A DNA stretch of 64,000 nt. It comes from Tsukamurella conjunctivitidis. Lineage in GTDB: Bacteria > Actinomycetota > Actinomycetes > Mycobacteriales > Mycobacteriaceae. Shown piece after piece: positions 1-64,000 of the stretch; position 1 is the stretch's first letter; every line of letters starts with the position of its first letter. Below the pieces are notes generated by a model, which was not told where the DNA came from, searched no databases, and was given only the letters and a program-made list of their open reading frames with translations. Where the stretch lies: contig NZ_VIGX01000008.1 of the NCBI RefSeq assembly GCF_007858475.1, positions 62,001-126,000 on the forward strand, written 5' to 3'. A program made the position numbers and the translations under genes.

Positions 1-2
1 AG

Positions 3-389
3 GTCTTCGCGCGGCTGCGCGACATGGGCTACCACGTGAACCCCAAGGTCGTGGTGAACAACCGCTCCATCGATCTCGTGGTGACCGGCGAGCAGGGCAA
101 GCTCGCGGTGGAGTGCGACAGCGCGGACTTCGCCTCGACACCGGAGCAGGCCCGGTCCGACATCGAGCGCGAGCGGGAGCTGCGCCGGTGCGGCTGGGAG
201 TTCGTCCGCGTCCGGGAGTCCGTCTTCGCGACGGACGCCGACGCCGCGATGTCCGTCGTGGTGCAGGCGCTGGACCGCCGCGGCGTGCGCCCGTTGACCC
301 TGCAGCGCGCGCTCACCGTCGGCGAGCGCGCCGACGACGGTTCCGTGGAGCTGTGGGAGCCCGTCGGCCTCGACATCGACACGGAGTAG
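3..389 (+). CDS. C-terminal fragment of a helicase/nuclease with Vsr-like (DUF559/MTES_1575-type) endonuclease domain
   Basis: The reading frame is already open at base 3 and ends at a TAG at 387-389, so only the last ~128 codons are present. The visible part has the pattern of the PD-(D/E)xK/Vsr-like domain that caps large AAA/UvrD-type helicases: IDLVV, then LAVECDSAD, then D-x3-ER-x-R and GWEFVRVRES. In that family the Asp and Glu bind the catalytic metal. The intact protein is therefore probably a large superfamily I helicase-nuclease involved in DNA repair or defence. I infer this from the domain alone because the helicase motifs lie outside the window. It converges with the shikimate dehydrogenase gene, leaving a 36-base gap. 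Confidence 0.6.
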   Translation, partial: VFARLRDMGYHVNPKVVVNNRSIDLVVTGEQGKLAVECDSADFASTPEQARSDIERERELRRCGWEFVRVRESVFATDADAAMSVVVQALDRRGVRPLTLQRALTVGERADDGSVELWEPVGLDIDTE

Positions 390-425
390 TCCGACCCGCG
401 CCGAGGCGGTCGAGCGAGGGGCCGA

Positions 426-1259
426 CTAGGAGCGCGAGTACTCCGACGCGACCCGGACCAGCTCCGGGTCCGGCCGCACGCCCGTGTAGAGCACGAACTG
501 CTCGGCGGCCTGCAGCGCGATGACCTCCGCGCCGGTGATCACCGTCGTGCCCGCGGCACGGCCCGCGCGCACCAGCGGTGTCTCGGGCGGCATCGCCACC
601 ACGTCGAAGACGGTGTCGGCGGCCTCGACGAGGTCCGCCGGGAAGGACAGGTCCTCGGCGGCAGGGCCGCCGGCCATGCCGACGGGCGTCGCGTTGACCA
701 GCACCCGCGCACCGTCGGGCGCCGCGGTCGCGTGCCGGAAGCCGTACAGGCCGGCGAGCGCCGAGCCGGACGCGGCGTTGCGGGCCACCACGGTCACGTC
801 GGTGCACCCGTGATCGCGCAACGCCGCGACCACCGCCTTCGCCATCCCGCCCGAGCCGCGGACCGCGGCCGGCAGCGTCGGGTCGACGCCGTGCGAGCGC
901 AGCAGCGACGCGACCGCCGCGTAGTCCGTGTTGTGGGCGTGCAGGACGCCGTCCTCGTTGACGATCGTGTTCACCGAGTCGATGGCACTCGCCGACGGCT
1001 CCATGACGTCGACGAGCTCGATCACCGCCTCCTTGAAGGGCATCGAGATCGCGCAGCCCCGCACCCCGAGCGCCCGCACCCCGCCGATCGCGGCGGGCAG
1101 GTCGGTGGTGGTGAACGCCTTGTACAGGTAGTTCAGGCCGAGTTCGCGATACAGATAGTTGTGGAACCGGGTGCCGATGCTGCTGGGGCGACCGGACAGC
1201 GACATGCACAGCACGGTGTCGCGGTCGGGCATCGCGATCGAATCGTTCACCCCGCTCAC
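426..1259 (-). CDS. Shikimate 5-dehydrogenase family protein
   Basis: A protein of about 277 residues of the shikimate dehydrogenase fold, which reduces 3-dehydroshikimate to shikimate with NADPH in aromatic amino acid synthesis. The N-terminal substrate domain has SLSGRPSSIGTRFHNYLY and the segment CAISMPFKEAVIELVD, the counterpart of the NVTxPxK motif whose Lys is catalytic, followed by NTIVNEDG and HNTDY. The Rossmann domain has RGSGGMAKAVVAALRDHG and a C-terminal EVIALQAAEQF helix. The divergent motifs (ISMPFK instead of NVTVPHK) suggest the actinobacterial AroE-like paralogue rather than the canonical AroE, so substrate is uncertain. A GTG at 1259 is taken as start; ATG at 1232 is a good alternative. 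The divergent neighbour starts at 1312, leaving a short shared promoter region. Confidence 0.8.
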   Translation of the reverse strand: MSGVNDSIAMPDRDTVLCMSLSGRPSSIGTRFHNYLYRELGLNYLYKAFTTTDLPAAIGGVRALGVRGCAISMPFKEAVIELVDVMEPSASAIDSVNTIVNEDGVLHAHNTDYAAVASLLRSHGVDPTLPAAVRGSGGMAKAVVAALRDHGCTDVTVVARNAASGSALAGLYGFRHATAAPDGARVLVNATPVGMAGGPAAEDLSFPADLVEAADTVFDVVAMPPETPLVRAGRAAGTTVITGAEVIALQAAEQFVLYTGVRPDPELVRVASEYSRS

Positions 1260-1311
1260 CCTAATCCTGCGGAACGGGGAACCGCGGGCACGGCTGGTGC
1301 GTCCAATTGAT

Positions 1312-2607
1312 GTGACGGATTTCCAGGGCATCGGGGTGACCCCGTGGGAACAGATGTCGACCTCCGAGGTGCGGCACTTCGCGCGCGGGCTCTCCGGTTC
1401 GGGCGTCGCGGCCGACGCGCGCGCGATCGGCAGCGCCGGGAACTCGCACGCCGACAGTCTCGCGGAGCTGCAGCGGGACACCGCCGTCCTGAGCGAGCGG
1501 TGGCGCGGCGAGGCCAAGGATCGTTCGTACGTCGAGTTCGGCGACTTCACCTCACGCTCGTACAGCAACGCCGTCGCGCTGTTCCGCCTGGTGGGCAATG
1601 TCGAGGAGCTGTCCGGCACGGCGACCGAGACGAATGAGCGGTTCAGCGACCTGCCCGATCCGCCCTCCCGGGCGGACGGCTGGTCGCCCTCCGCGGGGAG
1701 CGACTACCGGAACGTCGTTGCGGAGCAGGTGCGCAGCACCTACTCCTCGCCCGTGCAGACCTCCGCGTCGACGCTCCCGTTGGGGGAGGCGCAGGGGACG
1801 ACGGTCTTCCACCACATCGGTCCCGGGAACACCAAACGCGACGCCGCGGGGAGCGCCGCGCCCACGGCCCCGGGGTCGGTCTCGCCGACGGACGGGTCCG
1901 GCAGTGGCGGCGGGACGCAGGCCACGGGCGCCGGAGCGGCGGACACCGGAACCGACCCCGACGACACCGCTACGACCGGGGCGGACGCCACGTCGGACGG
2001 GGCCTCCGATGCCACCACCGGCACCGGCACCGGGGCCGGCTCCGGCACTGGCACCGGCGCCGGCGGCGGTACGGGGACGGGCGGCCAGGGCGCGGGAGCG
2101 GCGCTCGACACCGGGGCGGGCGCCGATCCCACCGCGGTGGACGGCGCCGACGACCCGCGCGACGAGATCGGCACACCCTCGTCGCTGCTCTCGCCGTCCG
2201 CGGCCGTGCCCCTGAGCTCGGCGAACCGGACCGGCGCCGGCCTGTCCGGGCTCGGCGGGCGCGGTGACGCCGGGCGCACCGCGACGCCGCTGGGGCTGCG
2301 ACAGGACGCGGCCGCGGTCCGTTCCGCGGCCGCGCCGGCCGGCGCGGGGACGAGCACCACCACGGGCGCGCGGCCCGCATCGGGGCCCTACGGCATGCCG
2401 GCGGCGGGAGCGGGGGCCCAGCGCGGCCAGGGCGACGGCCGGCACCGCGTGCCCGCCTACCTCATCGACCGGAAGAACGGCGAGGAGCTGGTGGGCGGCA
2501 TGCCGCTCGTGGGGCCGGGCGTGATCGGCCAGTGGAAGTCCGACGGTCCGCCGGACGCCCCGCGTCCGCCCGCGCCTCCGGCTACGAGCGAGCCGCGCCC
2601 GCGGTGA
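1312..2607 (+). CDS. WXG100-like N-terminal domain protein with long Gly/Ala/Thr-rich tail; possible type VII secretion substrate
   Basis: A protein of 431 residues from a GTG start. Residues 1-110 are predicted helical and hold a Trp-Arg-Gly at 64-66, in the position of the WXG turn of WXG100/ESX helical hairpins. After residue ~150 the sequence is low complexity (Gly, Thr, Ala, Pro, Asp) with runs of GT and GA repeats. The C-terminus regains order, with YLIDRKNGEELVGG followed by PLVGPGVIG, which resembles the conserved tail of several ESX-associated or PPE-like proteins of Gordonia and relatives. No signal peptide or membrane segment is seen. I infer secretion by a type VII system or cell-envelope location; no ESX gene is nearby. 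The 3' end overlaps the convergent sirtuin gene by 26 bases. Confidence 0.55.
   Translation: MTDFQGIGVTPWEQMSTSEVRHFARGLSGSGVAADARAIGSAGNSHADSLAELQRDTAVLSERWRGEAKDRSYVEFGDFTSRSYSNAVALFRLVGNVEELSGTATETNERFSDLPDPPSRADGWSPSAGSDYRNVVAEQVRSTYSSPVQTSASTLPLGEAQGTTVFHHIGPGNTKRDAAGSAAPTAPGSVSPTDGSGSGGGTQATGAGAADTGTDPDDTATTGADATSDGASDATTGTGTGAGSGTGTGAGGGTGTGGQGAGAALDTGAGADPTAVDGADDPRDEIGTPSSLLSPSAAVPLSSANRTGAGLSGLGGRGDAGRTATPLGLRQDAAAVRSAAAPAGAGTSTTTGARPASGPYGMPAAGAGAQRGQGDGRHRVPAYLIDRKNGEELVGGMPLVGPGVIGQWKSDGPPDAPRPPAPPATSEPRPR
2008..2092 (+). repeat. GGCACC/GGCGCC-type hexamer-like repeat inside coding sequence
   Basis: This is an imperfect run of GGCACCGGC-like units within the WXG-like gene. It encodes alternating Gly-Thr and Gly-Ala residues. 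Such runs are prone to slippage and may vary in length between strains. Confidence 0.6.
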
Positions 2608-3400
2608 TCGCCGCGACCAGGGCGGGCAGCGTCGTCGCCGCGGTGCCCCGCCAGTGGTACGAGGCGGCCTCGCTGAGCGGCGTGGCCTCCGGGTTGATCT
2701 CGATCACCGGGATGCCCGTGGCGAGCGCCGTCTCGGGCAGCCGCGCGGCGGGATAGACGATGCCCGACGTGCCGACGACGAGCACGACGTCGGCCATGAC
2801 GACCGCGGCTTCGGCCCGGCTCCAGGCGTCCATCGGAAGAGCCTCGCCGAACCAGACGATGCCGGGACGCACCAGCGACAGGCAGCGCATGCAGGTGGGC
2901 GGCGTCGCCCGGAGTTGCGGTGAGACATCGGCGTCGTCGGGCAGAAAGGCGTCCGCTCCCAGATAGGGCGTGCCGCAGTGCTCGCAGCGCGGGGCGAAGA
3001 GGCTCCCGTGCAGGTGCGCGAGAACCTGCGAACCCGCTCGCTCGTGCAGGTCGTCGACGTTCTGCGTGACGATCGAGACGGTGCGGTCCGCCGCCAGCTC
3101 GGCGAGGGCGATGTGGCCGTCGTTGGGCTCCGCCTGCCGCGCGACGTGCGCGCGCCACTGGTACCAGCCCCACACCAGCGCGTTGTCGCGGTTCCAGCCG
3201 TCGACGGAGGCGATCGCCTCGGGCTCGTACTGCTCCCACAGTCCGGTCTGGGCCTCGCGGAAGGTGGCGATGCCGGACTCGCGGCTCATGCCGGCGCCCG
3301 TGAGCACTACGACGGAATCGGCGGAGCGCACCAGCTCCACCACGGCGGCGGGAACGTCGATCGCGGCGGGGCGGTCGGAAGGGCGCATTCCGGGCTGCAT
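2582..3400 (-). CDS. cobB: NAD-dependent protein deacylase, Sir2 family
   Basis: A 272-residue sirtuin that removes acyl groups from protein lysines using NAD+, giving nicotinamide and O-acyl-ADP-ribose; cytoplasmic. The Rossmann motif GAGMSRESGI is at 35-44, TQNVDDLHE at 112-120, and the catalytic His at 131 (HLHGS). Zinc ligands are Cys139/Cys142 and Cys170/Cys173. GTSG and EINPE complete the NAD pocket. Length is normal for bacterial class III/U sirtuins. Acetyl-CoA-handling enzymes are typical sirtuin targets and fas lies divergently next door, but no direct link is shown. ATG at 3400 is used; an in-frame ATG 12 bases downstream (3388) is an alternative. Confidence 0.93.
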   Translation of the reverse strand: MQPGMRPSDRPAAIDVPAAVVELVRSADSVVVLTGAGMSRESGIATFREAQTGLWEQYEPEAIASVDGWNRDNALVWGWYQWRAHVARQAEPNDGHIALAELAADRTVSIVTQNVDDLHERAGSQVLAHLHGSLFAPRCEHCGTPYLGADAFLPDDADVSPQLRATPPTCMRCLSLVRPGIVWFGEALPMDAWSRAEAAVVMADVVLVVGTSGIVYPAARLPETALATGIPVIEINPEATPLSEAASYHWRGTAATTLPALVAAITAGAARS

Positions 3401-3512
3401 CGGCTCAGACTACCCACGGCCGACGGGGCGATGAGGTAGGTAACGATTCGATAACAACTGCTACTCGCGAGAAACATCGGTGATCGCCATCACGTGCCGG
3501 TGGACCTGCGTG

Positions 3513-3552
3513 GATTCACGCGTGTATTGGCATTCGGATACACCCGTGAATC
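3513..3552. promoter_or_regulatory. Near-perfect inverted repeat upstream of fas (candidate FasR-type operator)
   Basis: Two 15-base arms (3513-3527 and 3538-3552) are inverted copies with one mismatch, separated by 10 bases. They lie ~160 bases before the fas start in the cobB-fas intergenic region. In mycobacteria the TetR-family activator FasR binds inverted repeats upstream of fas in response to long-chain acyl-CoA. That this is its site is inference; position and symmetry are seen directly. Confidence 0.5.
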
Positions 3553-3645
3553 GATATCTCCAAGCTACTCACCGGTATACCCACTGGTTACATATCTGCA
3601 CGTCAGAGCTGGTGCGAATCCTGTGTTCTCATGGAATACGGGTTT

Positions 3646-3683
3646 TCCGCGGGCCCGCCGCGGACGTGCCGTCATCACGGCGC
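3646..3683 (+). promoter_or_regulatory. Two adjacent hairpins in the fas leader
   Basis: Stem 1 has 7-base arms at 3646-3652 and 3658-3664 with a 5-base loop. Stem 2 has 7-base arms at 3666-3672 and 3677-3683 with one G-U pair and a 4-base loop. They end 15 bases before the GAGGAG ribosome-binding site at 3699-3704. They may affect translation or stability of fas mRNA, but GC-rich DNA makes short stems common. Confidence 0.3.
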
Positions 3684-3708
3684 GCAGCGAGCTGATCCGA
3701 GGAGATTC

Positions 3709-6700
3709 ATGACTGTCGACGACTTCGTCACCGCCAACGCACGCACCGCGAAGGGACCGCGGAACAACGATGCGCTGGTGGACAGGTTGGCAGCGGGGGA
3801 GCAGTACGCGCTCACCTTCGGCGGTCAGGGCGGCCCGTGGCTGCCCGGCCTCGTCTCGCTCCTGGAGCAGACCGGCCTGGCCGACGATCCCGAGTACCGC
3901 GACCTCTTCGACGGCTTCGTCGCCCGCGCCGACAGCGTGCTCGAGCCCGTCCGCGCCGAGCTGCTCCGCGCCCAGGCGCTGACCTTCGACCCGATGCGGT
4001 GGCGCGACGCCTCGATCGCCGCCTCCGAGGCCGAGACCACCGATGAGGACGAGGAGCAGGCGGCGCCGGCCGCCACCGGCCCCGCGTCGCGCCGCCTGCT
4101 CGCCCCGCAGGTCGACGGTGCCGTCTTCTCCGTCCCCGGCGTGCTGTTCGCACAGCTCGTCGCGTTGTACGGGCTCGAGGCCCAGGGGCTCGACCCGTGG
4201 GACGTCCCGCCCGTAGCCGCCATCGGCCACTCGCAGGGCCAGCTCGCCGTCTCCGCCTTCGCCTCGCGCGGCAACGAGGGCGACCTGCTCGCCATCGCGC
4301 GTCTCATCGGCGCCGCGGGCCGCGTCGTCGCCCGCCGCAAGGGCCTCGTCGCGCTGGGCGGCGCCACCCCCATGATGGCCGTCACCGGCGTGCGCCAGGA
4401 CAAGCTCGAGACGCTGCTCGCCGACTTCACGGCCACGGTCTCGTTCGACGCGTGCGGCCCCGTGCTCGCCGTGCGCAACAACCGCAACTCCTTCGTGCTC
4501 ACGGGCACCCCGAAGCTGCTCGCCGGCTTCCGCGAGTTCTGCGAATCGGTCGCCGAGACCGAGGAGGAGCAGCGCAAGGAGAAACTGACCGGCGGCGCGG
4601 CCTTCGCCCCCAAGTTCGAGGACGTCGCGGTCGACATCGGCTTCCACCACCCCGCGCTCGCCGACGCCGTCGGACTGGTCACCGAGTGGGCCGAGCGCTG
4701 CGGCCTCAACGCCGACACCGCCGCCCGGCTCGCCGCGGCCGTCCTCGTCGAGCCCGTCGACTGGGTCGCCGAGGTCGAGGGCGCGATCGGCAAGGGCGCG
4801 CGCTGGCTGATCGACCTCGGCCCCGAGGACATCGCCACCAAGCTCTCCGCCGCGCCCGCCCGCGGCCGTGGGGTGGGCCTCGTGCCCGCCACCACGCTGC
4901 GCGGCGCCCGCAACCTGTTCTCGCCCGGCGGGGTGCCGGAGCTGCCGCTGGCCTGGTCGGAGTTCTCGCCGCGCCTGGTCACCCTGCCCGACGGCCGCAC
5001 CGTGCTGTCCACCCGCTTCACCGAGCTCACGGGCCGTAGCCCGATCCTGCTCGCCGGCATGACGCCCACCACCGTCGATCCCGGCATCGTCGCCGCGGCC
5101 GCGAACGCCGGCCACTGGGCCGAGCTCGCCGGCGGCGGCCAGGTGACCGAGCCGATCTTCGCGGACAACGTCGCCAAGCTGACCGCGCTCCTCGAGCCGG
5201 GCCGCGCCGCCCAGTTCAACTCGCTCTTCCTCGATCCCTACCTGTGGAAGCTGCAGCTCGGCGGCAAGCGCATCGTGCAGAAGGCCCGCGCCGCGGGCGC
5301 CCCGCTCGACGGCGTGATCATCACCGCCGGCATCCCCGAGCTGGAGGAGGCCACGGCCCTCGTCGAGGAGCTCACCGAGGCCGGCATGCGGCACGTCGCC
5401 TTCAAGCCCGGCACCGTCGAGCAGATCCGCCAGGTGGCGCGCATCGCGGCCGAGGTCCCGCAGTTCCCCGTGATCGTGCACGTCGAGGGCGGCAAGGCCG
5501 GCGGCCACCATTCGTGGGAGGACCTCGACGAGCTGCTCCTCGTGACCTACGCCGAGCTGCGCGACCGCAACAACGTCGTGCTCGCGGTCGGCGGCGGCAT
5601 CGGCACGCCCGCGCTGGCCGCCGAGTACCTCTCCGGCGAGTGGTCGCGCAAGTACGGCGCTCCCGCGATGCCGGTCGACGGCATCCTCGTCGGCACCGCG
5701 GCCATGGCGACGCTCGAGGCCACCACGTCCGACGACGTCAAGCGCCTGCTCGCCGAGATCCCCGGCACCCCCGACTGGATCGGTGCGGGCCACGCGGGCG
5801 GCGGCATGGCCTCGGGCCGCAGCCAGCTCGGCGCCGACATCCACGAGATCGACAACACCGCGTCCGCCTGCGGCCGCCTGCTCGACGAGGTCGCGGGCGA
5901 CGGTGACGCCGTCGCCGCGCGCCGCGACGAGATCATCGCCGCGATGGCCGGCACCGCCAAGCCCTTCTTCGGCGACGCCGACGCGATGACCTACGCACAG
6001 TGGCTCGAGCGCTACCTCGAGCTGTCGGTCGGCACGCGCGAGCAGGTCGCGGCCGCCGTCGATTCGACGCTGTTCGGCGACTACGGCTGGCTCGACATCA
6101 CGCACCAGGACCGGTTCCTGTCGATGCTGCACCGCGCCGAGGCCCGCCTCGCCGCCGAGGACCGCGGCCCCATCGAGACCGCGTTCGACGGCGTCGCCGC
6201 CACCGACGACGCCTACGGCGCGCTCGATCAGCTGCTGCAGCGGTACCCGGAGGCGGCGTCGACGCGCCTGCACCCGGCCGACGTTCCCTTCTTCGTCTCG
6301 CTGTGCCGCACGCCCGGCAAGCCGGTCAACTTCGTGCCCGTCGTCGACAAGGACGTCCGCCGCTGGTGGCGCTCCGACTCGCTGTGGCAGGCGCACTCGC
6401 CGCGCTACTCCGCCGACGAGGTCTGCATCATCCCCGGCCCCGAGGCCGTCGCCGGTATCACCCGGGTCGACGAGCCGGTCGGCGATCTCCTCAACCGGTT
6501 CGAGGCCGAGCTGGTGCGCCGCCGCATCGGCGCGGGCGAGGTCGCGCAGGCCGTCGCCGGCCGCCGCGTCGTGCCGGGCGTCGAGTCGGTGCCGCTGGCG
6601 CGGGCCCTCGCGGCGACCAACGTGCTCTGGGCCGGGCGCCTCGTGCACAGCCCTATCGCCCGCCTCGGTGCCGGCAGCACCTGGACGGTCGACGGTGATT

Positions 6701-9700
6701 CCGCGCTGCAGTCCGGCACCGGCGCGCGTCTGTCCGCGACCGGCCCGAACGCCGTCGTCCTCGAGATCCCGGTCTCGGGCACCGACCTCGTCATCCCGAT
6801 CCAGGTTCCGGACAGCTGCGCCGACGGCGGCGTGCCCGTCGTCGAGCTCGGCGAGGCCAGCGAGGCCATGTCGAAGCTGGTGGCCCTGGCCGCCGCTGGC
6901 GATCTGCCCGCCGTCGCCGACGGTGCCGCGACGATCGACTTCGAGTTCCGGGCCGAGGACGCCGCCGACCACGCCGCCATCACGGCGGACAGCCTCCCCG
7001 TGGGCCTGTCGGCCCTCTACGGCGACGAGCAGCTCGCCGTGCCGGACGCCTTCGTCGGACTGTGCTGGCCGGCCTCCTTCGCCGTGGTCGGTGCGGCCAC
7101 CACCGCCGAGGGGCGCCCCGTCGTCGAGGGCATGCTCGACCTGGTGCACCTCGACCACGCGATCGAACTGGCGACGAACCCGACGCCGGGCGCCTACCGC
7201 GCCACCGCGCGCCTCGAGGACGTGACCGCCACCGACATCGGCACCGTGGTCACCGTCGGCATCGACGTCCGCGCCCCGGGCGCCGAGACCCCGGCCGTCG
7301 TCATGACCGAGCGCTTCGCGATCCGCGGCCGGACCGGCGAGGCCGAGCTGGCCGACCCGCAGCCCGCGGGCGGCGCGCGCGGCGAGACGGCCACCGAGAC
7401 CCCGCGCAAGCGGGTCCGCCAGGCCGTGGTCAACGCGCCGCAGGACATGAGCGGCTTCGCCGCCGTCTCCGGCGATCACAACCCGATCCACACCTCGCAG
7501 GTCGCCGCCAGCCTGGCCGGACTGCCCGGCCCGATCGTGCACGGCATGTGGCTCTCCGCCGCGGCGCAGCAGGTCGCGTCCGCCTCCAACGGCGACGTGA
7601 TGCACCGCAAGATCCGCGGCTGGACCACCCGCTTCCTCGGCATGGTCCTCCCGGGCGACGAGGTGCAGTTCACCGTCGAGCGCGTCGGCATCGACCGCGG
7701 CGGCGAGCTGCTCGAGGTCACCGCCCGCGTCGGCGACGACCTGGTGATGGCCGCCTCGGCCGTGGCCTTCCCGGCCGTCACCGCGTACGTCTTCCCCGGG
7801 CAGGGCATCCAGGGCAAGGGCATGGGGCTGAGCCAGCGCTCGCGCAGCAAGGCGGCCCGCGAGGTCTGGGACGCCGCCGACGCGCATACCCGCGAGAACC
7901 TCGGCTTCTCCATCCTCGCCGTGGTGCGCGACAATCCGCTGTCGATCCGCGCGAACGGCACCGTCTACAGCCACCCCGACGGCGTGCTGTACCTGACCGA
8001 GTTCACGCAGGTCGCGATGGCGACCGTGGCGTGCGCCCAGCTCGCCGAGCTCACCGAGATCGGCGCGCGCGTGGACGACCCGATCATCGCCGGCCACTCC
8101 GTGGGCGAGTACAACGCGCTGGCCTCCGCCGGCGTCCTGCCGCTCGGCACGATCCTCGAGACGGTCTTCCACCGCGGTCGCATCATGCAGCAGCTGGTGC
8201 CCCGCGACGAGCAGGGCCGCAGCCCCTACGCGATGGCGGCGCTGCGCCCCGAGCTCTTCGACGTCGAGGACGCCGAGATCGCCGACTGGGTCGAGGGCAA
8301 CCTCGAGGGCGCCGACGAGTTCGCGGAGATCGTGAATCTCAACCTGCGCGGCGCGCAGTACGTCGTGGTCGGCAACCAGGCCGGGCTCGACGCGCTGGAG
8401 AAGGCGATCGCCGAGCGCACGGGCAGCCCGAAGGCCTTCCAGCTGGTGCCCGGCATCGACATCCCGTTCCACTCGTCGGTGCTCCGCGACGGCGTGCCCG
8501 AGTTCGCGGCGCGCCTGCAGGAGCTGGTGCCCGCGGAGTTCGACTACACCAAGCTGGTCGGCAAGTACCTGCCGAACCTCGTTGCGCGCCCGTTCGAGCT
8601 GACGACCGACTTCGCGCTGTCGATCCTCGACGTGGTGCCGAGCGAGCCGGTGCGCGCGCTGGTCGCCGACTGGGAGCGGGCCGCCGCGGACCCGATGGCG
8701 ACGGCCCGCACGCTGCTCATCGAGCTGCTGGCGTGGCAGTTCGCCAGCCCGGTGCGGTGGATCGAGACGCAGGATCAGCTGCTCATCGACACCGATCACG
8801 GCGGCCTCGGCGTCGAGCGCTTCATCGAGGTGGGCCTCGCGTCGGCCCCGACGCTCGCGAACCTCGCCAGCCGCACCCTGGCCCTGGCCTCGTACCAGCG
8901 GGCCGCCGCGACCGTGCTCAACGCCGAGCGCGACGCCGCGAAGGTCTTCGCGACCGACGAGGACGTCCCGGAGGACGAGGGCGGCGACGCGCCCGCCGAG
9001 GACGCGGCACCCGCCGCGGCCCCCGCGGCAGCGGCCCCGGCCGCCGCCCCGGTGGCGAGCGCCCCGTCGGGCGGCCCGCGCCCGGCCGACCTCGGCTTCG
9101 ACGCCGCGGACGCCACTCGCGCGATGATCGCGATCTGGACCAAGATGCGTCCGGACCAGCTGGAGAAGACCGACACCATCGAGACGCTGTGCGACGGTGT
9201 GAGCTCGCGCCGCAACCAGCTCCTCCTCGACCTGGGCAGCGAGCTCAACCTCGGTGCCATCGACGGTGCCGCGGAGGCCGACCTGCCGACCCTGGCGGGC
9301 ACGGTCACCAAGCTGGCGCGCACCTACAAGCCGCTCGGCCCGGTGCTCTCGGAGACCGTCGGCAACCAGCTGCGCAAGCTGCTGGGCTCCACCGGCAAGC
9401 GCCCGAACTACATCACCGAGTACGTGACCGGCACCTGGGAGCTGGGCCCCGGCTGGGCGCAGCACACCGTGCTCGCGCTGGCCACCGGTACCCGCGAGGG
9501 CGCCTCGGTCCGCGGCGGGGATCTCGCGACGCTGCTCGACGGTCCGGTCTCGAACGCGGCCGCGCTCGACGCGCTGATCGACCGCGCGGTGGCCGAGGTC
9601 GGCGCCGCGCAGGGCGTGCCCGTGGGCAAGCCCTCCGCGGGCGGCGGGGGCGGCGGCGCCACCGTCGACGCCGCGGCGCTCGCCGAGTTCACGTCCGCCA

Positions 9701-12700
9701 TCACCGGCGAGGACGGCGCGCTCGCCGCGTCGGCGCGTGTGCTCCTGCAGAAGTTGGGGCTGGAGCAGGAGCAGGGCGGCCTGCCCTCGCTCGACGACGA
9801 GTCGGAGCGGCTCGCCGCGCTGATCGCCACGGAGCTCGGCGACGACTGGACGAGCGCGGTCGCGCCGGCCTTCGACGCCAACAAGGCCGTCCTCATCGAC
9901 GACCGCTGGGCCAGCGCCCGCGAGGACCTGCTCCGCGTGTGGAACATGGACCCGTCGACCTTCCCGACCTACAGCAAGCACATCCTGGAGACCGCCAAGG
10001 GCGCCGGGCCGGTGCTCGTGAACCAGGCGCGCTGGTGGGAGAAGAAGGCGACCGCCGCTGGTCGGCCGGAGCACGCGCGGGCGTACGCCTTCCTGGCCGG
10101 GCTCGCCGAGTCCACGCCGGAGCCGGGCGTCTACGCGGGTGAGGTGGCCGTGGTCACCGGTGCCTCCGCAGGATCGATCGCGGCGGCCGTCGCCGCGCGC
10201 CTGCTCGCGGGCGGCGCGACGGTGATCGCGACGACCAGCCGGCTGGACGACAAGCGGCTCGACTTCTTCAAGGAGCTGTACCGCACCAGCGCCCGGACGG
10301 ACGCCGCGCTGTGGGTCGTGCCCGCCAACATGGCGAGTTACGCCGACGTCGACGCGCTGGTCGAGTGGATCGGGGAGCGCCAGGCCGAGACGGTGGGTCC
10401 GTACACCATGGTCCACAAGGAGGCCCTGGTCCCGACGATGCTGTTCCCGTTCGCGGCGCCCCGCGTCTCGGGCGACATGTCCGACGCCGGCCCGCGCGCC
10501 GAGCTGGAGATGAAGATCCTGCTGTGGTCGGTGGAGCGGCTCATCGCCGGCCTCGCCGCGATCGGCAAGGACGTGGACCTGGCCTCGCGGCTGCACGTCG
10601 TGCTCCCGGGTTCCCCCAACCGCGGCATGTTCGGCGGCGACGGCGCGTACGGCGAGTCGAAGGCCTCGCTGGACGCCCTCGTCACCCGCTGGAACGCCGA
10701 GAAGTCCTGGTCCGAGCGCGTCACCCTGGCCCACGCCATCATCGGCTGGGTCCGCGGCACCGGCCTCATGGGCGGCAACGACCCGCTGGTCGAGGCCGTC
10801 GAGGCGGCGGGCGTGCGCACCTGGTCGACGTTCGAGATGGCCGACAAGCTGCTCGCCAACGCCAGCGCCGAGGCGCGGGAGCGCGCCGCGACGGCGCCGC
10901 TGTTCGACGACCTCACCGGCGGCCTGGGCGGCGTCAGCCTGGACATGAAGGCGCTCGCCGAGCAGGCCATGGAGGCCCGCCTGGCGGAGGCCGCCGAGGG
11001 CGAGGACGAGGGCACCATCGCGGCCCTCCCCGGCGCCCCGGTCGCCACCCTGCGGGACCCGGACTGGGGCTCGGTCGAGGCCCGGCCCGAGGACATGGTC
11101 GTCATCGTCGGCGCCGGCGAGGTCGGCCCGTACGGCAGCTCGCGCACCCGGTTCGAGATGGAGGTCGACGAGCGGCTCTCCGCCGCGGGTGTCGCCGAGC
11201 TCGCCTGGGTGACCGGCATGATCACCTGGGAGAACGACCCCGAGCCGGGCTGGTACGACGCCGAGTCGGGCGACCTGGTGCCCGAGGCCGAGCTGGCCGA
11301 CAAGTACCACGACGCGGTCGTGGAGCGCTGCGGCATCCGCGAGTTCAGCGACGACGGCGACATCGTCGATCAGTCGGCCCCGCTGCTGGTGTCGGTCTTC
11401 CTGCCCGAGGACATGTCCTTCGTGGTGGCGAACGAGGCCGAGGCGCGCGCCTTCTCGGACGCCGATCCGGAGAACACCGTCGCGGTGCCGATGGAGTCGG
11501 GCGAGTGGCGGGTCACCCGCAAGGCCGGTACCGAGATCCGCGTGCCGCGCCGCACCAAGCTGCTGCGCAGCGTGGGCGGCCAGGTGCCGGACGGCTTCGA
11601 TCCCACGCACTGGGGCATCACGCCCGAGATGATGGAGTCGGTCGACCGCCTGGCGCTGTGGAACCTGGTCGCCACCGTCGACGCGTTCATCTCCGCGGGC
11701 TTCGAGCCGGCCGAACTGATGGAGTACGTGCATCCCTCGCACGTCGCCAACACGCAGGGCACGGGCATGGGCGGCATGAGCTCCATGCGCGACCTCTTCA
11801 TCAACACCCTGCTGGGCGAGCCGAACCAGAACGACATCCTGCAGGAGGCCCTGCCGAACGTCGTCGCCGCGCACGTCGTGCAGAGCTACGTGGGCAGCTA
11901 CGGCGCGATGATCCACCCGGTCGCGGCCTGCGCCACGGCGGCGGTCTCGGTCGAGGAGGGCGTCGACAAGATCAAGGTCGGCAAGGCCCTTTTCGCGGTG
12001 ACCGGCGGCTTCGACGACCTGTCGATCGAGGGCATCACCGGCTTCGGCATGATGCAGGCCACCGCGGACAGCGAGAAGATGCTGGCCAAGGGCATCAGCC
12101 CGCGCCGCTTCTCCCGCGCCAACGATCGGCGTCGCGGCGGCTTCGTCGAGTCCAACGGCGGCGGTACCGTGCTGCTGGCCCGCGGCGATATCGCCGCGAA
12201 GATGGGCCTCCCGGTCCTCGGCGTGGTGGCGTGGGCGCAGAGCTTCGGCGACGGCGTGCACACCTCCATCCCGGCTCCCGGCATGGGCGCGCTGTCCGTG
12301 GCCGCCGGCGGCCCCGAGGCCCCGATGGCCCGCAGCCTGCGGCAGCTCGGTGTCGAGGCGGACGACGTCTCGATCATCAGCAAGCACGACACGTCGACCA
12401 ACGCGAACGACCCGAACGAGGCGAACCTGCACGAGCGGATCGCCGCGTCGATCGGCCGCTCCGAGGGCGCCCCGATGTTCGTCGTCTCGCAGAAGTCGCT
12501 GACCGGTCACGCGAAGGGCGGCGCCGCCGCCTTCCAGCTGATCGGCATGTGCCAGATGCTCAACCAGCAGGTGCTCCCGCCCAACCGGAGTCTCGACTGC
12601 GTGGACGACGAGATGCGCAAGTTCCCGCACCTCGTGTGGCTGCGCGAGAGCCATCGGTTCGACGGCGACTTCCGCCCCAAGGCGGGCCTGCTCACGTCGC

Positions 12701-13005
12701 TGGGCTTCGGCCACGTCTCGGGCCTCATCGCGGTCGTGCACCGTGACGCCTTCCTCGCCTCCCTCGACGAGGCGGCGCGGGCGGAGTACCTGGCGACGGC
12801 GCGCGAGCGCGAGGTCGCGGGTGCCCGCGCAGTGCTCTCCGCGATGTGCGGCCGCTCGGGCCTGTACCGCAAGCCGCCGGCGGGCCGGCGCTTCGGCGCC
12901 GACGCCACGTCGGAGGCCACGGACCGTAGCGAGGCGGCTCTGCTGCTCGACGAGGCCCTGCGGCTCGGACCCGACGGCACGTACTGCGCCGACGGATGCC
13001 GATAG
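3709..13005 (+). CDS. fas: Type I fatty acid synthase (multidomain FAS-I)
   Basis: A 3098-residue cytosolic megasynthase that makes C16-C26 acyl-CoAs, the precursors for phospholipids and the alpha branch of mycolic acids. Domain order is as in mycobacterial FAS-I: acyltransferase (GHSQGQ, Ser175), enoyl reductase (LAGMTPTTVDP near 450), hot-dog dehydratase (GDHNPIHTS, His1257), malonyl/palmitoyl transferase (GHSVGEYNAL, Ser1464), an Ala/Pro-rich linker (~1753-1791), ACP (DGVSSRRNQ, phosphopantetheine Ser at 1832 or 1833), ketoreductase (VVTGASAGSIAA from 2147) and ketosynthase (Cys2741, His2893, His2934). Length is close to the M. tuberculosis enzyme (3069). The ATG at 3709 has GAGGAG four bases upstream; in-frame upstream codons are not conserved. 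acpS follows after 17 bases, fitting activation of this ACP. Confidence 0.98.
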   Translation: MTVDDFVTANARTAKGPRNNDALVDRLAAGEQYALTFGGQGGPWLPGLVSLLEQTGLADDPEYRDLFDGFVARADSVLEPVRAELLRAQALTFDPMRWRDASIAASEAETTDEDEEQAAPAATGPASRRLLAPQVDGAVFSVPGVLFAQLVALYGLEAQGLDPWDVPPVAAIGHSQGQLAVSAFASRGNEGDLLAIARLIGAAGRVVARRKGLVALGGATPMMAVTGVRQDKLETLLADFTATVSFDACGPVLAVRNNRNSFVLTGTPKLLAGFREFCESVAETEEEQRKEKLTGGAAFAPKFEDVAVDIGFHHPALADAVGLVTEWAERCGLNADTAARLAAAVLVEPVDWVAEVEGAIGKGARWLIDLGPEDIATKLSAAPARGRGVGLVPATTLRGARNLFSPGGVPELPLAWSEFSPRLVTLPDGRTVLSTRFTELTGRSPILLAGMTPTTVDPGIVAAAANAGHWAELAGGGQVTEPIFADNVAKLTALLEPGRAAQFNSLFLDPYLWKLQLGGKRIVQKARAAGAPLDGVIITAGIPELEEATALVEELTEAGMRHVAFKPGTVEQIRQVARIAAEVPQFPVIVHVEGGKAGGHHSWEDLDELLLVTYAELRDRNNVVLAVGGGIGTPALAAEYLSGEWSRKYGAPAMPVDGILVGTAAMATLEATTSDDVKRLLAEIPGTPDWIGAGHAGGGMASGRSQLGADIHEIDNTASACGRLLDEVAGDGDAVAARRDEIIAAMAGTAKPFFGDADAMTYAQWLERYLELSVGTREQVAAAVDSTLFGDYGWLDITHQDRFLSMLHRAEARLAAEDRGPIETAFDGVAATDDAYGALDQLLQRYPEAASTRLHPADVPFFVSLCRTPGKPVNFVPVVDKDVRRWWRSDSLWQAHSPRYSADEVCIIPGPEAVAGITRVDEPVGDLLNRFEAELVRRRIGAGEVAQAVAGRRVVPGVESVPLARALAATNVLWAGRLVHSPIARLGAGSTWTVDGDSALQSGTGARLSATGPNAVVLEIPVSGTDLVIPIQVPDSCADGGVPVVELGEASEAMSKLVALAAAGDLPAVADGAATIDFEFRAEDAADHAAITADSLPVGLSALYGDEQLAVPDAFVGLCWPASFAVVGAATTAEGRPVVEGMLDLVHLDHAIELATNPTPGAYRATARLEDVTATDIGTVVTVGIDVRAPGAETPAVVMTERFAIRGRTGEAELADPQPAGGARGETATETPRKRVRQAVVNAPQDMSGFAAVSGDHNPIHTSQVAASLAGLPGPIVHGMWLSAAAQQVASASNGDVMHRKIRGWTTRFLGMVLPGDEVQFTVERVGIDRGGELLEVTARVGDDLVMAASAVAFPAVTAYVFPGQGIQGKGMGLSQRSRSKAAREVWDAADAHTRENLGFSILAVVRDNPLSIRANGTVYSHPDGVLYLTEFTQVAMATVACAQLAELTEIGARVDDPIIAGHSVGEYNALASAGVLPLGTILETVFHRGRIMQQLVPRDEQGRSPYAMAALRPELFDVEDAEIADWVEGNLEGADEFAEIVNLNLRGAQYVVVGNQAGLDALEKAIAERTGSPKAFQLVPGIDIPFHSSVLRDGVPEFAARLQELVPAEFDYTKLVGKYLPNLVARPFELTTDFALSILDVVPSEPVRALVADWERAAADPMATARTLLIELLAWQFASPVRWIETQDQLLIDTDHGGLGVERFIEVGLASAPTLANLASRTLALASYQRAAATVLNAERDAAKVFATDEDVPEDEGGDAPAEDAAPAAAPAAAAPAAAPVASAPSGGPRPADLGFDAADATRAMIAIWTKMRPDQLEKTDTIETLCDGVSSRRNQLLLDLGSELNLGAIDGAAEADLPTLAGTVTKLARTYKPLGPVLSETVGNQLRKLLGSTGKRPNYITEYVTGTWELGPGWAQHTVLALATGTREGASVRGGDLATLLDGPVSNAAALDALIDRAVAEVGAAQGVPVGKPSAGGGGGGATVDAAALAEFTSAITGEDGALAASARVLLQKLGLEQEQGGLPSLDDESERLAALIATELGDDWTSAVAPAFDANKAVLIDDRWASAREDLLRVWNMDPSTFPTYSKHILETAKGAGPVLVNQARWWEKKATAAGRPEHARAYAFLAGLAESTPEPGVYAGEVAVVTGASAGSIAAAVAARLLAGGATVIATTSRLDDKRLDFFKELYRTSARTDAALWVVPANMASYADVDALVEWIGERQAETVGPYTMVHKEALVPTMLFPFAAPRVSGDMSDAGPRAELEMKILLWSVERLIAGLAAIGKDVDLASRLHVVLPGSPNRGMFGGDGAYGESKASLDALVTRWNAEKSWSERVTLAHAIIGWVRGTGLMGGNDPLVEAVEAAGVRTWSTFEMADKLLANASAEARERAATAPLFDDLTGGLGGVSLDMKALAEQAMEARLAEAAEGEDEGTIAALPGAPVATLRDPDWGSVEARPEDMVVIVGAGEVGPYGSSRTRFEMEVDERLSAAGVAELAWVTGMITWENDPEPGWYDAESGDLVPEAELADKYHDAVVERCGIREFSDDGDIVDQSAPLLVSVFLPEDMSFVVANEAEARAFSDADPENTVAVPMESGEWRVTRKAGTEIRVPRRTKLLRSVGGQVPDGFDPTHWGITPEMMESVDRLALWNLVATVDAFISAGFEPAELMEYVHPSHVANTQGTGMGGMSSMRDLFINTLLGEPNQNDILQEALPNVVAAHVVQSYVGSYGAMIHPVAACATAAVSVEEGVDKIKVGKALFAVTGGFDDLSIEGITGFGMMQATADSEKMLAKGISPRRFSRANDRRRGGFVESNGGGTVLLARGDIAAKMGLPVLGVVAWAQSFGDGVHTSIPAPGMGALSVAAGGPEAPMARSLRQLGVEADDVSIISKHDTSTNANDPNEANLHERIAASIGRSEGAPMFVVSQKSLTGHAKGGAAAFQLIGMCQMLNQQVLPPNRSLDCVDDEMRKFPHLVWLRESHRFDGDFRPKAGLLTSLGFGHVSGLIAVVHRDAFLASLDEAARAEYLATAREREVAGARAVLSAMCGRSGLYRKPPAGRRFGADATSEATDRSEAALLLDEALRLGPDGTYCADGCR

Positions 13006-13022
13006 CCCGATAGGCTTCCGCC

Positions 13023-13448
13023 ATGGCCGTGGTGGGAGTCGGGATCGACGTGGTGCACGTGCCCGGGTTCGCGGAGCAACTCGCGCAGCCCGGGACCACG
13101 ATGCTCTCGTCGTTCAGTCCCGCCGAACGACGGGACGCCGCGGGGGACGTACGCTCTTTGGCCGCCCGCTGGGCGGCCAAAGAGGCCGTCTTCAAGGCGT
13201 TCTCGTCGGGGTTCTACGCGCAGCGGCCGGCCGAGAAGGAGGTCGGCGCGCGGGAGGTGGAGGTCGTCTCCGATGCATGGGGGCGGCCGGCGGTACGGGT
13301 GTACGGCCGCATCGCGGCCGACCTCGGGCCGGATGCGACGATCCATGTGTCACTCACCCACGACGGTGACACCGCGGCGGCGTTCGCGGTGATCGAGAGA
13401 ACTGAAGAGCGCGACGGTCCGAACGGACTGCAGTCGTGTACCGGATAG
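13023..13448 (+). CDS. acpS: Holo-ACP synthase (4'-phosphopantetheinyl transferase)
   Basis: A 141-residue enzyme that transfers 4'-phosphopantetheine from CoA to the ACP serine, here presumably that of the adjacent FAS-I. The Mg2+-binding Asp is in GVGIDVV (Asp9) and Glu54 is in WAAKEAVFKAF, both hallmark AcpS motifs. HVSLTHDGDTAAAFAV closes the fold. It lies 17 bases after fas on the same strand, as in mycobacteria, so it is probably co-transcribed. The next gene's GTG start is 20 bases after the stop. A perfect hairpin sits within the sequence coding the WAAKEA motif (listed separately). Confidence 0.95.
   Translation: MAVVGVGIDVVHVPGFAEQLAQPGTTMLSSFSPAERRDAAGDVRSLAARWAAKEAVFKAFSSGFYAQRPAEKEVGAREVEVVSDAWGRPAVRVYGRIAADLGPDATIHVSLTHDGDTAAAFAVIERTEERDGPNGLQSCTG
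13154..13184 (+). promoter_or_regulatory. Perfect 14-bp hairpin within acpS coding sequence
   Basis: Arms 13154-13167 and 13171-13184 are exact inverted copies with a 3-base loop. They fall on the codons for LAARWAAKEA. The stem is long and has no U-tract. It could attenuate read-through between fas-acpS and the carboxylase gene, or be a by-product of the codons used. Confidence 0.35.
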
Positions 13449-13468
13449 AGCCGAAAGGGAACAAGCGA

Positions 13469-16400
13469 GTGTTCAGCCGAATCGCCATCGTGAACCGAGG
13501 TGAGGCCGCGATGCGCCTCATCCATGCGGTCCGCGACCTGGCCGCCGAGACCGGGCAGCAGATCGAGACCGTCGCCCTCTACACCGACGTCGACCGCACT
13601 GCGACCTTCGTCCGCGAGGCCGACATCGCCTACGACCTGGGTCCCGCCGCGGCGCGGCCGTACCTCAACTACGAGCTGCTCGGCAAAGCCCTGCAGGAGA
13701 CCGGCGCCGACGCGGCGTGGGTCGGCTGGGGGTTCGTCGCCGAGGATCCGGTCTTCGCCGAGAAGTGCGCCGAGGTCGGCGTCGTCTTCGTGGGCCCGAG
13801 CCCCGAGGCCATGCGCCAGCTGGGCGACAAGATCGGCGCCAAGCTCATCGCCGAGGAGGTCGGCGTCCCCGTCGCGCCCTGGAGCCGCGGTCCGGTGGAG
13901 ACGCTGGAGGAGGCCAAGGACAAGGCCAAGGACATCGGCTACCCGCTGATGCTCAAGGCGACCGCCGGCGGCGGTGGCCGCGGCATCCGCATGGTCGCCT
14001 CCGACGCGGATCTCGAGGAGGCCTACCTCCGTACCCGCGAGGAGGCCGAGCGCGCCTTCGGCAGCGGCGTCGTCTTCCTCGAGCGCCTCGTCACCGGCGC
14101 TCGCCATGTCGAGGTCCAGGTGATCTCCGACGGCGAGACCGCGTGGGCCCTCGGCGTCCGCGACTGCTCGGTGCAGCGCCGCAACCAGAAGGTCATCGAG
14201 GAGTCGGCGTCGCCCGTGCTCGGGGCCGAGCAGGTGCAGCGGCTCAAGGAGTCCGCGGAGCGCCTGGCGATCAAGGTCGGCTATCGCGGCGCCGCCACCG
14301 TCGAGTTCCTGTACCACCCGGGCGACGACCTGCTGGCCTTCCTCGAGGTGAACACCCGCCTGCAGGTGGAGCACCCGATCACCGAGGTCACCAACGACTT
14401 CGATCTGGTCCGCGCGCAGCTGCACGTCGCCTCGGGCGGCAAGCTCGACGGCACCCGTCCCGTCGAGCGGGGGCACGCCATCGAGGCGCGTCTCAACGCC
14501 GAGGACCCGGATCGCGACTTCGCGCCCGCCCCGGGCCGCATCGCGCTGCTGGACCTGCCTGCGGGCCCCGGTATCCGCATCGACACCGGTGTCTCGCAGG
14601 GCGACACCATCCCCGCCGACTTCGACTCCATGATCGCCAAGGTCATCGCGTACGGCAGCGATCGCGAGCAGGCCCTCGGCCGCCTCCGCCGCGCCATGAA
14701 CGAGACCCGCGTGATCATCGAGGGCGGCGCCACCAACAAGAGCTTCGTGCTGGATCTGCTGAACCAGCCCGAGGTCATCGACGGCAGCGCCGACACCGGC
14801 TGGATCGACCGCGTGCGCGGCGAGGGCCGCCTGGTGGCCGACCGGCACACCTCCGTCGCGCTGGCGTCCGCGGCCATCGACGCCTACGAGGACGAGGAGC
14901 GGGCCGAGCTGACCCGCCTGCTCACCACCGCGTCGGGCGGCCGACCGCAGGTGCAGCACGAGAGCGGCACCCCGCTGGACTTCAAGCTCCGCGGCGCGAG
15001 CTACCGCGTACGGGTCGCCCGGACCGGCGCGCACACCTTCCGGCTCGTCATCGACACCGGCGCGGAGACCCGCACCGCGGACGTCGATCTGGAGCGTTTC
15101 GACAACCACACCGGCCAGGCCGTGGTCAACGGCGTCCGGTACCGCCTCACCACCGGCACCCACGGTCCCGTGCACGTGGTCGACGTGGACGGTGTCACCC
15201 ACCGCGTCAGCCGCGACGAGGGCGGCGTGGTCCGTTCGCCCGCGCCGGCACTCGTGGTCGCCGTGCCGCTGGCCGTCGGAGACGAGGTCGAGGCCGGTGC
15301 GCCGATCCTCGTACTCGAGTCGATGAAGATGGAGACGGTGCTCCGGGCGCCGTTCTCCGCGCGTCTCAAGGAGTGCGCCGTCACCGTCGGCAGTCAGGTG
15401 GAGGCCGGCGCGGCACTGCTGCGCCTGGAGCCCCTGGGCGACGGCGGCGACGAGGCCGCCGGTTCCGCGGCGGGCCCGATCGACCTGCCCGCCGAACCCG
15501 CCAAGGTCGGCGCCGTCGAGCGCGCCGCCGCCGGCCGTGAGGCGCTGCGCAGCCAGCTGCTCGGCTTCGACGTCGACCCGGCGGACGAGAGCCGTCTGCT
15601 CGACGAGTACCTCGTGGACCGCGTCGCCGCCGAACTCGAGGGCGCCGCTCCGGCGGCCGCCGAGCTCGCACTGGCGAGCGTCTTCGCCGATCTCGCCGAG
15701 CTGGGCCTGCGCCGCTCGGTCGGCGGCGACGACGAGGTGCACAGCCCCCGCGAGCACTTCCACACCTACCTGCGCAGCCTCGACGCCGACCGGGCGGGCC
15801 TGCCCGACTCGTACCGCGCCAAGCTCGCCGCCGCGCTCGGCCACTACGGTGTCGCCGAGCTCGACCGCACGCCGGACCTCGAGTCGGCCGTCTTCCGCGT
15901 CTTCCTGGCGCAGCAGCGGCCCAAGGTCGGTCTCCGCGTCATCACGGCGCTGCTGCGCAAGTGGCTCCGCGAGCCGGCACCGTCGGTCGAGGACGGCGGC
16001 GACGCCCGCGCCGTGCTCGAGCGCCTCATGGACGCGACGCAGTCCCGGTACCCCGTGATCGCCGACCTCGCCCGCGGCGTGGTCTTCGCCTGGTTCGGGC
16101 AGCCGCTGCTGCGCGGCAACCGCGAGGGCGTGTACTCGGCGGTCCGCGCGCATCTCACGTACCTCGACCAGAACCCCACCGCCGGTGACCGTTCCGAGCG
16201 CATCGCGGAGATGGTGCGCAGCACCGAGCCGCTGGTCCTGCTCCTGGGTGAGCGACTCGCGGGGGAGCACCCGACCGACAACGCGGTCATGCTCGAGGTC
16301 CTGACCCGCCGCTACTACGGCAACAAGGGCCTCACCGAGGTGCGTACGCAGGACGTGGCCGGCACGGAGTGGGTCGTCGCGGCGCGCGACGGCGCGCTGC

Positions 16401-18922
16401 TCGCCTCCGCGGCCGTGGCGTACGACGGGCTGAGCGACGCGGTGGCCGGTCTCGCGCAGGTCGCCGAGGGCGCGGCATCGGTGGACGCCGACATCTACCT
16501 CAGCTGGGAGCAGCAGCCCGAGGACCAGGACGAGATGGTGGCCGCGTTCGACAGCGTGCTGTCCGCGCACCCGCTGCCGGCGCAGGTCCGCCGCGTGACC
16601 ATCACCGTTGCCGGGAGCGGCGGCGCGGTCATGCACCACCACTTCACCTTCCGTGCGGCCACCAACGGGGTCGTCGAGGATCGCCTGATCCGCGGCCTGC
16701 ACCCGTACATCGCGCAGCGCATGCAGCTGGAGCGGCTGCGGCGCTTCGACCTGACGCGCCTCACCTCGTCGGACGACGAGGAGGTGTACCTGTACCGCGC
16801 GGTCGCCAAGGAGAACCCGGCGGACGATCGCCTGGTCGCCTTCGCGCAGGTCCGCGACCTGGCCGCCGTGCGCGACGGCGAGGGCCGGCTGCTGGCGCTG
16901 CCGACCGCCGAGATCGCGCTCGCGACGTGCGTGGACTCGATCCGTCGGGCGCAGGCCGCCCGGCCCAGCGCGAAGCGCCTGCCCACCAACCGGATCGTCA
17001 TGTACATCTGGCCTCCGGTGGACCTCAGCGACGCGGAGCTCGAGGCGCTCGCCGGGCACATCGAGTCGACGACCGTCGGCGCGGGCCTCGAGGAGGTGCT
17101 GCTCATCGGTCGCCGCCGTGACGCCGCGACCGGTGAGCTGGTCAAGACCGAGGTGCGGGTCTCGTTCAGTCCCACGGGGCGTGCCGATCTGCACATCGGG
17201 GAGCCGATCGAGGACACCGTCGAGCCGATCGACGGCTACCGCCAGAAGGTGCTGCGCGCCGCGAGCCGCAACACGGTCTACCCGTACGAGCTGACGGCCG
17301 CGCTGGGCGATTTCGTCGAGTACGAGCTGGCCGAGGGCGACATCGCCGACGTGCTGGTGCCGACGGATCGGCCGAAGGGCCGCAACACCGCGGGCATCGT
17401 CGTGGGCGTGATCTCGACGGCGACCGACCTGTACCCCGAGGGCGTCAAGCGCGTTCTGCTGCTGGGTGATCCGACGAAGTCGCTCGGCGCGCTCGCCGAG
17501 GCGGAGTGCCGCCGGATCAGCGCGGCCATCGACCTGGCGTACCGCATGGAGCTGCCCGTCGAGTGGTACGCGCTGTCGGCCGGCGCCCGCATCTCCATGG
17601 ACTCGGGCACCGAGAACATGGACTGGGTCGCCGCGGCGCTCAAGAAGATCGTCGAGTTCACCCAGCAGGGCGGCGAGATCAACATCGTCTCCGCGGGCAT
17701 CAACGTCGGGGCGCAGCCGTACTGGAACGCCGAGGCGACGATGCTCATGCATACCAAGGGCGTGCTGATCATGACGCCGGAGTCGGCGATGGTGCTCACC
17801 GGCAAGCAGTCGCTGGACTTCTCGGGCGGCGTCTCCGCCGAGGACAACTTCGGCATCGGCGGCTACGACCGCATCATGGGGCCGAACGGCCAGGCGCAGT
17901 ACTGGGCCGCCGATCTCATGGGTGCGCACTCGATCCTCATGGAGCACTACGCGCACACGTACGTCGCCCCCGGTGAGCACGCGCCGCGCCGCGCCGCGAC
18001 GACCGACCCGGCCGATCGCGACATCACTGCGTTCCCGCACGTGCTGGCCGACAGCGACTTCACCACGGTCGGCGACATCTTCTCCGCGGAGAAGAACCCG
18101 GATCGCAAGAAGCCCTTCGACATCCGCACCGTGATGCGCGCGCTGTCCGACCAGGACCACGAGGTACTCGAGCGCTGGGCCGGCATGGCCGACGCCGAGA
18201 CCGCCGTGGTGCAGGACGTGCACATCGGCGGCATCCCGGTCTGCCTGCTGGGCATCGAGTCGAAGTCGGTCCCGCGCCTGGGCTTCCCGGCCACCGACGG
18301 TCCGGACACCTACACGGCCGGCACCCTGTTCCCGCAGTCGTCGAAGAAGGCGGCCCGCGCCATCAACGCGGCGAGCGACAACCGCCCGCTGGTGGTGCTC
18401 GCCAACCTCTCGGGCTTCGACGGTTCGCCGGAGTCGCTGCGTAAGCTCCAGCTGGAGTACGGCGCCGAGATCGGTCGCGCGATCGTCAACTTCTCGGGTC
18501 CGATCGTCTTCTGTGTGATCTCGCGGTACCACGGCGGTGCGTTCGTGGTGTTCAGCAAGCAGCTGAACCCGAACATGACGGTGCTGGCCATCGAGGGCTC
18601 CTTCGCCTCGGTGCTCGGCGGCGCCCCCGCTGCCGCGGTGGTCTTCTCGGGCGAGGTCAACGCCCGCACCGCGGGTGACACCCGGGTCAAGGAGCTGGAG
18701 GCCCAGCTCACCGAGGCCACCGGCACCGAGCGTGCGGCACTGCTCGCCGAGCTCGACGAGGTGCGTGGCTCCGTCCGCGCCGAGAAGCTGGGCGAGGTCG
18801 CCTCCGAGTTCGACGGGGTGCACAGCATCCGTCGCGCGGTCGAGGTCGGCTCGGTCGACGAGATCATCGCCGCCGCCGACCTGCGTCCGAAGATCATCTC
18901 GGTGATCGAGGCCGCGCAGTAG
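13469..18922 (+). CDS. Single-chain multidomain long-chain acyl-CoA carboxylase
   Basis: A 1817-residue biotin enzyme that carboxylates acyl-CoA with bicarbonate and ATP to give malonyl-type products. The N-terminal biotin carboxylase has an ATP-grasp glycine loop (GGGGRGIRM, ~165) and EVNTRLQVEHP (~293). A biotinyl carrier domain has ESMKMET with biotin-accepting Lys620. The C-terminal half is a carboxyltransferase, with DNFGIGGYDRIMGPNGQAQ and IEGSFASVLGGAPAAAVVF forming acyl-CoA and carboxybiotin oxyanion pockets. Order and length match the single-chain LCC described from Mycobacterium avium paratuberculosis, which prefers long-chain acyl-CoAs. GTG at 13469 has AAAGGGA 8 bases upstream; an ATG at 13436 would overlap acpS. 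Downstream of fas/acpS, it plausibly feeds fatty acid or mycolate synthesis. Confidence 0.92.
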   Translation: MFSRIAIVNRGEAAMRLIHAVRDLAAETGQQIETVALYTDVDRTATFVREADIAYDLGPAAARPYLNYELLGKALQETGADAAWVGWGFVAEDPVFAEKCAEVGVVFVGPSPEAMRQLGDKIGAKLIAEEVGVPVAPWSRGPVETLEEAKDKAKDIGYPLMLKATAGGGGRGIRMVASDADLEEAYLRTREEAERAFGSGVVFLERLVTGARHVEVQVISDGETAWALGVRDCSVQRRNQKVIEESASPVLGAEQVQRLKESAERLAIKVGYRGAATVEFLYHPGDDLLAFLEVNTRLQVEHPITEVTNDFDLVRAQLHVASGGKLDGTRPVERGHAIEARLNAEDPDRDFAPAPGRIALLDLPAGPGIRIDTGVSQGDTIPADFDSMIAKVIAYGSDREQALGRLRRAMNETRVIIEGGATNKSFVLDLLNQPEVIDGSADTGWIDRVRGEGRLVADRHTSVALASAAIDAYEDEERAELTRLLTTASGGRPQVQHESGTPLDFKLRGASYRVRVARTGAHTFRLVIDTGAETRTADVDLERFDNHTGQAVVNGVRYRLTTGTHGPVHVVDVDGVTHRVSRDEGGVVRSPAPALVVAVPLAVGDEVEAGAPILVLESMKMETVLRAPFSARLKECAVTVGSQVEAGAALLRLEPLGDGGDEAAGSAAGPIDLPAEPAKVGAVERAAAGREALRSQLLGFDVDPADESRLLDEYLVDRVAAELEGAAPAAAELALASVFADLAELGLRRSVGGDDEVHSPREHFHTYLRSLDADRAGLPDSYRAKLAAALGHYGVAELDRTPDLESAVFRVFLAQQRPKVGLRVITALLRKWLREPAPSVEDGGDARAVLERLMDATQSRYPVIADLARGVVFAWFGQPLLRGNREGVYSAVRAHLTYLDQNPTAGDRSERIAEMVRSTEPLVLLLGERLAGEHPTDNAVMLEVLTRRYYGNKGLTEVRTQDVAGTEWVVAARDGALLASAAVAYDGLSDAVAGLAQVAEGAASVDADIYLSWEQQPEDQDEMVAAFDSVLSAHPLPAQVRRVTITVAGSGGAVMHHHFTFRAATNGVVEDRLIRGLHPYIAQRMQLERLRRFDLTRLTSSDDEEVYLYRAVAKENPADDRLVAFAQVRDLAAVRDGEGRLLALPTAEIALATCVDSIRRAQAARPSAKRLPTNRIVMYIWPPVDLSDAELEALAGHIESTTVGAGLEEVLLIGRRRDAATGELVKTEVRVSFSPTGRADLHIGEPIEDTVEPIDGYRQKVLRAASRNTVYPYELTAALGDFVEYELAEGDIADVLVPTDRPKGRNTAGIVVGVISTATDLYPEGVKRVLLLGDPTKSLGALAEAECRRISAAIDLAYRMELPVEWYALSAGARISMDSGTENMDWVAAALKKIVEFTQQGGEINIVSAGINVGAQPYWNAEATMLMHTKGVLIMTPESAMVLTGKQSLDFSGGVSAEDNFGIGGYDRIMGPNGQAQYWAADLMGAHSILMEHYAHTYVAPGEHAPRRAATTDPADRDITAFPHVLADSDFTTVGDIFSAEKNPDRKKPFDIRTVMRALSDQDHEVLERWAGMADAETAVVQDVHIGGIPVCLLGIESKSVPRLGFPATDGPDTYTAGTLFPQSSKKAARAINAASDNRPLVVLANLSGFDGSPESLRKLQLEYGAEIGRAIVNFSGPIVFCVISRYHGGAFVVFSKQLNPNMTVLAIEGSFASVLGGAPAAAVVFSGEVNARTAGDTRVKELEAQLTEATGTERAALLAELDEVRGSVRAEKLGEVASEFDGVHSIRRAVEVGSVDEIIAAADLRPKIISVIEAAQ

Positions 18923-18932
18923 CGTTGCGGTC

Positions 18933-19724
18933 ATGAATTTGTTCGGAGGGCATCGCCGGGAATCCCCGGCGGTGCCCTCCGCTGTTTCCGGACCGGCCGG
19001 GCTCCGCGCCGACGGCGTGGCAGTGCACGTCGACACCGGTCGGTGGGCCGAGACCGTCGTGTCGAGTGCGACGATGGCCGTCGCACCGGGCGAGCTCGTG
19101 GTGCTCATCGGCGAGTCCGGCTGCGGGAAGTCGATGCTCGGCATGGCACTCGCGGGCCGGCTGCCCGCTGCGGCGAGAGTCGTCGACGGTGCGGTATCCG
19201 CGGGGGCGGCGCTCGACGCGCTTCCTGTCCGATTGCGCTTGGCGGTCGGGTACACCCCGCAGGACGGTGTGCGCGCGTTCGACGCTGGACGGTCGGTCGG
19301 GGACCAGCTCGCGGAGGTCGCGCACAGCGGGAATACTGATCCGATCGCGGCGTGCGCCGAAGTCGGCTACCCGTCGGATGCGGCGGATCTCCTGCCGTCC
19401 GAGAACTCCGGTGGACAGATCCAGCGTGCCGCCGTCGCGGCGGCGCTGCTCACAGGGTGCTTGCAACTCGTGATCGATGAGCCGTCGGCCTCGCTCGACC
19501 TCGGGCACGCGCACCGGATGTGGGCGGCGCTGCGGCGGCGCGCGGACGAGGGGGCCGCGGTCCTCGTGATCAGCCACGACCTTCCGATCATTCTGAAGAT
19601 GGGCGTCGCCGACCGGCTTGTGGTGATGCGTGACGGTGCGACCGTCTCCGACGCATCGCCGACCGAGATGGCTGCGTCGACCGACAACTACATCAGCGGG
19701 TTCTTCCGCGCCTTTGGCGGGTAG
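18933..19724 (+). CDS. Orphan ABC transporter ATP-binding protein
   Basis: A 263-residue ATPase subunit. Walker A is GESGCGKS (~67-74), the signature is SENSGGQIQR, a variant of LSGGQ, Walker B is LVIDEPSASLD, and the switch His is in VISHDLP. The overall look is closest to DppD/OppD or nickel-type ATPases, but it is short and lacks their C-terminal oligopeptide domain. No permease or binding protein lies nearby, so its membrane partner must be elsewhere or the gene is a relic. It starts 10 bases after the carboxylase stop with no clear Shine-Dalgarno sequence, so it is probably expressed by read-through. Confidence 0.8.
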   Translation: MNLFGGHRRESPAVPSAVSGPAGLRADGVAVHVDTGRWAETVVSSATMAVAPGELVVLIGESGCGKSMLGMALAGRLPAAARVVDGAVSAGAALDALPVRLRLAVGYTPQDGVRAFDAGRSVGDQLAEVAHSGNTDPIAACAEVGYPSDAADLLPSENSGGQIQRAAVAAALLTGCLQLVIDEPSASLDLGHAHRMWAALRRRADEGAAVLVISHDLPIILKMGVADRLVVMRDGATVSDASPTEMAASTDNYISGFFRAFGG

Positions 19725-19922
19725 GCGCTGGGAGCCATGCACCTGACGAGGTCTGGCCCTGCGGGATAACCCGTCACCGATGTCCCGATGCGGAACTGTC
19801 CCCGATCTCCCGCGACGTAACAGTCTCACGGAGACCCTGTCATCTCGCGAAAGCTATACCGCCGCAGACGATAACCAGGCGCCGCATGCCGGTCGCCACA
19901 GGACGGACGGATTCAGATGACG
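19725..19922. other. Gene-free spacer
   Basis: I see no supported gene in the ~245 bases between the ABC ATPase and the acyl-CoA dehydrogenase. The two genes converge here. The only feature recognised is the hairpin at 19923-19956. Confidence 0.5.
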
Positions 19923-19956
19923 AACGGCCGGGGCGCGCAGTGCGCACCCCGGCCGT
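19923..19956 (-). terminator. Hairpin terminator after the acyl-CoA dehydrogenase gene
   Basis: ACGGCCGGGG pairs with its inverted copy ending at 19956, and the stem continues inward through GCGC-type pairs. It begins 13 bases after the stop of the minus-strand acyl-CoA dehydrogenase. There is no U-run, as is common for actinobacterial terminators. It could act for both convergent genes. Confidence 0.6.
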
Positions 19957-19969
19957 CGTCGTCGAAGAA

Positions 19970-21115
19970 CTACAGCGCGAGATCGCGCCCGATGATCTCC
20001 TTCATGATCTCGGACGAGCCGGCCCAGATGCGGGTGACGCGGGCGTCCATCCACGCGCGGGCGGCGCGGTACTCGCGCATGTAGCCGTAGCCGCCGTGCA
20101 GCTGCACGCACGAGTCGAGCACCTGGTTCTGGATCTCGGCGGAGATGTACTTGACCTTGGCGGCGTCGACGGCGGTCAGCGTGCCCTCGGCGTGCGCGAG
20201 GATCGCCTGATCGACGTACGCCTGCACCATCTCGATCTTGGTCACCAGGTCGGCCAGCAGGAACTTGTTGTGCTGGAACGAGCCGATGGAGGCTCCGAAG
20301 GCCTTGCGCTCACGCGCGTACTCGATGGTCTCGGCCAGGATCTGCTTGGCGTGCGCCACGTTGCCCACGGCCGAGCCGATGCGCTCCTGGGGCAGCTTCT
20401 CCATCATGTGGTAGAAACCGCGGTCCACCTCGCCGATCAGGGCGCTGGAGGGCACCCGCAGGTCGCTGTAGAAGAGCTCCGCGGTATCCGCCTCGGGCTG
20501 GCCCACCTTGTCGAGCTTGCGGCCGCGCTCGAAGCCGGGCAGCGAGCAGTCCACGGCGAACAGCGAGATGCCGCGGGCCTTGGCGTCGGGGTTGGTCTTC
20601 GCCGCGATCACCGCGACGTCGCAGGTGTAGCCGTTGGTGATGAAGGTCTTGGAACCGTTGAGGATCCAGTCGTCGCCGCTGCGCACAGCGGTCGACTTGA
20701 TGCCGGCCAGATCCGAGCCGGCGGCGGGCTCGGTCATGCCGATAGCGGCCACGGCATCACCGGAGGCGATGGCGGGCAGCCACTGCTGCTTCGCCTCCTC
20801 GGAGCCGAGGCGCACGATGTACGGCGTGGTGATGTCGAAGTCGATGCCCACCGAGCTGGCGAAGGCCATCGAGACCGCCGCCAGCTCCTCCTGCGCGACC
20901 GCGTTGAAGCGGTAGTCGTCCGCCTCGCCGCCGCCGTACGACTCGGGGATCTCCAGGCCGAGAACGCCCTGCTCACCGAGGCCGCGCCAGACGTCGCGGG
21001 GGATCAGCTTGTCGTCGATGTACTGCTCCGCGTGCGGCAGGACCTGCTTCTGCAGGTAGTCGCGCACGGCGGAGCCGAACTGCAGGTGATCCTCGGAGTA
21101 GATGGTGCGTTCCAC
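19970..21115 (-). CDS. Acyl-CoA dehydrogenase, long-chain type (FadE)
   Basis: A 381-residue flavoenzyme that introduces the alpha-beta double bond in acyl-CoA during beta-oxidation. FAD and substrate motifs are GMTEPAAGSDLAG, NGSKTFITNG, RERKAFGASIGSFQ and QLHGGYGYMREY. The C-terminal segment reads RIWAGSSEIMKE: the usual YEG catalytic Glu is Ala. In long-chain and isovaleryl enzymes the base instead sits in the helix before RKAFG, and AETIEYARERKAFG with LPQERI upstream matches the LCAD type. It is therefore likely active on long or branched chains. The bcp gene lies 15 bases upstream on the same strand, suggesting co-transcription. Confidence 0.9.
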   Translation of the reverse strand: MERTIYSEDHLQFGSAVRDYLQKQVLPHAEQYIDDKLIPRDVWRGLGEQGVLGLEIPESYGGGEADDYRFNAVAQEELAAVSMAFASSVGIDFDITTPYIVRLGSEEAKQQWLPAIASGDAVAAIGMTEPAAGSDLAGIKSTAVRSGDDWILNGSKTFITNGYTCDVAVIAAKTNPDAKARGISLFAVDCSLPGFERGRKLDKVGQPEADTAELFYSDLRVPSSALIGEVDRGFYHMMEKLPQERIGSAVGNVAHAKQILAETIEYARERKAFGASIGSFQHNKFLLADLVTKIEMVQAYVDQAILAHAEGTLTAVDAAKVKYISAEIQNQVLDSCVQLHGGYGYMREYRAARAWMDARVTRIWAGSSEIMKEIIGRDLAL

Positions 21116-21130
21116 GTCGGTGGGTCCTCT

Positions 21131-21604
21131 CTAGAGCTTCAGGTCGCGGCGCAACTTGGCGACGTGCCCGGTCGCGCGCACGTTGTACTGCGCCACCTCG
21201 ATGGTGCCGTCCGCGCCGATGACGAACGTCGACCTGATGACGCCCGTCACGGTCTTGCCGTACATCATCTTCTCACCGAAGGCCCCGTATTCGGTAAGCA
21301 CCTGCTTATCAGGGTCCGAGAGGAGCGGAAATGTGATCGAGTCGCGTTCCTGGAACTTCTTGAGCTTCTCCGGCTTGTCGGGGGAGATGCCCAGCACCGC
21401 GAGGCCGGCGTCGCCGAAGTCCGCCAAGTTGTCGCGGAAGTCGCACGCCTGCTTCGTGCAGCCCGGCGTCATCGCGGCCGGGTAGAAGTACAGGACGACC
21501 CGCTGGCCACGGTAGTCGGAGAGCGAAACGGGGTTCCCGTCCTGGTCCGGCAAAGTGAAAGAAGGTGCATTAACTCCCGGCTCCAGCCGCGTAGAAGTAG
21601 TCAT
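21131..21604 (-). CDS. bcp: Thioredoxin-dependent thiol peroxidase (bacterioferritin comigratory protein)
   Basis: A 157-residue peroxiredoxin of the BCP/PrxQ class that reduces H2O2 and organic hydroperoxides. The active site is PAAMTPGCTKQAC: peroxidatic Cys49 with resolving Cys54 five residues on, the PrxQ arrangement. LPDQDGNPVSL and a conserved DGTIEVAQYNV follow the family. A start at 21604 overlaps head-to-head with the divergent coiled-coil gene (start 21624 or 21603), so the promoters must lie within or beyond each other's 5' ends. M. tuberculosis bcp (Rv2521) lies in the same fas-acpS neighbourhood. Confidence 0.93.
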   Translation of the reverse strand: MTTSTRLEPGVNAPSFTLPDQDGNPVSLSDYRGQRVVLYFYPAAMTPGCTKQACDFRDNLADFGDAGLAVLGISPDKPEKLKKFQERDSITFPLLSDPDKQVLTEYGAFGEKMMYGKTVTGVIRSTFVIGADGTIEVAQYNVRATGHVAKLRRDLKL

Positions 21605-21623
21605 GCCGGTTACCGTATCGGTC

Positions 21624-22007
21624 ATGGCAGCACAGGACGAGGGCTCGGGGTACTCCGGCGGCACGGGTGGCCGCGGACGCGCGCGCATCCGCAACCTGGC
21701 GAGCGCGGCGCTCAACGCCGATATGACGATCGACCAGGCCACGACGATGCTCGAGGGCATGGCGGTGACCATGGACAACATGAGCACCACCATGTCCACC
21801 TTCGACGAGACGGTGGCCCGGGTGAACCGCAACCTCGACGAGTTCGAGAAGCTCACGGCCCGGTTCTCCGCCACCCTGGAGAAGACCGACGCTGCGCTCG
21901 AGAAGCTCAACGCGCTGCTCTCCGTGCCCGGGGCGGCGGTCACCGTCGCCGAGCGGGTGCTCGCGGTGCCCACCGAGGTGACCAAGCGGTTCCGTGGCAG
22001 GCCCTGA
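21624..22007 (+). CDS. Small coiled-coil protein of unknown function
   Basis: A 127-residue protein that I do not recognise. After a Gly-rich, basic N-terminus, residues ~25-100 are continuous amphipathic helix with heptad-like hydrophobics (MTIDQATTMLEGMAVTM, then TFDETVARVNRNLDEFEKL). A C-terminal SVPGAAVTVAERVLAVP could be a weak membrane-binding helix. Similar short helical proteins occur in Corynebacteriales, often annotated as ATP synthase b-like or hypothetical. It starts divergently from bcp. ATG at 21624 is chosen, but ATG at 21603 is also in frame. Confidence 0.65.
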   Translation: MAAQDEGSGYSGGTGGRGRARIRNLASAALNADMTIDQATTMLEGMAVTMDNMSTTMSTFDETVARVNRNLDEFEKLTARFSATLEKTDAALEKLNALLSVPGAAVTVAERVLAVPTEVTKRFRGRP

Positions 22008-22025
22008 CCGCACCGTCGGATCGGG

Positions 22026-22892
22026 TCAGCCCCGGCGGTAGCCGTTCGACAGCCCGACCAGCAGCTCCGCGACCAGTGGGTTCGGTGTGGCGTCAGTCCG
22101 CAGCACCGCGGAGACGGGCAGCGTGAAGCCCGGCGCGGGCCGACTGGCGATGCCGGGCTGGCGCGGGTCCTCGTACAGGAGCGTCCACCCCTCGGGGTGG
22201 TTGATCAGCTCGAAGGCGACGGGGTGGTCATCGCGGATCTCCGGCCCGAGGAGCACGTCGAGGCCGTCGGCGGTGAACACCTTGTCGACGAGGCGGTGCA
22301 GGAGCACCTGCTGATGGGGCGGGGGAAGGAGGAGCGGGTACCGGGCCAACTCCTCGGTCGACGGTGCCCGTCCGAGTGCCGCGAGGGGATGCCGCGTGGA
22401 GAACGCGATGAGCGGATTGTCGACCCAGAGCGGCTCGAGGTACAGGCCCGGCTCATCGAGTCGGCCGCGGATCAGGGCGAGATCGGCCTCGCCCGACTTC
22501 ACCGCGGCGATGCGCTGCGCGAAGGGCTTGATGAGGAAGTCGATCTCCGCCCCCGGGTGGCGCTCCCGTACGTCGGATGCGGCGGCCAGCGCGGATCGCG
22601 CGAAGGACATGTTCGCCGCGAGCCGGATCCGGTCCGGGCGGGGGCGCACGGCGTCGACCGCCTCGTCGCGGAGCCGGAGCAGTTCGCGAGCGCGGGGGAG
22701 AAGCGCCTCGCCGGCGTCGGTGAGCCCGACACGCCGGCCCGCGCGCTCGAAGAGCTCAGCCCCCAGTTCCTTCTCGAGGGCGGCGATCTGGTGGCTCACC
22801 GCCGACTGCGAGACGAAGCACTGCTTCGCCGCGCGCGAGAAGCCGCCGTGGTCGGCCACCGCGACCAAGTACTCGAGTTGACGGAATTCCAT
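22026..22892 (-). CDS. LysR-family transcriptional regulator
   Basis: A 288-residue regulator with an N-terminal winged helix-turn-helix (EYLVAVADHGGFSRAA then VSQSAVSHQIAALEKELG, residues 7-43) and a periplasmic-binding-protein-like effector domain from ~88. The effector is unknown. It is divergently transcribed from the type II NADH dehydrogenase, 124 bases away, the classic LysR arrangement in which the regulator controls both promoters. A candidate LysR box lies between them (see 22912-22930). The start ATG at 22892 matches the conserved MEFRQLEYLV opening. Confidence 0.93.
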   Translation of the reverse strand: MEFRQLEYLVAVADHGGFSRAAKQCFVSQSAVSHQIAALEKELGAELFERAGRRVGLTDAGEALLPRARELLRLRDEAVDAVRPRPDRIRLAANMSFARSALAAASDVRERHPGAEIDFLIKPFAQRIAAVKSGEADLALIRGRLDEPGLYLEPLWVDNPLIAFSTRHPLAALGRAPSTEELARYPLLLPPPHQQVLLHRLVDKVFTADGLDVLLGPEIRDDHPVAFELINHPEGWTLLYEDPRQPGIASRPAPGFTLPVSAVLRTDATPNPLVAELLVGLSNGYRRG

Positions 22893-22911
22893 ACCGACAT
22901 CGTATGAACAA

Positions 22912-22930
22912 ATGAGATCGATCGCATCAT
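22912..22930. promoter_or_regulatory. Candidate LysR box (ATGA-N11-TCAT)
   Basis: The inverted half-sites ATGA and TCAT are separated by 11 bases, fitting the T-N11-A LysR consensus. They lie 20 bases upstream of the LysR start and 87 upstream of the NADH dehydrogenase. A second inverted pair, 22943-22953 and 22974-22984 (10 of 11 bases), lies nearer the dehydrogenase gene. Confidence 0.45.
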
Positions 22931-23016
22931 CAAGACGGCGATCTACCAGGTTGAAGCCGAACTATCCATGCACCAATCTGGTAGCAGACAACGACGTCTT
23001 GAAGGAGGGGAAGATC

Positions 23017-24351
23017 ATGCGCAGCACTCATGTCGTGGTGATCGGCTCGGGATTCGGCGGCCTCGCCGCCGCGAAGCAGCTCGCGAAGTCGAACATCGAG
23101 ACCACCGTGATCTCGGCGAACGGCACCCACCTCTTCCAGCCACTGCTGTATCAGGTGGCGACAGGCGTGACCACCGGCGAGCGGATCGCGCCGCCCATCG
23201 CCGAGGTGCTGCGTCGCCGGCGCACCGTCGATGTGGTCACCGGCTACGTCACTGAGGTCGACGCCGAGCGCAAGGTCGTCACCTATGCCACCGACGAGGG
23301 CATCGAGCAGATCGGCTACACCTACCTGATCGTCGCGGCGGGCGCCGCCCAGGCCTACTTCGGCCACGACGAGTGGGCCGATCGCACCTTCGCTCTCAAG
23401 ACCCTTGAGGACGCCGAGAATCTCCGGGAGCGGATGCGCGCCGCCTTCGGGGAACCGGCCGACAGCCCGGCGCGCACCTTCGTGGTGGTCGGGGCCGGCG
23501 CCACGGGCGTCGAGGTGGCCGGCCAGGTCGCCGAGCTCGCGCGCCGCTTCCACGACCGCGCCGAGGTCCGCATCCACCTGGTCGAGGGCGCCGACGACGT
23601 GCTGCCCGTCTACGGCGGCACCCTCTCGGGCTACACCCAAGCGACCCTGGAGAAGGTCGGGGTGCGGGTGCACACCGGTACCTTCGTCACCGCCATCGAG
23701 GACGGCGTCGTCACCGTCAAGGACAGGGCCGGCGCCGAACGCGAGATCGCCGCGGGCACCGTCGTCTGGTCGGCCGGAGTCAAGGCCACCCCGCTCGCCG
23801 GGGTCATCGCCGAGGCCACCGGCTGCGAGACCGACCGCAACGGCCGGCTCCTCATCAACCGCGACCTCACGGTCGGCGGCCGGGCCGACGTCTTCGCGCT
23901 CGGCGACATGACCGCTCTGAACGGGTTGCCCGGACAGAGCCCCGTCGCCATGCAGCAGGGCCGCCACGCGGCCGACGTGATCCGCGGGAAGAAGGGGCCC
24001 GGCACGCACTTCCGCTACCTCGACAAGGGCAGCATGGCGATGATCGACACCCCGCACGCCGTGCTCCAGCCGCCGCTCGGCCTGCCGGGCCTCACCGGCA
24101 TCGTCGCCTGGGCGGGCTGGTTGGCCGTACACCTCTACTACCTGGCCGGAATGGGGAACCGTGTCGCGGTGCTCCGGGATTGGCTGCGGGCCTTCGTCGG
24201 CACGGCCCGGCCCGGGTTCGCCGGCACGGTCGCGCGGGCCGACGGTGCCGTCACCGTCGGTGCCGCGACGGCGGCCGCGGACGAGGAGCTAGCCCGCGGA
24301 CTTGGCGTTACCGGCACGCCAGACGGACCACGGCAGATTCCAGTCGCCTAG
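23017..24351 (+). CDS. ndh: Type II NADH dehydrogenase-like FAD oxidoreductase
   Basis: A 444-residue flavoprotein of the NDH-2 family, which oxidises NADH and reduces menaquinone without pumping protons; peripheral membrane. It has an N-terminal FAD motif GSGFGGLAAAKQL (~9-21), HLFQPLLYQVATG typical of NDH-2, a second dinucleotide motif VGAGATGVEVAGQ for NAD(P)H, VFALGDMT for the FAD pyrophosphate, and PVAMQQGRHAA. The C-terminal WAGWLAVHLYYLAG is the amphipathic membrane anchor. ATG 23017 follows AAGGAGGGG. Divergent LysR control is likely. The last 63 bases overlap the convergent L,D-transpeptidase gene. Confidence 0.9.
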   Translation: MRSTHVVVIGSGFGGLAAAKQLAKSNIETTVISANGTHLFQPLLYQVATGVTTGERIAPPIAEVLRRRRTVDVVTGYVTEVDAERKVVTYATDEGIEQIGYTYLIVAAGAAQAYFGHDEWADRTFALKTLEDAENLRERMRAAFGEPADSPARTFVVVGAGATGVEVAGQVAELARRFHDRAEVRIHLVEGADDVLPVYGGTLSGYTQATLEKVGVRVHTGTFVTAIEDGVVTVKDRAGAEREIAAGTVVWSAGVKATPLAGVIAEATGCETDRNGRLLINRDLTVGGRADVFALGDMTALNGLPGQSPVAMQQGRHAADVIRGKKGPGTHFRYLDKGSMAMIDTPHAVLQPPLGLPGLTGIVAWAGWLAVHLYYLAGMGNRVAVLRDWLRAFVGTARPGFAGTVARADGAVTVGAATAAADEELARGLGVTGTPDGPRQIPVA

Positions 24352-25509
24352 TCCGTCGGTGCCCTCCAGCGTGGGTCCCGAGGTATCGGTGACCTTGACG
24401 ATGTCGCCCCGCTTGGTGTTCTGCAGGAACCAGAGCGCGTTCTCGGTGCTCACGTTGAGGCATCCGTGGCTCACGTTGGTGTAGCCCTGCTGGTTGACCG
24501 ACCACGGCGCGCTGTGCAGGTAGATGCCGCTGTACGACATCTGCACCGCGTAGTCGACCAGCGTGCGGTAGCCGTTGGGGGAGTTCACCGGAACGCCGTA
24601 GGTCGACGAGTCCATGATCATGTTCTCGCGATGGTCGCCGATGAGGTACACGCCGTTCGGCGTCTCATTGCCGGGCCCGCCCATCGACGTGGGCATCGTC
24701 TTGATGACCTTGCCGTTCTTCGTGACGCGGACGATCTTGTCCTTGTCGGAGACGGTGGTGATCACCTCGTCACCCACCGTGAACCGCGTGGAGGCGTCCT
24801 TCTGGCCGAAGGTGCCGCCGCCGAGGTCCACGCCGTAGATCTTCACGTCCACGCTGACCTTGGTGCCGGGCTTGAAGTAGCTCTCGGGCCGCCAGCGCAC
24901 CTCGGACGGGCTGATCCAGTAGAAGGCGCCCTCGACCGGTGGGTCGGTGACCACCCTGATCGCGCGCTGCGCGGCCATCCGGTCGGCGATCCGTTCGTCG
25001 AACTTCACGCCGACGGTCTGCCCGACCCCGACCGTCGAGTTGTCGGCGGTGGTGAAGTACGCCTGGGCCAGGTTGTTGGGCGACTGCGTGCTGAAGGTCT
25101 CGGTCGCGACGTTGACGCCGCCGATCCCGTTCGCCTCGGCGCGCAGCTTGTAGGTCTTGTTGTAGCCGAGGGGCTCGGAATTACTCCAGGAGCGTCCGTC
25201 CGCGGCGAGCGCACCGGACACCTCCTTGCCGTCGGCGTTCGTCATCACGACCCGCGTCAGCGTGCCGCCGCTCGCGGTGACCTTGACCGGGACGCCGGGC
25301 TGGACGTCGAGCGCGCCGCTGCGGACGCTGGTGGTGATCTGCGGCCGCAGGAGGTCGAAGAAGGGGGTCGAGTCGGTGATCTTCTGGCTCTCGTCGGGTA
25401 GTGCCGCATCCCCCGTCGACGACGTGCAGCCGGCGACCAGGGCGGCGACGACGGCCAAGGCCGTCACCGCCGTCGGGATGCGTCGATACACGGCGGGACG
25501 GTTGCGCAT
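24289..25509 (-). CDS. ldtB: L,D-transpeptidase lipoprotein (LdtMt2-like)
   Basis: A 406-residue enzyme that forms 3-3 cross-links in peptidoglycan outside the membrane and is the carbapenem-sensitive class of transpeptidase. A signal peptide ends at lipobox LVAGC (Cys28), so it is a lipoprotein. Two Ig-like domains (~50-250) precede the YkuD catalytic domain, with HSAPWS and the SHGC motif giving catalytic His348 and Cys350. Length and Cys position are nearly those of M. tuberculosis LdtMt2 (Rv2518c, 408 residues). The C-terminal WNLPWSVWRAGNAKSAG is the usual tail, so the 63-base overlap with ndh appears genuine. Confidence 0.95.
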   Translation of the reverse strand: MRNRPAVYRRIPTAVTALAVVAALVAGCTSSTGDAALPDESQKITDSTPFFDLLRPQITTSVRSGALDVQPGVPVKVTASGGTLTRVVMTNADGKEVSGALAADGRSWSNSEPLGYNKTYKLRAEANGIGGVNVATETFSTQSPNNLAQAYFTTADNSTVGVGQTVGVKFDERIADRMAAQRAIRVVTDPPVEGAFYWISPSEVRWRPESYFKPGTKVSVDVKIYGVDLGGGTFGQKDASTRFTVGDEVITTVSDKDKIVRVTKNGKVIKTMPTSMGGPGNETPNGVYLIGDHRENMIMDSSTYGVPVNSPNGYRTLVDYAVQMSYSGIYLHSAPWSVNQQGYTNVSHGCLNVSTENALWFLQNTKRGDIVKVTDTSGPTLEGTDGLGDWNLPWSVWRAGNAKSAG

Positions 25510-25609
25510 GGCTCAGCTCCAGAAAAGGCTCAGTCGGATTCGGTCCACGGGACCGATTGCTCCCGATTCTACCGGGCGCGGCGGGGGCCCGGCCGGTACG
25601 GTGCGGGGT

Positions 25610-25855
25610 GTGAGCGACGACGGTGACGGGTCCCGGCCCGAGGCGCGCAAGGAAGGTGGGCGCGCCCCCGGTCCGTGGGGCGACAAGGGCTACAACAAGC
25701 TGGCACTCGGCATCGCGATCGGCGTCGTCATCGGCGCGGGCATCGGCACGTCCCTGGGGAATCCGGCGATCGGTATCGGGGTCGGACTGGCGCTGGGCAT
25801 CGCCTTCGCCATGGCCCTCGGCTACGGGGCCGGTAAGGACGACGACGCCGACTGA
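25610..25855 (+). CDS. Small glycine-zipper membrane protein
   Basis: An 81-residue protein from a GTG start. A charged N-terminus with WGDKGYNKLALGIAIG leads into two hydrophobic stretches (~32-72) rich in GxxxG spacing, such as VVIGAGIGTSLGNPAIGIG, and the protein ends in Lys/Asp. This is typical of small glycine-zipper membrane proteins of unknown function in actinobacteria. It is divergent from ldtB with 100 bases between, but no functional link is seen. The frame is open upstream; GTG at 25610 is the first start consistent with the neighbouring promoter space. Confidence 0.6.
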   Translation: MSDDGDGSRPEARKEGGRAPGPWGDKGYNKLALGIAIGVVIGAGIGTSLGNPAIGIGVGLALGIAFAMALGYGAGKDDDAD

Positions 25856-26037
25856 CTCGCCGGCCCCGTCGTCCCGACCTGGGTGAGAGCCTGGGGAGAA
25901 CGCTGCGGGCGACAGGTGAGGTGGTTGCTCCCCAGGCTCGTTTGCCAGACTAACTTAGCGTCACTAAATTTAGAAGGTTCAATTCTCGCCTGAGCGGAAG
26001 CTGAGCCGAGGCGGCTCGTGGATCGTCCCGCACACGC
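25856..26037. other. Gene-free segment with inverted repeat and AT-rich palindrome
   Basis: No ORF is supported here. It holds an 11-base perfect inverted repeat (25888-25898 and 25928-25938, 29-base spacer) and, 25 bases further, the palindrome CTAAATTTAG at 25964-25973 in a locally AT-rich patch. It lies between the end of the small membrane gene and the tRNA-Lys terminator. Confidence 0.5.
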
Positions 26038-26072
26038 ACGAAAGCCCCCTCCGCGAAGGAGGGGGCTTTCGT
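26038..26072 (-). terminator. Strong hairpin terminator of tRNA-Lys
   Basis: Perfect 15-base arms (26038-26052 and 26058-26072) enclose a GCGAA loop. The stem runs from ACGAAAG through CCCCCTCC. It lies 4 bases past the 3' end of the minus-strand tRNA-Lys and could also stop plus-strand transcripts. Confidence 0.8.
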
Positions 26073-26076
26073 ATTG

Positions 26077-26149
<73 letters not shown>

Positions 26150-26242
26150 GTGCTCGCTCGCTGCGTGCTGGAATACATTAGCAAGACGTGGAGCGAAACG
26201 TGAAATCGGCTGGTCAGGGTCGGTTTCTGAGCTATCGGCGGC

Positions 26243-27412
26243 TCACTGGAAGGCGCTCTGCCCGGTCAGCTTCTGGCCCAGGATCAGGGTGTGCATCTCC
26301 ACGGTGCCCTCGTAGGTCAGCACGCTCTCCAGGTTGTTCGCGTGCCGGATCACGGGGTACTCCAGCGAGATGCCGTTCGCGCCGAGGATCGTCCGCGCCG
26401 TGCGGCAGATGTCGATCGCCTCGCGCACGTTGTTGAGCTTGCCGATCGACACCTGCTCGGGCCGCAGTGCGCCGGCGTCCTTGAGGCGGCCCAGGTGTAC
26501 CGCGAGCAGCACGCCCTTCGTGTACTCGAGGGTCATGTCGGCGAGCTTCTGCTGGGTCAGCTGGAAGCCGCCGATCGGGCGGCCGAACTGCTCGCGTTCC
26601 ACCGCGTACCGCTGCGCGCACTCGAGGGCTGTCCGCGCGGCGCCCATGGCGCCCCAGACGATCCCGTACCGTGCCTCGCTCAGGCAGGAGAGGGGACCGC
26701 GCAACCCGCGGACCTCGGGGAACGCCGCCGAGTCGGGAACGCGCACACCGTCGAGAACGAGCTCGGCGGTGACCGAGGCACGCAAGGACATCTTGTGCTC
26801 GATCGTGTTCGCGCTGAACCCCGCGGTCTCGGTGGGGACGGCGAAGCCACGTACACCCTCGTCGGTCTGCGCCCAGATCACGGCCACGTCGGCGAGGGAG
26901 CCGTTGGTGATCCACATCTTCCGGCCGTCGATGATCCAGTCGGCACCGTCGCGGCGCGCACGGGTTCGCATGTTCGCAGGGTCGGAGCCGTGATCGGGCT
27001 CCGTGAGCCCGAAGCAGCCGATCAGCTCGCCCGCGGCCATGCCGGGGAGCCAGCGCTGCTTCTCCTCCTCGCTCGCCCACTTCCAGATCGCGTACATCGC
27101 GAGTGAGCCCTGCACGGAGACCATCGAACGCAGCCCGGAATCGCAGGCCTCCAGCTCGAGGCAGGCCACGCCGTACTCGGTGGCGGTGGTGCCGGCGCAT
27201 CCGTAGCCGTCGAGGTGCATGCCGAGCAGGCCCAGCGTGCCGAGCTTCCGCATGAGCCCTCGGGGGTCGTCGATCTCGCCGCGTTCGAACCAGTCGGCGA
27301 CGTAGGGCTCGACCTCGCGGGCGGTCAACGCGCGCACCGAATCCGCGATCGCGCGTTCCTGGTCCGTGAACAGGCCGGTCAGGCCCGCCAACTCGTCGGG
27401 GTGTGTGGTCAT
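26243..27412 (-). CDS. Glutaryl-CoA dehydrogenase-type acyl-CoA dehydrogenase
   Basis: A 389-residue flavoenzyme. Motifs fit the glutaryl-CoA dehydrogenase branch: FGLTEPDHGSDP, GRKMWITNG, REQFGRPIGGFQ, ILGANGISLEYPVIRH and the catalytic TYEGT with Glu368. Glutaryl-CoA dehydrogenase oxidises and decarboxylates glutaryl-CoA to crotonyl-CoA in lysine and tryptophan breakdown. The exact substrate is inferred from the motifs; other short-chain acyl-CoA dehydrogenases are possible. ATG 27412 has GAGGAGG just upstream; a longer frame to 27484 adds unconserved residues. It is divergent from the PH-domain operon. Confidence 0.85.
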   Translation of the reverse strand: MTTHPDELAGLTGLFTDQERAIADSVRALTAREVEPYVADWFERGEIDDPRGLMRKLGTLGLLGMHLDGYGCAGTTATEYGVACLELEACDSGLRSMVSVQGSLAMYAIWKWASEEEKQRWLPGMAAGELIGCFGLTEPDHGSDPANMRTRARRDGADWIIDGRKMWITNGSLADVAVIWAQTDEGVRGFAVPTETAGFSANTIEHKMSLRASVTAELVLDGVRVPDSAAFPEVRGLRGPLSCLSEARYGIVWGAMGAARTALECAQRYAVEREQFGRPIGGFQLTQQKLADMTLEYTKGVLLAVHLGRLKDAGALRPEQVSIGKLNNVREAIDICRTARTILGANGISLEYPVIRHANNLESVLTYEGTVEMHTLILGQKLTGQSAFQ

Positions 27413-27482
27413 CGTGCCTCCTCGGCGCCACCCTAACCGGAGCTGCTGGCAGAGAGGCGGAAAGTCGTGCTTAGCTGGGCGC

Positions 27483-28007
27483 ATGACCCTTCCCGGAACA
27501 CCCGCCCCCGCGGGCGCCGCAGAAGTGCTGAGGCAGCCGGCCCACCAGGTGTCGCCGCGCGCGAAGACCTGGTGGACCGTGCGCGCCGCGATCCGCTGGG
27601 TGATCGTGATCCCGCTGGTGACGGTGGTACTCGCGGTGATCCCGGACGTCCCCTGGTACGCCGCCGTCGCGGCGTTCCTCGTGCTGGCCGCGGCAGCCGC
27701 CGCGCACCTGATCGTGATGCCGCGCTTCCGCTACGCCTTCCACCGCTGGGAGATCAACGCGGTGGCGGTGTACTCGCAGGCGGGATGGCTCACCCGTACC
27801 CGTGTCCTCATCCCGATCTCTCGCGTGCAGGTGATCGACACCGTCGCGGGGCCCCTGGAACGGTCCTTCGGCCTGTCGACGGTCACCGTCACCACGGCCT
27901 CGTCGGCGGGCACGGTACGGATCTCGGGCCTACCCACGGAGACCGCGCAGGCGATCGCCGCAGGTCTCACCGTCAGCGCCGCGGAGGACTCCGATGACGC
28001 GACCTGA
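27483..28007 (+). CDS. Membrane protein with bacterial PH domain (YdbS-like)
   Basis: A 174-residue protein with two adjacent membrane segments (~38-80) followed by a bPH2/DUF304 domain: RFRYAFHRWEINAVAVYSQ, then LIPISRVQVIDT and RSFGLSTVTVTTASS. This is the YdbS pattern. YdbS/YdbT pairs in Bacillus confer resistance to some bacteriocins and stress, but the biochemical role is unknown. Its 3' end overlaps the next gene by 14 bases, indicating translational coupling; the two proteins probably form a complex. Confidence 0.85.
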   Translation: MTLPGTPAPAGAAEVLRQPAHQVSPRAKTWWTVRAAIRWVIVIPLVTVVLAVIPDVPWYAAVAAFLVLAAAAAAHLIVMPRFRYAFHRWEINAVAVYSQAGWLTRTRVLIPISRVQVIDTVAGPLERSFGLSTVTVTTASSAGTVRISGLPTETAQAIAAGLTVSAAEDSDDAT

Positions 28008-29577
28008 CGAGGAGGCGACGCGGCCCGGCGAGGGCGTGGCGCGCGTCGGCGACGACGAGTGGAACCGGCTGTCGCCGTGGGGCATCGGTACGCGCGTGAT
28101 CAAGGCGGTGCCGTCGCTGATCCCCGCCCTCATCGGCGTCTTCTTCCTGGGGCGCGCCGCCGGCCCGGTGTTCTTCGTGATCGCCGGTGTCGCAATCAGC
28201 GTGCTGGTGGGTCTGCTGCCGTGGCTCACCACGCGATGGCGGGTCACCGACGATCAGTTGGAGCTGCGGCACGGCCTGGTGCGGAAGGTCTCCGCCACCG
28301 CTCGGCGCGACCGGATCCGCAGCGTCGACGTGACGGCCGGGCCCATCGAGCGGGCGCTGAAGCTCCGCAAGGTGGTGGTCGGCACCGGTGTCGGCGGCAA
28401 GGAGTCCGCGCTCGTCCTCGACCCGATCCCGGCCGACGTCGCCGAGCGGCTCGGGCGGGAGCTGCTGCGCCGCACCGCCGCACCGGCGACCGCGGAAGTG
28501 ATCGGCGCGGGCGGGACCGGTGCCGAGGCGACACCCGCGCCCGTCGCGCAGGAGGAGGAAGAACTGGCTCGGCTCCGGCCGGAGTGGATCCGGTTCGCAC
28601 CGTTCTCCCTCACCGGCTTCGCCGTGGTCGCGGCGGGGGCGGGCATCGGCTTCCGCATCGTCGACGAGGCGGGGCTGCGCGAGCGCGGCTCCGAGCTCGC
28701 CGAGTCCTGGTTCGTCAAGATTCTCGATCTCGGCGCCGCCGTGGTGATCCCGGCCGCGGTCGTGCTGGTCGTGATCTTCTCGATCCTCATCTCCGTGCTC
28801 GCCTACGTCCTCGCCTTCTGGGGCTTCCGCCTGGTCCGCCGGGCCGACGGTGCGCTGCACACCAGTCGCGGGCTGATCTCCACGGTGGCGGCGACGATCG
28901 AGCGCAAGCGCGTCCGGGGCGTGCAACTGCACGAGCCGGTCCTCATGCGGATCCCCGGCGGCGCCAAGCTGCGTGCGATCGCCACGGGCACGGACCGCAA
29001 TCCCACCCTGCTCCCGCCGGCGCCCCGCGCCGAGGCCGTCCAGGTGGCCGACCGGATCCTGGGCCGCCCCGGCGTGGTGGAGACGCCCCTGACGGCACAC
29101 GGTCCGGTGGCGCTGCGTCGCCGCTACACCCGTGCGGCGTTGGGCGGAGGACTGTGCGCCCTGCCGTTCGCGGCGGTCGCTGTCGTCATGGTGCTCGCGG
29201 AGCGCCGCGACGACGTCGTCGGAGAGCCCACCGGGTGGTGGATCCTCCCCGCGGCGCTCGCGGTCCTCGTCCTCGCCCTGGCCTTTCCGCTCGCCCGCCT
29301 GCGCTACGCCAACCTGGGCACTGTCATCACCGGCGACGCCGTCGTCCTCGGCGCGGGCACCGTCGCCCGCACCCGCACCGCCCTGGAGTTCGACGGGGTG
29401 ACCGGCTTCGTCACGCGGGAGACCTTCTTCCAACGCCGTGCCGGCGTCGCGACCCTCACGATCGCCACCGCGGCAGGGGCGTTCGGCGCCGTCGACCTGA
29501 CGCCCGTGCGCGCGGCCGAGGTCGCGCGCACCGTCGACCCCGCGATCGTGACGGGATTCCTCGTCAGCGAGGCGTGA
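27994..29577 (+). CDS. Large membrane protein with tandem PH domains (YdbT-like)
   Basis: A 527-residue partner of the preceding YdbS-like protein. Two N-terminal membrane segments (~35-75) lead to a first bPH2 domain (WRVTDDQLELRHGLV, RRDRIRSVDV). Further membrane pairs lie near 200-215 and 245-280, with a second PH unit (GALHTSRGLIS, RKRVRGVQLHEP) and another pair near 380-430 followed by a third, shorter unit. This repeated membrane-pair plus PH layout is that of YdbT. The start ATG lies inside the previous gene. The end overlaps the convergent nitroreductase gene by 14 bases. Confidence 0.85.
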   Translation: MTRPDEEATRPGEGVARVGDDEWNRLSPWGIGTRVIKAVPSLIPALIGVFFLGRAAGPVFFVIAGVAISVLVGLLPWLTTRWRVTDDQLELRHGLVRKVSATARRDRIRSVDVTAGPIERALKLRKVVVGTGVGGKESALVLDPIPADVAERLGRELLRRTAAPATAEVIGAGGTGAEATPAPVAQEEEELARLRPEWIRFAPFSLTGFAVVAAGAGIGFRIVDEAGLRERGSELAESWFVKILDLGAAVVIPAAVVLVVIFSILISVLAYVLAFWGFRLVRRADGALHTSRGLISTVAATIERKRVRGVQLHEPVLMRIPGGAKLRAIATGTDRNPTLLPPAPRAEAVQVADRILGRPGVVETPLTAHGPVALRRRYTRAALGGGLCALPFAAVAVVMVLAERRDDVVGEPTGWWILPAALAVLVLALAFPLARLRYANLGTVITGDAVVLGAGTVARTRTALEFDGVTGFVTRETFFQRRAGVATLTIATAAGAFGAVDLTPVRAAEVARTVDPAIVTGFLVSEA

Positions 29578-30043
29578 GCCGGTACAGCTTGATCGTGCGC
29601 CCGCCGGCCCACTCGATGTAGTCGTCGTACGCGGGCCAGACGGCGACGATGCTGGGCCACAGGCGTTTCCGATCCGACTCGGAGATCCGTCGTGCCCGGA
29701 CCGGGATGCGCCGGGTGCCCAGCAGGACCTCGGCCTCCGGCGTCGCCTCGAGGTTGTACGACCATGCGGGGTGGTGCTGCTGGCCGAAGTTGGACGCGAT
29801 CACCACGAAGTCCTCGCCGTCGCGCACGTACAGCAGCGGAACGGCGCGCGCGATCCCGCTGCGTCGGCCGACCGTGGTCAGCGTGAGCTGTGGCAGGAGG
29901 GACTCGGGGATGAGGTGCACCGAGCCGCGGCTGATGCGGGTGACGGCCTTGTCCAGCGGCACCGTGGCGCGCACCATGCGCGAAACCGCACGGTGCCGCC
30001 CGAGCTGCAGGAAGCGTGCCTTGAGGTCGTCCAGGACGGTCAT
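29564..30043 (-). CDS. Deazaflavin (F420)-dependent nitroreductase family protein
   Basis: A 159-residue split-beta-barrel protein of the Ddn/DUF385 family. Motifs are LTLTTVGRRSGIARAVPLLYVRDGEDFVVIASNFGQ and HHPAWSYNLEATPEAEV, matching the F420-binding core of M. tuberculosis Ddn and Rv3547-like proteins. These enzymes use reduced F420 for reduction of quinones or nitroaromatics. The physiological substrate cannot be read from the sequence. It is convergent with the PH-domain operon (14-base overlap). Confidence 0.88.
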   Translation of the reverse strand: MTVLDDLKARFLQLGRHRAVSRMVRATVPLDKAVTRISRGSVHLIPESLLPQLTLTTVGRRSGIARAVPLLYVRDGEDFVVIASNFGQQHHPAWSYNLEATPEAEVLLGTRRIPVRARRISESDRKRLWPSIVAVWPAYDDYIEWAGGRTIKLYRLTPR

Positions 30044-30083
30044 GGCCGCAGTGTAGTGAATCGCGCCCGTCGCCGGGCTCCGA

Positions 30084-30977
30084 TCAGTTGGTCGCGAGTC
30101 GCGCGCCGCCCGCCGCGCGGAGCACCGCGTTCAGTGAGTAGTACTGCGTGAGCTGCTGCGTGACGCGGCCGGAGTCGCGGTCGGTCAGGGTGACGGCGTC
30201 GGTGATGATGCCGAGCGCGGCGTTGTCCGACGTGCGGATGAGCGGCCCGCCGCTGTCGCCCTGCGTGGTCACGATGTCGGCGACGACCCAGTCGTTCACG
30301 ACCTTCGTCACCTTGCCGCAGCGACGACCGTTCACCGAACCCAGCTGGCACACCGGATCGCCGACGCGCGCGATTCCGACGGACCGCGGTGCCAGGCCGG
30401 GGGCCGACGCCAGGAGCTTCACCTGCGGATCGGTCAGGCGGAACGTCGCCCAATCGGGGCCGAACGGGTCGACGGGGGAGTAGTGCCCCGGACGGTTCGG
30501 GTCCTCCTTGACCGCAGGGGCCTTCGACTGCACGACCTCGCCGACGATCCACTTCTTGACGCCCACCGGCTGCTGCGGGGCGCCGCAATGACCGGCGGTC
30601 ACGCCGAGGCGCTCGCCGTCCGGGGCCGTCACCGCGAAGCCCATGGTGCACTGCAAGGATTCGAACCGGCCGCCACCCAGGGAGCGCTGCAGGATGTCGA
30701 TTCGATCGCCCGGCGCCACCGACTTCGGGGCGGGGGTCTGCGTGGGCGCGCTCGGCTTCGCGGGGGTCGACGGTGCGCCGGGTGCGGGCTTAGGGGTCGC
30801 GCTCGGCGTGGCCGGAGCGCTCGACGCGCCGGGGGCGGCCGGCTTCGGCGACGGCGACGGGGTCGTCGGCGCGCCCGACGCGAGCGCGGGTGTCAGGAGT
30901 GCTCCCGACACCAGCAAGGTGACCACCCCGATCGATCCGCGTCGCAATGCCGCACCGATGCGCGTCCCGTCGGTCAA
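30084..30977 (-). CDS. Secreted trypsin-like serine protease (S1 family)
   Basis: A 297-residue exported protease. A positively charged N-terminus and hydrophobic core to ~35 form a signal peptide, followed by a Pro/Ala/Ser-rich linker (~37-90) and a chymotrypsin-fold domain. The triad is His130 (TAGHC), Asp175 (FGPDWATF) and Ser242 (TQGDSGGPL). Cysteine pairs Cys110/Cys131 and Cys210/Cys220 can form disulphides. It resembles the compact actinobacterial S1 proteases of the streptogrisin type but has no pro-domain. The start is a TTG at 30977 with AGGAGG 8 bases upstream. Confidence 0.88.
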   Translation of the reverse strand: MTDGTRIGAALRRGSIGVVTLLVSGALLTPALASGAPTTPSPSPKPAAPGASSAPATPSATPKPAPGAPSTPAKPSAPTQTPAPKSVAPGDRIDILQRSLGGGRFESLQCTMGFAVTAPDGERLGVTAGHCGAPQQPVGVKKWIVGEVVQSKAPAVKEDPNRPGHYSPVDPFGPDWATFRLTDPQVKLLASAPGLAPRSVGIARVGDPVCQLGSVNGRRCGKVTKVVNDWVVADIVTTQGDSGGPLIRTSDNAALGIITDAVTLTDRDSGRVTQQLTQYYSLNAVLRAAGGARLATN

Positions 30978-31173
30978 GGTCGAACCCTCCTAGGGTATGG
31001 GTCGTGGTGATCGAGGGGCGCCTGAAGAAAGCGCCGCAGAAAATCGTGGCCGAGCCTACCATTCCGCATGACTGGCTTCGAGTGAGATCAGTTCACCGTA
31101 ATGGGATTTCGCTAGTTGTATAGACCATGTACGAACAGTGAGTTTCGGTTCCTGGACCTGAGGAGACCCCCGA

Positions 31174-32673
31174 GTGTCTGACCAGACCTATCAGACGATT
31201 GCAGTAACCCTGTATTTCGCCGCCATGTTGTACATCGGTTGGAGTGCGTACCGGAAGACGCGCGACAACCTCGACGACTACATGCTGGCGGGACGAGGGC
31301 TCAAACCGTGGGTCGCCGCACTCAGCGCGGGCGCGTCGGACATGTCCGGCTGGCTGCTGATGGGCCTTCCGGGCGCGATCTACGCCAAGGGGCTCGTCGA
31401 GTCCTGGATCGCGATCGGGCTCACGATCGGAGCGTGGCTGAACTGGAAGTTCGTCGCGCCGCGCCTGCGCTCGTACACCGAGGTCGCGGGCAATTCGATC
31501 ACGATCCCCAGCTTCCTCGAGCACCGACTGCGCGACCGATCGCGGTCCCTGCGGATCGTCTGCGGTCTCATCATCCTGGTCTTCTTCACGTTCTACGTCT
31601 CCAGCGGGATGGTGGCCGCGGGCAAATTCTTCGACAGCACCTTCGGTGTGCAGTACATCCACGGCATGCTGATCGTCGCCGTCGTGACGATGGTCTACAC
31701 ACTGTTCGGCGGCTTCCTCGGCGCGACCCTCACGGATGTGGCGCAGGGCCTGCTGATGCTCGCCGCCCTGGTCGCGGTGCCGATCGTCGCCCTCATCGAG
31801 GTGGGCGGCCCGGCGGTCACCGTCGACACCGTGAATTCGGTGAACCCGACCTTCTTCAGCCTGTTCGCCGGCGGCACCGCCCTCGGTATCGTCTCCGCGG
31901 CCGCGTGGGGTCTCGGCTACTTCGGTCAGCCGCACATCATCGTGCGGTTCATGGCGCTGCGCTCGCCCCAGGAAGCGACCACCGCCCGGCGGTTCGGTAT
32001 CAGCTGGATGGTCGCGACCGCGCTCGGCGCCATCTCGACCGCGTTCATCGGCATCGCCTACTTCGCGTTGCATCCCGAGAAGGCGCCGAAGGACCCCGAG
32101 ACCGTCTTCCTCGTGCTCGCGCAGATCCTGTTCCACCCGTTCGTCGCGGGCCTGGTGCTCGCGGCCGTGCTCGCCGCCATCATGTCGACGGTGTCCTCGC
32201 AGCTCGTCGTCTGCTCGTCGGCGCTCGTCGAGGACCTGTTCAAGATCTTCGCCGAGAAGTCGGGCCGCGACGCGCAGATCAGCGACAAGACCTACGTGCG
32301 GCTCGGGCGGCTGGGCGTGCTCGTCGTCGCCGTGATCGCGGTACTCCTCGCGATCGACCCGTCCGACAGCATCCTCGAGCTGGTCGGCTTCGCCTGGGCC
32401 GGCTTCGGCTCGTCCTTCGGTCCCGTCGTGATCCTCGCGCTGTTCTGGCGCAAGCTCACCGCCCCGGGCGCCCTGGCGGGCCTCATCGTCGGTGCGGTCG
32501 TCGCCTTCGTCTGGGGTCAGTGGCCGCCCTTCGAGCTCTACGAGATCGTCCCCGGCTTCGCGGCGAACCTGGTGGTCGCGATCGGCGTCAGCCTCGCGAC
32601 CTACAAGCCCGACGATGCCGTCGACGCCGAGTTCGACGAGGCGGCACGACTCGCGGAGAAGCAGCCGACGTAG
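31174..32673 (+). CDS. putP: Sodium/proline symporter
   Basis: A 499-residue, ~13-helix member of the solute:sodium symporter family. It starts with AVTLYFAAMLYIGWSAYRKT and has DDYMLAGRGLKPWVAALSAGASDMSGWLLMG, the PutP-specific sodium-site region with conserved Asp and Ser residues, and GFLGATLTDVAQGLLM. Length matches E. coli PutP (502). Proline uptake is inferred; no proline dehydrogenase lies nearby. GTG start at 31174 with CTGAGGAG upstream. It ends 1 base from the convergent PucR regulator. Confidence 0.9.
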   Translation: MSDQTYQTIAVTLYFAAMLYIGWSAYRKTRDNLDDYMLAGRGLKPWVAALSAGASDMSGWLLMGLPGAIYAKGLVESWIAIGLTIGAWLNWKFVAPRLRSYTEVAGNSITIPSFLEHRLRDRSRSLRIVCGLIILVFFTFYVSSGMVAAGKFFDSTFGVQYIHGMLIVAVVTMVYTLFGGFLGATLTDVAQGLLMLAALVAVPIVALIEVGGPAVTVDTVNSVNPTFFSLFAGGTALGIVSAAAWGLGYFGQPHIIVRFMALRSPQEATTARRFGISWMVATALGAISTAFIGIAYFALHPEKAPKDPETVFLVLAQILFHPFVAGLVLAAVLAAIMSTVSSQLVVCSSALVEDLFKIFAEKSGRDAQISDKTYVRLGRLGVLVVAVIAVLLAIDPSDSILELVGFAWAGFGSSFGPVVILALFWRKLTAPGALAGLIVGAVVAFVWGQWPPFELYEIVPGFAANLVVAIGVSLATYKPDDAVDAEFDEAARLAEKQPT

Positions 32674-32674
32674 G

Positions 32675-33844
32675 TCACCCGCCGGGCGTCCCGGCGGGGC
32701 CCGGTCCGGCGGGCGCGAGGTCGAGCGCCGCGATCGAAGCCAACAGCCCGGACGCCGTTCGCGGGTCCCATCCCGTCAGCGTGTGCCACCGGTCCAGGCG
32801 GTACGTCACCGAGTTCGCGTGCAGGTTGACGGACCGGGCGGCGGCGCTGATGGACAGACCCGCCCCTGCGTAGGCCCGGACGGCGTCGACGAGGTGCGGG
32901 TTCTCCCGCGCGACGGCCCATCCCCGCTCGAGGATCGGGGCCAGTCGCTCGCGCTGGGGTGTGAGGGAGGCGGTCAGCCAGGCGTCCTCGAAGCGGGTGA
33001 CCGCCCCCGCGCGCGACGCCTTGAGTGCTTGCATCGCATCGTCCATGGTCGACGGTGCCAGTTCGAGGCTCGGCCGCTCCAGTCCGACGCCGACGGTGGC
33101 GCCGGGGCGGATCGAGCGCACCGTCGCGACGACCGTGGGCGTCGCTGCCCTCTGGCATAGGATCATGAGTCCGGCGTCGTGCCGGCTGCAGTGCGCCGCG
33201 CCACGGAGCTCGTCGAGGGAAATCTGGAGTCGTTCCTGCGCCGCTTCCGGCCAGTCGGAATCGGCACAGAGCGCCCTGAATTCGTTGTCGGGATCGAACC
33301 CGAGGGCCTGCGCGAGCTGACGTGCGTCGGTCATTGAGCGCTCGTCGCCTGCGGTCAGCGCGGCGAAGAACCTGTGCCGCACGCCTGCCCGCTCCGCCTG
33401 CCGGCTTCGGGTGGCCTCGCTGTGGCCCTCGGCTACTGCTGTCGTCTCGAGATGCACCACGTCCCACAGGCGCCCGACAGCGACCATCAGCTCGGCGTCC
33501 GGCTCGGGAGAGCGCGCGAGGAGTTCGTGCCAGAGCTCCCGTAGCGCGATGTGATAGGTCTCGATGACGTCGGACAGCGAGATGCCCTGCATCGCTCGGC
33601 GGCGCCCGAGGTCACGGCTGCGACCCGAGTCCAACTGAGCGATGCCGTCGGGACTGGCCACGGCCTCCAGCATCATTTCGAGTCCGGTGCGGATGTAGTC
33701 GTACTGCTCTCGGTACGGGATCGAGTGGTACGAGGTGATCTCGGCTCGGATCTTGTCGACTGCGTGCTGGGTCACCGAATCGAACTCGGCGGCGACCGCG
33801 CGGCACACCGCACGTACTTGTGTCGATTCACCGGCCGCAGCCAT
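32675..33844 (-). CDS. PucR/CdaR-type helix-turn-helix regulator
   Basis: A 389-residue regulator. The N-terminal half is a sensor-like helical region (RsbRD/GGDEF-like in CdaR relatives), with GISLSDVIETYHIALRELW. The C-terminal ~60 residues form the PucR HTH: AYAGAGLSISAAARSVNLH followed by ANSVTYRLDRWHTLTG. Such proteins activate purine, sugar-acid or amino-acid catabolic genes. It is divergent from the DUF3311/symporter/amidohydrolase operon with 167 bases between, so that operon is the likely target, possibly with the convergent putP. A symmetrical operator candidate lies in between. Confidence 0.9.
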   Translation of the reverse strand: MAAAGESTQVRAVCRAVAAEFDSVTQHAVDKIRAEITSYHSIPYREQYDYIRTGLEMMLEAVASPDGIAQLDSGRSRDLGRRRAMQGISLSDVIETYHIALRELWHELLARSPEPDAELMVAVGRLWDVVHLETTAVAEGHSEATRSRQAERAGVRHRFFAALTAGDERSMTDARQLAQALGFDPDNEFRALCADSDWPEAAQERLQISLDELRGAAHCSRHDAGLMILCQRAATPTVVATVRSIRPGATVGVGLERPSLELAPSTMDDAMQALKASRAGAVTRFEDAWLTASLTPQRERLAPILERGWAVARENPHLVDAVRAYAGAGLSISAAARSVNLHANSVTYRLDRWHTLTGWDPRTASGLLASIAALDLAPAGPGPAGTPGG

Positions 33845-33864
33845 GTGGCCCCCTTGTTCTCGGG

Positions 33865-33883
33865 GTTCGTGAATTCCACGAAC
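33865..33883. promoter_or_regulatory. Inverted repeat GTTCGTG-N5-CACGAAC, candidate PucR-type operator
   Basis: Perfect 7-base arms with a 5-base spacer are centred 30 bases upstream of the PucR-type gene and ~140 upstream of the operon it faces. The position suits autoregulation. Binding by this regulator is inference. Confidence 0.5.
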
Positions 33884-34011
33884 TCAGCGCGTTCTTTTCG
33901 GGAAATCGTAGTGGCTTCACAACATGATCTGCAGCACACTGCGAGGACGGATATGGGCTGTATCACAGCCCTCCGGTCGCACGTCAGTCCAATCGAGGAG
34001 CCTTCTTCATC

Positions 34012-34278
34012 GTGTCCAATGAGGTCAAGAGCGTTCTGCTCGCCGTCGGTGTCCCGTTCGCCGGAGTGCTCGGCGGCATCGTGTACCTGTCCGATTCCGA
34101 GTTCACCGTGCTCGGATTCCCAGTCTTGTTCGCCTGGTTGTTCCTGTGGATGCCACTGACATCGTTGTGCATGCACCTCGCCTGGTGCCTCTTCGATCGC
34201 GCTGATTTCGAGGAGCTCGAGCGGGCCGATCTGGCCGCCGACCGCGCCGCCCGCGAGTCCGGGGCGGAGGCGGCATGA
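34012..34278 (+). CDS. DUF3311 small membrane protein (symporter partner)
   Basis: An 88-residue protein with two membrane segments: ~7-26 (LLAVGVPFAGVLGGIVYL) and ~32-58, the latter holding GFPVLFAWLFLWMPLTSLCM, the DUF3311 core. DUF3311 proteins are almost always encoded directly before a sodium:solute symporter, as the small YhdT/MadL-like partner. The acidic, helical C-terminus is cytosolic. It overlaps the next gene by 4 bases (ATGA), giving translational coupling. The start is a GTG with GAGGAG upstream. Confidence 0.85.
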   Translation: MSNEVKSVLLAVGVPFAGVLGGIVYLSDSEFTVLGFPVLFAWLFLWMPLTSLCMHLAWCLFDRADFEELERADLAADRAARESGAEAA

Positions 34279-35768
34279 GCATCGTCACGTTCGCGTTGAC
34301 CATCGGCCTCGCTCTCGCCGCAGGGCTGTTGTCCCGCAGGGGTAGCAGGAGTGACATCGACGACTACCTGGTCGGCGGTCGATCCTTCGGACCGATCCTG
34401 GTGTTCATCCTGGGGGCCGGCGAGGCGTACAGCATCGGCACCCTGATCGGCTTCCCCGGCGGCGTGTACGCCCACGGTTCGAGCTACGGCGTCTGGTTCA
34501 TCGCGTACATCCTGCTGGCCTACGCCGTCGGCTACTTCTTCACACCGTATCTCTGGCGCGCCGGGAAGCTGTACGGAGCGATGACGCTGCCCGACGTGGC
34601 GGGGCGGCACTTCCGTTCGCGCGGTCTCGAACTCACCGTCGCGATCTCGTCGGTGATCTTCCTCATCCCGTGGGGGCAACTCCAGCTCGCCGGACTTCAG
34701 GTGGCGCTCAGCGGACTGGGAATCGCCATCGATCCGACGATCGCGGTCTTCGCTGGTGCCGGTCTGGCGCTGGTGTTCCTGTTGCTGTCCGGCCTCCGCG
34801 CCCCCGCCTTCGTCTCCTACGTCAAGGATGCGGCGCTGCTTCTCGGGGCCGTCCTCATCGGCTTGGCGGCGGTCGCCAAGTCGGGCGGCACCGAGACGCT
34901 GTTCGCTGCGGCTCACGCGGCGGGAGCCGACAAGGACACGCACTTCACGGTGACCGGCTCGTCCCTGACGTTCGTGCTGACGACCATCGTCTTCCAGTCC
35001 GTGGGCTTCTTCATCTTCCCGTTCGTGGTCCAGGCGGTGCTCGCCTCGAAGTCGGAGGCCACGCTCAAGCGGGTCGCGCGGTTCAACCCGCTGTACATGC
35101 TCATGTACGTCTTCCTCGTCGCGGCCGCCTTCGCCGCGATCTCGCAGGTGCCTGGCAAGCTCGAGGGCGCGAAGTCGAACGAGGCCCTGCTGCTCCTGTC
35201 CCGCATCGTCCTGCCGGACTGGGTGACCGGCATCGTCGCCGGCGGTGCGGCACTGTGCGCCATCGTCGTGCTCTGCGGCTCCGCGCTCGGCATCGGCTCG
35301 ATCGTCTCCCGCAACATCGTCCCGGGGATTCCCGAGACGCACCAGCGGGCGTGGGTGCGCGGTGTGATCGTCGCCTACCTCGCGATCTCCCTCCTCCTGA
35401 CCATGGCCGCGCCGCAACTGCTGCTCACGCTCGTCAACACCGCGTACTACGGCGTCACCCAGGCGGCGGTCGTCTTCGCAGCCATGGTCTTCGGATGGAA
35501 GTTGCGTCCAGTGGCGCTCGCTACCGGTCTCGTCGTCGGGGACCTGCTGGTGCTGTGGTTGTACCTCGACAGTCACGGGCCGATCTCTTCGTGGTTGGCG
35601 AACAACGGCATCAACATCGGCGCGGCGGCCCTCCTCGTGAACGCGCTCCTGGTCCTGGTCTCACGGATCGTGTGGCCGGCGACTGATCCGGTGCCGGGAC
35701 TGCGTCAGCTGATGCCTGGGCGGCGGCCGCCGGAACGTGCTGCAGTGCTCGAGGGGAACGTCCTGTGA
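34275..35768 (+). CDS. Sodium:solute symporter family transporter
   Basis: A 497-residue transporter with about 13 predicted membrane helices. DDYLVGGRSFGPILVFILGAGEAYSIGTLIGFPGG is the family's first conserved block, and VSYVKDAALLLGAVL is typical of the PanF/MctP branch. It starts within the DUF3311 gene and overlaps the amidohydrolase gene by 4 bases. The substrate is unknown. Pairing with an amidohydrolase suggests an amide, carbamate or cyclic nitrogen compound, or its organic acid product. It is distinct from the upstream putP. Confidence 0.88.
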   Translation: MSIVTFALTIGLALAAGLLSRRGSRSDIDDYLVGGRSFGPILVFILGAGEAYSIGTLIGFPGGVYAHGSSYGVWFIAYILLAYAVGYFFTPYLWRAGKLYGAMTLPDVAGRHFRSRGLELTVAISSVIFLIPWGQLQLAGLQVALSGLGIAIDPTIAVFAGAGLALVFLLLSGLRAPAFVSYVKDAALLLGAVLIGLAAVAKSGGTETLFAAAHAAGADKDTHFTVTGSSLTFVLTTIVFQSVGFFIFPFVVQAVLASKSEATLKRVARFNPLYMLMYVFLVAAAFAAISQVPGKLEGAKSNEALLLLSRIVLPDWVTGIVAGGAALCAIVVLCGSALGIGSIVSRNIVPGIPETHQRAWVRGVIVAYLAISLLLTMAAPQLLLTLVNTAYYGVTQAAVVFAAMVFGWKLRPVALATGLVVGDLLVLWLYLDSHGPISSWLANNGINIGAAALLVNALLVLVSRIVWPATDPVPGLRQLMPGRRPPERAAVLEGNVL

Positions 35769-37378
35769 CGGCGCACTATGCGGAGGAGACCCTGCTGACC
35801 GCCGACGCGGTCCACACGATGGATCCGGAGGCGCGCGTCGTGGAGGCGATCCTGGTCCGCGGCGACAGGGTGGTCGCGAGCGGGACGATCCGGGAAGTCG
35901 GGAGCGCGGCCGGGACGGCGGCGCGTCGAGTGGACCTCCCCGGGGCGACGGTGATCCCGGGACTCATCGAGTCGCACGTGCATCCGGTGTACACCGGCCT
36001 GACCCAGGACTGGGTGGACTGCCGCTCGCCGCTCCGAGGATCGATCGCAGACATTCAGGGCGCGCTTCGCGCGCGGCTCGCGACGCCCGGCTGGGTGAGG
36101 GGATGGGGCTACGACGACACCCTGCTCGCCGAGGGGCGTCACCCGACCCGCGACGAACTCGATGCCGTGTCTCGCGACCGCCCGACGATCCTGCAGCACA
36201 TATCGGCACACTTCCTGGTCGCGAACAGTGCGGCGTTGGCGGCGGCGGGAATCACAGAAACAACCGTGGCGCAGGATGACCCACGCTTTCCGCGGGACGA
36301 GAACGGCCGCTTGACGGGCCTGGCATGGGAGATCGAGGCGGTCTCCCGGGTGGTCGCCGCGGTTCCTCCGCTCACGTCCGCGGGCGTCCGTGGGGCGCTT
36401 CTGTCCAGCCTGCGGCTGGCGCGCTCACGGGGCATCACGACTCTGCACGATCTGGGCATCGGGTTGATGGCCGGCAGTGAGGAACTCGCCGCGTACCGAG
36501 ACCTGTCCGCCGGCGGACGACTCCCCGTCCACGTGGTGGGATTCCTGTGCGGCGATCAAGCACTGCCGGCGATCGCCGACGGTTCGCTGAGCTTCGAGCC
36601 GGGCCCCTCCTCGCGTGGGCGGTTCCGACTCGCGGGTGCCAAGTTCTGGTCCGACGGTTCCATCCAGGGACTGTCCGCCGCCCTGCGGGTGCCGTACATG
36701 TGCGATCCGGGGCATTGCGGCGATCTCCTGCACGCTCAGGAGGACCTCGACGACATGGTCGCCCGAGTGCACCGGGTGGGCGGTCAGGCCGCCGTGCACG
36801 CGAACGGCGATGCCGCAGTCCGGGCGACCATCACCGCGTTGGCGCGCGCACAGGCCACGGACGGAAGGCGGGCACGCCACCGGATCGAGCATTGTCAGGT
36901 CACCGAGTCCGACGATCTCGATGCCATCGTGGCGGAGGAACTCGGGGTGAGCTTCTTCGCGAATCACGTCTACTACTGGGGTGATCGCCACCGCGATCGA
37001 TTCCTGGGTGCCGAGCGCGCACGGGAGATGGATCCGCTGGCACGTGCTGACGCTCTAGGGATCCGGTTCGGTCTCCATTCGGATTGCCCGATCACCCCGA
37101 TGGACCCGCTGCACACCATTCGCACAGCTTCCACCCGGCTGACGAGTGGAGGTGACGTGCTGGGGGAGGCCCAGCGCATCTCGCCCGAGCGCGGCATCAG
37201 GGCGATGACCCTGGACAGCGCGTTCCTGGTCCACGAGGAGCAGGAGGTGGGCTCCCTGGAGCCGGGACGGCGTGCAGACCTAGTCGTTCTCGATGCGCCG
37301 GTCACGGCGCTCGGTGACCCGTCGGCGACGATGCCCCGACCGGTGCGGGTGATGGTCGACGGACGGTGGGACACATGA
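35765..37378 (+). CDS. Amidohydrolase of the YtcJ/Amidohydro_3 family
   Basis: A 537-residue metal-dependent hydrolase. Residues 1-55 and the C-terminus form the small beta domain (LEPGRRADLVVLDAP). The barrel carries GLIESHVHP (metal ligands), KFWSDGSIQG, HANGDAAVRA, RIEHCQ and HSDCPITPMDPL, the Asp ligand loop. The family hydrolyses formamides, N-acyl amides and related bonds; the substrate here is unknown. A GTG start overlaps the symporter by 4 bases, so DUF3311, transporter and hydrolase form one coupled operon for uptake and first-step breakdown of one compound. Confidence 0.88.
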   Translation: MTAHYAEETLLTADAVHTMDPEARVVEAILVRGDRVVASGTIREVGSAAGTAARRVDLPGATVIPGLIESHVHPVYTGLTQDWVDCRSPLRGSIADIQGALRARLATPGWVRGWGYDDTLLAEGRHPTRDELDAVSRDRPTILQHISAHFLVANSAALAAAGITETTVAQDDPRFPRDENGRLTGLAWEIEAVSRVVAAVPPLTSAGVRGALLSSLRLARSRGITTLHDLGIGLMAGSEELAAYRDLSAGGRLPVHVVGFLCGDQALPAIADGSLSFEPGPSSRGRFRLAGAKFWSDGSIQGLSAALRVPYMCDPGHCGDLLHAQEDLDDMVARVHRVGGQAAVHANGDAAVRATITALARAQATDGRRARHRIEHCQVTESDDLDAIVAEELGVSFFANHVYYWGDRHRDRFLGAERAREMDPLARADALGIRFGLHSDCPITPMDPLHTIRTASTRLTSGGDVLGEAQRISPERGIRAMTLDSAFLVHEEQEVGSLEPGRRADLVVLDAPVTALGDPSATMPRPVRVMVDGRWDT

Positions 37379-37446
37379 ACGGGCGCGCGTACAAGGCACG
37401 CACCGAGCAGATTTCGGGCGGTGACGTCGGACACGAAGCGCCCGCC

Positions 37447-38382
37447 TCACACGGCGCTCTCGCACAGGGACTGCGCCATCGCCTCCCACTCGCCGCGGCC
37501 CGCGGGGTTCACCGCTCCGAACTGCGTCAACATCGCAGAACACGACCCTCCTGCGTCGTACAGCTCGATCGCCGAGACCGAGCCGGCCGGGCCGGGGGAG
37601 CGCACCACTGCGCAGCCCTCCACGCGGGCGAGGTCGATGTCGACCGCGGCATCGGCGAAGCCCGTGAGCAGGCGCGGGCCCTCCCGCAGCGCGGCGTGGA
37701 TCTCGCCGCGGCAGGCCTGCGCCACTCCCTCGGAGGCCACGGCGAAGTCGACCGGGATGCCGCTGTCGCAGAGGAACTCGAAGATGCGCGGTACCCAGTC
37801 GGGCGTGATCGGGCAGTAGCGTTCGCTCCCCTCGGCGCAGAGCCCGCGGAGTCGTTCGCGGCCGCCGGTCAGGATCGGGTCGATGCTCGCCGCCGCCCCG
37901 TCGGGGCTCCCGGACGGGGGAGGTTCGGGCGCGGTCCCGAAGTACAGAGCGCGATGCGGGTCGGACGGCGCCAGGTGGCCGAGCGCGCGCACGATCATCC
38001 GATCGGACTCTCCGGTCACGAACGCGCGGTGCAGCGCCGCGCCGCGGCGGTCGGTGAGGCCGACCATGCTGGCATCGGCGGGTCCGCCCGGAGTGTCGTC
38101 GTCCGTGAGGGCGCCGACGACACGATCGGGCGAGAAGCGCAGCGCGATACGACCGGGAGTCACGGTGAAGGGCTCGCCGCACTGGGTGGGACGGTCGTAC
38201 CTTGCCTCGTGGGCGAGGGTCGCGACCATGGACTCGGTCACGCCGATCGCGACGTCGAGCAGGGGGAAGGCGCCCGCCACCTGGGTGGCCGATGCCCCGT
38301 CGACGCTGACGCAGCCGCGTGCGCGCTGCAGGGGGCACCGCCCCCGGTCGCGGCCGCAGCCGGGGCAGGAGCGCGGCCGCAT
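37447..38382 (-). CDS. Diverged HemS/ChuX-like protein with N-terminal cysteine cluster
   Basis: A 311-residue protein whose two halves look like the paired repeats of HemS/HmuS haem-utilisation proteins: VATLAHEARYD ... VGLTDRRGAALHRAFVTG, and later GIPVDFAVASEGVAQACRGEI ... VSAIELYDAGGSCSAMLTQFG. The haem-contacting NLHL segment is replaced by DID, so haem binding is doubtful. Residues 6-24 hold CPGC, then CPL and a fourth Cys, a possible Zn or Fe-S site not usual in HemS. The ATG shares one base with the TGA of the diflavin reductase, so it is translationally coupled as third gene of the gltB operon. Assignment rests on motif resemblance only. Confidence 0.5.
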   Translation of the reverse strand: MRPRSCPGCGRDRGRCPLQRARGCVSVDGASATQVAGAFPLLDVAIGVTESMVATLAHEARYDRPTQCGEPFTVTPGRIALRFSPDRVVGALTDDDTPGGPADASMVGLTDRRGAALHRAFVTGESDRMIVRALGHLAPSDPHRALYFGTAPEPPPSGSPDGAAASIDPILTGGRERLRGLCAEGSERYCPITPDWVPRIFEFLCDSGIPVDFAVASEGVAQACRGEIHAALREGPRLLTGFADAAVDIDLARVEGCAVVRSPGPAGSVSAIELYDAGGSCSAMLTQFGAVNPAGRGEWEAMAQSLCESAV

Positions 38383-40163
38383 CAGTAGACGTCCCGCACG
38401 TAGCGCTTCTCCCGTTTGAGTGTCGCGACGTACTCGTCGGCGTCGTCGGCCCCGCGGCCCCGCTGGGAGGCGATCACCTCCCGCAGCGCTCGGTCCACGT
38501 CCTTCGCCATGCGCGAGGCGTCACCGCACACGTAGAAGTAGCCGCCGTCCTCGAGCCAGCCGTACAGCTCGGCGGACGCCTCGAGCATCCGCGTCTGGAC
38601 GTAGACCTTCTCGGCCTGATCGCGCGAGAACGCCAGGTCCAGGCGGTGCAGCACCCCGGAGGCGGTGAACTCGGCGAGCTCGTCGGCGTAGATGAAATCG
38701 GTCGCGCGGTGCTGGTCGCCGAAGAGCAGCCAGTTGCGGCCCGGCGCCGAGGACGCCGCGCGTTCGTGGAGGAAGGCGCGGAACGGGGCGATACCGGTGC
38801 CGGGGCCGACCATGACCACGGGACGGTCGGGATCGGCCGGCACGCGGAAGGCCGCGTTCGGTTGGAGATGGATCCCGATCGGGTCCTGGTCGGTCGCGCG
38901 GTCGGCCAGGAAGGTCGAGCACACGCCACGGTGCTCGCGACCGGAGCCCCGGCCGTACCGCACCGCCGCGACGGTGAGGTGGATGCGGTCGGGGCTCGTC
39001 AGCGGGCTCGACGAGATGGAGTAGGCCCGCGGCTGGAGCGGGCGGAACAGCTCGGCCAGTTCCGCGGGATCGAGACGTGCACCCTCGCATTCGTGCAGGA
39101 GGTCGAGGACGTCCCGGCCCCACAGCCACGCGTCCAACGTTTCCCGTTCGCCGCGTGCCAGCACGGCGGCGAGGTCGGACCGGGGAGATCGCTCGGCGAG
39201 CGTCTTGAGCAGGTCCTTCGACGGTGTCGTGATCTCCCATTCCGTGGTGAGCCGGTTGGACAGCGGAGCGCCGTCGGCGTCCGCATCCGGCGCTGCGCCG
39301 AGCGCCGTGAGCACGGCGTCCACCAGGGCCGGATCGTTGCGCGGGACCACGTTCAGGGCGTCGCCCGCGGCGTACTCGATACCGCTGTCGCCCAGGTCGA
39401 ACTCGAAGTGGCGGATCTCCTTGGCGCTCCCTGCGGCGGAGAGGAGGCGGTTCTCCACGAGCCGGGAGGGGAAGGGGTTCTTCTTGTTCCATCGCGATCG
39501 GGGCTTCGACGGTGCCGCGGGCGCGCTGGGAACCGGTACCGCCGCGGCGTCGTCGGGATCGAGGTGCGCCGACTGCGCGCGCAGCCGCGCGACGACGTCC
39601 GTCAGCCAGGCCGTTGCCGGTTCCTCGAAGTCCACATCGCAGTCGACCCGCGGTGCGAGCCGCGAGGCACCGAGCTGTTCGAGCCGGGTGTCGAGGATCT
39701 GTCCGGCACGGCAGAAGTCCTCGTATCCGCTGTCGCCCAGCGCGAGGACCGAGAACTCGAGGTGCTCGAGTCGTGGCGCGGTGTCGGAGGACAGTGCCTC
39801 CCAGAAGAGCTCGGCGTTGTCGGGCATCTCGCCCTCGCCGTACGTCGACGTGACCACCAGGAGGTGCGTCGCCCCGGTCAGCCGGTCCGGATCGGCGTCG
39901 TCGAGGGCGGCGACGTCCGCGCCGAGGCCGCTCTCCCGCAGGAGCGCGACCAGTCGGTCCGCGAGGTCCTCGCTGTTGCCGGTCTGGGTGCCGTAGAGCA
40001 CGGTGGCGTGCAGGGTCGCCGCGTTCGCGGTCTCGGCCGCATCGGCCTGCGCCGCGGCCAGGCCGGCGAGGAAGCCCGAGAGCCACGCTCGCTGGTCTCC
40101 TGTGAAGACGTCGATGAGGGCGGACGTATCCGCCTCGGGCAGAGCGTAGGTGGGAGTGCTCAT
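38382..40163 (-). CDS. Diflavin NADPH reductase (CysJ/cytochrome P450 reductase-like)
   Basis: A 593-residue flavoprotein with the CysJ layout. A flavodoxin-like FMN domain (~53-190) has LYGTQTGNSEDLA and STYGEGEMPDNAE. The FAD-binding domain has RAYSISSSP and GVCSTFLADR. The NADPH domain has GPGTGIAPFRAFLHER, FGDQHRATDFIY and YVCGDASRMAKDVDRAL. The C-terminus ends in the aromatic VRDVY typical for flavin shielding. These proteins pass NADPH electrons to sulphite reductase, P450 or haem oxygenase. No sulphite reductase lies here; its partners by overlap are the glutamate synthase (4 bases upstream) and the HemS-like protein (1 base downstream). See findings. Confidence 0.88.
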   Translation of the reverse strand: MSTPTYALPEADTSALIDVFTGDQRAWLSGFLAGLAAAQADAAETANAATLHATVLYGTQTGNSEDLADRLVALLRESGLGADVAALDDADPDRLTGATHLLVVTSTYGEGEMPDNAELFWEALSSDTAPRLEHLEFSVLALGDSGYEDFCRAGQILDTRLEQLGASRLAPRVDCDVDFEEPATAWLTDVVARLRAQSAHLDPDDAAAVPVPSAPAAPSKPRSRWNKKNPFPSRLVENRLLSAAGSAKEIRHFEFDLGDSGIEYAAGDALNVVPRNDPALVDAVLTALGAAPDADADGAPLSNRLTTEWEITTPSKDLLKTLAERSPRSDLAAVLARGERETLDAWLWGRDVLDLLHECEGARLDPAELAELFRPLQPRAYSISSSPLTSPDRIHLTVAAVRYGRGSGREHRGVCSTFLADRATDQDPIGIHLQPNAAFRVPADPDRPVVMVGPGTGIAPFRAFLHERAASSAPGRNWLLFGDQHRATDFIYADELAEFTASGVLHRLDLAFSRDQAEKVYVQTRMLEASAELYGWLEDGGYFYVCGDASRMAKDVDRALREVIASQRGRGADDADEYVATLKREKRYVRDVY

Positions 40164-43100
40164 GCCAGCGTCTCCTTCGCGAACCGCACCAGGTCGGGCA
40201 TCGCGCCGTCGACCAGCATGGCGTTGACCGTCGCGCCGTCGAGCACCGCGGCGTTGCGGGCCCGGTGGTGCAGGATCCAGCCGTACGTGGCGGGTGCGTC
40301 CATGCTCAGCACGTTCCGTTCCTCCAGCGACGTGGTGTAGTCGCCGAGTCGTTTGGTGGCGATCAGCGCCGCGAGTTCGGCGTCGTCGTAGGCCTCGAGC
40401 CGACCGCGTAGGTATTTGGTGAGGCGCTGCCGGACTGCGAAGTCCTCGGTGAGCACCAGGTTCCGGGCGCGCGCCGAGACCCGCGGATCGTCGTGTCCCG
40501 TTGCGCCCGAGACGCGCTCGGCGGCGACCTCCTGCGCCAGCGAGAGCACCGTGAACGAGGAGAGCAGGTCGAAGGCGTGCGCCGAGCGGGTGTCGCCGAA
40601 CCGCGGCGCGGTTCCGCCGCCGACGGGGGCGCCCGCGCGCAGGGAACGTTTGAACGCACGCAGGCGGTCCGCCGCGACCGAACCCGCGAGCTCGTCGAGG
40701 AGTTCCTTGCGGCCGTGCGCCGCCCAGATCCGGTCGGCGTCCTGGTAGTGCAACAGCGCGACCGGGGTTCCCACGACGAGGTGTTCGCGGGTCGTCGACC
40801 ACGCCGCGAGGAGTTCGGCGGCGAGCGGCGATCCGGTCGCCTCGGCGTGCCAGGTCAGCATGGCGTGCGCGGCCGCCTCGTGGAAGCGCGGAGTCTCCGC
40901 GCCGACGACCGGGCTCAGGTGCAGCGAGTCGCTCGCGGCCCGCGCGACGGTGCCGGACGGGTCGTACTGGTAGACGAATCCGCCGCTCATGCCGTTGCCC
41001 AGGCCCTTGCCGAATCCGCCGAGGTTGAGCACCGCGCCGCCGGTCATGTACTCGCAGCAGTATTCGCCGACGCCCTCGACCACAGCGGTCGCGCCCGAGT
41101 TCCGGACGGCGAACCGGTCGCCGGCCTCTCCTTGCACGAAGGTGCGGCCGCCGGTGGCTCCGAACAGTGCGAAGTTGCCGATCAGGACGTTCGCGCCGGG
41201 CTCGGCTCCGCCGCCGCCGGGCGATCGCACCACGATGCGGCCGCCGCACTGGCTCTTCCCGACTCCGTCGTTGGCGGTGCCGGTGTGCTGCAGGTCCATG
41301 CCGTCGGTGCAGAACACGCCGAAGGACTGCCCGGCGCTGCCGTGCGTGCGGATGCGGACGGCACCGTCGGCGAGGAAGCGACGTCCGCGCTCGTCGGTGA
41401 GCACCGCGGGGTGCCCCGCCGGGATCGCCTCGCGATCGAACGCGCCCCGCGGGTCGGCGTCCGGGTGGTTGAGCGCGCGTTCCAGGTCGATCGCGAGCTG
41501 GCCACCCACCGACTTGTTCGGGTTCGACAGGGCCACGTCGGAGACGGAGACGGCCTCGGCGTCACCGGAGAACAGCCGCTCCCGGACCTCGGCCAGGAGC
41601 CGGTCGTCCACCGCGTAGTCCTTCTCCAGGTACACCGGTTCGGCGACGGTGCGCGGTGCGGGCGCGTGCAGCATCGCCCGCACGTCCAGATCGCCCACTG
41701 CTGCCGGATGTTCCAGGAGCTGAAGGAGATCGGTGCGGCCGCGGGCCTCGCGGAGCGACCGCAGTCCCAGGCGCGCCAGGATCGCGCGGACGTCGTGCGC
41801 CACGTTCAGCAGGTACTGCGCCAGCGCGCGCGGGTCACCGTCGAAGGCCTCGGGGTTGGTGGTGAGCCCGGCCGGACACTTGAGGTTGCAGTTCTTGGCC
41901 ATGACGCACTTGAGCATCATCAGGGCGGTGGTACCGAACTCGAACGAGTCGCCGCCGAGGAGCGCCGAGACCACGACGTCACCGCCGGTCTGGTGCGCGC
42001 CCGAGCAGCGGAGGGTCACCTTCTCGCGCAGGCCGTTCGCGACCAGCGCCTGATGCACCTCGGCCACGCCGATCTCCGCGGAACGACCGGCGTACTTGAG
42101 GCTGGTGACGGCCGCCGCACCGGTACCGCCGGTGTTGCCGGCCACGTTGATGACGTCGGCGCCCGCCTTGGCCACACCCACAGCGATGGTCCCGATCCCC
42201 TCGGACGACACCAGCTTCACGATCACCCGCACACGAGCGGCCTTGCAGTCGTGGATGAGCTGCGCCAGATCCTCAATCGAGTAGGTGTCGTGATGCGGTG
42301 GGGGAGAGATCAGCTCGATCCCGGGGGTGCCGCCGCGGGCCGCGGCGATGTCGACGGTGACCTTCGGGCCGGGCAACTGCCCGCCCTCGCCGGGCTTGGC
42401 GCCCTGGCCGATCTTGATCTCCAGCTCCTGCAGCATCGGGTCGGCGAGATACCCCGTCCAGATGCCGAAACGCCCCGACGCGAACTGCTTGATCCGCGAT
42501 CCGCGGATGGTGCCGTACCGGGTGCGGTGCTCGCCGCCCTCGCCGCAGTTCGACATGCCGCCCACCATGTTGGTGCCGTGGGCGACGGCCTCGTGCGCTG
42601 ACGCGACCAGCGCGCCGTGGCTCATCGCGCCCGATGCCAGCGTTCGGGTGATCTCGTGGGCGGGCTGCACCTCGTCGAGCCCCAACGACGGAGGAGCCGC
42701 GCCGAGCAGCGTGAGGTAGGTGTGAGCGCGCCCCGTCGCCGTGATCTCGGCTTCGGTCGCGGTCGCACGGACCGTGACCTCCTCGGGGAAGGCCGATTCC
42801 AGGAACGACGCGAATCCCGCGTACGCGGACTCCGCGTCGTTCTCGGGAGTCCCGGTGAGGTGGACGATGAACCGTCCCTCGGCCGGGGTGCTCACCGCCA
42901 ACCCGCGGGTCGGCAGGCTCGCGTTGCCGGCCAGGGAGAACCGGGCGAGTTCGCGGTGGAACTCCTGCGCCGTGGTCAGCATGGTCACATCGGCGGGGAG
43001 CGCGAGGACGTCGCGCAGCGCGGACGGCCGGCGCTCCCGCTCGACGAGGGTGGCGGCGAGGAAGTCGCGGTAGCCGTCGGTGATCTCGAACCCGTCGATC

Positions 43101-45685
43101 TGCCGCGGGAGGAGTGCCTTGAAACCGCTGTTGCGGTACGCGGCGTCGTCGAGTCCGAAGGCGTCGTCGAGGCGCGAGAGCGTGAGCAATCGCAGCGACG
43201 TGGATCCGATGCCGTCGGGTCCGGTCAGCGCGAGGGGCTCCTCGGCCATGCGGGTGAATCCGCGGACGGCGTTGATGCCGTAGGAGTGCCCGGCACCGTC
43301 CGAGCGTTCCTTGAACAGCCCGAGCAGCGGAACCTCGCGCTCCTCCGTGACGGAGACCGCGCGGTCGTGCCAGTCGCTGTTCGCCTGCGCGATGCGCGCG
43401 AAGCCGACGCCGCCGACCGGCGCGTCCAGGTGCGGGAAGTAGCGTGCCAGGACCGGATCCCGGGTGTCCAGGTAGTTCGGTTCGAAGAACTGCCCGCCGA
43501 TGTACGACTCGGCGGTGCACAGTCCCACGCGGCCCATGGTTTTCGCGAGCGACTTCTCCGCCGCCTTGCGGAACCGGTCGAAGGCGTGGTCGGTCTCGGT
43601 CAATTCCGTCGCGGGTGCCGCGGCCGAGGGGAACTTCTCCTCCGCGCGCAGCCGCGCGGAGAGCGAGTACACCGCAGACGCTCCGAACCCCAGCGCCGAC
43701 GCGATGTGGTGCGAGGACGGGAGCTGCCCGCTCTCGGCGATGAGGGACAGACGCAGGCGCAGACCGGTCTCCGTCAGGCGGACGTCGGCCGCGGCGAGCG
43801 CGAGCAGCAGCGGCAGCGGCGCCTGCTCGGACGAGACGCCGCGATCGGAGAGCACGGCGATGCCGCCCCCGTCGCGGGCGAAGGTCTCGATCCGGTCGCA
43901 CAGGTCCTCGATCGCCGTGAGCACCGCGTCGGCGTTGCCCGCGGCGTCCTCGGGGTCCGGCCGATAGAGCAGGTCGAAGTGCTGCACGGGTGTCAGTCGT
44001 TGATCCCGCAGCTTGACCATGTCCAGGTGGCCGAGGATCGGCGTTGACACCACGATCTGGGGATCGGCGTGACCGTGCTCCGAGTTGCCAAGAGCGACGC
44101 GCATGCTCATCGCATCGGCCTCGCGGATGGAGTCCAGGGGCGGGTTGGTCACCTGTGCGAAGCGCTGGGAGAAGTACTTCGCCATGCCGCCCTCGTGGTC
44201 CGACAGGGCGTTGATCGCGTTGCCGTACCCCATCGCCGAGATCCGCTCCGCGCCGTCGGCGAGCATGGGATCGAGGAGGAAGCGGAAGCTCTCCTGATTG
44301 AGGGAGTAGGCCACGTACCGGCCGTGCAGGGTGAGATCACCCGGGTACCCGAGAGTGTCGGTGTCCCTCTGGATCTCCGGGGCATCGATGTCGGACAGGT
44401 CGACCCGTGCGGCGGCGAGGAGGTCAGTGTAGTCCCGGCGCGCCGCCAGCAGGTCGAGCGCCTCGCGGGTGCGGCGGACGCGGCCGTCGCCGGCGCGATG
44501 GTCCACGTAGAGCATGCCGCCGGCCTCGATGCGACCGCGGTGGACCACCGACTCCGCGGGGAACGGAACCTGCCCGGCCTCCGACGCGACCACCACGTAG
44601 TCCTCGGTCTCGACGGTGCGCAGCGGACGGAGACCGAGCCGGTCCAGCCGGGCTCCGACCACGTCACCGTCGGAGAAGATGAGGGCGGCGGGGCCGTCGT
44701 TCTTCTCCTCGCTCAGCGAGAAGTACTCGAGCATGTCCCGCACGGGCGCGGGAACCGAGCCGTCGTTCTCCCATGCGGGTGGCATGAGCGAGACGACGGC
44801 CTCCACGAGGTCCAGCCCGTCGTCGAAGACGCGGCTCTGCAGGGACTGGTCGAGTCGGCTCGAGTCCGACTGGCCGGGCGGGCGGACGATCGTGCGCGCT
44901 TCGGCCCGCGCGACAGCGTCGTCGGCGAGGCGGTTCTTCCGGTCGGTGTTGAGCTCGCCGTTGTGGGCCATCAGCCGGAATGGCTGCGCCATCGACGGGT
45001 GCGGTTCCGTGTTGGTGGAGAACCGGGTGTGGAAGTACAGGGTGCAGACGGAGTGCCGGGGGTCGGTCAGGTCGGAGAAGTAGCGGATCACCTCGTCGGC
45101 GTTGAGCCTCCCCTTGAGCGTCTGCGTGCGCGTGCTCACCGAGAGCGGATACAGCCCGTCGAGTTCGGGGGAGCCGTAGGCGATGCTCTCGATCGCCAGG
45201 AGGGCCGCATGCGCGGCGCGATCCGACTCCTCCCGAGAATCGTTCGTGGTGAATACCCACTGCGTGATCGGCAGCTGATAGGGCAGTGCGGCGGCGCGGA
45301 TCACGGCCGGGTCGACGGGGACGTCCCGCTCTGCGATCACCTCGAAGCCGTGCTCCGCCAGTGTCGCGCGCACGACCCCGCGGGCCGATTCGCCCTGATC
45401 CGGGTCGGACGGCAGGAACAGGTTGGCGACGCCGAACCGCCCGCGCTCGAGCTGTCGGCCAGTGATCGCGCTGAAGAACTCCACGGACAGGTCCACATTG
45501 ATCCCGGCCCCGTCGCCGACGCCCTCGGCGGACATGCCGCCGCGGTGGGGGATCGCGCACAGCGCGTGCTCGCCGAAAGCGATCACGTCGTGGTGCTGCG
45601 AGCCGTCCTTGCGCGTGATGAAGCCGACGCCGCAGGCGCTCGACTCCCGGGTGGGGTCGTACAGACCGGTTCGTGGTTCGTTCAA
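40160..45685 (-). CDS. Oversized glutamate synthase large subunit (GltB-type)
   Basis: An 1841-residue protein of the glutamate synthase family, which transfers the glutamine amide to 2-oxoglutarate. The N-terminal class II amidotransferase begins at Cys18 (SACGVGF). The FMN domain holds PGEGGQLPGPK, GNTGGTGAAAVTSLKYAG and GLREKVTLRCSG. Iron-sulphur cysteines are Cys1260, Cys1266 and Cys1270; the last gap is one residue shorter than in canonical GltB. A GXGXG domain follows (~1400-1560). It is about 300 residues longer than usual, partly in a C-terminal helical extension. The start is TTG 45685. gltD is absent nearby and a diflavin reductase follows with a 4-base overlap. An iron-box-like sequence lies ~40 bases upstream. 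Confidence 0.85.
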   Translation of the reverse strand: MNEPRTGLYDPTRESSACGVGFITRKDGSQHHDVIAFGEHALCAIPHRGGMSAEGVGDGAGINVDLSVEFFSAITGRQLERGRFGVANLFLPSDPDQGESARGVVRATLAEHGFEVIAERDVPVDPAVIRAAALPYQLPITQWVFTTNDSREESDRAAHAALLAIESIAYGSPELDGLYPLSVSTRTQTLKGRLNADEVIRYFSDLTDPRHSVCTLYFHTRFSTNTEPHPSMAQPFRLMAHNGELNTDRKNRLADDAVARAEARTIVRPPGQSDSSRLDQSLQSRVFDDGLDLVEAVVSLMPPAWENDGSVPAPVRDMLEYFSLSEEKNDGPAALIFSDGDVVGARLDRLGLRPLRTVETEDYVVVASEAGQVPFPAESVVHRGRIEAGGMLYVDHRAGDGRVRRTREALDLLAARRDYTDLLAAARVDLSDIDAPEIQRDTDTLGYPGDLTLHGRYVAYSLNQESFRFLLDPMLADGAERISAMGYGNAINALSDHEGGMAKYFSQRFAQVTNPPLDSIREADAMSMRVALGNSEHGHADPQIVVSTPILGHLDMVKLRDQRLTPVQHFDLLYRPDPEDAAGNADAVLTAIEDLCDRIETFARDGGGIAVLSDRGVSSEQAPLPLLLALAAADVRLTETGLRLRLSLIAESGQLPSSHHIASALGFGASAVYSLSARLRAEEKFPSAAAPATELTETDHAFDRFRKAAEKSLAKTMGRVGLCTAESYIGGQFFEPNYLDTRDPVLARYFPHLDAPVGGVGFARIAQANSDWHDRAVSVTEEREVPLLGLFKERSDGAGHSYGINAVRGFTRMAEEPLALTGPDGIGSTSLRLLTLSRLDDAFGLDDAAYRNSGFKALLPRQIDGFEITDGYRDFLAATLVERERRPSALRDVLALPADVTMLTTAQEFHRELARFSLAGNASLPTRGLAVSTPAEGRFIVHLTGTPENDAESAYAGFASFLESAFPEEVTVRATATEAEITATGRAHTYLTLLGAAPPSLGLDEVQPAHEITRTLASGAMSHGALVASAHEAVAHGTNMVGGMSNCGEGGEHRTRYGTIRGSRIKQFASGRFGIWTGYLADPMLQELEIKIGQGAKPGEGGQLPGPKVTVDIAAARGGTPGIELISPPPHHDTYSIEDLAQLIHDCKAARVRVIVKLVSSEGIGTIAVGVAKAGADVINVAGNTGGTGAAAVTSLKYAGRSAEIGVAEVHQALVANGLREKVTLRCSGAHQTGGDVVVSALLGGDSFEFGTTALMMLKCVMAKNCNLKCPAGLTTNPEAFDGDPRALAQYLLNVAHDVRAILARLGLRSLREARGRTDLLQLLEHPAAVGDLDVRAMLHAPAPRTVAEPVYLEKDYAVDDRLLAEVRERLFSGDAEAVSVSDVALSNPNKSVGGQLAIDLERALNHPDADPRGAFDREAIPAGHPAVLTDERGRRFLADGAVRIRTHGSAGQSFGVFCTDGMDLQHTGTANDGVGKSQCGGRIVVRSPGGGGAEPGANVLIGNFALFGATGGRTFVQGEAGDRFAVRNSGATAVVEGVGEYCCEYMTGGAVLNLGGFGKGLGNGMSGGFVYQYDPSGTVARAASDSLHLSPVVGAETPRFHEAAAHAMLTWHAEATGSPLAAELLAAWSTTREHLVVGTPVALLHYQDADRIWAAHGRKELLDELAGSVAADRLRAFKRSLRAGAPVGGGTAPRFGDTRSAHAFDLLSSFTVLSLAQEVAAERVSGATGHDDPRVSARARNLVLTEDFAVRQRLTKYLRGRLEAYDDAELAALIATKRLGDYTTSLEERNVLSMDAPATYGWILHHRARNAAVLDGATVNAMLVDGAMPDLVRFAKETLA

Positions 45686-45722
45686 CGGATCACTCTCACT
45701 CGGGACGCGTACCTGAAGTGAG

Positions 45723-45741
45723 AATGGTAAGGCTAACCTTA
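45723..45741. promoter_or_regulatory. DtxR/IdeR-like iron box upstream of gltB-type operon
   Basis: The 19 bases match 15 of 19 positions of the DtxR/IdeR consensus TTAGGTTAGSCTAACCTWA, with the core GGCTAACCT intact and TAAGG/CCTTA symmetry. They are ~40 bases before the TTG start of the GltB-type gene and ~85 before the divergent membrane gene. Iron-dependent repression of the operon is inferred. Confidence 0.65.
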
Positions 45742-45826
45742 TGCATCCGCCATATGGGGTTCGTCACCCGAGATTCGCGTGGTTCTTGTTGTCGGATGAT
45801 CGCTGGTGGGCAGTTAATATTTCCGC

Positions 45827-46321
45827 ATGAGTGATGAGCCGGCCCGTTCGGGCTCGAGCGGGCCGCCGTCGCCATCCGCCGCAAGGGGTGATGCTGTGGT
45901 GACCGCGGAGCGGCTGTGGCGCCTGGGGGCGATGGTCGCCGTCGTCGCACTCGTCGTCCGTGGTCTCGCGTGGCTGATCGGGTCGCGGCGCGACATCCAG
46001 CCTGGATGGCTCTATCCGGGGAGCGTGTGGGACCGTCTCGGCGAGACCTGGGACTGGTACGGATGGGTGGTTACTGGTGCCCTGTGTGTCATCTTCGCAG
46101 CGATGGTGGCGATCGAGCGGCGTCGGGGATTCAGGGTGGCCGCAGTCCTGAGTCTGCTGTGCACGGCGGTGTCGGCTGTTCTCGTCATCCATACCGTGTA
46201 CGTGCTGTACCTCGAACCGCTCAAGGTCGCAGTCCTGACGGTCGGCATCGTTGCAATCTTCCTACTCGTCGACGCCCTGGGCCCGCGCGTGGCGGCTTGG
46301 GCCGCTCGCCCGCCGAGGTAG
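45827..46321 (+). CDS. Hypothetical four-helix membrane protein
   Basis: A 164-residue protein that I do not recognise. A Ser/Pro/Gly-rich cytosolic start is followed by four hydrophobic segments (~32-50, ~80-97, ~102-122, ~129-150). Between the first two lies an external loop, SRRDIQPGWLYPGSVWDRLGETWDWYG in part, rich in Trp and Tyr. Codon use is less biased than in the flanking genes. It is divergent from the GltB-type operon, and the iron box sits in the shared promoter region, so it could also respond to iron. Confidence 0.65.
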   Translation: MSDEPARSGSSGPPSPSAARGDAVVTAERLWRLGAMVAVVALVVRGLAWLIGSRRDIQPGWLYPGSVWDRLGETWDWYGWVVTGALCVIFAAMVAIERRRGFRVAAVLSLLCTAVSAVLVIHTVYVLYLEPLKVAVLTVGIVAIFLLVDALGPRVAAWAARPPR

Positions 46322-46347
46322 TGGAAGTGCGCTCATCAGAGAATGAC

Positions 46348-46389
46348 GAAGGCCGGTCGATCAGCATTTCTGCTGTTCGACCGGCCTTC
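46348..46389. terminator. Bidirectional hairpin terminator
   Basis: Arms 46348-46360 and 46377-46389 (GAAGGCCGGTCGA and its inverse) are perfect, and an inner AGCA/TGCT stem closes the loop. It lies between the end of the plus-strand membrane gene and the 3' end of the minus-strand tRNA-His. Confidence 0.75.
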
Positions 46390-46398
46390 ACCGCTTGG

Positions 46399-46471
46399 GG
46401 TGGATGACGGGACTCGAACCCGCGACAGCCAGAATCACAATCTGGTGCTCTACCAACTGAACTACACCCAC
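46399..46471 (-). tRNA. tRNA-His (anticodon GTG)
   Basis: The minus strand reads GTGGGTGTAG ... GATTGTGATTC ... GGTTCGAGTCC ... CATCCAC, a full cloverleaf with anticodon GTG. A G precedes the acceptor stem (the His-specific G-1) and the discriminator is C, as required by histidyl-tRNA synthetase. tRNA-His next to orn is also seen in M. tuberculosis. Confidence 0.95.
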
Positions 46472-46500
46472 CAGGTGCCTGGGATCGCCAGGCTCGGAGA

Positions 46501-46530
46501 ACTTTACCCGACGGTTCCAGCGGAATCCAA
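46501..46530 (-). promoter_or_regulatory. Probable promoter of tRNA-His
   Basis: On the minus strand TTGGAT (46530-46525) and TAAAGT (46506-46501) are 18 bases apart, fitting -35 and -10 boxes. The -10 is ~30 bases before the mature 5' end. Confidence 0.5.
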
Positions 46531-46572
46531 TCGGTATGGCCCCCGCCTCACCGAGTGTGGCGACCTGCGACT

Positions 46573-47169
46573 TCAGGCGGGGCCGAGTTCCTCGACGGCC
46601 GCGGCGATCTGCTCGGTCGAGGGGCCGGGGGCGGGTACGAAGGCGGTGCTGCGGTAGTACTTCAGCTCGCGGATCGATTCCCGGATGTCGGCGAGCGCGC
46701 GGTGCGCGAGGCCCTTGTCCGGCTGGCCGAAGTAGATCCGCGGGTACCAGCGGCGGCACAGCTCCTTGATCGAACTGACGTCCACCATGCGGTAGTGCAG
46801 GAAGCCGTCGAGCTCCGGCATCTCCTTGGCGATGAACCGCCGGTCCGTCGCGATCGAGTTGCCGGCGAGCGGAACGGCACCGGCCTCGATGTGCTCACGC
46901 AGGTAGGCGAGCACCGCCTCCTCGGCTTCGCGCACGGTCACCGTCGAGGCTCGGACCTCCTCGGTCAGGCCCGACTTGGCGTGCATCTCCTGCACGACGG
47001 GCGGCATCGCAGCGAGAGCCGCGTCGTCGGCATGGATCACGAGGTCCACGCCCTCGCCCAGGATGTTGAGGTCCCCGTCGGTCACCAGCGCGGCGATCTC
47101 GATGAGTCGGTCGGAGGTCAGGTCGAGGCCGGTCATCTCACAATCGACCCACACGAGTTTGTCGTCCAC
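46573..47169 (-). CDS. orn: Oligoribonuclease
   Basis: A 198-residue DEDDh 3'-5' exoribonuclease that degrades 2-5-nucleotide RNAs and pGpG. Metal ligands are Asp9 and Glu11 (WVDCEMTGL), later [14 protein letters not shown], and [14 protein letters not shown] supplies the catalytic His and final Asp. The GTG start at 47169 gives the conserved opening [16 protein letters not shown]; a much longer open frame exists upstream but is antisense to the next genes. It lies upstream of tRNA-His on the same strand. Confidence 0.95.
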
Positions 47170-47235
47170 GCGGATCAGCGTAGCCAACGCCGCCGGGGGC
47201 CGGACCCCGGTGAAGCATGAGGGTAGCCTGGCCTC

Positions 47236-48243
47236 ATGGATCCTGTCGGTTCGGTGACGGAACTCGAGGACGCGGTCGGGAAGCCCGTCGCGGCGATGAT
47301 GCTCAAAACCATCGACCACCTCGACGAGCACTGCCGCGCGATCCTCGCGGTTTCGACGGCGGGCGTCGTCGGCTACGTCGACCGGGACGGCGTCCCACGC
47401 ACTTGCCTGCTCGGCGGCGGCCCCGGTTTCGCCGCCGCGACCTCGTCGAACCGCCTGGACCTGGCCGTCCCCGCTGATGCCGCGGCGGGTGGCGCCTCGC
47501 TCCTGATGCTCGTCCCCGGCTGGCGCGAGACGCTGCGCATCAACGGCACCGTCGATGACAACGGCTTCCACGTGAACGAGGCCTACCTGCACTGCGGGAA
47601 GGCGGTGATCCGCTCGGGCCTGTGGCAGGAGGCGGAGCCGCGTAGCGGCGCCTCCGAGGCCGACGAGGCCTCGATCGGTCCCGCAGCGGCGGAGTTCCTC
47701 GCCGCGGCCCCCTTCGCCGTCATCAGCTCCCGGGACGAGGACGGCCGGGCCGACAGCAGCCCGCGCGGCGACCCCGCGGGCGACCTCCGGCTGCTGGGAC
47801 CGACCACGGTCGCCATCGCCGACCGTCCCGGGAATCGTCGGACCGACACGCTGCACAACATCGTCGGTACGCCCGAGGTCGCGCTTCTCGTGCTCGTGCC
47901 CGGCGACGACCGGGCACTGGAACTGACCGGCACGGCCACCGTCAGCGCCGATGCGGCGCTCCGCGAACAGCTCGCGGAGCGCGGCAAGGCACCCAAAGCG
48001 GTCGTCGTGGTGGAGGTCTCCCGGGCACGGCTCGGCCGGAGCGAGGGGATCGCCGCTGCTCGCCTGTGGGACGTCGGGCAGCATGCCGACCCGACGTGGC
48101 TGCCGCGGCCGTCCGCGGTGTGGACGGACCATGTCAAACGGAACAGGGCCGGTGGCGTCGGCGCGCGGGTGCTGCGTGCGGTCGCGAACGAGCGCGTCAT
48201 GCGCGCCGGCATCGACCTCGACTACCGCCAGAACCTCTATTGA
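47236..48243 (+). CDS. Pyridoxamine 5'-phosphate oxidase-fold protein
   Basis: A 335-residue protein with two regions resembling the split-barrel flavin-binding fold: ~35-130 ([38 protein letters not shown]) and ~150-270 ([53 protein letters not shown]). The second matches the family annotated as PPOX class proteins acting on unknown substrates with FMN or F420. The C-terminal [12 protein letters not shown] segment is conserved in the family as far as I recognise it. It is upstream of, and 27 bases from, the HerA-like ATPase. Confidence 0.8.
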
Positions 48244-48270
48244 CCCAGGTCTCACGCTAGGGTTTGCACC

Positions 48271-49818
48271 GTGACTGACAACGCGAACTCCCCGGCGCAG
48301 ACGATCGCCGCCGGATACGACTTCTCGGGCCCCGCCCTGGAGCTCGGCACCGTGCTGGTGGACGGCACCGTCGACCCGTCGGCGAAGGTGCGGATCCCGC
48401 TCGCCATGATGAACCGGCACGGCCTCGTCGCAGGCGCCACCGGCACCGGCAAGACGAAGACGCTGCAGCTCATCGTCGAGCAGCTGTCGGCCAACGGCGT
48501 GCCCGTCGTCCTGGCCGACATCAAGGGCGATCTCGCCGGCCTGTCCAAGCCCGGCGAGGCGAACGACAAGACCGCCGCTCGCGCCACCGACACCGGCGAC
48601 GACTGGAAGCCGGCAAACGTGCCCACGGAGTTCGTCTCCCTCGGCACCAACGGCGTCGGCGTCCCGATCCGCGCCACCATCTCCTCGTTCGGCCCCATTC
48701 TGCTCTCGAAGGTGCTGAGCCTCAACGCCACCCAGGAGTCGACGCTCGGCCTGATCTTCCACTGGGCCGATCAGAATCAGCTCGAGCTGCTCGACCTCAA
48801 GGACCTCCGCTCGGTCATTCAGTACCTGACCTCCGCCGAGGGCAAGGCCGACCTCGAGGGCATCGGCGGCGTCAGCAAGCAGACCGCCGGCGTGATCCTG
48901 CGCGCCCTGGTCAACCTCGAGGCCGAGGGCGGCGACACCTTCTTCGGCGAGCCCGAGATCGACATGGGTGACCTGCTGCGCACCGCAGGCGGACAGGGCG
49001 TCGTCACGCTCTTCGAGCTCGGCGACCAGGCCGCCCGGCCCACCCTGTTCTCGACCTTCCTCATGTGGGTGCTGGCGGACCTCTTCCAGTACCTGCCCGA
49101 GGCGGGCGACCTGGACAAGCCCAAGCTCGTCTTCATCTTCGACGAGGCGCACCTGCTCTTCGCCGACGCCAGCAAGGCCTTCAAGGATCAGGTCGAGCAG
49201 ACCGTCAAGCTGATCCGCTCGAAGGGCGTGGGCGTCTTCTTCTGCTCGCAGCTGCCCACCGACATCCCGAACCCGGTGCTCAGCCAGCTCGGCGCGCGCA
49301 TCCAGCACGCGCTGCGCGCCTTCACCCCGGAGGACCAGGCGGCGCTGTCCAAGACGGTCAAGACCTACCCGACCTCGCCCGCCTACAAGCTCGACGAGGC
49401 GCTCACCAGCCTCGGCATCGGCGAGGCGATCGTCACCGTCCTGTCCGACAAGGGAGCGCCCACCCCGGTGGCGTGGACGCGCCTGCGGGCCCCGCGCTCG
49501 CTGATGTCCGCGATCGGCGACGATGCCGTCCGCTCGGCCGCGCAGGCGTCGCCGCTCTGGGCCAAGTACTCGCAGACAGTCGACAACCTCTCCGCCTTCG
49601 AGAAGCTGTCGCAGAACGCCCAGCAGGCGCAGCAGGAGAACGCCCCCGCCGAGCAGGCGCCGCCGCCCCCGCCCGCGCCCAAGAAGGAGGAGGAAGAGTC
49701 CGGCTGGGTCTCCGACGTGATGAGCAACCCCGCGGTCAAATCCTTCCTCCGCTCCGCCGCCTCCAGCGCCGGTCGTGAGCTCTCCCGCAGCATCTTCGGC
49801 ACCAAGCGTCGCCGCTAG
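48271..49818 (+). CDS. HerA-like/DUF853 ATPase
   Basis: A 515-residue P-loop ATPase of the HerA/FtsK superfamily, DUF853 type. Walker A is GATGTGKT (55-62), DIKGDLAGL follows, Walker B is [13 protein letters not shown] (~285-297), and [27 protein letters not shown] is the sensor region. A Gln/Pro/Lys-rich linker (~440-475) leads to a basic C-terminal helix ending in KRRR. M. tuberculosis Rv2510c, beside orn and the mycolate reductase gene, is the apparent counterpart. The biological role is unknown; DNA or envelope translocation has been suggested for the superfamily. GTG start at 48271. Confidence 0.88.
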
Positions 49819-49830
49819 CGCGCTCATCGC

Positions 49831-49888
49831 GACGAAAGTCCGGTCATCCGTCCCCACGTTCGTGGGCGCGAGTGACCGGGCTTTCGTC
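49831..49888. terminator. Bidirectional hairpin between convergent genes
   Basis: GACGAAAGTCCGGTCA (49831-49846) pairs with 49873-49888 with one G-U pair; the loop contains a second small stem CCCACG/CGTGGG. It separates the HerA-like gene from the convergent YcxB-like gene. Confidence 0.7.
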
Positions 49889-49901
49889 GTAGTGGAGGCA
49901 G

Positions 49902-50414
49902 CTACTTCGACGTAGCCGCTCGGCGCAGCATTTCGAACTCGCGGTCGGGGACCAACTGGGACGGGATCCCGTCGTAGAGCACTCCGCCGCGGTACCGGAT
50001 CACGACGACCGGACCGACGCGCCGCACCGCGGTGATCGCCGCGTAGTCGATCACGCTCGTGGAGATCGGGGAGATGAGGGACAGTCCGGTTGGCCCGAAT
50101 CCCGTCGCCCAGGTCGCTCCCAGCCGTGCCAGTTCCTTGGTGGCCGACAGGTAGTAGCCGAAGTACATGAGGTAGAGGAGGCACAGTAAGAGGCCGAAGG
50201 CGACGACCCCGAACAGGGCGCCCCATCCCGCGCGGGTGAAGTCCCACGCCACCGCGGCGGCCATGAGCAGATAGATCACCCACATCAGCTTGTTCCACAT
50301 CATCGCCCGAGCGCACGCCCATGCGGCGCGCGGAGCATCCCCCGGTCCCGCGACCCACTGATGCTGGATCGGTGGGAACGGGCGCTGCGGAGGCATCGGC
50401 GCAGCCGGATGCAT
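49902..50414 (-). CDS. YcxB-like membrane protein
   Basis: A 170-residue protein with a Pro-rich N-terminus, two membrane segments (~43-62 and ~66-90), and a C-terminal domain with [21 protein letters not shown] and IPSQLV, the pattern of YcxB-like proteins (a small PH-like fold). Function is unknown. Its ATG shares one base with the TGA of cmrA upstream, so the two are translationally coupled, hinting at a role linked to mycolate maturation or simply co-expression. Confidence 0.65.
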
Positions 50415-51220
50415 CAGTTGCCCGCGAGCTTCTTGTACATCTGTCCGACGATGGGCGCCATGATCGCGCGCGGGGTGTAGTGGCCCGCCATCGACATGCC
50501 CTTGGACAGCAGCCCGGGGACGACGCGCATCTTGTTCTTCTCCAGCGCGTCCAGGGTGACGCGCGCGGTGTATTCGGTGTTGACCCAGAGGAACTCGGGA
50601 ACGACCTTCTCCACCGTGGAGCGGTCCTCGGGATCGGGGAGTTCGGTGCGCACGGGGCCGGGCGCGAGGAGCGTGACGTGCACGCCGGTCGACTTCAGCT
50701 CGCCGCGGAGCGACTCGGAGAAGGTGTTGGCGAAGGCCTTCGACGCCGCGTAGGTGGCGTTGTTCGGGATCGGCATGTTACCCGCCGCGGAGCCGGTGAT
50801 CATGATGCCGCCGCTGCCGCGCTTCACCATCTGCGGGAGCACGGCCAGCGTCAGGTCGTGCACGGCGTTCGCGTTGAGCTCCAGCTGAGCGCGCTCGTAG
50901 TCGAAGTCGAGGTCGATGACGCGGCCGAAGGTCGCGGTGCCGGCGTTGTTGCAGAGGATGGAGATCTCGCGCGACGCGAGCTCCTCGCAGAGCACGCCCC
51001 GGGCGGCGTGATCGGACAGGTCGACGCCGCGGACCTCGGCTTCGACGCCGAACTCGGCGCGCAGCTTCGCGGCCAGCTCCTCCATGGGGCCGGTGCTGCG
51101 CGCGACGAGGATCACCGAGTGACCGCGGCGGGCGAGCTCCGTCGCGAGGGCGACACCGATGCCGGAGGAGCCGCCGGTGACGACGGCGCGGGCGGACTGA
51201 TGGGGTGCGGGTACTGGCAT
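50414..51220 (-). CDS. cmrA: Mycolate reductase (short-chain dehydrogenase)
   Basis: A 268-residue SDR with TGGSSGIG (15-22), NNAG (91-94), Ser144, and Tyr157-x3-Lys161 (YAASK). The opening MPVPAP, the segment [30 protein letters not shown] and the C-terminal [15 protein letters not shown] closely follow M. tuberculosis Rv2509 as I recall it. That enzyme and corynebacterial CmrA reduce the 3-oxo intermediate to the mature beta-hydroxy mycolate, the last step of mycolic acid synthesis. The neighbouring HerA-like gene and orn reproduce the Rv2509-Rv2511 order. Substrate is inferred from this resemblance. Confidence 0.85.
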
Positions 51221-51367
51221 GGGGGAGATGCTACGGGAGGGTGTCGACGAGCCGATATTGCGAACTGCGCACTGTGACGCCCCGGAGCAGGAGCAGGGCG
51301 CGGGGGACTTCCGCGCACGCTGGACCTGGGGAGATGCGCTTCGAGTGGCGCACCCGGAGCCTTGCCA

Positions 51368-51386
51368 TTAGGTTAGCCTCGCCAAT
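51368..51386 (+). promoter_or_regulatory. Second DtxR/IdeR-like iron box
   Basis: Fifteen of 19 positions fit the DtxR/IdeR consensus. The left half TTAGGTTAGCCT is perfect and the right half is degenerate. It ends 22 bases before the DoxX-type start codon, so it would overlap the core promoter. Confidence 0.5.
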
Positions 51387-51408
51387 ATCCTCGCTGAAGG
51401 TGGAAGAC

Positions 51409-51867
51409 ATGAACCGCTGGGCCCCGTACTACCTGTCCGCACTCCGGATCGTGACGGGCGTGCTCTTCGCGCTCCACGGCGCCGCCACCTTCTGGGGCTT
51501 CCTCGACGGCCGACGGTCGAGCCCGGACGTCTTCGCGTGGCCCAGTTGGTGGGGCGCCGCGATCCAGCTCGTCGGCGGCCTGCTCATCGCCGTCGGTGCG
51601 CTCACCCGTCCCGCCGCGATCATCGCCTCGGGCTCCATGGCGTACGCGTACTTCGCGTTCCACGCCGGCGACGGGCTGTCTCCGCTCGCGAACGACGGTG
51701 AGCTGTCGGTCCTGTACTGCTGGGTGCTGCTGCTGTTCGCCTTCACCGGCGCCGGACCGATCAGCGTCGACGCCGTGATCGGCCGTCTCCGGGACGGCGA
51801 TCAGGCTGAGGCGAAGGCTCCATCGGACCGCGCCGACGAGAAGGATGCGGCAGAGTCTGCGGTATGA
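51409..51867 (+). CDS. DoxX-family membrane protein
   Basis: A 152-residue protein with four membrane helices: LSALRIVTGVLFALHGAATF (9-28), WWGAAIQLVGGLLIAVGALT (~45-64), the segment AAIIASGSMAYAYFAFH, and LYCWVLLLFAFTGAGPISVD. These are standard DoxX features. DoxX of mycobacteria belongs to a membrane complex with superoxide dismutase and SseA and is linked to redox defence. ATG 51409 has GAAGG upstream. The 4-base overlap with the next gene gives coupling, and an iron box precedes it. Confidence 0.85.
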   Translation: MNRWAPYYLSALRIVTGVLFALHGAATFWGFLDGRRSSPDVFAWPSWWGAAIQLVGGLLIAVGALTRPAAIIASGSMAYAYFAFHAGDGLSPLANDGELSVLYCWVLLLFAFTGAGPISVDAVIGRLRDGDQAEAKAPSDRADEKDAAESAV

Positions 51868-52262
51868 CCGCAGACATTCCCGAAGCCGCTCGCGTGCTCC
51901 TCGCCCAGGCCGTCGTCGTCGACCTCGCGACCGTCCGCCCCGACGGCGGCCCGCAGGTCAACCCGATGTGGTTCCTCTTCGAGGACGGGCTCATCTGGTT
52001 CACGCACACGGATTACCGGCAGAAGTACCGCAACCTCCAGCACGAGCCGCGCGTCGCGATCTCCCTGCTGCCGGAGGGGAACCCGTACAACTACCTGGAG
52101 ATCCGCGGCGAGCTCGATCGCGTCGAGCCCGACCCCACGGGCTCCCTCTACACCCGGCTCGCCGAGCGCTACGGCCAAGGATCGGTCGTACCGCCGGATG
52201 CGGCGGATCGCATCAAGATCGCGATCCGCCCCACCCTGTTCAGCGGCAACGCCCTGAAGTAG
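51864..52262 (+). CDS. PPOX-class F420-dependent oxidoreductase
   Basis: A 132-residue split-barrel protein with LATVRPDGGPQVNPMWFLFEDG, HTDYRQKYRNLQHEPRVAISLL and YNYLEIRGELDRVEPD, the pattern of the F420-dependent PPOX family common in Mycobacteriales. These bind F420 and reduce various unsaturated compounds; the natural substrate is unknown. It is translationally coupled to the DoxX-type gene and so shares its likely iron control. It converges with the dienoyl-CoA reductase gene (2-base gap). Confidence 0.88.
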   Translation: MTADIPEAARVLLAQAVVVDLATVRPDGGPQVNPMWFLFEDGLIWFTHTDYRQKYRNLQHEPRVAISLLPEGNPYNYLEIRGELDRVEPDPTGSLYTRLAERYGQGSVVPPDAADRIKIAIRPTLFSGNALK

Positions 52263-52264
52263 GG

Positions 52265-54883
<2,619 letters not shown>

Positions 54884-54904
54884 CTACCGCCGCTCCGTCG
54901 ACTA

Positions 54905-54918
54905 TGCAACTAGTTGCA
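54905..54918. promoter_or_regulatory. Perfect 14-bp palindrome TGCAACTAGTTGCA, candidate PadR operator
   Basis: Fully symmetrical site upstream of the padR-fadH operon and ~60 bases from tRNA-Arg on the other strand. Its distance to the padR start suits promoter occlusion. Confidence 0.65.
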
Positions 54919-54960
54919 CTGCGTGTGGATGCACTGATCCGGTGCAGCCGGAGGTGCCGA

Positions 54961-54966
54961 TAAGAT
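54961..54966 (+). promoter_or_regulatory. Probable -10 box of tRNA-Arg
   Basis: TAAGAT lies 14 bases before the mature tRNA 5' end. No convincing -35 is visible. Confidence 0.35.
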
Positions 54967-54980
54967 GTGCTCGCACCACT

Positions 54981-55054
54981 GCCTCCGTAGCTCAGTTGGA
55001 TAGAGCATCGGCCTTCTAATCCGAATGTCGCAGGTTCGATTCCTGCCGGGGGCG
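54981..55054 (+). tRNA. tRNA-Arg (anticodon TCT)
   Basis: Acceptor GCCTCCG pairs with CGGGGGC (one G-U), the D-arm is AGCTCAGTTGGATAGAGC, the anticodon loop is CTTCTAA between CGGC/TCCG-type arms, and the T-loop is GGTTCGATTCC. The CCA end is not encoded. Confidence 0.95.
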
Positions 55055-55187
55055 CACAACATCTGAGCGTCGCGGCGCGTACGCGTACGTGATCCGACCT
55101 GCAAAAACCGGTCGAAATGGGGTGTCCTCGGCCGCGCGTGCGGCGTTACGATCAACGGTGACGTGGGGGCCTCACAGGAGGTGCTCG

Positions 55188-55460
55188 ATGAAGCGGACAG
55201 TACGAACCTTCGCGGTGGCGGCCTGCGCGGTCGCGCTCTTCGGTGGAGGCGGGGCCGGCGCGGCCTCGGCCGATCCCACCCCCGCGCCACCGCCGGTCGG
55301 CTCGCAGTGCGGCAAGCCGGGCGAGAACAAAGTGATCACCACTATTCACACGTGCGCGAAGGTCAACTCCTCGTGCACGGGCTACGACATGATGATCATC
55401 GGTCGGGTCGACAAGTGGGGGCACTGCGTGATCCCGGGAATGAACGGGACCACCTGGTGA
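55188..55460 (+). CDS. Small secreted four-cysteine protein
   Basis: A 90-residue protein. Residues 1-29 are a classic signal peptide (MKRTVRTFAVAACAVALFG, cleavage near ASA-DP). The mature part begins with a Pro-rich stretch and holds four cysteines (SQCGK, HTCAK, SSCTG, GHCVIPG), enough for two disulphides. I do not recognise a family. The stop is one base before the GTG of the DipZ-like gene, so the two are translationally coupled; this protein may be a partner or client of that thiol-disulphide system. ATG 55188 has CAGGAGG upstream. Confidence 0.75.
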   Translation: MKRTVRTFAVAACAVALFGGGGAGAASADPTPAPPPVGSQCGKPGENKVITTIHTCAKVNSSCTGYDMMIIGRVDKWGHCVIPGMNGTTW

Positions 55461-55461
55461 C

Positions 55462-57156
55462 GTGAGCGAGCTCGCGCTCCCGCTCGTCGGACTCGTCGGC
55501 GGCGTCCTCGCGGGAGTCTCCCCGTGCGTGCTCCCGGTGCTGCCGATCGTCCTACTCGGCAGCGCCGGGACGGGTGCCGACGGTCACCGCACCTCCCGGG
55601 CCCGCCCGATCGCCATCGTCGCGGGCCTGGTGCTCAGCTTCTCCCTGTTCACGTTGTTCGGCACCGTCGTCCTCTCGCTCCTGCACCTGCCCACCGGGCT
55701 GATCCGCTGGGTCGGGATCGCTGCGCTGCTGGTGCTCGGCGCGGCCATGCTGTTCCCGCCGCTCGAGCGTCTGGTGGAGCGGCCCTTCGCGCGGATCCCG
55801 CAGCGGATTCCTGGATTCCGGGGCGACGGCGCCGCGGGCGGCTTCGCGCTCGGCGTCGCCCTCGGCGCGGTCTACGTGCCCTGCGCGGGGCCGGTCCTGG
55901 CTGCGATCGCGCTGGCCGGCGCCACCGACACGATCGGCCCGCGCACCCTGATCCTCACGGCGTCGTTCGCCGTCGGCACCGCGATCCCGCTGCTCGCGAT
56001 CGCCCTCACCGGCCACCGCCTGGCGGACCGGGTCCGCGCGCTGCAGCGCCGCCAGCGGACCATCCGGGCCGTGGGCGGCGTGCTCGTGATCGCGCTCGCC
56101 GTCGCGCTCGCGCTGAACGTCACGGACCTCATCCAGCGCCGCGTGCCCGACTACACGCAGGCGGTCGGCGACCGGCTGGGAGCGGTCGCCGTCGCCCCGC
56201 AGGTCACGGGTGCGGGCTCGCTGCAGCAGTGCCAGCAGGCCGCGTTCACGGGAACGGCGCAGCTCACCGATTGCGGGCGGGCCCCGGAGTTCGCCGGCCT
56301 CGGACCGTGGCTCGGCGCCGCGCCGCGCACCATGGCGGACCTGCGTGGCACAGTGGTCCTGATCGACTTCTGGGTGTATTCGTGCATCAACTGCCAGCGC
56401 GAGCTCCCGCACGCCGAGGCCTGGTGGAAGAACTACCGCGACTTCGGCTTCGAGGTCATCGGGGTGCACACTCCGGAGTACGCCTTCGAGCACGACGTCG
56501 GCAACGTCACCGCCGGCGCGCGCAAGCTCGGCCTGACCTTCCCGATCGCCGTCGACAACCGGTCCGCGACCTGGGCGGCCTACCGCAACGTCGCCTGGCC
56601 GGCGGGCTACCTCGTCGACGCCACGGGCACGATCCGGCTGGTCACCCTCGGCGAGGGGCATTACGACAAGGCCGAGAGCGCCATTCGCTCGCTCCTGCTC
56701 GCGGCCCGTCCGGGTGCGACCCTGCCACCCGCGACCGACATCCCCGACGCGACGCCCCGTAACGCGGGTCGCACGCCGGAGCTCTACCTCGGTGCCGAGA
56801 AGCAGCAGGGCTACGGCGGCACCGGGGACTACGCGGCCGGCACCCGCGTATTCACCCGACCGGACGTGGTGCAGCCGAACAGGTTCGCGCTCGACGGGAC
56901 CTGGACGGTCGGCGCCGAGGACATCCGCGCCGGCGAACGGGCCGCCCTCACCCTCGCCTACACGGCGCAGCGCGTCTTCCTCGACGTCGGCGGCACCGGC
57001 ACGCTGACCGTCACCGAGGGCGGGGCCGTCCGGACGATCCCCGTCGACGGTCCGCCCGACATCCGCACCGTCGTCGACCGGCCCGCCTCCGGCGCCGGCA
57101 CGGTCACCATCGGCCTGAGTCCCGGGCTGACGGCCTACTCGTTCACCTTCGGTTGA
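55462..57156 (+). CDS. dipZ: DipZ-like CcdA-thioredoxin fusion, thiol-disulphide exchange protein
   Basis: A 564-residue membrane protein. Residues 1-230 form a six-helix CcdA domain with SPCVLPVLP (Cys22) and VPCAGPVLA (Cys141), which carry electrons across the membrane. Residues ~285-420 form an extracytoplasmic thioredoxin/TlpA-like domain with SCINCQRE (Cys308, Cys311) and WPAGYLVDATG. The remainder is the beta-sandwich domain found in mycobacterial DipZ, in a shorter form; the whole protein is ~130 residues shorter than M. tuberculosis DipZ. It probably keeps exported proteins or cytochrome c apo-forms reduced. GTG start directly after the secreted cysteine protein. Confidence 0.9.
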   Translation: MSELALPLVGLVGGVLAGVSPCVLPVLPIVLLGSAGTGADGHRTSRARPIAIVAGLVLSFSLFTLFGTVVLSLLHLPTGLIRWVGIAALLVLGAAMLFPPLERLVERPFARIPQRIPGFRGDGAAGGFALGVALGAVYVPCAGPVLAAIALAGATDTIGPRTLILTASFAVGTAIPLLAIALTGHRLADRVRALQRRQRTIRAVGGVLVIALAVALALNVTDLIQRRVPDYTQAVGDRLGAVAVAPQVTGAGSLQQCQQAAFTGTAQLTDCGRAPEFAGLGPWLGAAPRTMADLRGTVVLIDFWVYSCINCQRELPHAEAWWKNYRDFGFEVIGVHTPEYAFEHDVGNVTAGARKLGLTFPIAVDNRSATWAAYRNVAWPAGYLVDATGTIRLVTLGEGHYDKAESAIRSLLLAARPGATLPPATDIPDATPRNAGRTPELYLGAEKQQGYGGTGDYAAGTRVFTRPDVVQPNRFALDGTWTVGAEDIRAGERAALTLAYTAQRVFLDVGGTGTLTVTEGGAVRTIPVDGPPDIRTVVDRPASGAGTVTIGLSPGLTAYSFTFG

Positions 57157-57183
57157 TCGCGGGCTCGACGGGTACCGGATCAG

Positions 57184-57228
57184 CGCGCAAAACGCGCAGA
57201 AGTGCGACTAAGACGCACAAGAGCGCGC
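57184..57228. promoter_or_regulatory. Tandem 9-10-bp direct repeats upstream of the CitM-type gene
   Basis: Successive units CGCGCAAAA, CGCGCAGAA, GTGCGACTAA, GACGCACAA and a partial GAGCGCGC follow each other without gaps, about one per helical turn. They lie 66-110 bases before the transporter start, a suitable place for the DcuR/CitB-type regulator encoded downstream. Confidence 0.5.
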
Positions 57229-57293
57229 TGTGAAGCCCGTCACCACCATGCTCCTCGTGTTACCCCGATCACGTGATTCACGAGGAGAACCCC

Positions 57294-58667
57294 ATGCTGA
57301 CAGTCCTGGGACTGACCATGGTCGCCGCGTTCATGGTCGTCATCATGGCTCGCCGCGCGACGCCCATCGTCGCACTGATCGCCGTCCCGGTGGTCTTCGG
57401 CCTGCTCGCCGGAGCGGGGACGGGCATCGGCACGATGATCGTCGGCGGCATCGAGGACCTCGCGCCGACCGCCGCGATGCTGTTCTTCGCGATCATCTTC
57501 TTCGGGGTGATGATCGACGTCGGGCTGTTCGACCCGGTCGTGCGCGCGGTCGTGCGCGTCGTGGGCGAGGACCCCGCCAAGCTCGTGCTCGGCACGGCGG
57601 TCCTGGCGGGTGTCGTCTCGCTCGACGGTGACGGTTCGACCACGTTCATCGTGACCACCTCGGCGCTCCTGCCCCTGTACCTCAAGCTGGGTGTCAGCCC
57701 GGTCGTCCTCACGGTGGTCGCGGGCCTCGCCAACGGCACGATGAACATCCTCCCGTGGGGCGGGCCCACCGCGCGTGCGGCTGCCGCGCTGAAGATCTCG
57801 CCGTCGGACGTCTTCGTGCCGATGATCCCGTCGCTCGTCGCGGGCATGATCGTGGTCCTCGCCTTCGCGTGGCACCTCGGCCTGATGGAGCGGAAGCGTC
57901 TCGGCAGCATCGTGATCCGTGAGCGCGTCCTCTCCGGCGTCGGAGCGGGCGGGTCCGGTGGCACCGTCGGCGGCGACGGTGCGGACGCGTCCGTTCCGCC
58001 CACCGGCGGAACCTCCGACAGCGCCCTGACGGCGGTCGCCGGGGCGCACGGCAACCCGAAGCTGATGTGGTTCAACGCCGCTCTCACGGTCGCGCTGCTC
58101 TCCGTGCTCACCCTGGATCTGTTGCCGATCCCCGTGCTGTTCATGATCGCCGCGGCGATCGCACTCGCCGTGAACTTCCCGAAGGTCGCCGATCAGCAGG
58201 AGGCCATCACGCGGCATTCGACGTCGATCGTCTCCGTGGTCGGAATGGTCTTCGCGGCAGCGGTTCTCACCGGTGTCTTCAAGGGGACCGGCATGGTGGA
58301 CTCCGTCGCGGCCTGGGTCACCGGCATCATCCCGTCCTCGATGGGGCCGCACCTGGCCGTCATCACCGGCGTCCTGTCGATCCCCTTCACCTTCCTGATG
58401 TCCAACGACGCCTTCTACTTCGGCATCCTGCCCGTTCTCTCCGAGACCGCGAGCCACTACGGCATCAGCGCCGCCGAGATGGCCCGGGCCTCGATCACCG
58501 GCCAGCCCTTCCACATGCAGAGCCCCCTGGTCCCCGCCATCCTGCTGCTCGTCGCGCTCGCCGGCGTCGGCCTGGCCGATCACCACAAGAAGGTGCTCTG
58601 GCGCGCCTTCGTGGTCTCGATCGTCATGCTGGTGGTCGGTGTCCTCCTCGGCCAGATCCCGTTCTGA
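57294..58667 (+). CDS. CitMHS-type citrate/organic-acid transporter
   Basis: A 457-residue transporter with 11-12 membrane helices. Conserved elements of the citrate-Mg2+:H+ symporter family are visible: AMLFFAIIFFGVMIDVGLFDP, VSLDGDGSTTFIVTTSALLPLY and NGTMNILPWGGPTARAA, plus SLVPA-like LMSNDAFYFGILPVL. A Gly/Ser/Thr-rich cytosolic loop (~205-250) divides two halves. It likely imports citrate complexed with Mg2+ or Ca2+, or a related acid. ATG 57294 has CGAGGAG upstream. A two-component system of the citrate-sensing class follows 28 bases downstream, so the transporter is its probable target. Confidence 0.9.
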   Translation: MLTVLGLTMVAAFMVVIMARRATPIVALIAVPVVFGLLAGAGTGIGTMIVGGIEDLAPTAAMLFFAIIFFGVMIDVGLFDPVVRAVVRVVGEDPAKLVLGTAVLAGVVSLDGDGSTTFIVTTSALLPLYLKLGVSPVVLTVVAGLANGTMNILPWGGPTARAAAALKISPSDVFVPMIPSLVAGMIVVLAFAWHLGLMERKRLGSIVIRERVLSGVGAGGSGGTVGGDGADASVPPTGGTSDSALTAVAGAHGNPKLMWFNAALTVALLSVLTLDLLPIPVLFMIAAAIALAVNFPKVADQQEAITRHSTSIVSVVGMVFAAAVLTGVFKGTGMVDSVAAWVTGIIPSSMGPHLAVITGVLSIPFTFLMSNDAFYFGILPVLSETASHYGISAAEMARASITGQPFHMQSPLVPAILLLVALAGVGLADHHKKVLWRAFVVSIVMLVVGVLLGQIPF

Positions 58668-58695
58668 ACGGGCGGCGAATGGCTAGGCTCAGACG

Positions 58696-60321
58696 ATGCC
58701 CGGGATCCGGCTGCGCACGCAGATCCTCCTCCTCCAGGTGGTGATCATCATCGTCAGCCTGGCCGCCGGCTTCGGCATCGTGCTGCACCGGGTCGACACC
58801 GACACCCGCACCGAGTACGGGCAGCGGGCGGCGGTGATCGCCGAGACCGTCGCCTCGGACACCGATGTCCGCGCGGGCGCCGCGGCACAGTCGGCCGCGC
58901 GGCGCGCCGGCCGTCCCGCCTCCCGGGAGGAACTGGGAGCGGCGCCGCTGCAGCGCCAGGCGCTCGCCATCACCGAGCGGACCGGCGTGCTCTTCGTGGT
59001 GATCGCCGACGACGCCGGGTACCGCATCGCCCATCCGGACCCCGCTCAATTGGGCGCGCCGCTCAGCACCGACCCGTCCACCGCCCTCGGCGGCGATGTC
59101 GAGGTCACGCGGCAGCAGGGCACCCTCGGCGACTCCGTGCGCGCCAAGGCCCCGGTCCTGGGTGCCGACGGCACCGTCGTCGGCCTGGTGAGCGTCGGCA
59201 TCTCCACGGAGACCGTTGCGCGGGCGGCACGGCACACCCTCCTGTTGCTGACAGGGCTCGCCGCCCTCGCCCTCGCCGTCGGCGTCCTCGGCTCCGCCCT
59301 CCTGGCCCGACGGTGGCGCCGTCTGACCTTGGGTTTGGAACCGGAGGAGATGGCGGAACTGATCCGCGAGCAGAACGCGGTGCTGTACTCGGGCTCGGAA
59401 GGAGTGATCGCCATCGACGCGCAGGGCATCGTCCGCGTGATCAATGACCGGGCGCGCGAACTTCTCGGCGTCACCGCAGCGGCCGGGACGCCGCTCGCGG
59501 ATCTGGGCCTGACCGAGCGCGTCGCCCGGGTCGTCGCGACGCCCACCGAAGCGCCGGTCGCGGCGGCCGTCAACGAGAGAGTCGTGCTGGTGACGTCCCG
59601 CCGCGTGCACCGCGGCGACACGGACCTCGGCACGGTGCTGACGGCCGTCGACCGGACGGACGTCGAGGCCCTGACCCGCGAACTCGACTCCGTGCAGGCC
59701 ATGAGCGCCGCACTGCGGGCCCAGCGGCACGAGTCCGCGAACCGGGTCCACGTGGTCGCCGGCCTCCTCCGCGATGGCCGCACCGATGAGGCCGTGGCGT
59801 ACCTCGATGAGATCGCCGGACGCACGGGCGTCCTGCCCGTCCCGGGCCTCGACCGCCTCGACGAGCCGCACCTGCGGGCCTTCGTCTCCGCCAAGGCGGC
59901 GCGGGCCCGCGAACGCGGCGTGCTGTTGCGCGTCGGAGCGGATACGTCGTTCGTCGGAGTGCTCGCGCACCCCGTCGACACCACGACCCTCGTCGGGAAC
60001 CTCCTCGACAACGCCATCGACGCCGCCGCCGAGGGCGCCGAACCCAGAGAGGTCGAGGTGGACGTGCTGCGCGACGGCGACGACCTCGCCGTCATCGTCG
60101 TCGACAGCGGCCCCGGCTTCACGGTCGACGATCCGTTCGTGGAGGGCGTCAGCACGCGCGCCGACCCGACGGTGCCCGGCGGTCGCGGGCTCGGGCTCGT
60201 CATCGCCCGGCAGGTGGCACGGGGCCACGGGGGAGAGGTGGTCGTGGTGGAGCGAGGCGGCGCAGCAGCGCCCACGACGGTGATGGCGACGCTGCCCGAG
60301 GGGGTGCGCGACGATGTCTGA
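58696..60321 (+). CDS. DcuS/CitA-type sensor histidine kinase
   Basis: A 541-residue membrane kinase. Membrane segments at ~10-30 and ~178-200 enclose an extracytoplasmic PAS-like (PDC) domain with GYRIAHPDPAQLGAPLS, typical of C4-dicarboxylate and citrate sensors. A cytosolic PAS (EGVIAIDAQGIVRVIND) follows. The phospho-acceptor is His345 in LRAQRHESANRVHVVAGLL, the SpoOB-like kinase type of this family. ATPase motifs are NLLDNAIDAA, DSGPGF and GGRGLGLVIARQ. The gene overlaps the response regulator by 8 bases and lies directly after the CitM-type gene. Confidence 0.92.
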   Translation: MPGIRLRTQILLLQVVIIIVSLAAGFGIVLHRVDTDTRTEYGQRAAVIAETVASDTDVRAGAAAQSAARRAGRPASREELGAAPLQRQALAITERTGVLFVVIADDAGYRIAHPDPAQLGAPLSTDPSTALGGDVEVTRQQGTLGDSVRAKAPVLGADGTVVGLVSVGISTETVARAARHTLLLLTGLAALALAVGVLGSALLARRWRRLTLGLEPEEMAELIREQNAVLYSGSEGVIAIDAQGIVRVINDRARELLGVTAAAGTPLADLGLTERVARVVATPTEAPVAAAVNERVVLVTSRRVHRGDTDLGTVLTAVDRTDVEALTRELDSVQAMSAALRAQRHESANRVHVVAGLLRDGRTDEAVAYLDEIAGRTGVLPVPGLDRLDEPHLRAFVSAKAARARERGVLLRVGADTSFVGVLAHPVDTTTLVGNLLDNAIDAAAEGAEPREVEVDVLRDGDDLAVIVVDSGPGFTVDDPFVEGVSTRADPTVPGGRGLGLVIARQVARGHGGEVVVVERGGAAAPTTVMATLPEGVRDDV

Positions 60322-60973
60322 CGACGTGCGGATCCTCGTCGTGGACGACGACTTCCGCGTGGCAGCACTGCACGCGAAGATCGTCGACACGATGGTCGGA
60401 CTCACCACGGTCGGCTCCGCGCGCACGGTCTCCGAGGCGCGGGCGATCCTCGAGCGCGAGCGGGTCGACCTCGCGCTGGTGGACGTCTACCTCCCCGACG
60501 GCTCGGGCATCGACCTGGTGCGGGAGCTGCGGTGCGACGCCTTCATCCTCGGTGCCGCCGACGATGCCGCCAGCGTCCGCGCGGGACTCGCGGCGGGCGC
60601 GCTGCAGTACCTGATCAAGCCCTTCCCCGCCACGGAGTTGGCACGCAGGCTGGGCGCCTACACCGCGTACCGCCGGATCCTCGGTTCCGCGGAGGTCACC
60701 CAGGAACAGGTCGACGCCGCGTCCTCGGTGCTGCGCAGCGAGCGTCCCGCCCCGCGCCGCGACGACGGCGGTTCGGTGACGGAACGCCGGATCGTCGAGG
60801 CGCTGCGGGGGTCCGGAGAACCGATGCTCGCCGACGACATCGCCTCCGACGTCGGGGTCTCACCCGCCACCGCGCGCCGCTACCTCGCGGAACTGGTGCG
60901 GGACGGGACGCTGACGATGGCGCTCCAGTACGGGACCACCGGCCGCCCCCGGCAGCGGTACGCACTGAGCTGA
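60314..60973 (+). CDS. DcuR/CitB-type response regulator
   Basis: A 219-residue regulator. The receiver domain has the acidic pair in VVDDDF (Asp11-Asp12), phospho-acceptor Asp57 (LVDVYLP) and switch Lys in YLIKPF. A helix linker leads to a C-terminal winged HTH, DDIASDVGVSPATARRYLAELVRDG, of the CitB type. It pairs with the overlapping kinase gene and probably activates the upstream CitM-type transporter; the tandem repeats at 57184-57228 are candidate targets. Confidence 0.92.
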   Translation: MSDDVRILVVDDDFRVAALHAKIVDTMVGLTTVGSARTVSEARAILERERVDLALVDVYLPDGSGIDLVRELRCDAFILGAADDAASVRAGLAAGALQYLIKPFPATELARRLGAYTAYRRILGSAEVTQEQVDAASSVLRSERPAPRRDDGGSVTERRIVEALRGSGEPMLADDIASDVGVSPATARRYLAELVRDGTLTMALQYGTTGRPRQRYALS

Positions 60974-61049
60974 GCCGACTTCCGCGCGCCGGGAACCGAT
61001 CGATCGACTCCCCGGGTGCCGCGACGATGTTGGCGTTAGAGTCCATCGC

Positions 61050-62237
61050 ATGAGAATCACTCGGCTCGCGTTCGCTGCCGCCACTACCGCACTGCTGGGG
61101 GCCGGGCTGGTGGCCGCGCCGGCCGGCGCGGCGCCCGTCTGGTCGGGGCTGGACGCGGCGAACTACTCGGGACCGGTCCCGGGAGAGGGCGGCGAGCAGA
61201 TCAGGTCCGTCCCGCTCGCGCAGGGACTGTCGCTCCCCGGCGCGGGGACGGCCAAGCGGGTGCTCTACTCGACCACCGATCAGCACGGCAAACCCGCTAC
61301 CAGCACGGGGGCGATCTTCCTGCCGGAGGGAGCGGCCCCCGCGGGCGGCTGGCCCGTGATCGCGTGGGCCCACGGCACCGTCGGCCTCGGTGATGATTGC
61401 GCCCCGTCGGCGAACCCCCGCTCGGCCCGCGACCGCGAGTACCTCGGGCACTGGCTGGCACAGGGCTACGCGATCGTGGCGTCCGACTACGCGGGCCTCG
61501 GGACGCCGGGCCTCATGAGCTACCTGAACAGCGTCTCGACCGCGCACAACGTGGTCGACTCGGTGGTGGCCGCACACAAGGACCGGTCGCTGAACCTGTC
61601 GAAGAAGTGGGCGATCGTCGGCCAGTCGCAGGGCGGCGGAGCGGCCGTCAACAGCGCGCGCTGGGCGACGGAGTTCAGTGCCGGGAGCGGCCTGGACTAC
61701 CGCGGCGTCGTCGCCACGGGGACGCCGTTCAAGATCGAAGAAGTCGTCAAGAACGTCGGCCCCGCGACCGATCTGCCCGGCGGCCTGAGCTCCGCGGCCA
61801 CCTCCTACACGGCCTACATCCTCGCAGGGATCCGCGAGGCGAATCCCGGCGTGGACTTCGATTCGGTGCTCACACCGCGTGGCAAGGCGGCCGCCGCGAA
61901 GGCGGAGATCCAGTGCTACGCGCAGCTCAGCACCACACTCGCCGGGCAGAAGCCGACCGACTTCGTGAGCGCGAAGGTGAGCACCGTGCCGGGAGCGAGT
62001 GCGGCGCTCGACCGGTACATGGGGACCCCCACCTCGGGGTACGACCGGCCCGTCTTCCTGGGCGTCGGACTCAAGGACACCGATGTGCCGGTCCAGTCGT
62101 CGATCGCCCTGGCCGCGGCGCTGAAGAAGAGCGGCACGACGGTCGAACTGCACCAGTACCCGACCGCCGATCACAGCGGCGCCGTGCTCCAGTCGATGAA
62201 GGACTCGACGCCCTTCCTCGCGCGCGTCTTCGCCTGA
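61050..62237 (+). CDS. Secreted lipase (secretory LIP family)
   Basis: A 395-residue exported alpha/beta hydrolase. A signal peptide ends near residue 28 (APAGAA). The nucleophile is Ser193 in IVGQSQGGG, preceded by the oxyanion segment AWAHGTVGLGDDC. The acid is probably the Asp in GLKDTDVPV and the His lies in TADHSG. Cys117 and the Cys in EIQCYAQL may form a disulphide. The architecture matches the LIP lipases of Mycobacteriales (PF03583), which hydrolyse triacylglycerols or other esters outside the cell. Monocistronic from spacing. Confidence 0.9.
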   Translation: MRITRLAFAAATTALLGAGLVAAPAGAAPVWSGLDAANYSGPVPGEGGEQIRSVPLAQGLSLPGAGTAKRVLYSTTDQHGKPATSTGAIFLPEGAAPAGGWPVIAWAHGTVGLGDDCAPSANPRSARDREYLGHWLAQGYAIVASDYAGLGTPGLMSYLNSVSTAHNVVDSVVAAHKDRSLNLSKKWAIVGQSQGGGAAVNSARWATEFSAGSGLDYRGVVATGTPFKIEEVVKNVGPATDLPGGLSSAATSYTAYILAGIREANPGVDFDSVLTPRGKAAAAKAEIQCYAQLSTTLAGQKPTDFVSAKVSTVPGASAALDRYMGTPTSGYDRPVFLGVGLKDTDVPVQSSIALAAALKKSGTTVELHQYPTADHSGAVLQSMKDSTPFLARVFA

Positions 62238-62277
62238 TCGCCCACGCCGGATCCGGCGCCGGCGACCGGCGCGCTTG

Positions 62278-62298
62278 ACCATGCCGCGACGTCATGGT
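62278..62298. promoter_or_regulatory. Inverted repeat ACCATG-N9-CATGGT before the peptidase gene
   Basis: A 6-base perfect inverted repeat lies 36 bases upstream of the peptidase start and overlaps TTGACC, a possible -35 box. Function is unknown. Confidence 0.3.
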
Positions 62299-62333
62299 TT
62301 CTCCTGGAGCCACCCCGCCGAGAGGAGATCGCC

Positions 62334-64000
62334 ATGCCGCTACCGAACATCATCACCGTCGAGGAGTTCTTCGCATCGCCCGTCCGGGCCGCCGCGAAGA
62401 TCTCGCCCGACGGCACCCGGATCGCCTTCCTGGCGCCGTCGGAGGGGCGGCTCAACGTCTGGGTCGAGGACCTCGATGGGGACGAACCCGCCCGACGCGT
62501 CACCGCCGACGCGACCCGCAGCGTTCAGATGTTCTACTGGACCACCGATCCGCGCTGGCTGATCTACCTGCAGGACAACGGCGGCGACGAGCGCTGGCAC
62601 CTGCTGCGGGCGGACTTGGACGACCCGGACGCGTCCGCCGTCGACCTCACCCCCTTCGAGGGGGCGACCACGTTCCTGATGGATCTCCCGATCGCGCGCC
62701 CCGGCGTCGCCATCGTCTCGACCAACGCGCGCAAGGTCGACGAGTTCGACGTCTTCGAGATCGACATCGCCACTGGAACGCTCACCGAGATCGAGCGCAA
62801 CCCCGGCAACGTCGCCGGCTGGGTGTACGGCGCCGACGGCACCCTGTTCGCCTCCACGCAGGACGCGGAGGGCGCGATCACGATCCGCCGCTGGGATTCC
62901 GCGGCACGGGAGCTCCGCCCGATCGCGGAGTTCGACGGGATCGACTACCCGCTCGGCGTCTTCCCGATCGTCCCGTCGCCCGACGGCGGCCTCTGGCTCG
63001 GGTCCAACCGCGGTACCGACCGCACGCGCGTCGTGCACGTCGACGGCCGCACCGGAGCGCTGACCGAGGTGGACGCGCACCCGACGCTCGACCTCGACAC
63101 CACCGGCCTGGTCGCGCCGACCCTGCCGCAGCCGCTCATCGTCGACCCCCGCACCGGCGCCCTGCTGGGCGTGCGCTACCTGGGGGAGCGCCAGGAGATC
63201 CACGCCCTGGACGCGGGCTTCGGAGAGGTGCTGACGGCACTGCGCAGCCTGTCCGACGGCGACATCGGTGCCCTGTCGTCGGACCTCGACGGGAACCGCT
63301 GGGTGGTCTCCTTCGTGCACGACCGCGACCCGGGCGTCACCTATCTCTACGACCACCGCACCGGTGGATCCCGGTTGCTGTTCCGCCCGTTCCCGCACCT
63401 CGATCCGGAGCTCCTCGCGCCGATGCGGCCCATCACGATCACCGCGCGCGACGGGCGCGCGCTGCCGTCGTTCCTCACGCTGCCGCAGGGTGTGGACCCC
63501 GTCGGCCTGCCGCTGGTGCTCCTCGTGCACGGCGGCCCGTGGTTCCGCGACACCTGGGGCTACCACGGCGAGGTTCAGCTGCTCGCGAACCGCGGCTACG
63601 CGGTGCTGCAGGTGAACTTCCGCGGTTCCACCGGCTACGGCAAGGCCCACATGCAGGCGGGCATCGGCGAACTCGCCGGAGCCATGCATGACGACCTTAT
63701 CGACGCGGTGCAGTGGGCCGTGGCGGAGGGGATCGCCGATCCGGAGCGGCTCGCGATCTTCGGCGGCTCGTACGGCGGCTACGCGGCGCTGGTCGGCGTC
63801 ACCTTCACCCCGGACGTCTTCGCCGCCGCGATCGACTACGTCGGCATCTCGAGCCTGCCCAACTTCATGGCGACGCTGCCCGAGATCGCGCGGCCGTACC
63901 TCGCCAACAACTGGATCCGCTACGTGGGCGACCCGTCGGACCCGGATCAGCGCGCCGACATGCTCGCCCGCTCACCGATCACCCGGGTCGACGAGATCCG
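62334..64000 (+). CDS. S9-family prolyl oligopeptidase-type peptidase (3' end outside window)
   Basis: The frame is open from the ATG at 62334 to the window end, giving 555 residues with no stop. Residues ~20-360 form a beta-propeller of repeated strands (ISPDGTRIAFLAPSEG, DPRWLIYLQDN, LSSDLDGNRWVVSF). The hydrolase domain has LVLLVHGGPWFRDTWG, VNFRGSTGYGK and FGGSYGGYAAL with catalytic Ser479; the Asp and His should lie beyond the window. Such enzymes cleave short peptides or acylated amino acids in the cytosol. No signal peptide is seen. AGAGGAG precedes the start. Confidence 0.9.
   Translation, partial: MPLPNIITVEEFFASPVRAAAKISPDGTRIAFLAPSEGRLNVWVEDLDGDEPARRVTADATRSVQMFYWTTDPRWLIYLQDNGGDERWHLLRADLDDPDASAVDLTPFEGATTFLMDLPIARPGVAIVSTNARKVDEFDVFEIDIATGTLTEIERNPGNVAGWVYGADGTLFASTQDAEGAITIRRWDSAARELRPIAEFDGIDYPLGVFPIVPSPDGGLWLGSNRGTDRTRVVHVDGRTGALTEVDAHPTLDLDTTGLVAPTLPQPLIVDPRTGALLGVRYLGERQEIHALDAGFGEVLTALRSLSDGDIGALSSDLDGNRWVVSFVHDRDPGVTYLYDHRTGGSRLLFRPFPHLDPELLAPMRPITITARDGRALPSFLTLPQGVDPVGLPLVLLVHGGPWFRDTWGYHGEVQLLANRGYAVLQVNFRGSTGYGKAHMQAGIGELAGAMHDDLIDAVQWAVAEGIADPERLAIFGGSYGGYAALVGVTFTPDVFAAAIDYVGISSLPNFMATLPEIARPYLANNWIRYVGDPSDPDQRADMLARSPITRVDEI

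Follow-up and report, generated by a model that had tools for sequence, protein, structure and literature searches.

A glutamate synthase-like protein encoded with a diflavin reductase behind an iron box in Tsukamurella

Within a 64,000-nucleotide stretch of the Tsukamurella conjunctivitidis genome (the window; the genome measures 5.07 Mb), three minus-strand genes follow one another closely: the first encodes a glutamate synthase large subunit, here called GltB2, the second a diflavin reductase and the third a protein of the HemS fold, with overlaps of 4 bases and then 1 base. The positions of these genes, and of the features discussed below, are collected in Table 1. An earlier note on this DNA had described a coupled trio of GltB-like, CysJ-like and HemS-like genes behind a DtxR/IdeR-type box, a layout that our analysis confirmed exactly.

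Table 1. Features of the GltB2 locus, numbered from the first base of the window
Feature	Position	Strand	Remarks
IdeR/DtxR-type iron box TAAGGTTAGCCTTACCATT	45723..45741	-	37 bases upstream of the GltB2 start codon (TTG)
GltB2, glutamate synthase large subunit of a distinct group, 1841 aa	40160..45685	-	Pfam, PDB
Cys18, glutaminase nucleophile of GltB2	45632..45634	-	alignment with 2vdc
Inserted region of GltB2, residues about 808-999, junction of central and FMN domains	42689..43264	-	
Cluster motif CVMAKNCNLKC (Cys1260, Cys1266, Cys1270), CX5CX3C	41876..41908	-	
C-terminal domain of GltB2, residues about 1632-1841	40163..40792	-	
CysJ-like diflavin reductase, 593 aa	38382..40163	-	FMN flavodoxin, FAD and NADPH domains
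HemS-fold protein, 311 aa, altered haem pocket	37447..38382	-	

GltB2 carries the GATase_2, central, Glu_synthase and GXGXG domains in a single chain (Pfam), matches the glutamate synthases of the PDB with a best E-value of 1.1e-231, and is identical to its own genome's canonical GltB at 545 of 1463 aligned positions. In the alignment, its Cys18 falls opposite residue 1 of chain 2vdc from A. brasilense, and 27 of 28 aligned relatives have this cysteine too, the exception (L059) being an ORF with a truncated start. Also retained are the motifs RFSTNT, HNGE, SDS and KPGEGGQLP and three cluster cysteines, the motifs of the FMN/2-oxoglutarate region being near-canonical. Because the cluster cysteines are kept, GltB2 is not iron-free.

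To place these features among relatives, we used 30 loci from Tsukamurella's family together with the 80 best-scoring of 529 confirmed relatives from named genomes; as five loci belonged to both sets, the Tsukamurella locus could be set against 105 distinct others. The cluster cysteines are spaced CX5CX3C in GltB2 and CX5CX4C in Tsukamurella's own canonical GltB, and the GltB2 spacing is common to all 28 aligned relatives and to 109 of the 110 loci of the two sets (the five duplicates included), the remaining one (L049) being cut by a contig end. The inserted region measures 192 residues, versus 43 in the canonical protein, and spans 190-197 residues in 26 of the 28 relatives (102 and 116 in L061 and L062). 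Part of it is predicted to form a compact alpha/beta domain (block pLDDT about 85-93, segment residues 171-290) in a structure model of GltB2 that is otherwise poor. The C-terminal domain, of about 210 residues, is predicted to be mostly helical, and Pfam gave no convincing match to it. GltB2 missed the cut-off of NF008730, the NCBIfam equivalog of the large subunit (995.3 vs 1047 bits), and when a GltB2 profile was run against 60 genomes of one family, the single GltB2 scored 1047 bits and 46 canonical-length proteins scored 235-257. Judged by these sequence comparisons, GltB2 is a member of a separate glutamate synthase group.

The gene that follows GltB2 is also conserved. A diflavin gene lies directly 3' of GltB2 at all 105 distinct loci, a count made on the closest relatives and with Curtobacterium over-represented. 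Under a strict test, which asked for a same-strand diflavin ORF covering the base 300 nt past the GltB2 stop, 104 of the 105 passed, and at the last (L086) diflavin homology runs through two frames. The linked loci span Actinomycetota, Alphaproteobacteria and Betaproteobacteria. Plasmid records gave the same picture: the diflavin gene is directly 3' in nine of the nine that carry GltB2 (four from a single species of Ketogulonicigenium, two from Shinella and one each from Tsukamurella, Neorhizobium and Sinorhizobium), and the nine best matches to the Tsukamurella diflavin protein in the plasmid collection are precisely these nine GltB2-linked proteins. Loss of the trio's linkage in related genera had been named in the earlier note as evidence that would count against its reading; the GltB2-diflavin part of the trio proved to be conserved across phyla. 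GltB2 itself is patchy, occurring in 3 of 396 genomes sampled across the phylum and, within the family, in 28 of 301 genomes by a C-terminal query, with three more reached via the HemS-like protein.

The diflavin protein consists of Flavodoxin_1, FAD_binding_1 and NAD_binding_1 domains (Pfam), preceded by an N-terminal segment around DQRAWLSGFLAG that is conserved among its GltB2-linked relatives. Could it be an ordinary sulfite reductase flavoprotein that stands beside gltB by chance? It passes the cut-off of the NCBIfam model PRK06214, 'sulfite reductase subunit alpha' (473 vs 432 bits), the partner diflavin carries sulfite reductase flavoprotein names in all four annotated plasmid records, and NIR_SIR proteins are encoded elsewhere in the Tsukamurella genome. 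Yet it falls short of the cysJ equivalog TIGR01931 (603.9 vs 668.15 bits), and its adjacency to GltB2 holds at every one of the 105 loci. No CysI haemoprotein gene adjoins it at the Tsukamurella locus. Moreover, NIR_SIR matches were found in only five of seven pair-bearing genomes tested, Tsukamurella among them, and were lacking in Sediminivirga luteola and in the complete chromosome of Curtobacterium pusillum, so that, if these two genomes are complete, the diflavin protein serves no sulfite reductase there. We consider such a chance neighbor extremely improbable.

The two proteins also co-vary. For 34 pairs, the distances among GltB2 proteins correlated with those among their diflavin partners at r = 0.90, the highest value in 2000 permutations being 0.23; relatedness alone would also raise such a correlation. 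In the diflavin tree, a split with support of 100/99 set the 34 GltB2-linked proteins against the three rows of NasN type and the four of CysJ, the N. farcinica row having been labelled NasN-type from its 1402-residue frame in an unannotated record. One long-branch row, from an isopropylamine cluster (length 2.23), fell inside the GltB2-linked group, which, as labelled, thus needs two changes rather than one. NasN is a diflavin-containing nitrate reductase according to PMC10704036, which names it in the title of a reference and in one row of a table.

The third gene behaves differently from the second. The HemS domain and fold span the whole 311-residue protein, and in Ketogulonicigenium the product of the third gene fits the HemS-like profile at 9e-38. 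A HemS-like gene was found at 43 of the 105 loci, compared with the diflavin gene at all of them; a short flavodoxin takes its place at ten loci of genus g24, and our searches found neither at the other 52. Among 39 aligned members, none has a histidine at the column of HemS His196, which we take to be the haem-ligating histidine (six of the 39 have one at the next column), and all 39 have aspartate at the column of Phe199. Arg82, which corresponds to HemS Arg102, is kept in all 39.

These observations bear on the second proposal of the earlier note, namely that the diflavin protein works for the HemS-like protein in reducing haem or ferric chelates, which would make the link to GltB2 incidental. 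Donors of the P450-reductase type are known for haem-degrading relatives of HemS, and both the invariant Arg82 and the position of a HemS-fold gene inside an iron-boxed operon would suit such a role. However, a diflavin gene that occurs at more than twice as many loci as its supposed client, a flavodoxin standing in for that client in g24, and a pocket that has lost the histidine and exchanged Phe199 for aspartate all speak against it as the main function, and we hold it to be very unlikely. The HemS-fold protein would instead be an accessory in a minority of loci, probably binding a tetrapyrrole or another ligand in its changed pocket.

The other proposal of the earlier note was that the diflavin protein replaces GltD, the usual NADPH subunit, which it had reported missing beside GltB2. 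Indeed, no gltD is encoded at the GltB2 locus, and the GltD of Tsukamurella (747 bits) directly adjoins a separate canonical gltB; a GltD elsewhere that pairs with GltB2 had been named in the earlier note as counter-evidence. With GltD placed beside another gltB and the diflavin linkage conserved across phyla, the proposal is partly supported, having withstood two of the three refuting conditions of the earlier note, the third of which concerns the iron response. Coexistence with a canonical enzyme is the rule: full-length canonical GltB was found in 26 of 27 named GltB2-bearing genomes and in 30 of 31 from the family, the 31st (75% complete) giving a partial match; one genome is common to the two sets. 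GltD scored above its cut-off in six of seven genomes tested. GltB2 might then draw its electrons from canonical GltD or from ferredoxin, with the diflavin protein as an alternative or regulatory donor, and the short flavodoxin of the ten g24 loci would fit a more varied electron supply of this kind. Nevertheless, the diflavin protein co-varies with GltB2, and S. luteola, which encodes the pair, has no GltD over the cut-off; this arrangement thus strikes us as highly unlikely. In S. luteola no canonical GltB was found either, and a glutamate dehydrogenase is encoded. As the GltB2 profile hit nothing at 1e-50, not even a canonical GltB, in 13 of 60 genomes of its family, lack of GltBD is not rare there.

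The same coexistence raises the question of what GltB2 makes. In principle, GltB2 and the diflavin protein could form an amidotransferase of another specificity, acting on another keto acid or supplying a precursor of a siderophore or iron-stress product. A canonical GltB beside it in 26 of 27 and 31 of 31 genomes (one partial), the additional inserted and C-terminal domains, and the scatter of GltB2 across the phylum are all compatible with a specialized product, as is K. vulgare, where the trio is followed by an AraC regulator and by siderophore receptor and uptake genes. On the other hand, the near-canonical FMN/2-oxoglutarate motifs argue for the usual substrate, S. luteola carries GltB2 with no canonical GltB found, and three of the four annotated plasmid neighborhoods name no biosynthetic cluster. 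We regard a different specificity as unlikely.

We turned to the iron box. The Tsukamurella site agrees with the IdeR/DtxR consensus at 14 of 19 positions, a score reached by 0 of 200 dinucleotide shuffles; the region upstream of the canonical gltB reaches 11 of 19. Allowing at most one mismatch, the core of the box occurs at three distinct places in the 5.07 Mb genome (the reversed control, at none). One is the GltB2 site, with one mismatch, and the other two precede Peripla_BP_2 (siderophore-binding) proteins, in one case followed by a FecCD permease. The box reported in the earlier note thus shares its core with two siderophore-uptake genes of the same genome. Two Fe_dep_repr_C proteins of the IdeR/DtxR/MntR family are encoded, the domain being one that cannot tell IdeR from MntR.

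Box-like sites also recur in relatives. Among 29 actinobacterial representatives of our own choosing, the best box-like site upstream of GltB2 scored above all 200 shuffles in 17, and in 25 no more than 10 of the 200 equalled it; it was weak (5-8 of 200) in Curtobacterium, Millisia, genus g24 and Candidatus Corynebacterium faecigallinarum, and no better than chance in four (Arenivirga, Tessaracoccus, Pseudactinotalea and Sediminivirga). Of four proteobacterial representatives, one (L135) passed the box test, at 1 of 200 shuffles, probably by a chance match. Rhizobiaceae offered a different element: TGA-N9-TCA, given as the IRO box, the operator of RirA, in the pertinent passage of PMC6386902, lies upstream of GltB2 in six of seven (two of the six being near relatives), at the putative -35 region of a shared promoter, and shuffles of the seven regions contained it in 4-10% of cases. 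The upstream regions of Ketogulonicigenium, scanned for the IRO box only, and of Azorhizobium are without TGA-N9-TCA, and no recognized iron box was seen in Azorhizobium or Methylobacillus. In K. vulgare, however, the trio continues into genes for siderophore uptake, a neighborhood in keeping with iron control.

Taken together, these results suggest that the operon probably encodes a second, iron-repressed NADPH-glutamate synthase, in which GltB2 is fed by the diflavin protein and the two [4Fe-4S] clusters that GltD has beside its one FAD are spared. Iron-loaded IdeR would block the operon, and iron shortage would allow the enzyme to be made. The N-terminal domain of GltB2 would then hydrolyse glutamine, the ammonia would pass to 2-oxoglutarate at the FMN site, and the product would there be reduced to glutamate, with electrons taking the likely route from NADPH through the FAD and FMN of the diflavin protein to the single iron-sulfur cluster and then the FMN of GltB2, much as CysJ serves sulfite reductase. 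With a diflavin donor, the two clusters of GltD would not be needed; the canonical GltBD, as described in the part of PMC8097209 that deals with it, contains a [3Fe-4S] cluster and, in GltD, two [4Fe-4S] clusters. Under iron shortage, GltB2 may thus keep glutamate synthesis running at about 3 rather than about 11 iron atoms per protomer. A bolder version, in which GltB2 and the diflavin protein would constitute a fourth class of electron supply and a cross-phylum unit, an iron-sparing isozyme with an unusual CX5CX3C cluster whose HemS-fold subunit gates it through haem or an iron-linked ligand, seems to us, as a whole, distinctly doubtful.

Glutamate synthase holds a central place in nitrogen assimilation and is costly in iron, and two low-iron responses turn it down: the canonical GOGAT of Caulobacter (CC3606-CC3607) falls under iron limitation (PMC3751524), and gltAB of B. 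subtilis is a target of FsrA (PMC8464778). If our reading is right, replacing it by an enzyme dedicated to low iron would be another strategy, comparable to the use of flavodoxin for ferredoxin; GltD would be exchangeable for a flavin-only reductase; carriers might continue to assimilate nitrogen when iron is scarce; and the partner in the four annotated records seen, now named a sulfite reductase flavoprotein, would deserve a corrected annotation. The earlier note knew of no description of this arrangement, which is consistent with our search of open-access papers, in which a diflavin-fed glutamate synthase was not found. The forms covered in the relevant section of a review (PMC8097209) are NADPH-GltS, Fd-GltS, a fused NADH-GltS and archaeal domain ORFs, a diflavin form not being among them.

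GltB2 thus shares with the large subunit of GltBD the four-domain architecture, the glutaminase cysteine, the FMN/2-oxoglutarate region and the cluster cysteines, but differs in having a diflavin protein in place of GltD, the CX5CX3C spacing, the inserted region, the C-terminal domain and an iron box, and in being usually a second copy. Unlike in Fd-GltS, its electrons would come from a diflavin reductase encoded alongside it and dedicated to it, not from a mobile ferredoxin. The third protein departs from HemS, ChuS and PhuS in lacking the histidine of the His196 column and in its invariant aspartate in place of Phe199. The diflavin protein resembles CysJ in its flavodoxin-FAD-NADPH architecture and its N-terminal segment, yet it has GltB2 as its partner, lies on a separate branch and is about 39% identical to Salmonella CysJ. 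Tan et al. reportedly described, in 2020, a nitrate reductase with a diflavin module. By analogy, NasN is the nearest precedent in spirit for the GltB2-diflavin pair: there, too, a diflavin module serves an enzyme of nitrogen assimilation, and among plasmid-borne proteins those of NasN type come next after the GltB2-linked ones in similarity to the Tsukamurella protein (about 48% for that of Paraburkholderia), although their module is fused to the nitrate reductase whereas the Tsukamurella diflavin protein is separate.

Upstream of GltB2, the glutamate-synthase large subunit that opens the trio with the diflavin reductase and the HemS-like protein, five of the seven Rhizobiaceae compared carry a leader ORF of 32-34 codons with a basic end, and in all five it is followed by a conserved element, AGGAGC...AGGTCRCCTGCGGCTCCGCC. 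An Rfam scan of this leader region at three loci of GltB2 relatives (L135, L144 and L148) returned zero matches, and a search for a common fold in the Rhizobiaceae leader region found none. The GltB2 promoters of L135, L144, L146, L148, L152 and L155 also present a dyad, GTMAG-N5-CTGAC, after the putative -35 region, and the same dyad, with one mismatch, occurs in that of L153. The window itself holds one more site resembling the core of the iron box, a poorer match with 2 mismatches.

After the trio, Ketogulonicigenium vulgare carries genes for a regulator of the AraC type, a siderophore receptor of the TonB type and ABC components of the Fhu type. Extra FAD/NADPH half-reductases of 391-399 aa, lacking the flavodoxin domain, adjoin the operon at two loci, and a canonical-type gltB also adjoins it at L045/L073. 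Methylobacillus glycogenes has its GltB2 divided over four ORFs, Rhizobium sp. 2MFCol3.1 has it over two, and the frame of the diflavin gene is broken in Arenivirga, all of which may stem from assembly error.

Positions of the features described
Feature	Locus	Position	Organism
Leader ORF and element	L135, L144, L146, L148, L155	about 90-245 bases before GltB2	Rhizobiaceae
Second iron-box-like site	window	51370-51383	Tsukamurella conjunctivitidis
Trio with AraC, TonB and Fhu-type genes	L154	16125-23388	Ketogulonicigenium vulgare
Half-reductase	L045	2522-3721	
Half-reductase	L061	7232-8407	
Split GltB2	L145	6399-11917	Methylobacillus glycogenes
Split GltB2	L144	6414-11923	Rhizobium sp. 2MFCol3.1
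Broken diflavin gene	L086	12246-14681	Arenivirga

Upstream of GltB2 at both Methylobacillus loci (L145 and L150), a sigma-54-like -24/-12 site (10 of 11 specified bases) stands in place of the iron box, a replacement that would suggest nitrogen control of GltB2 at these two loci.
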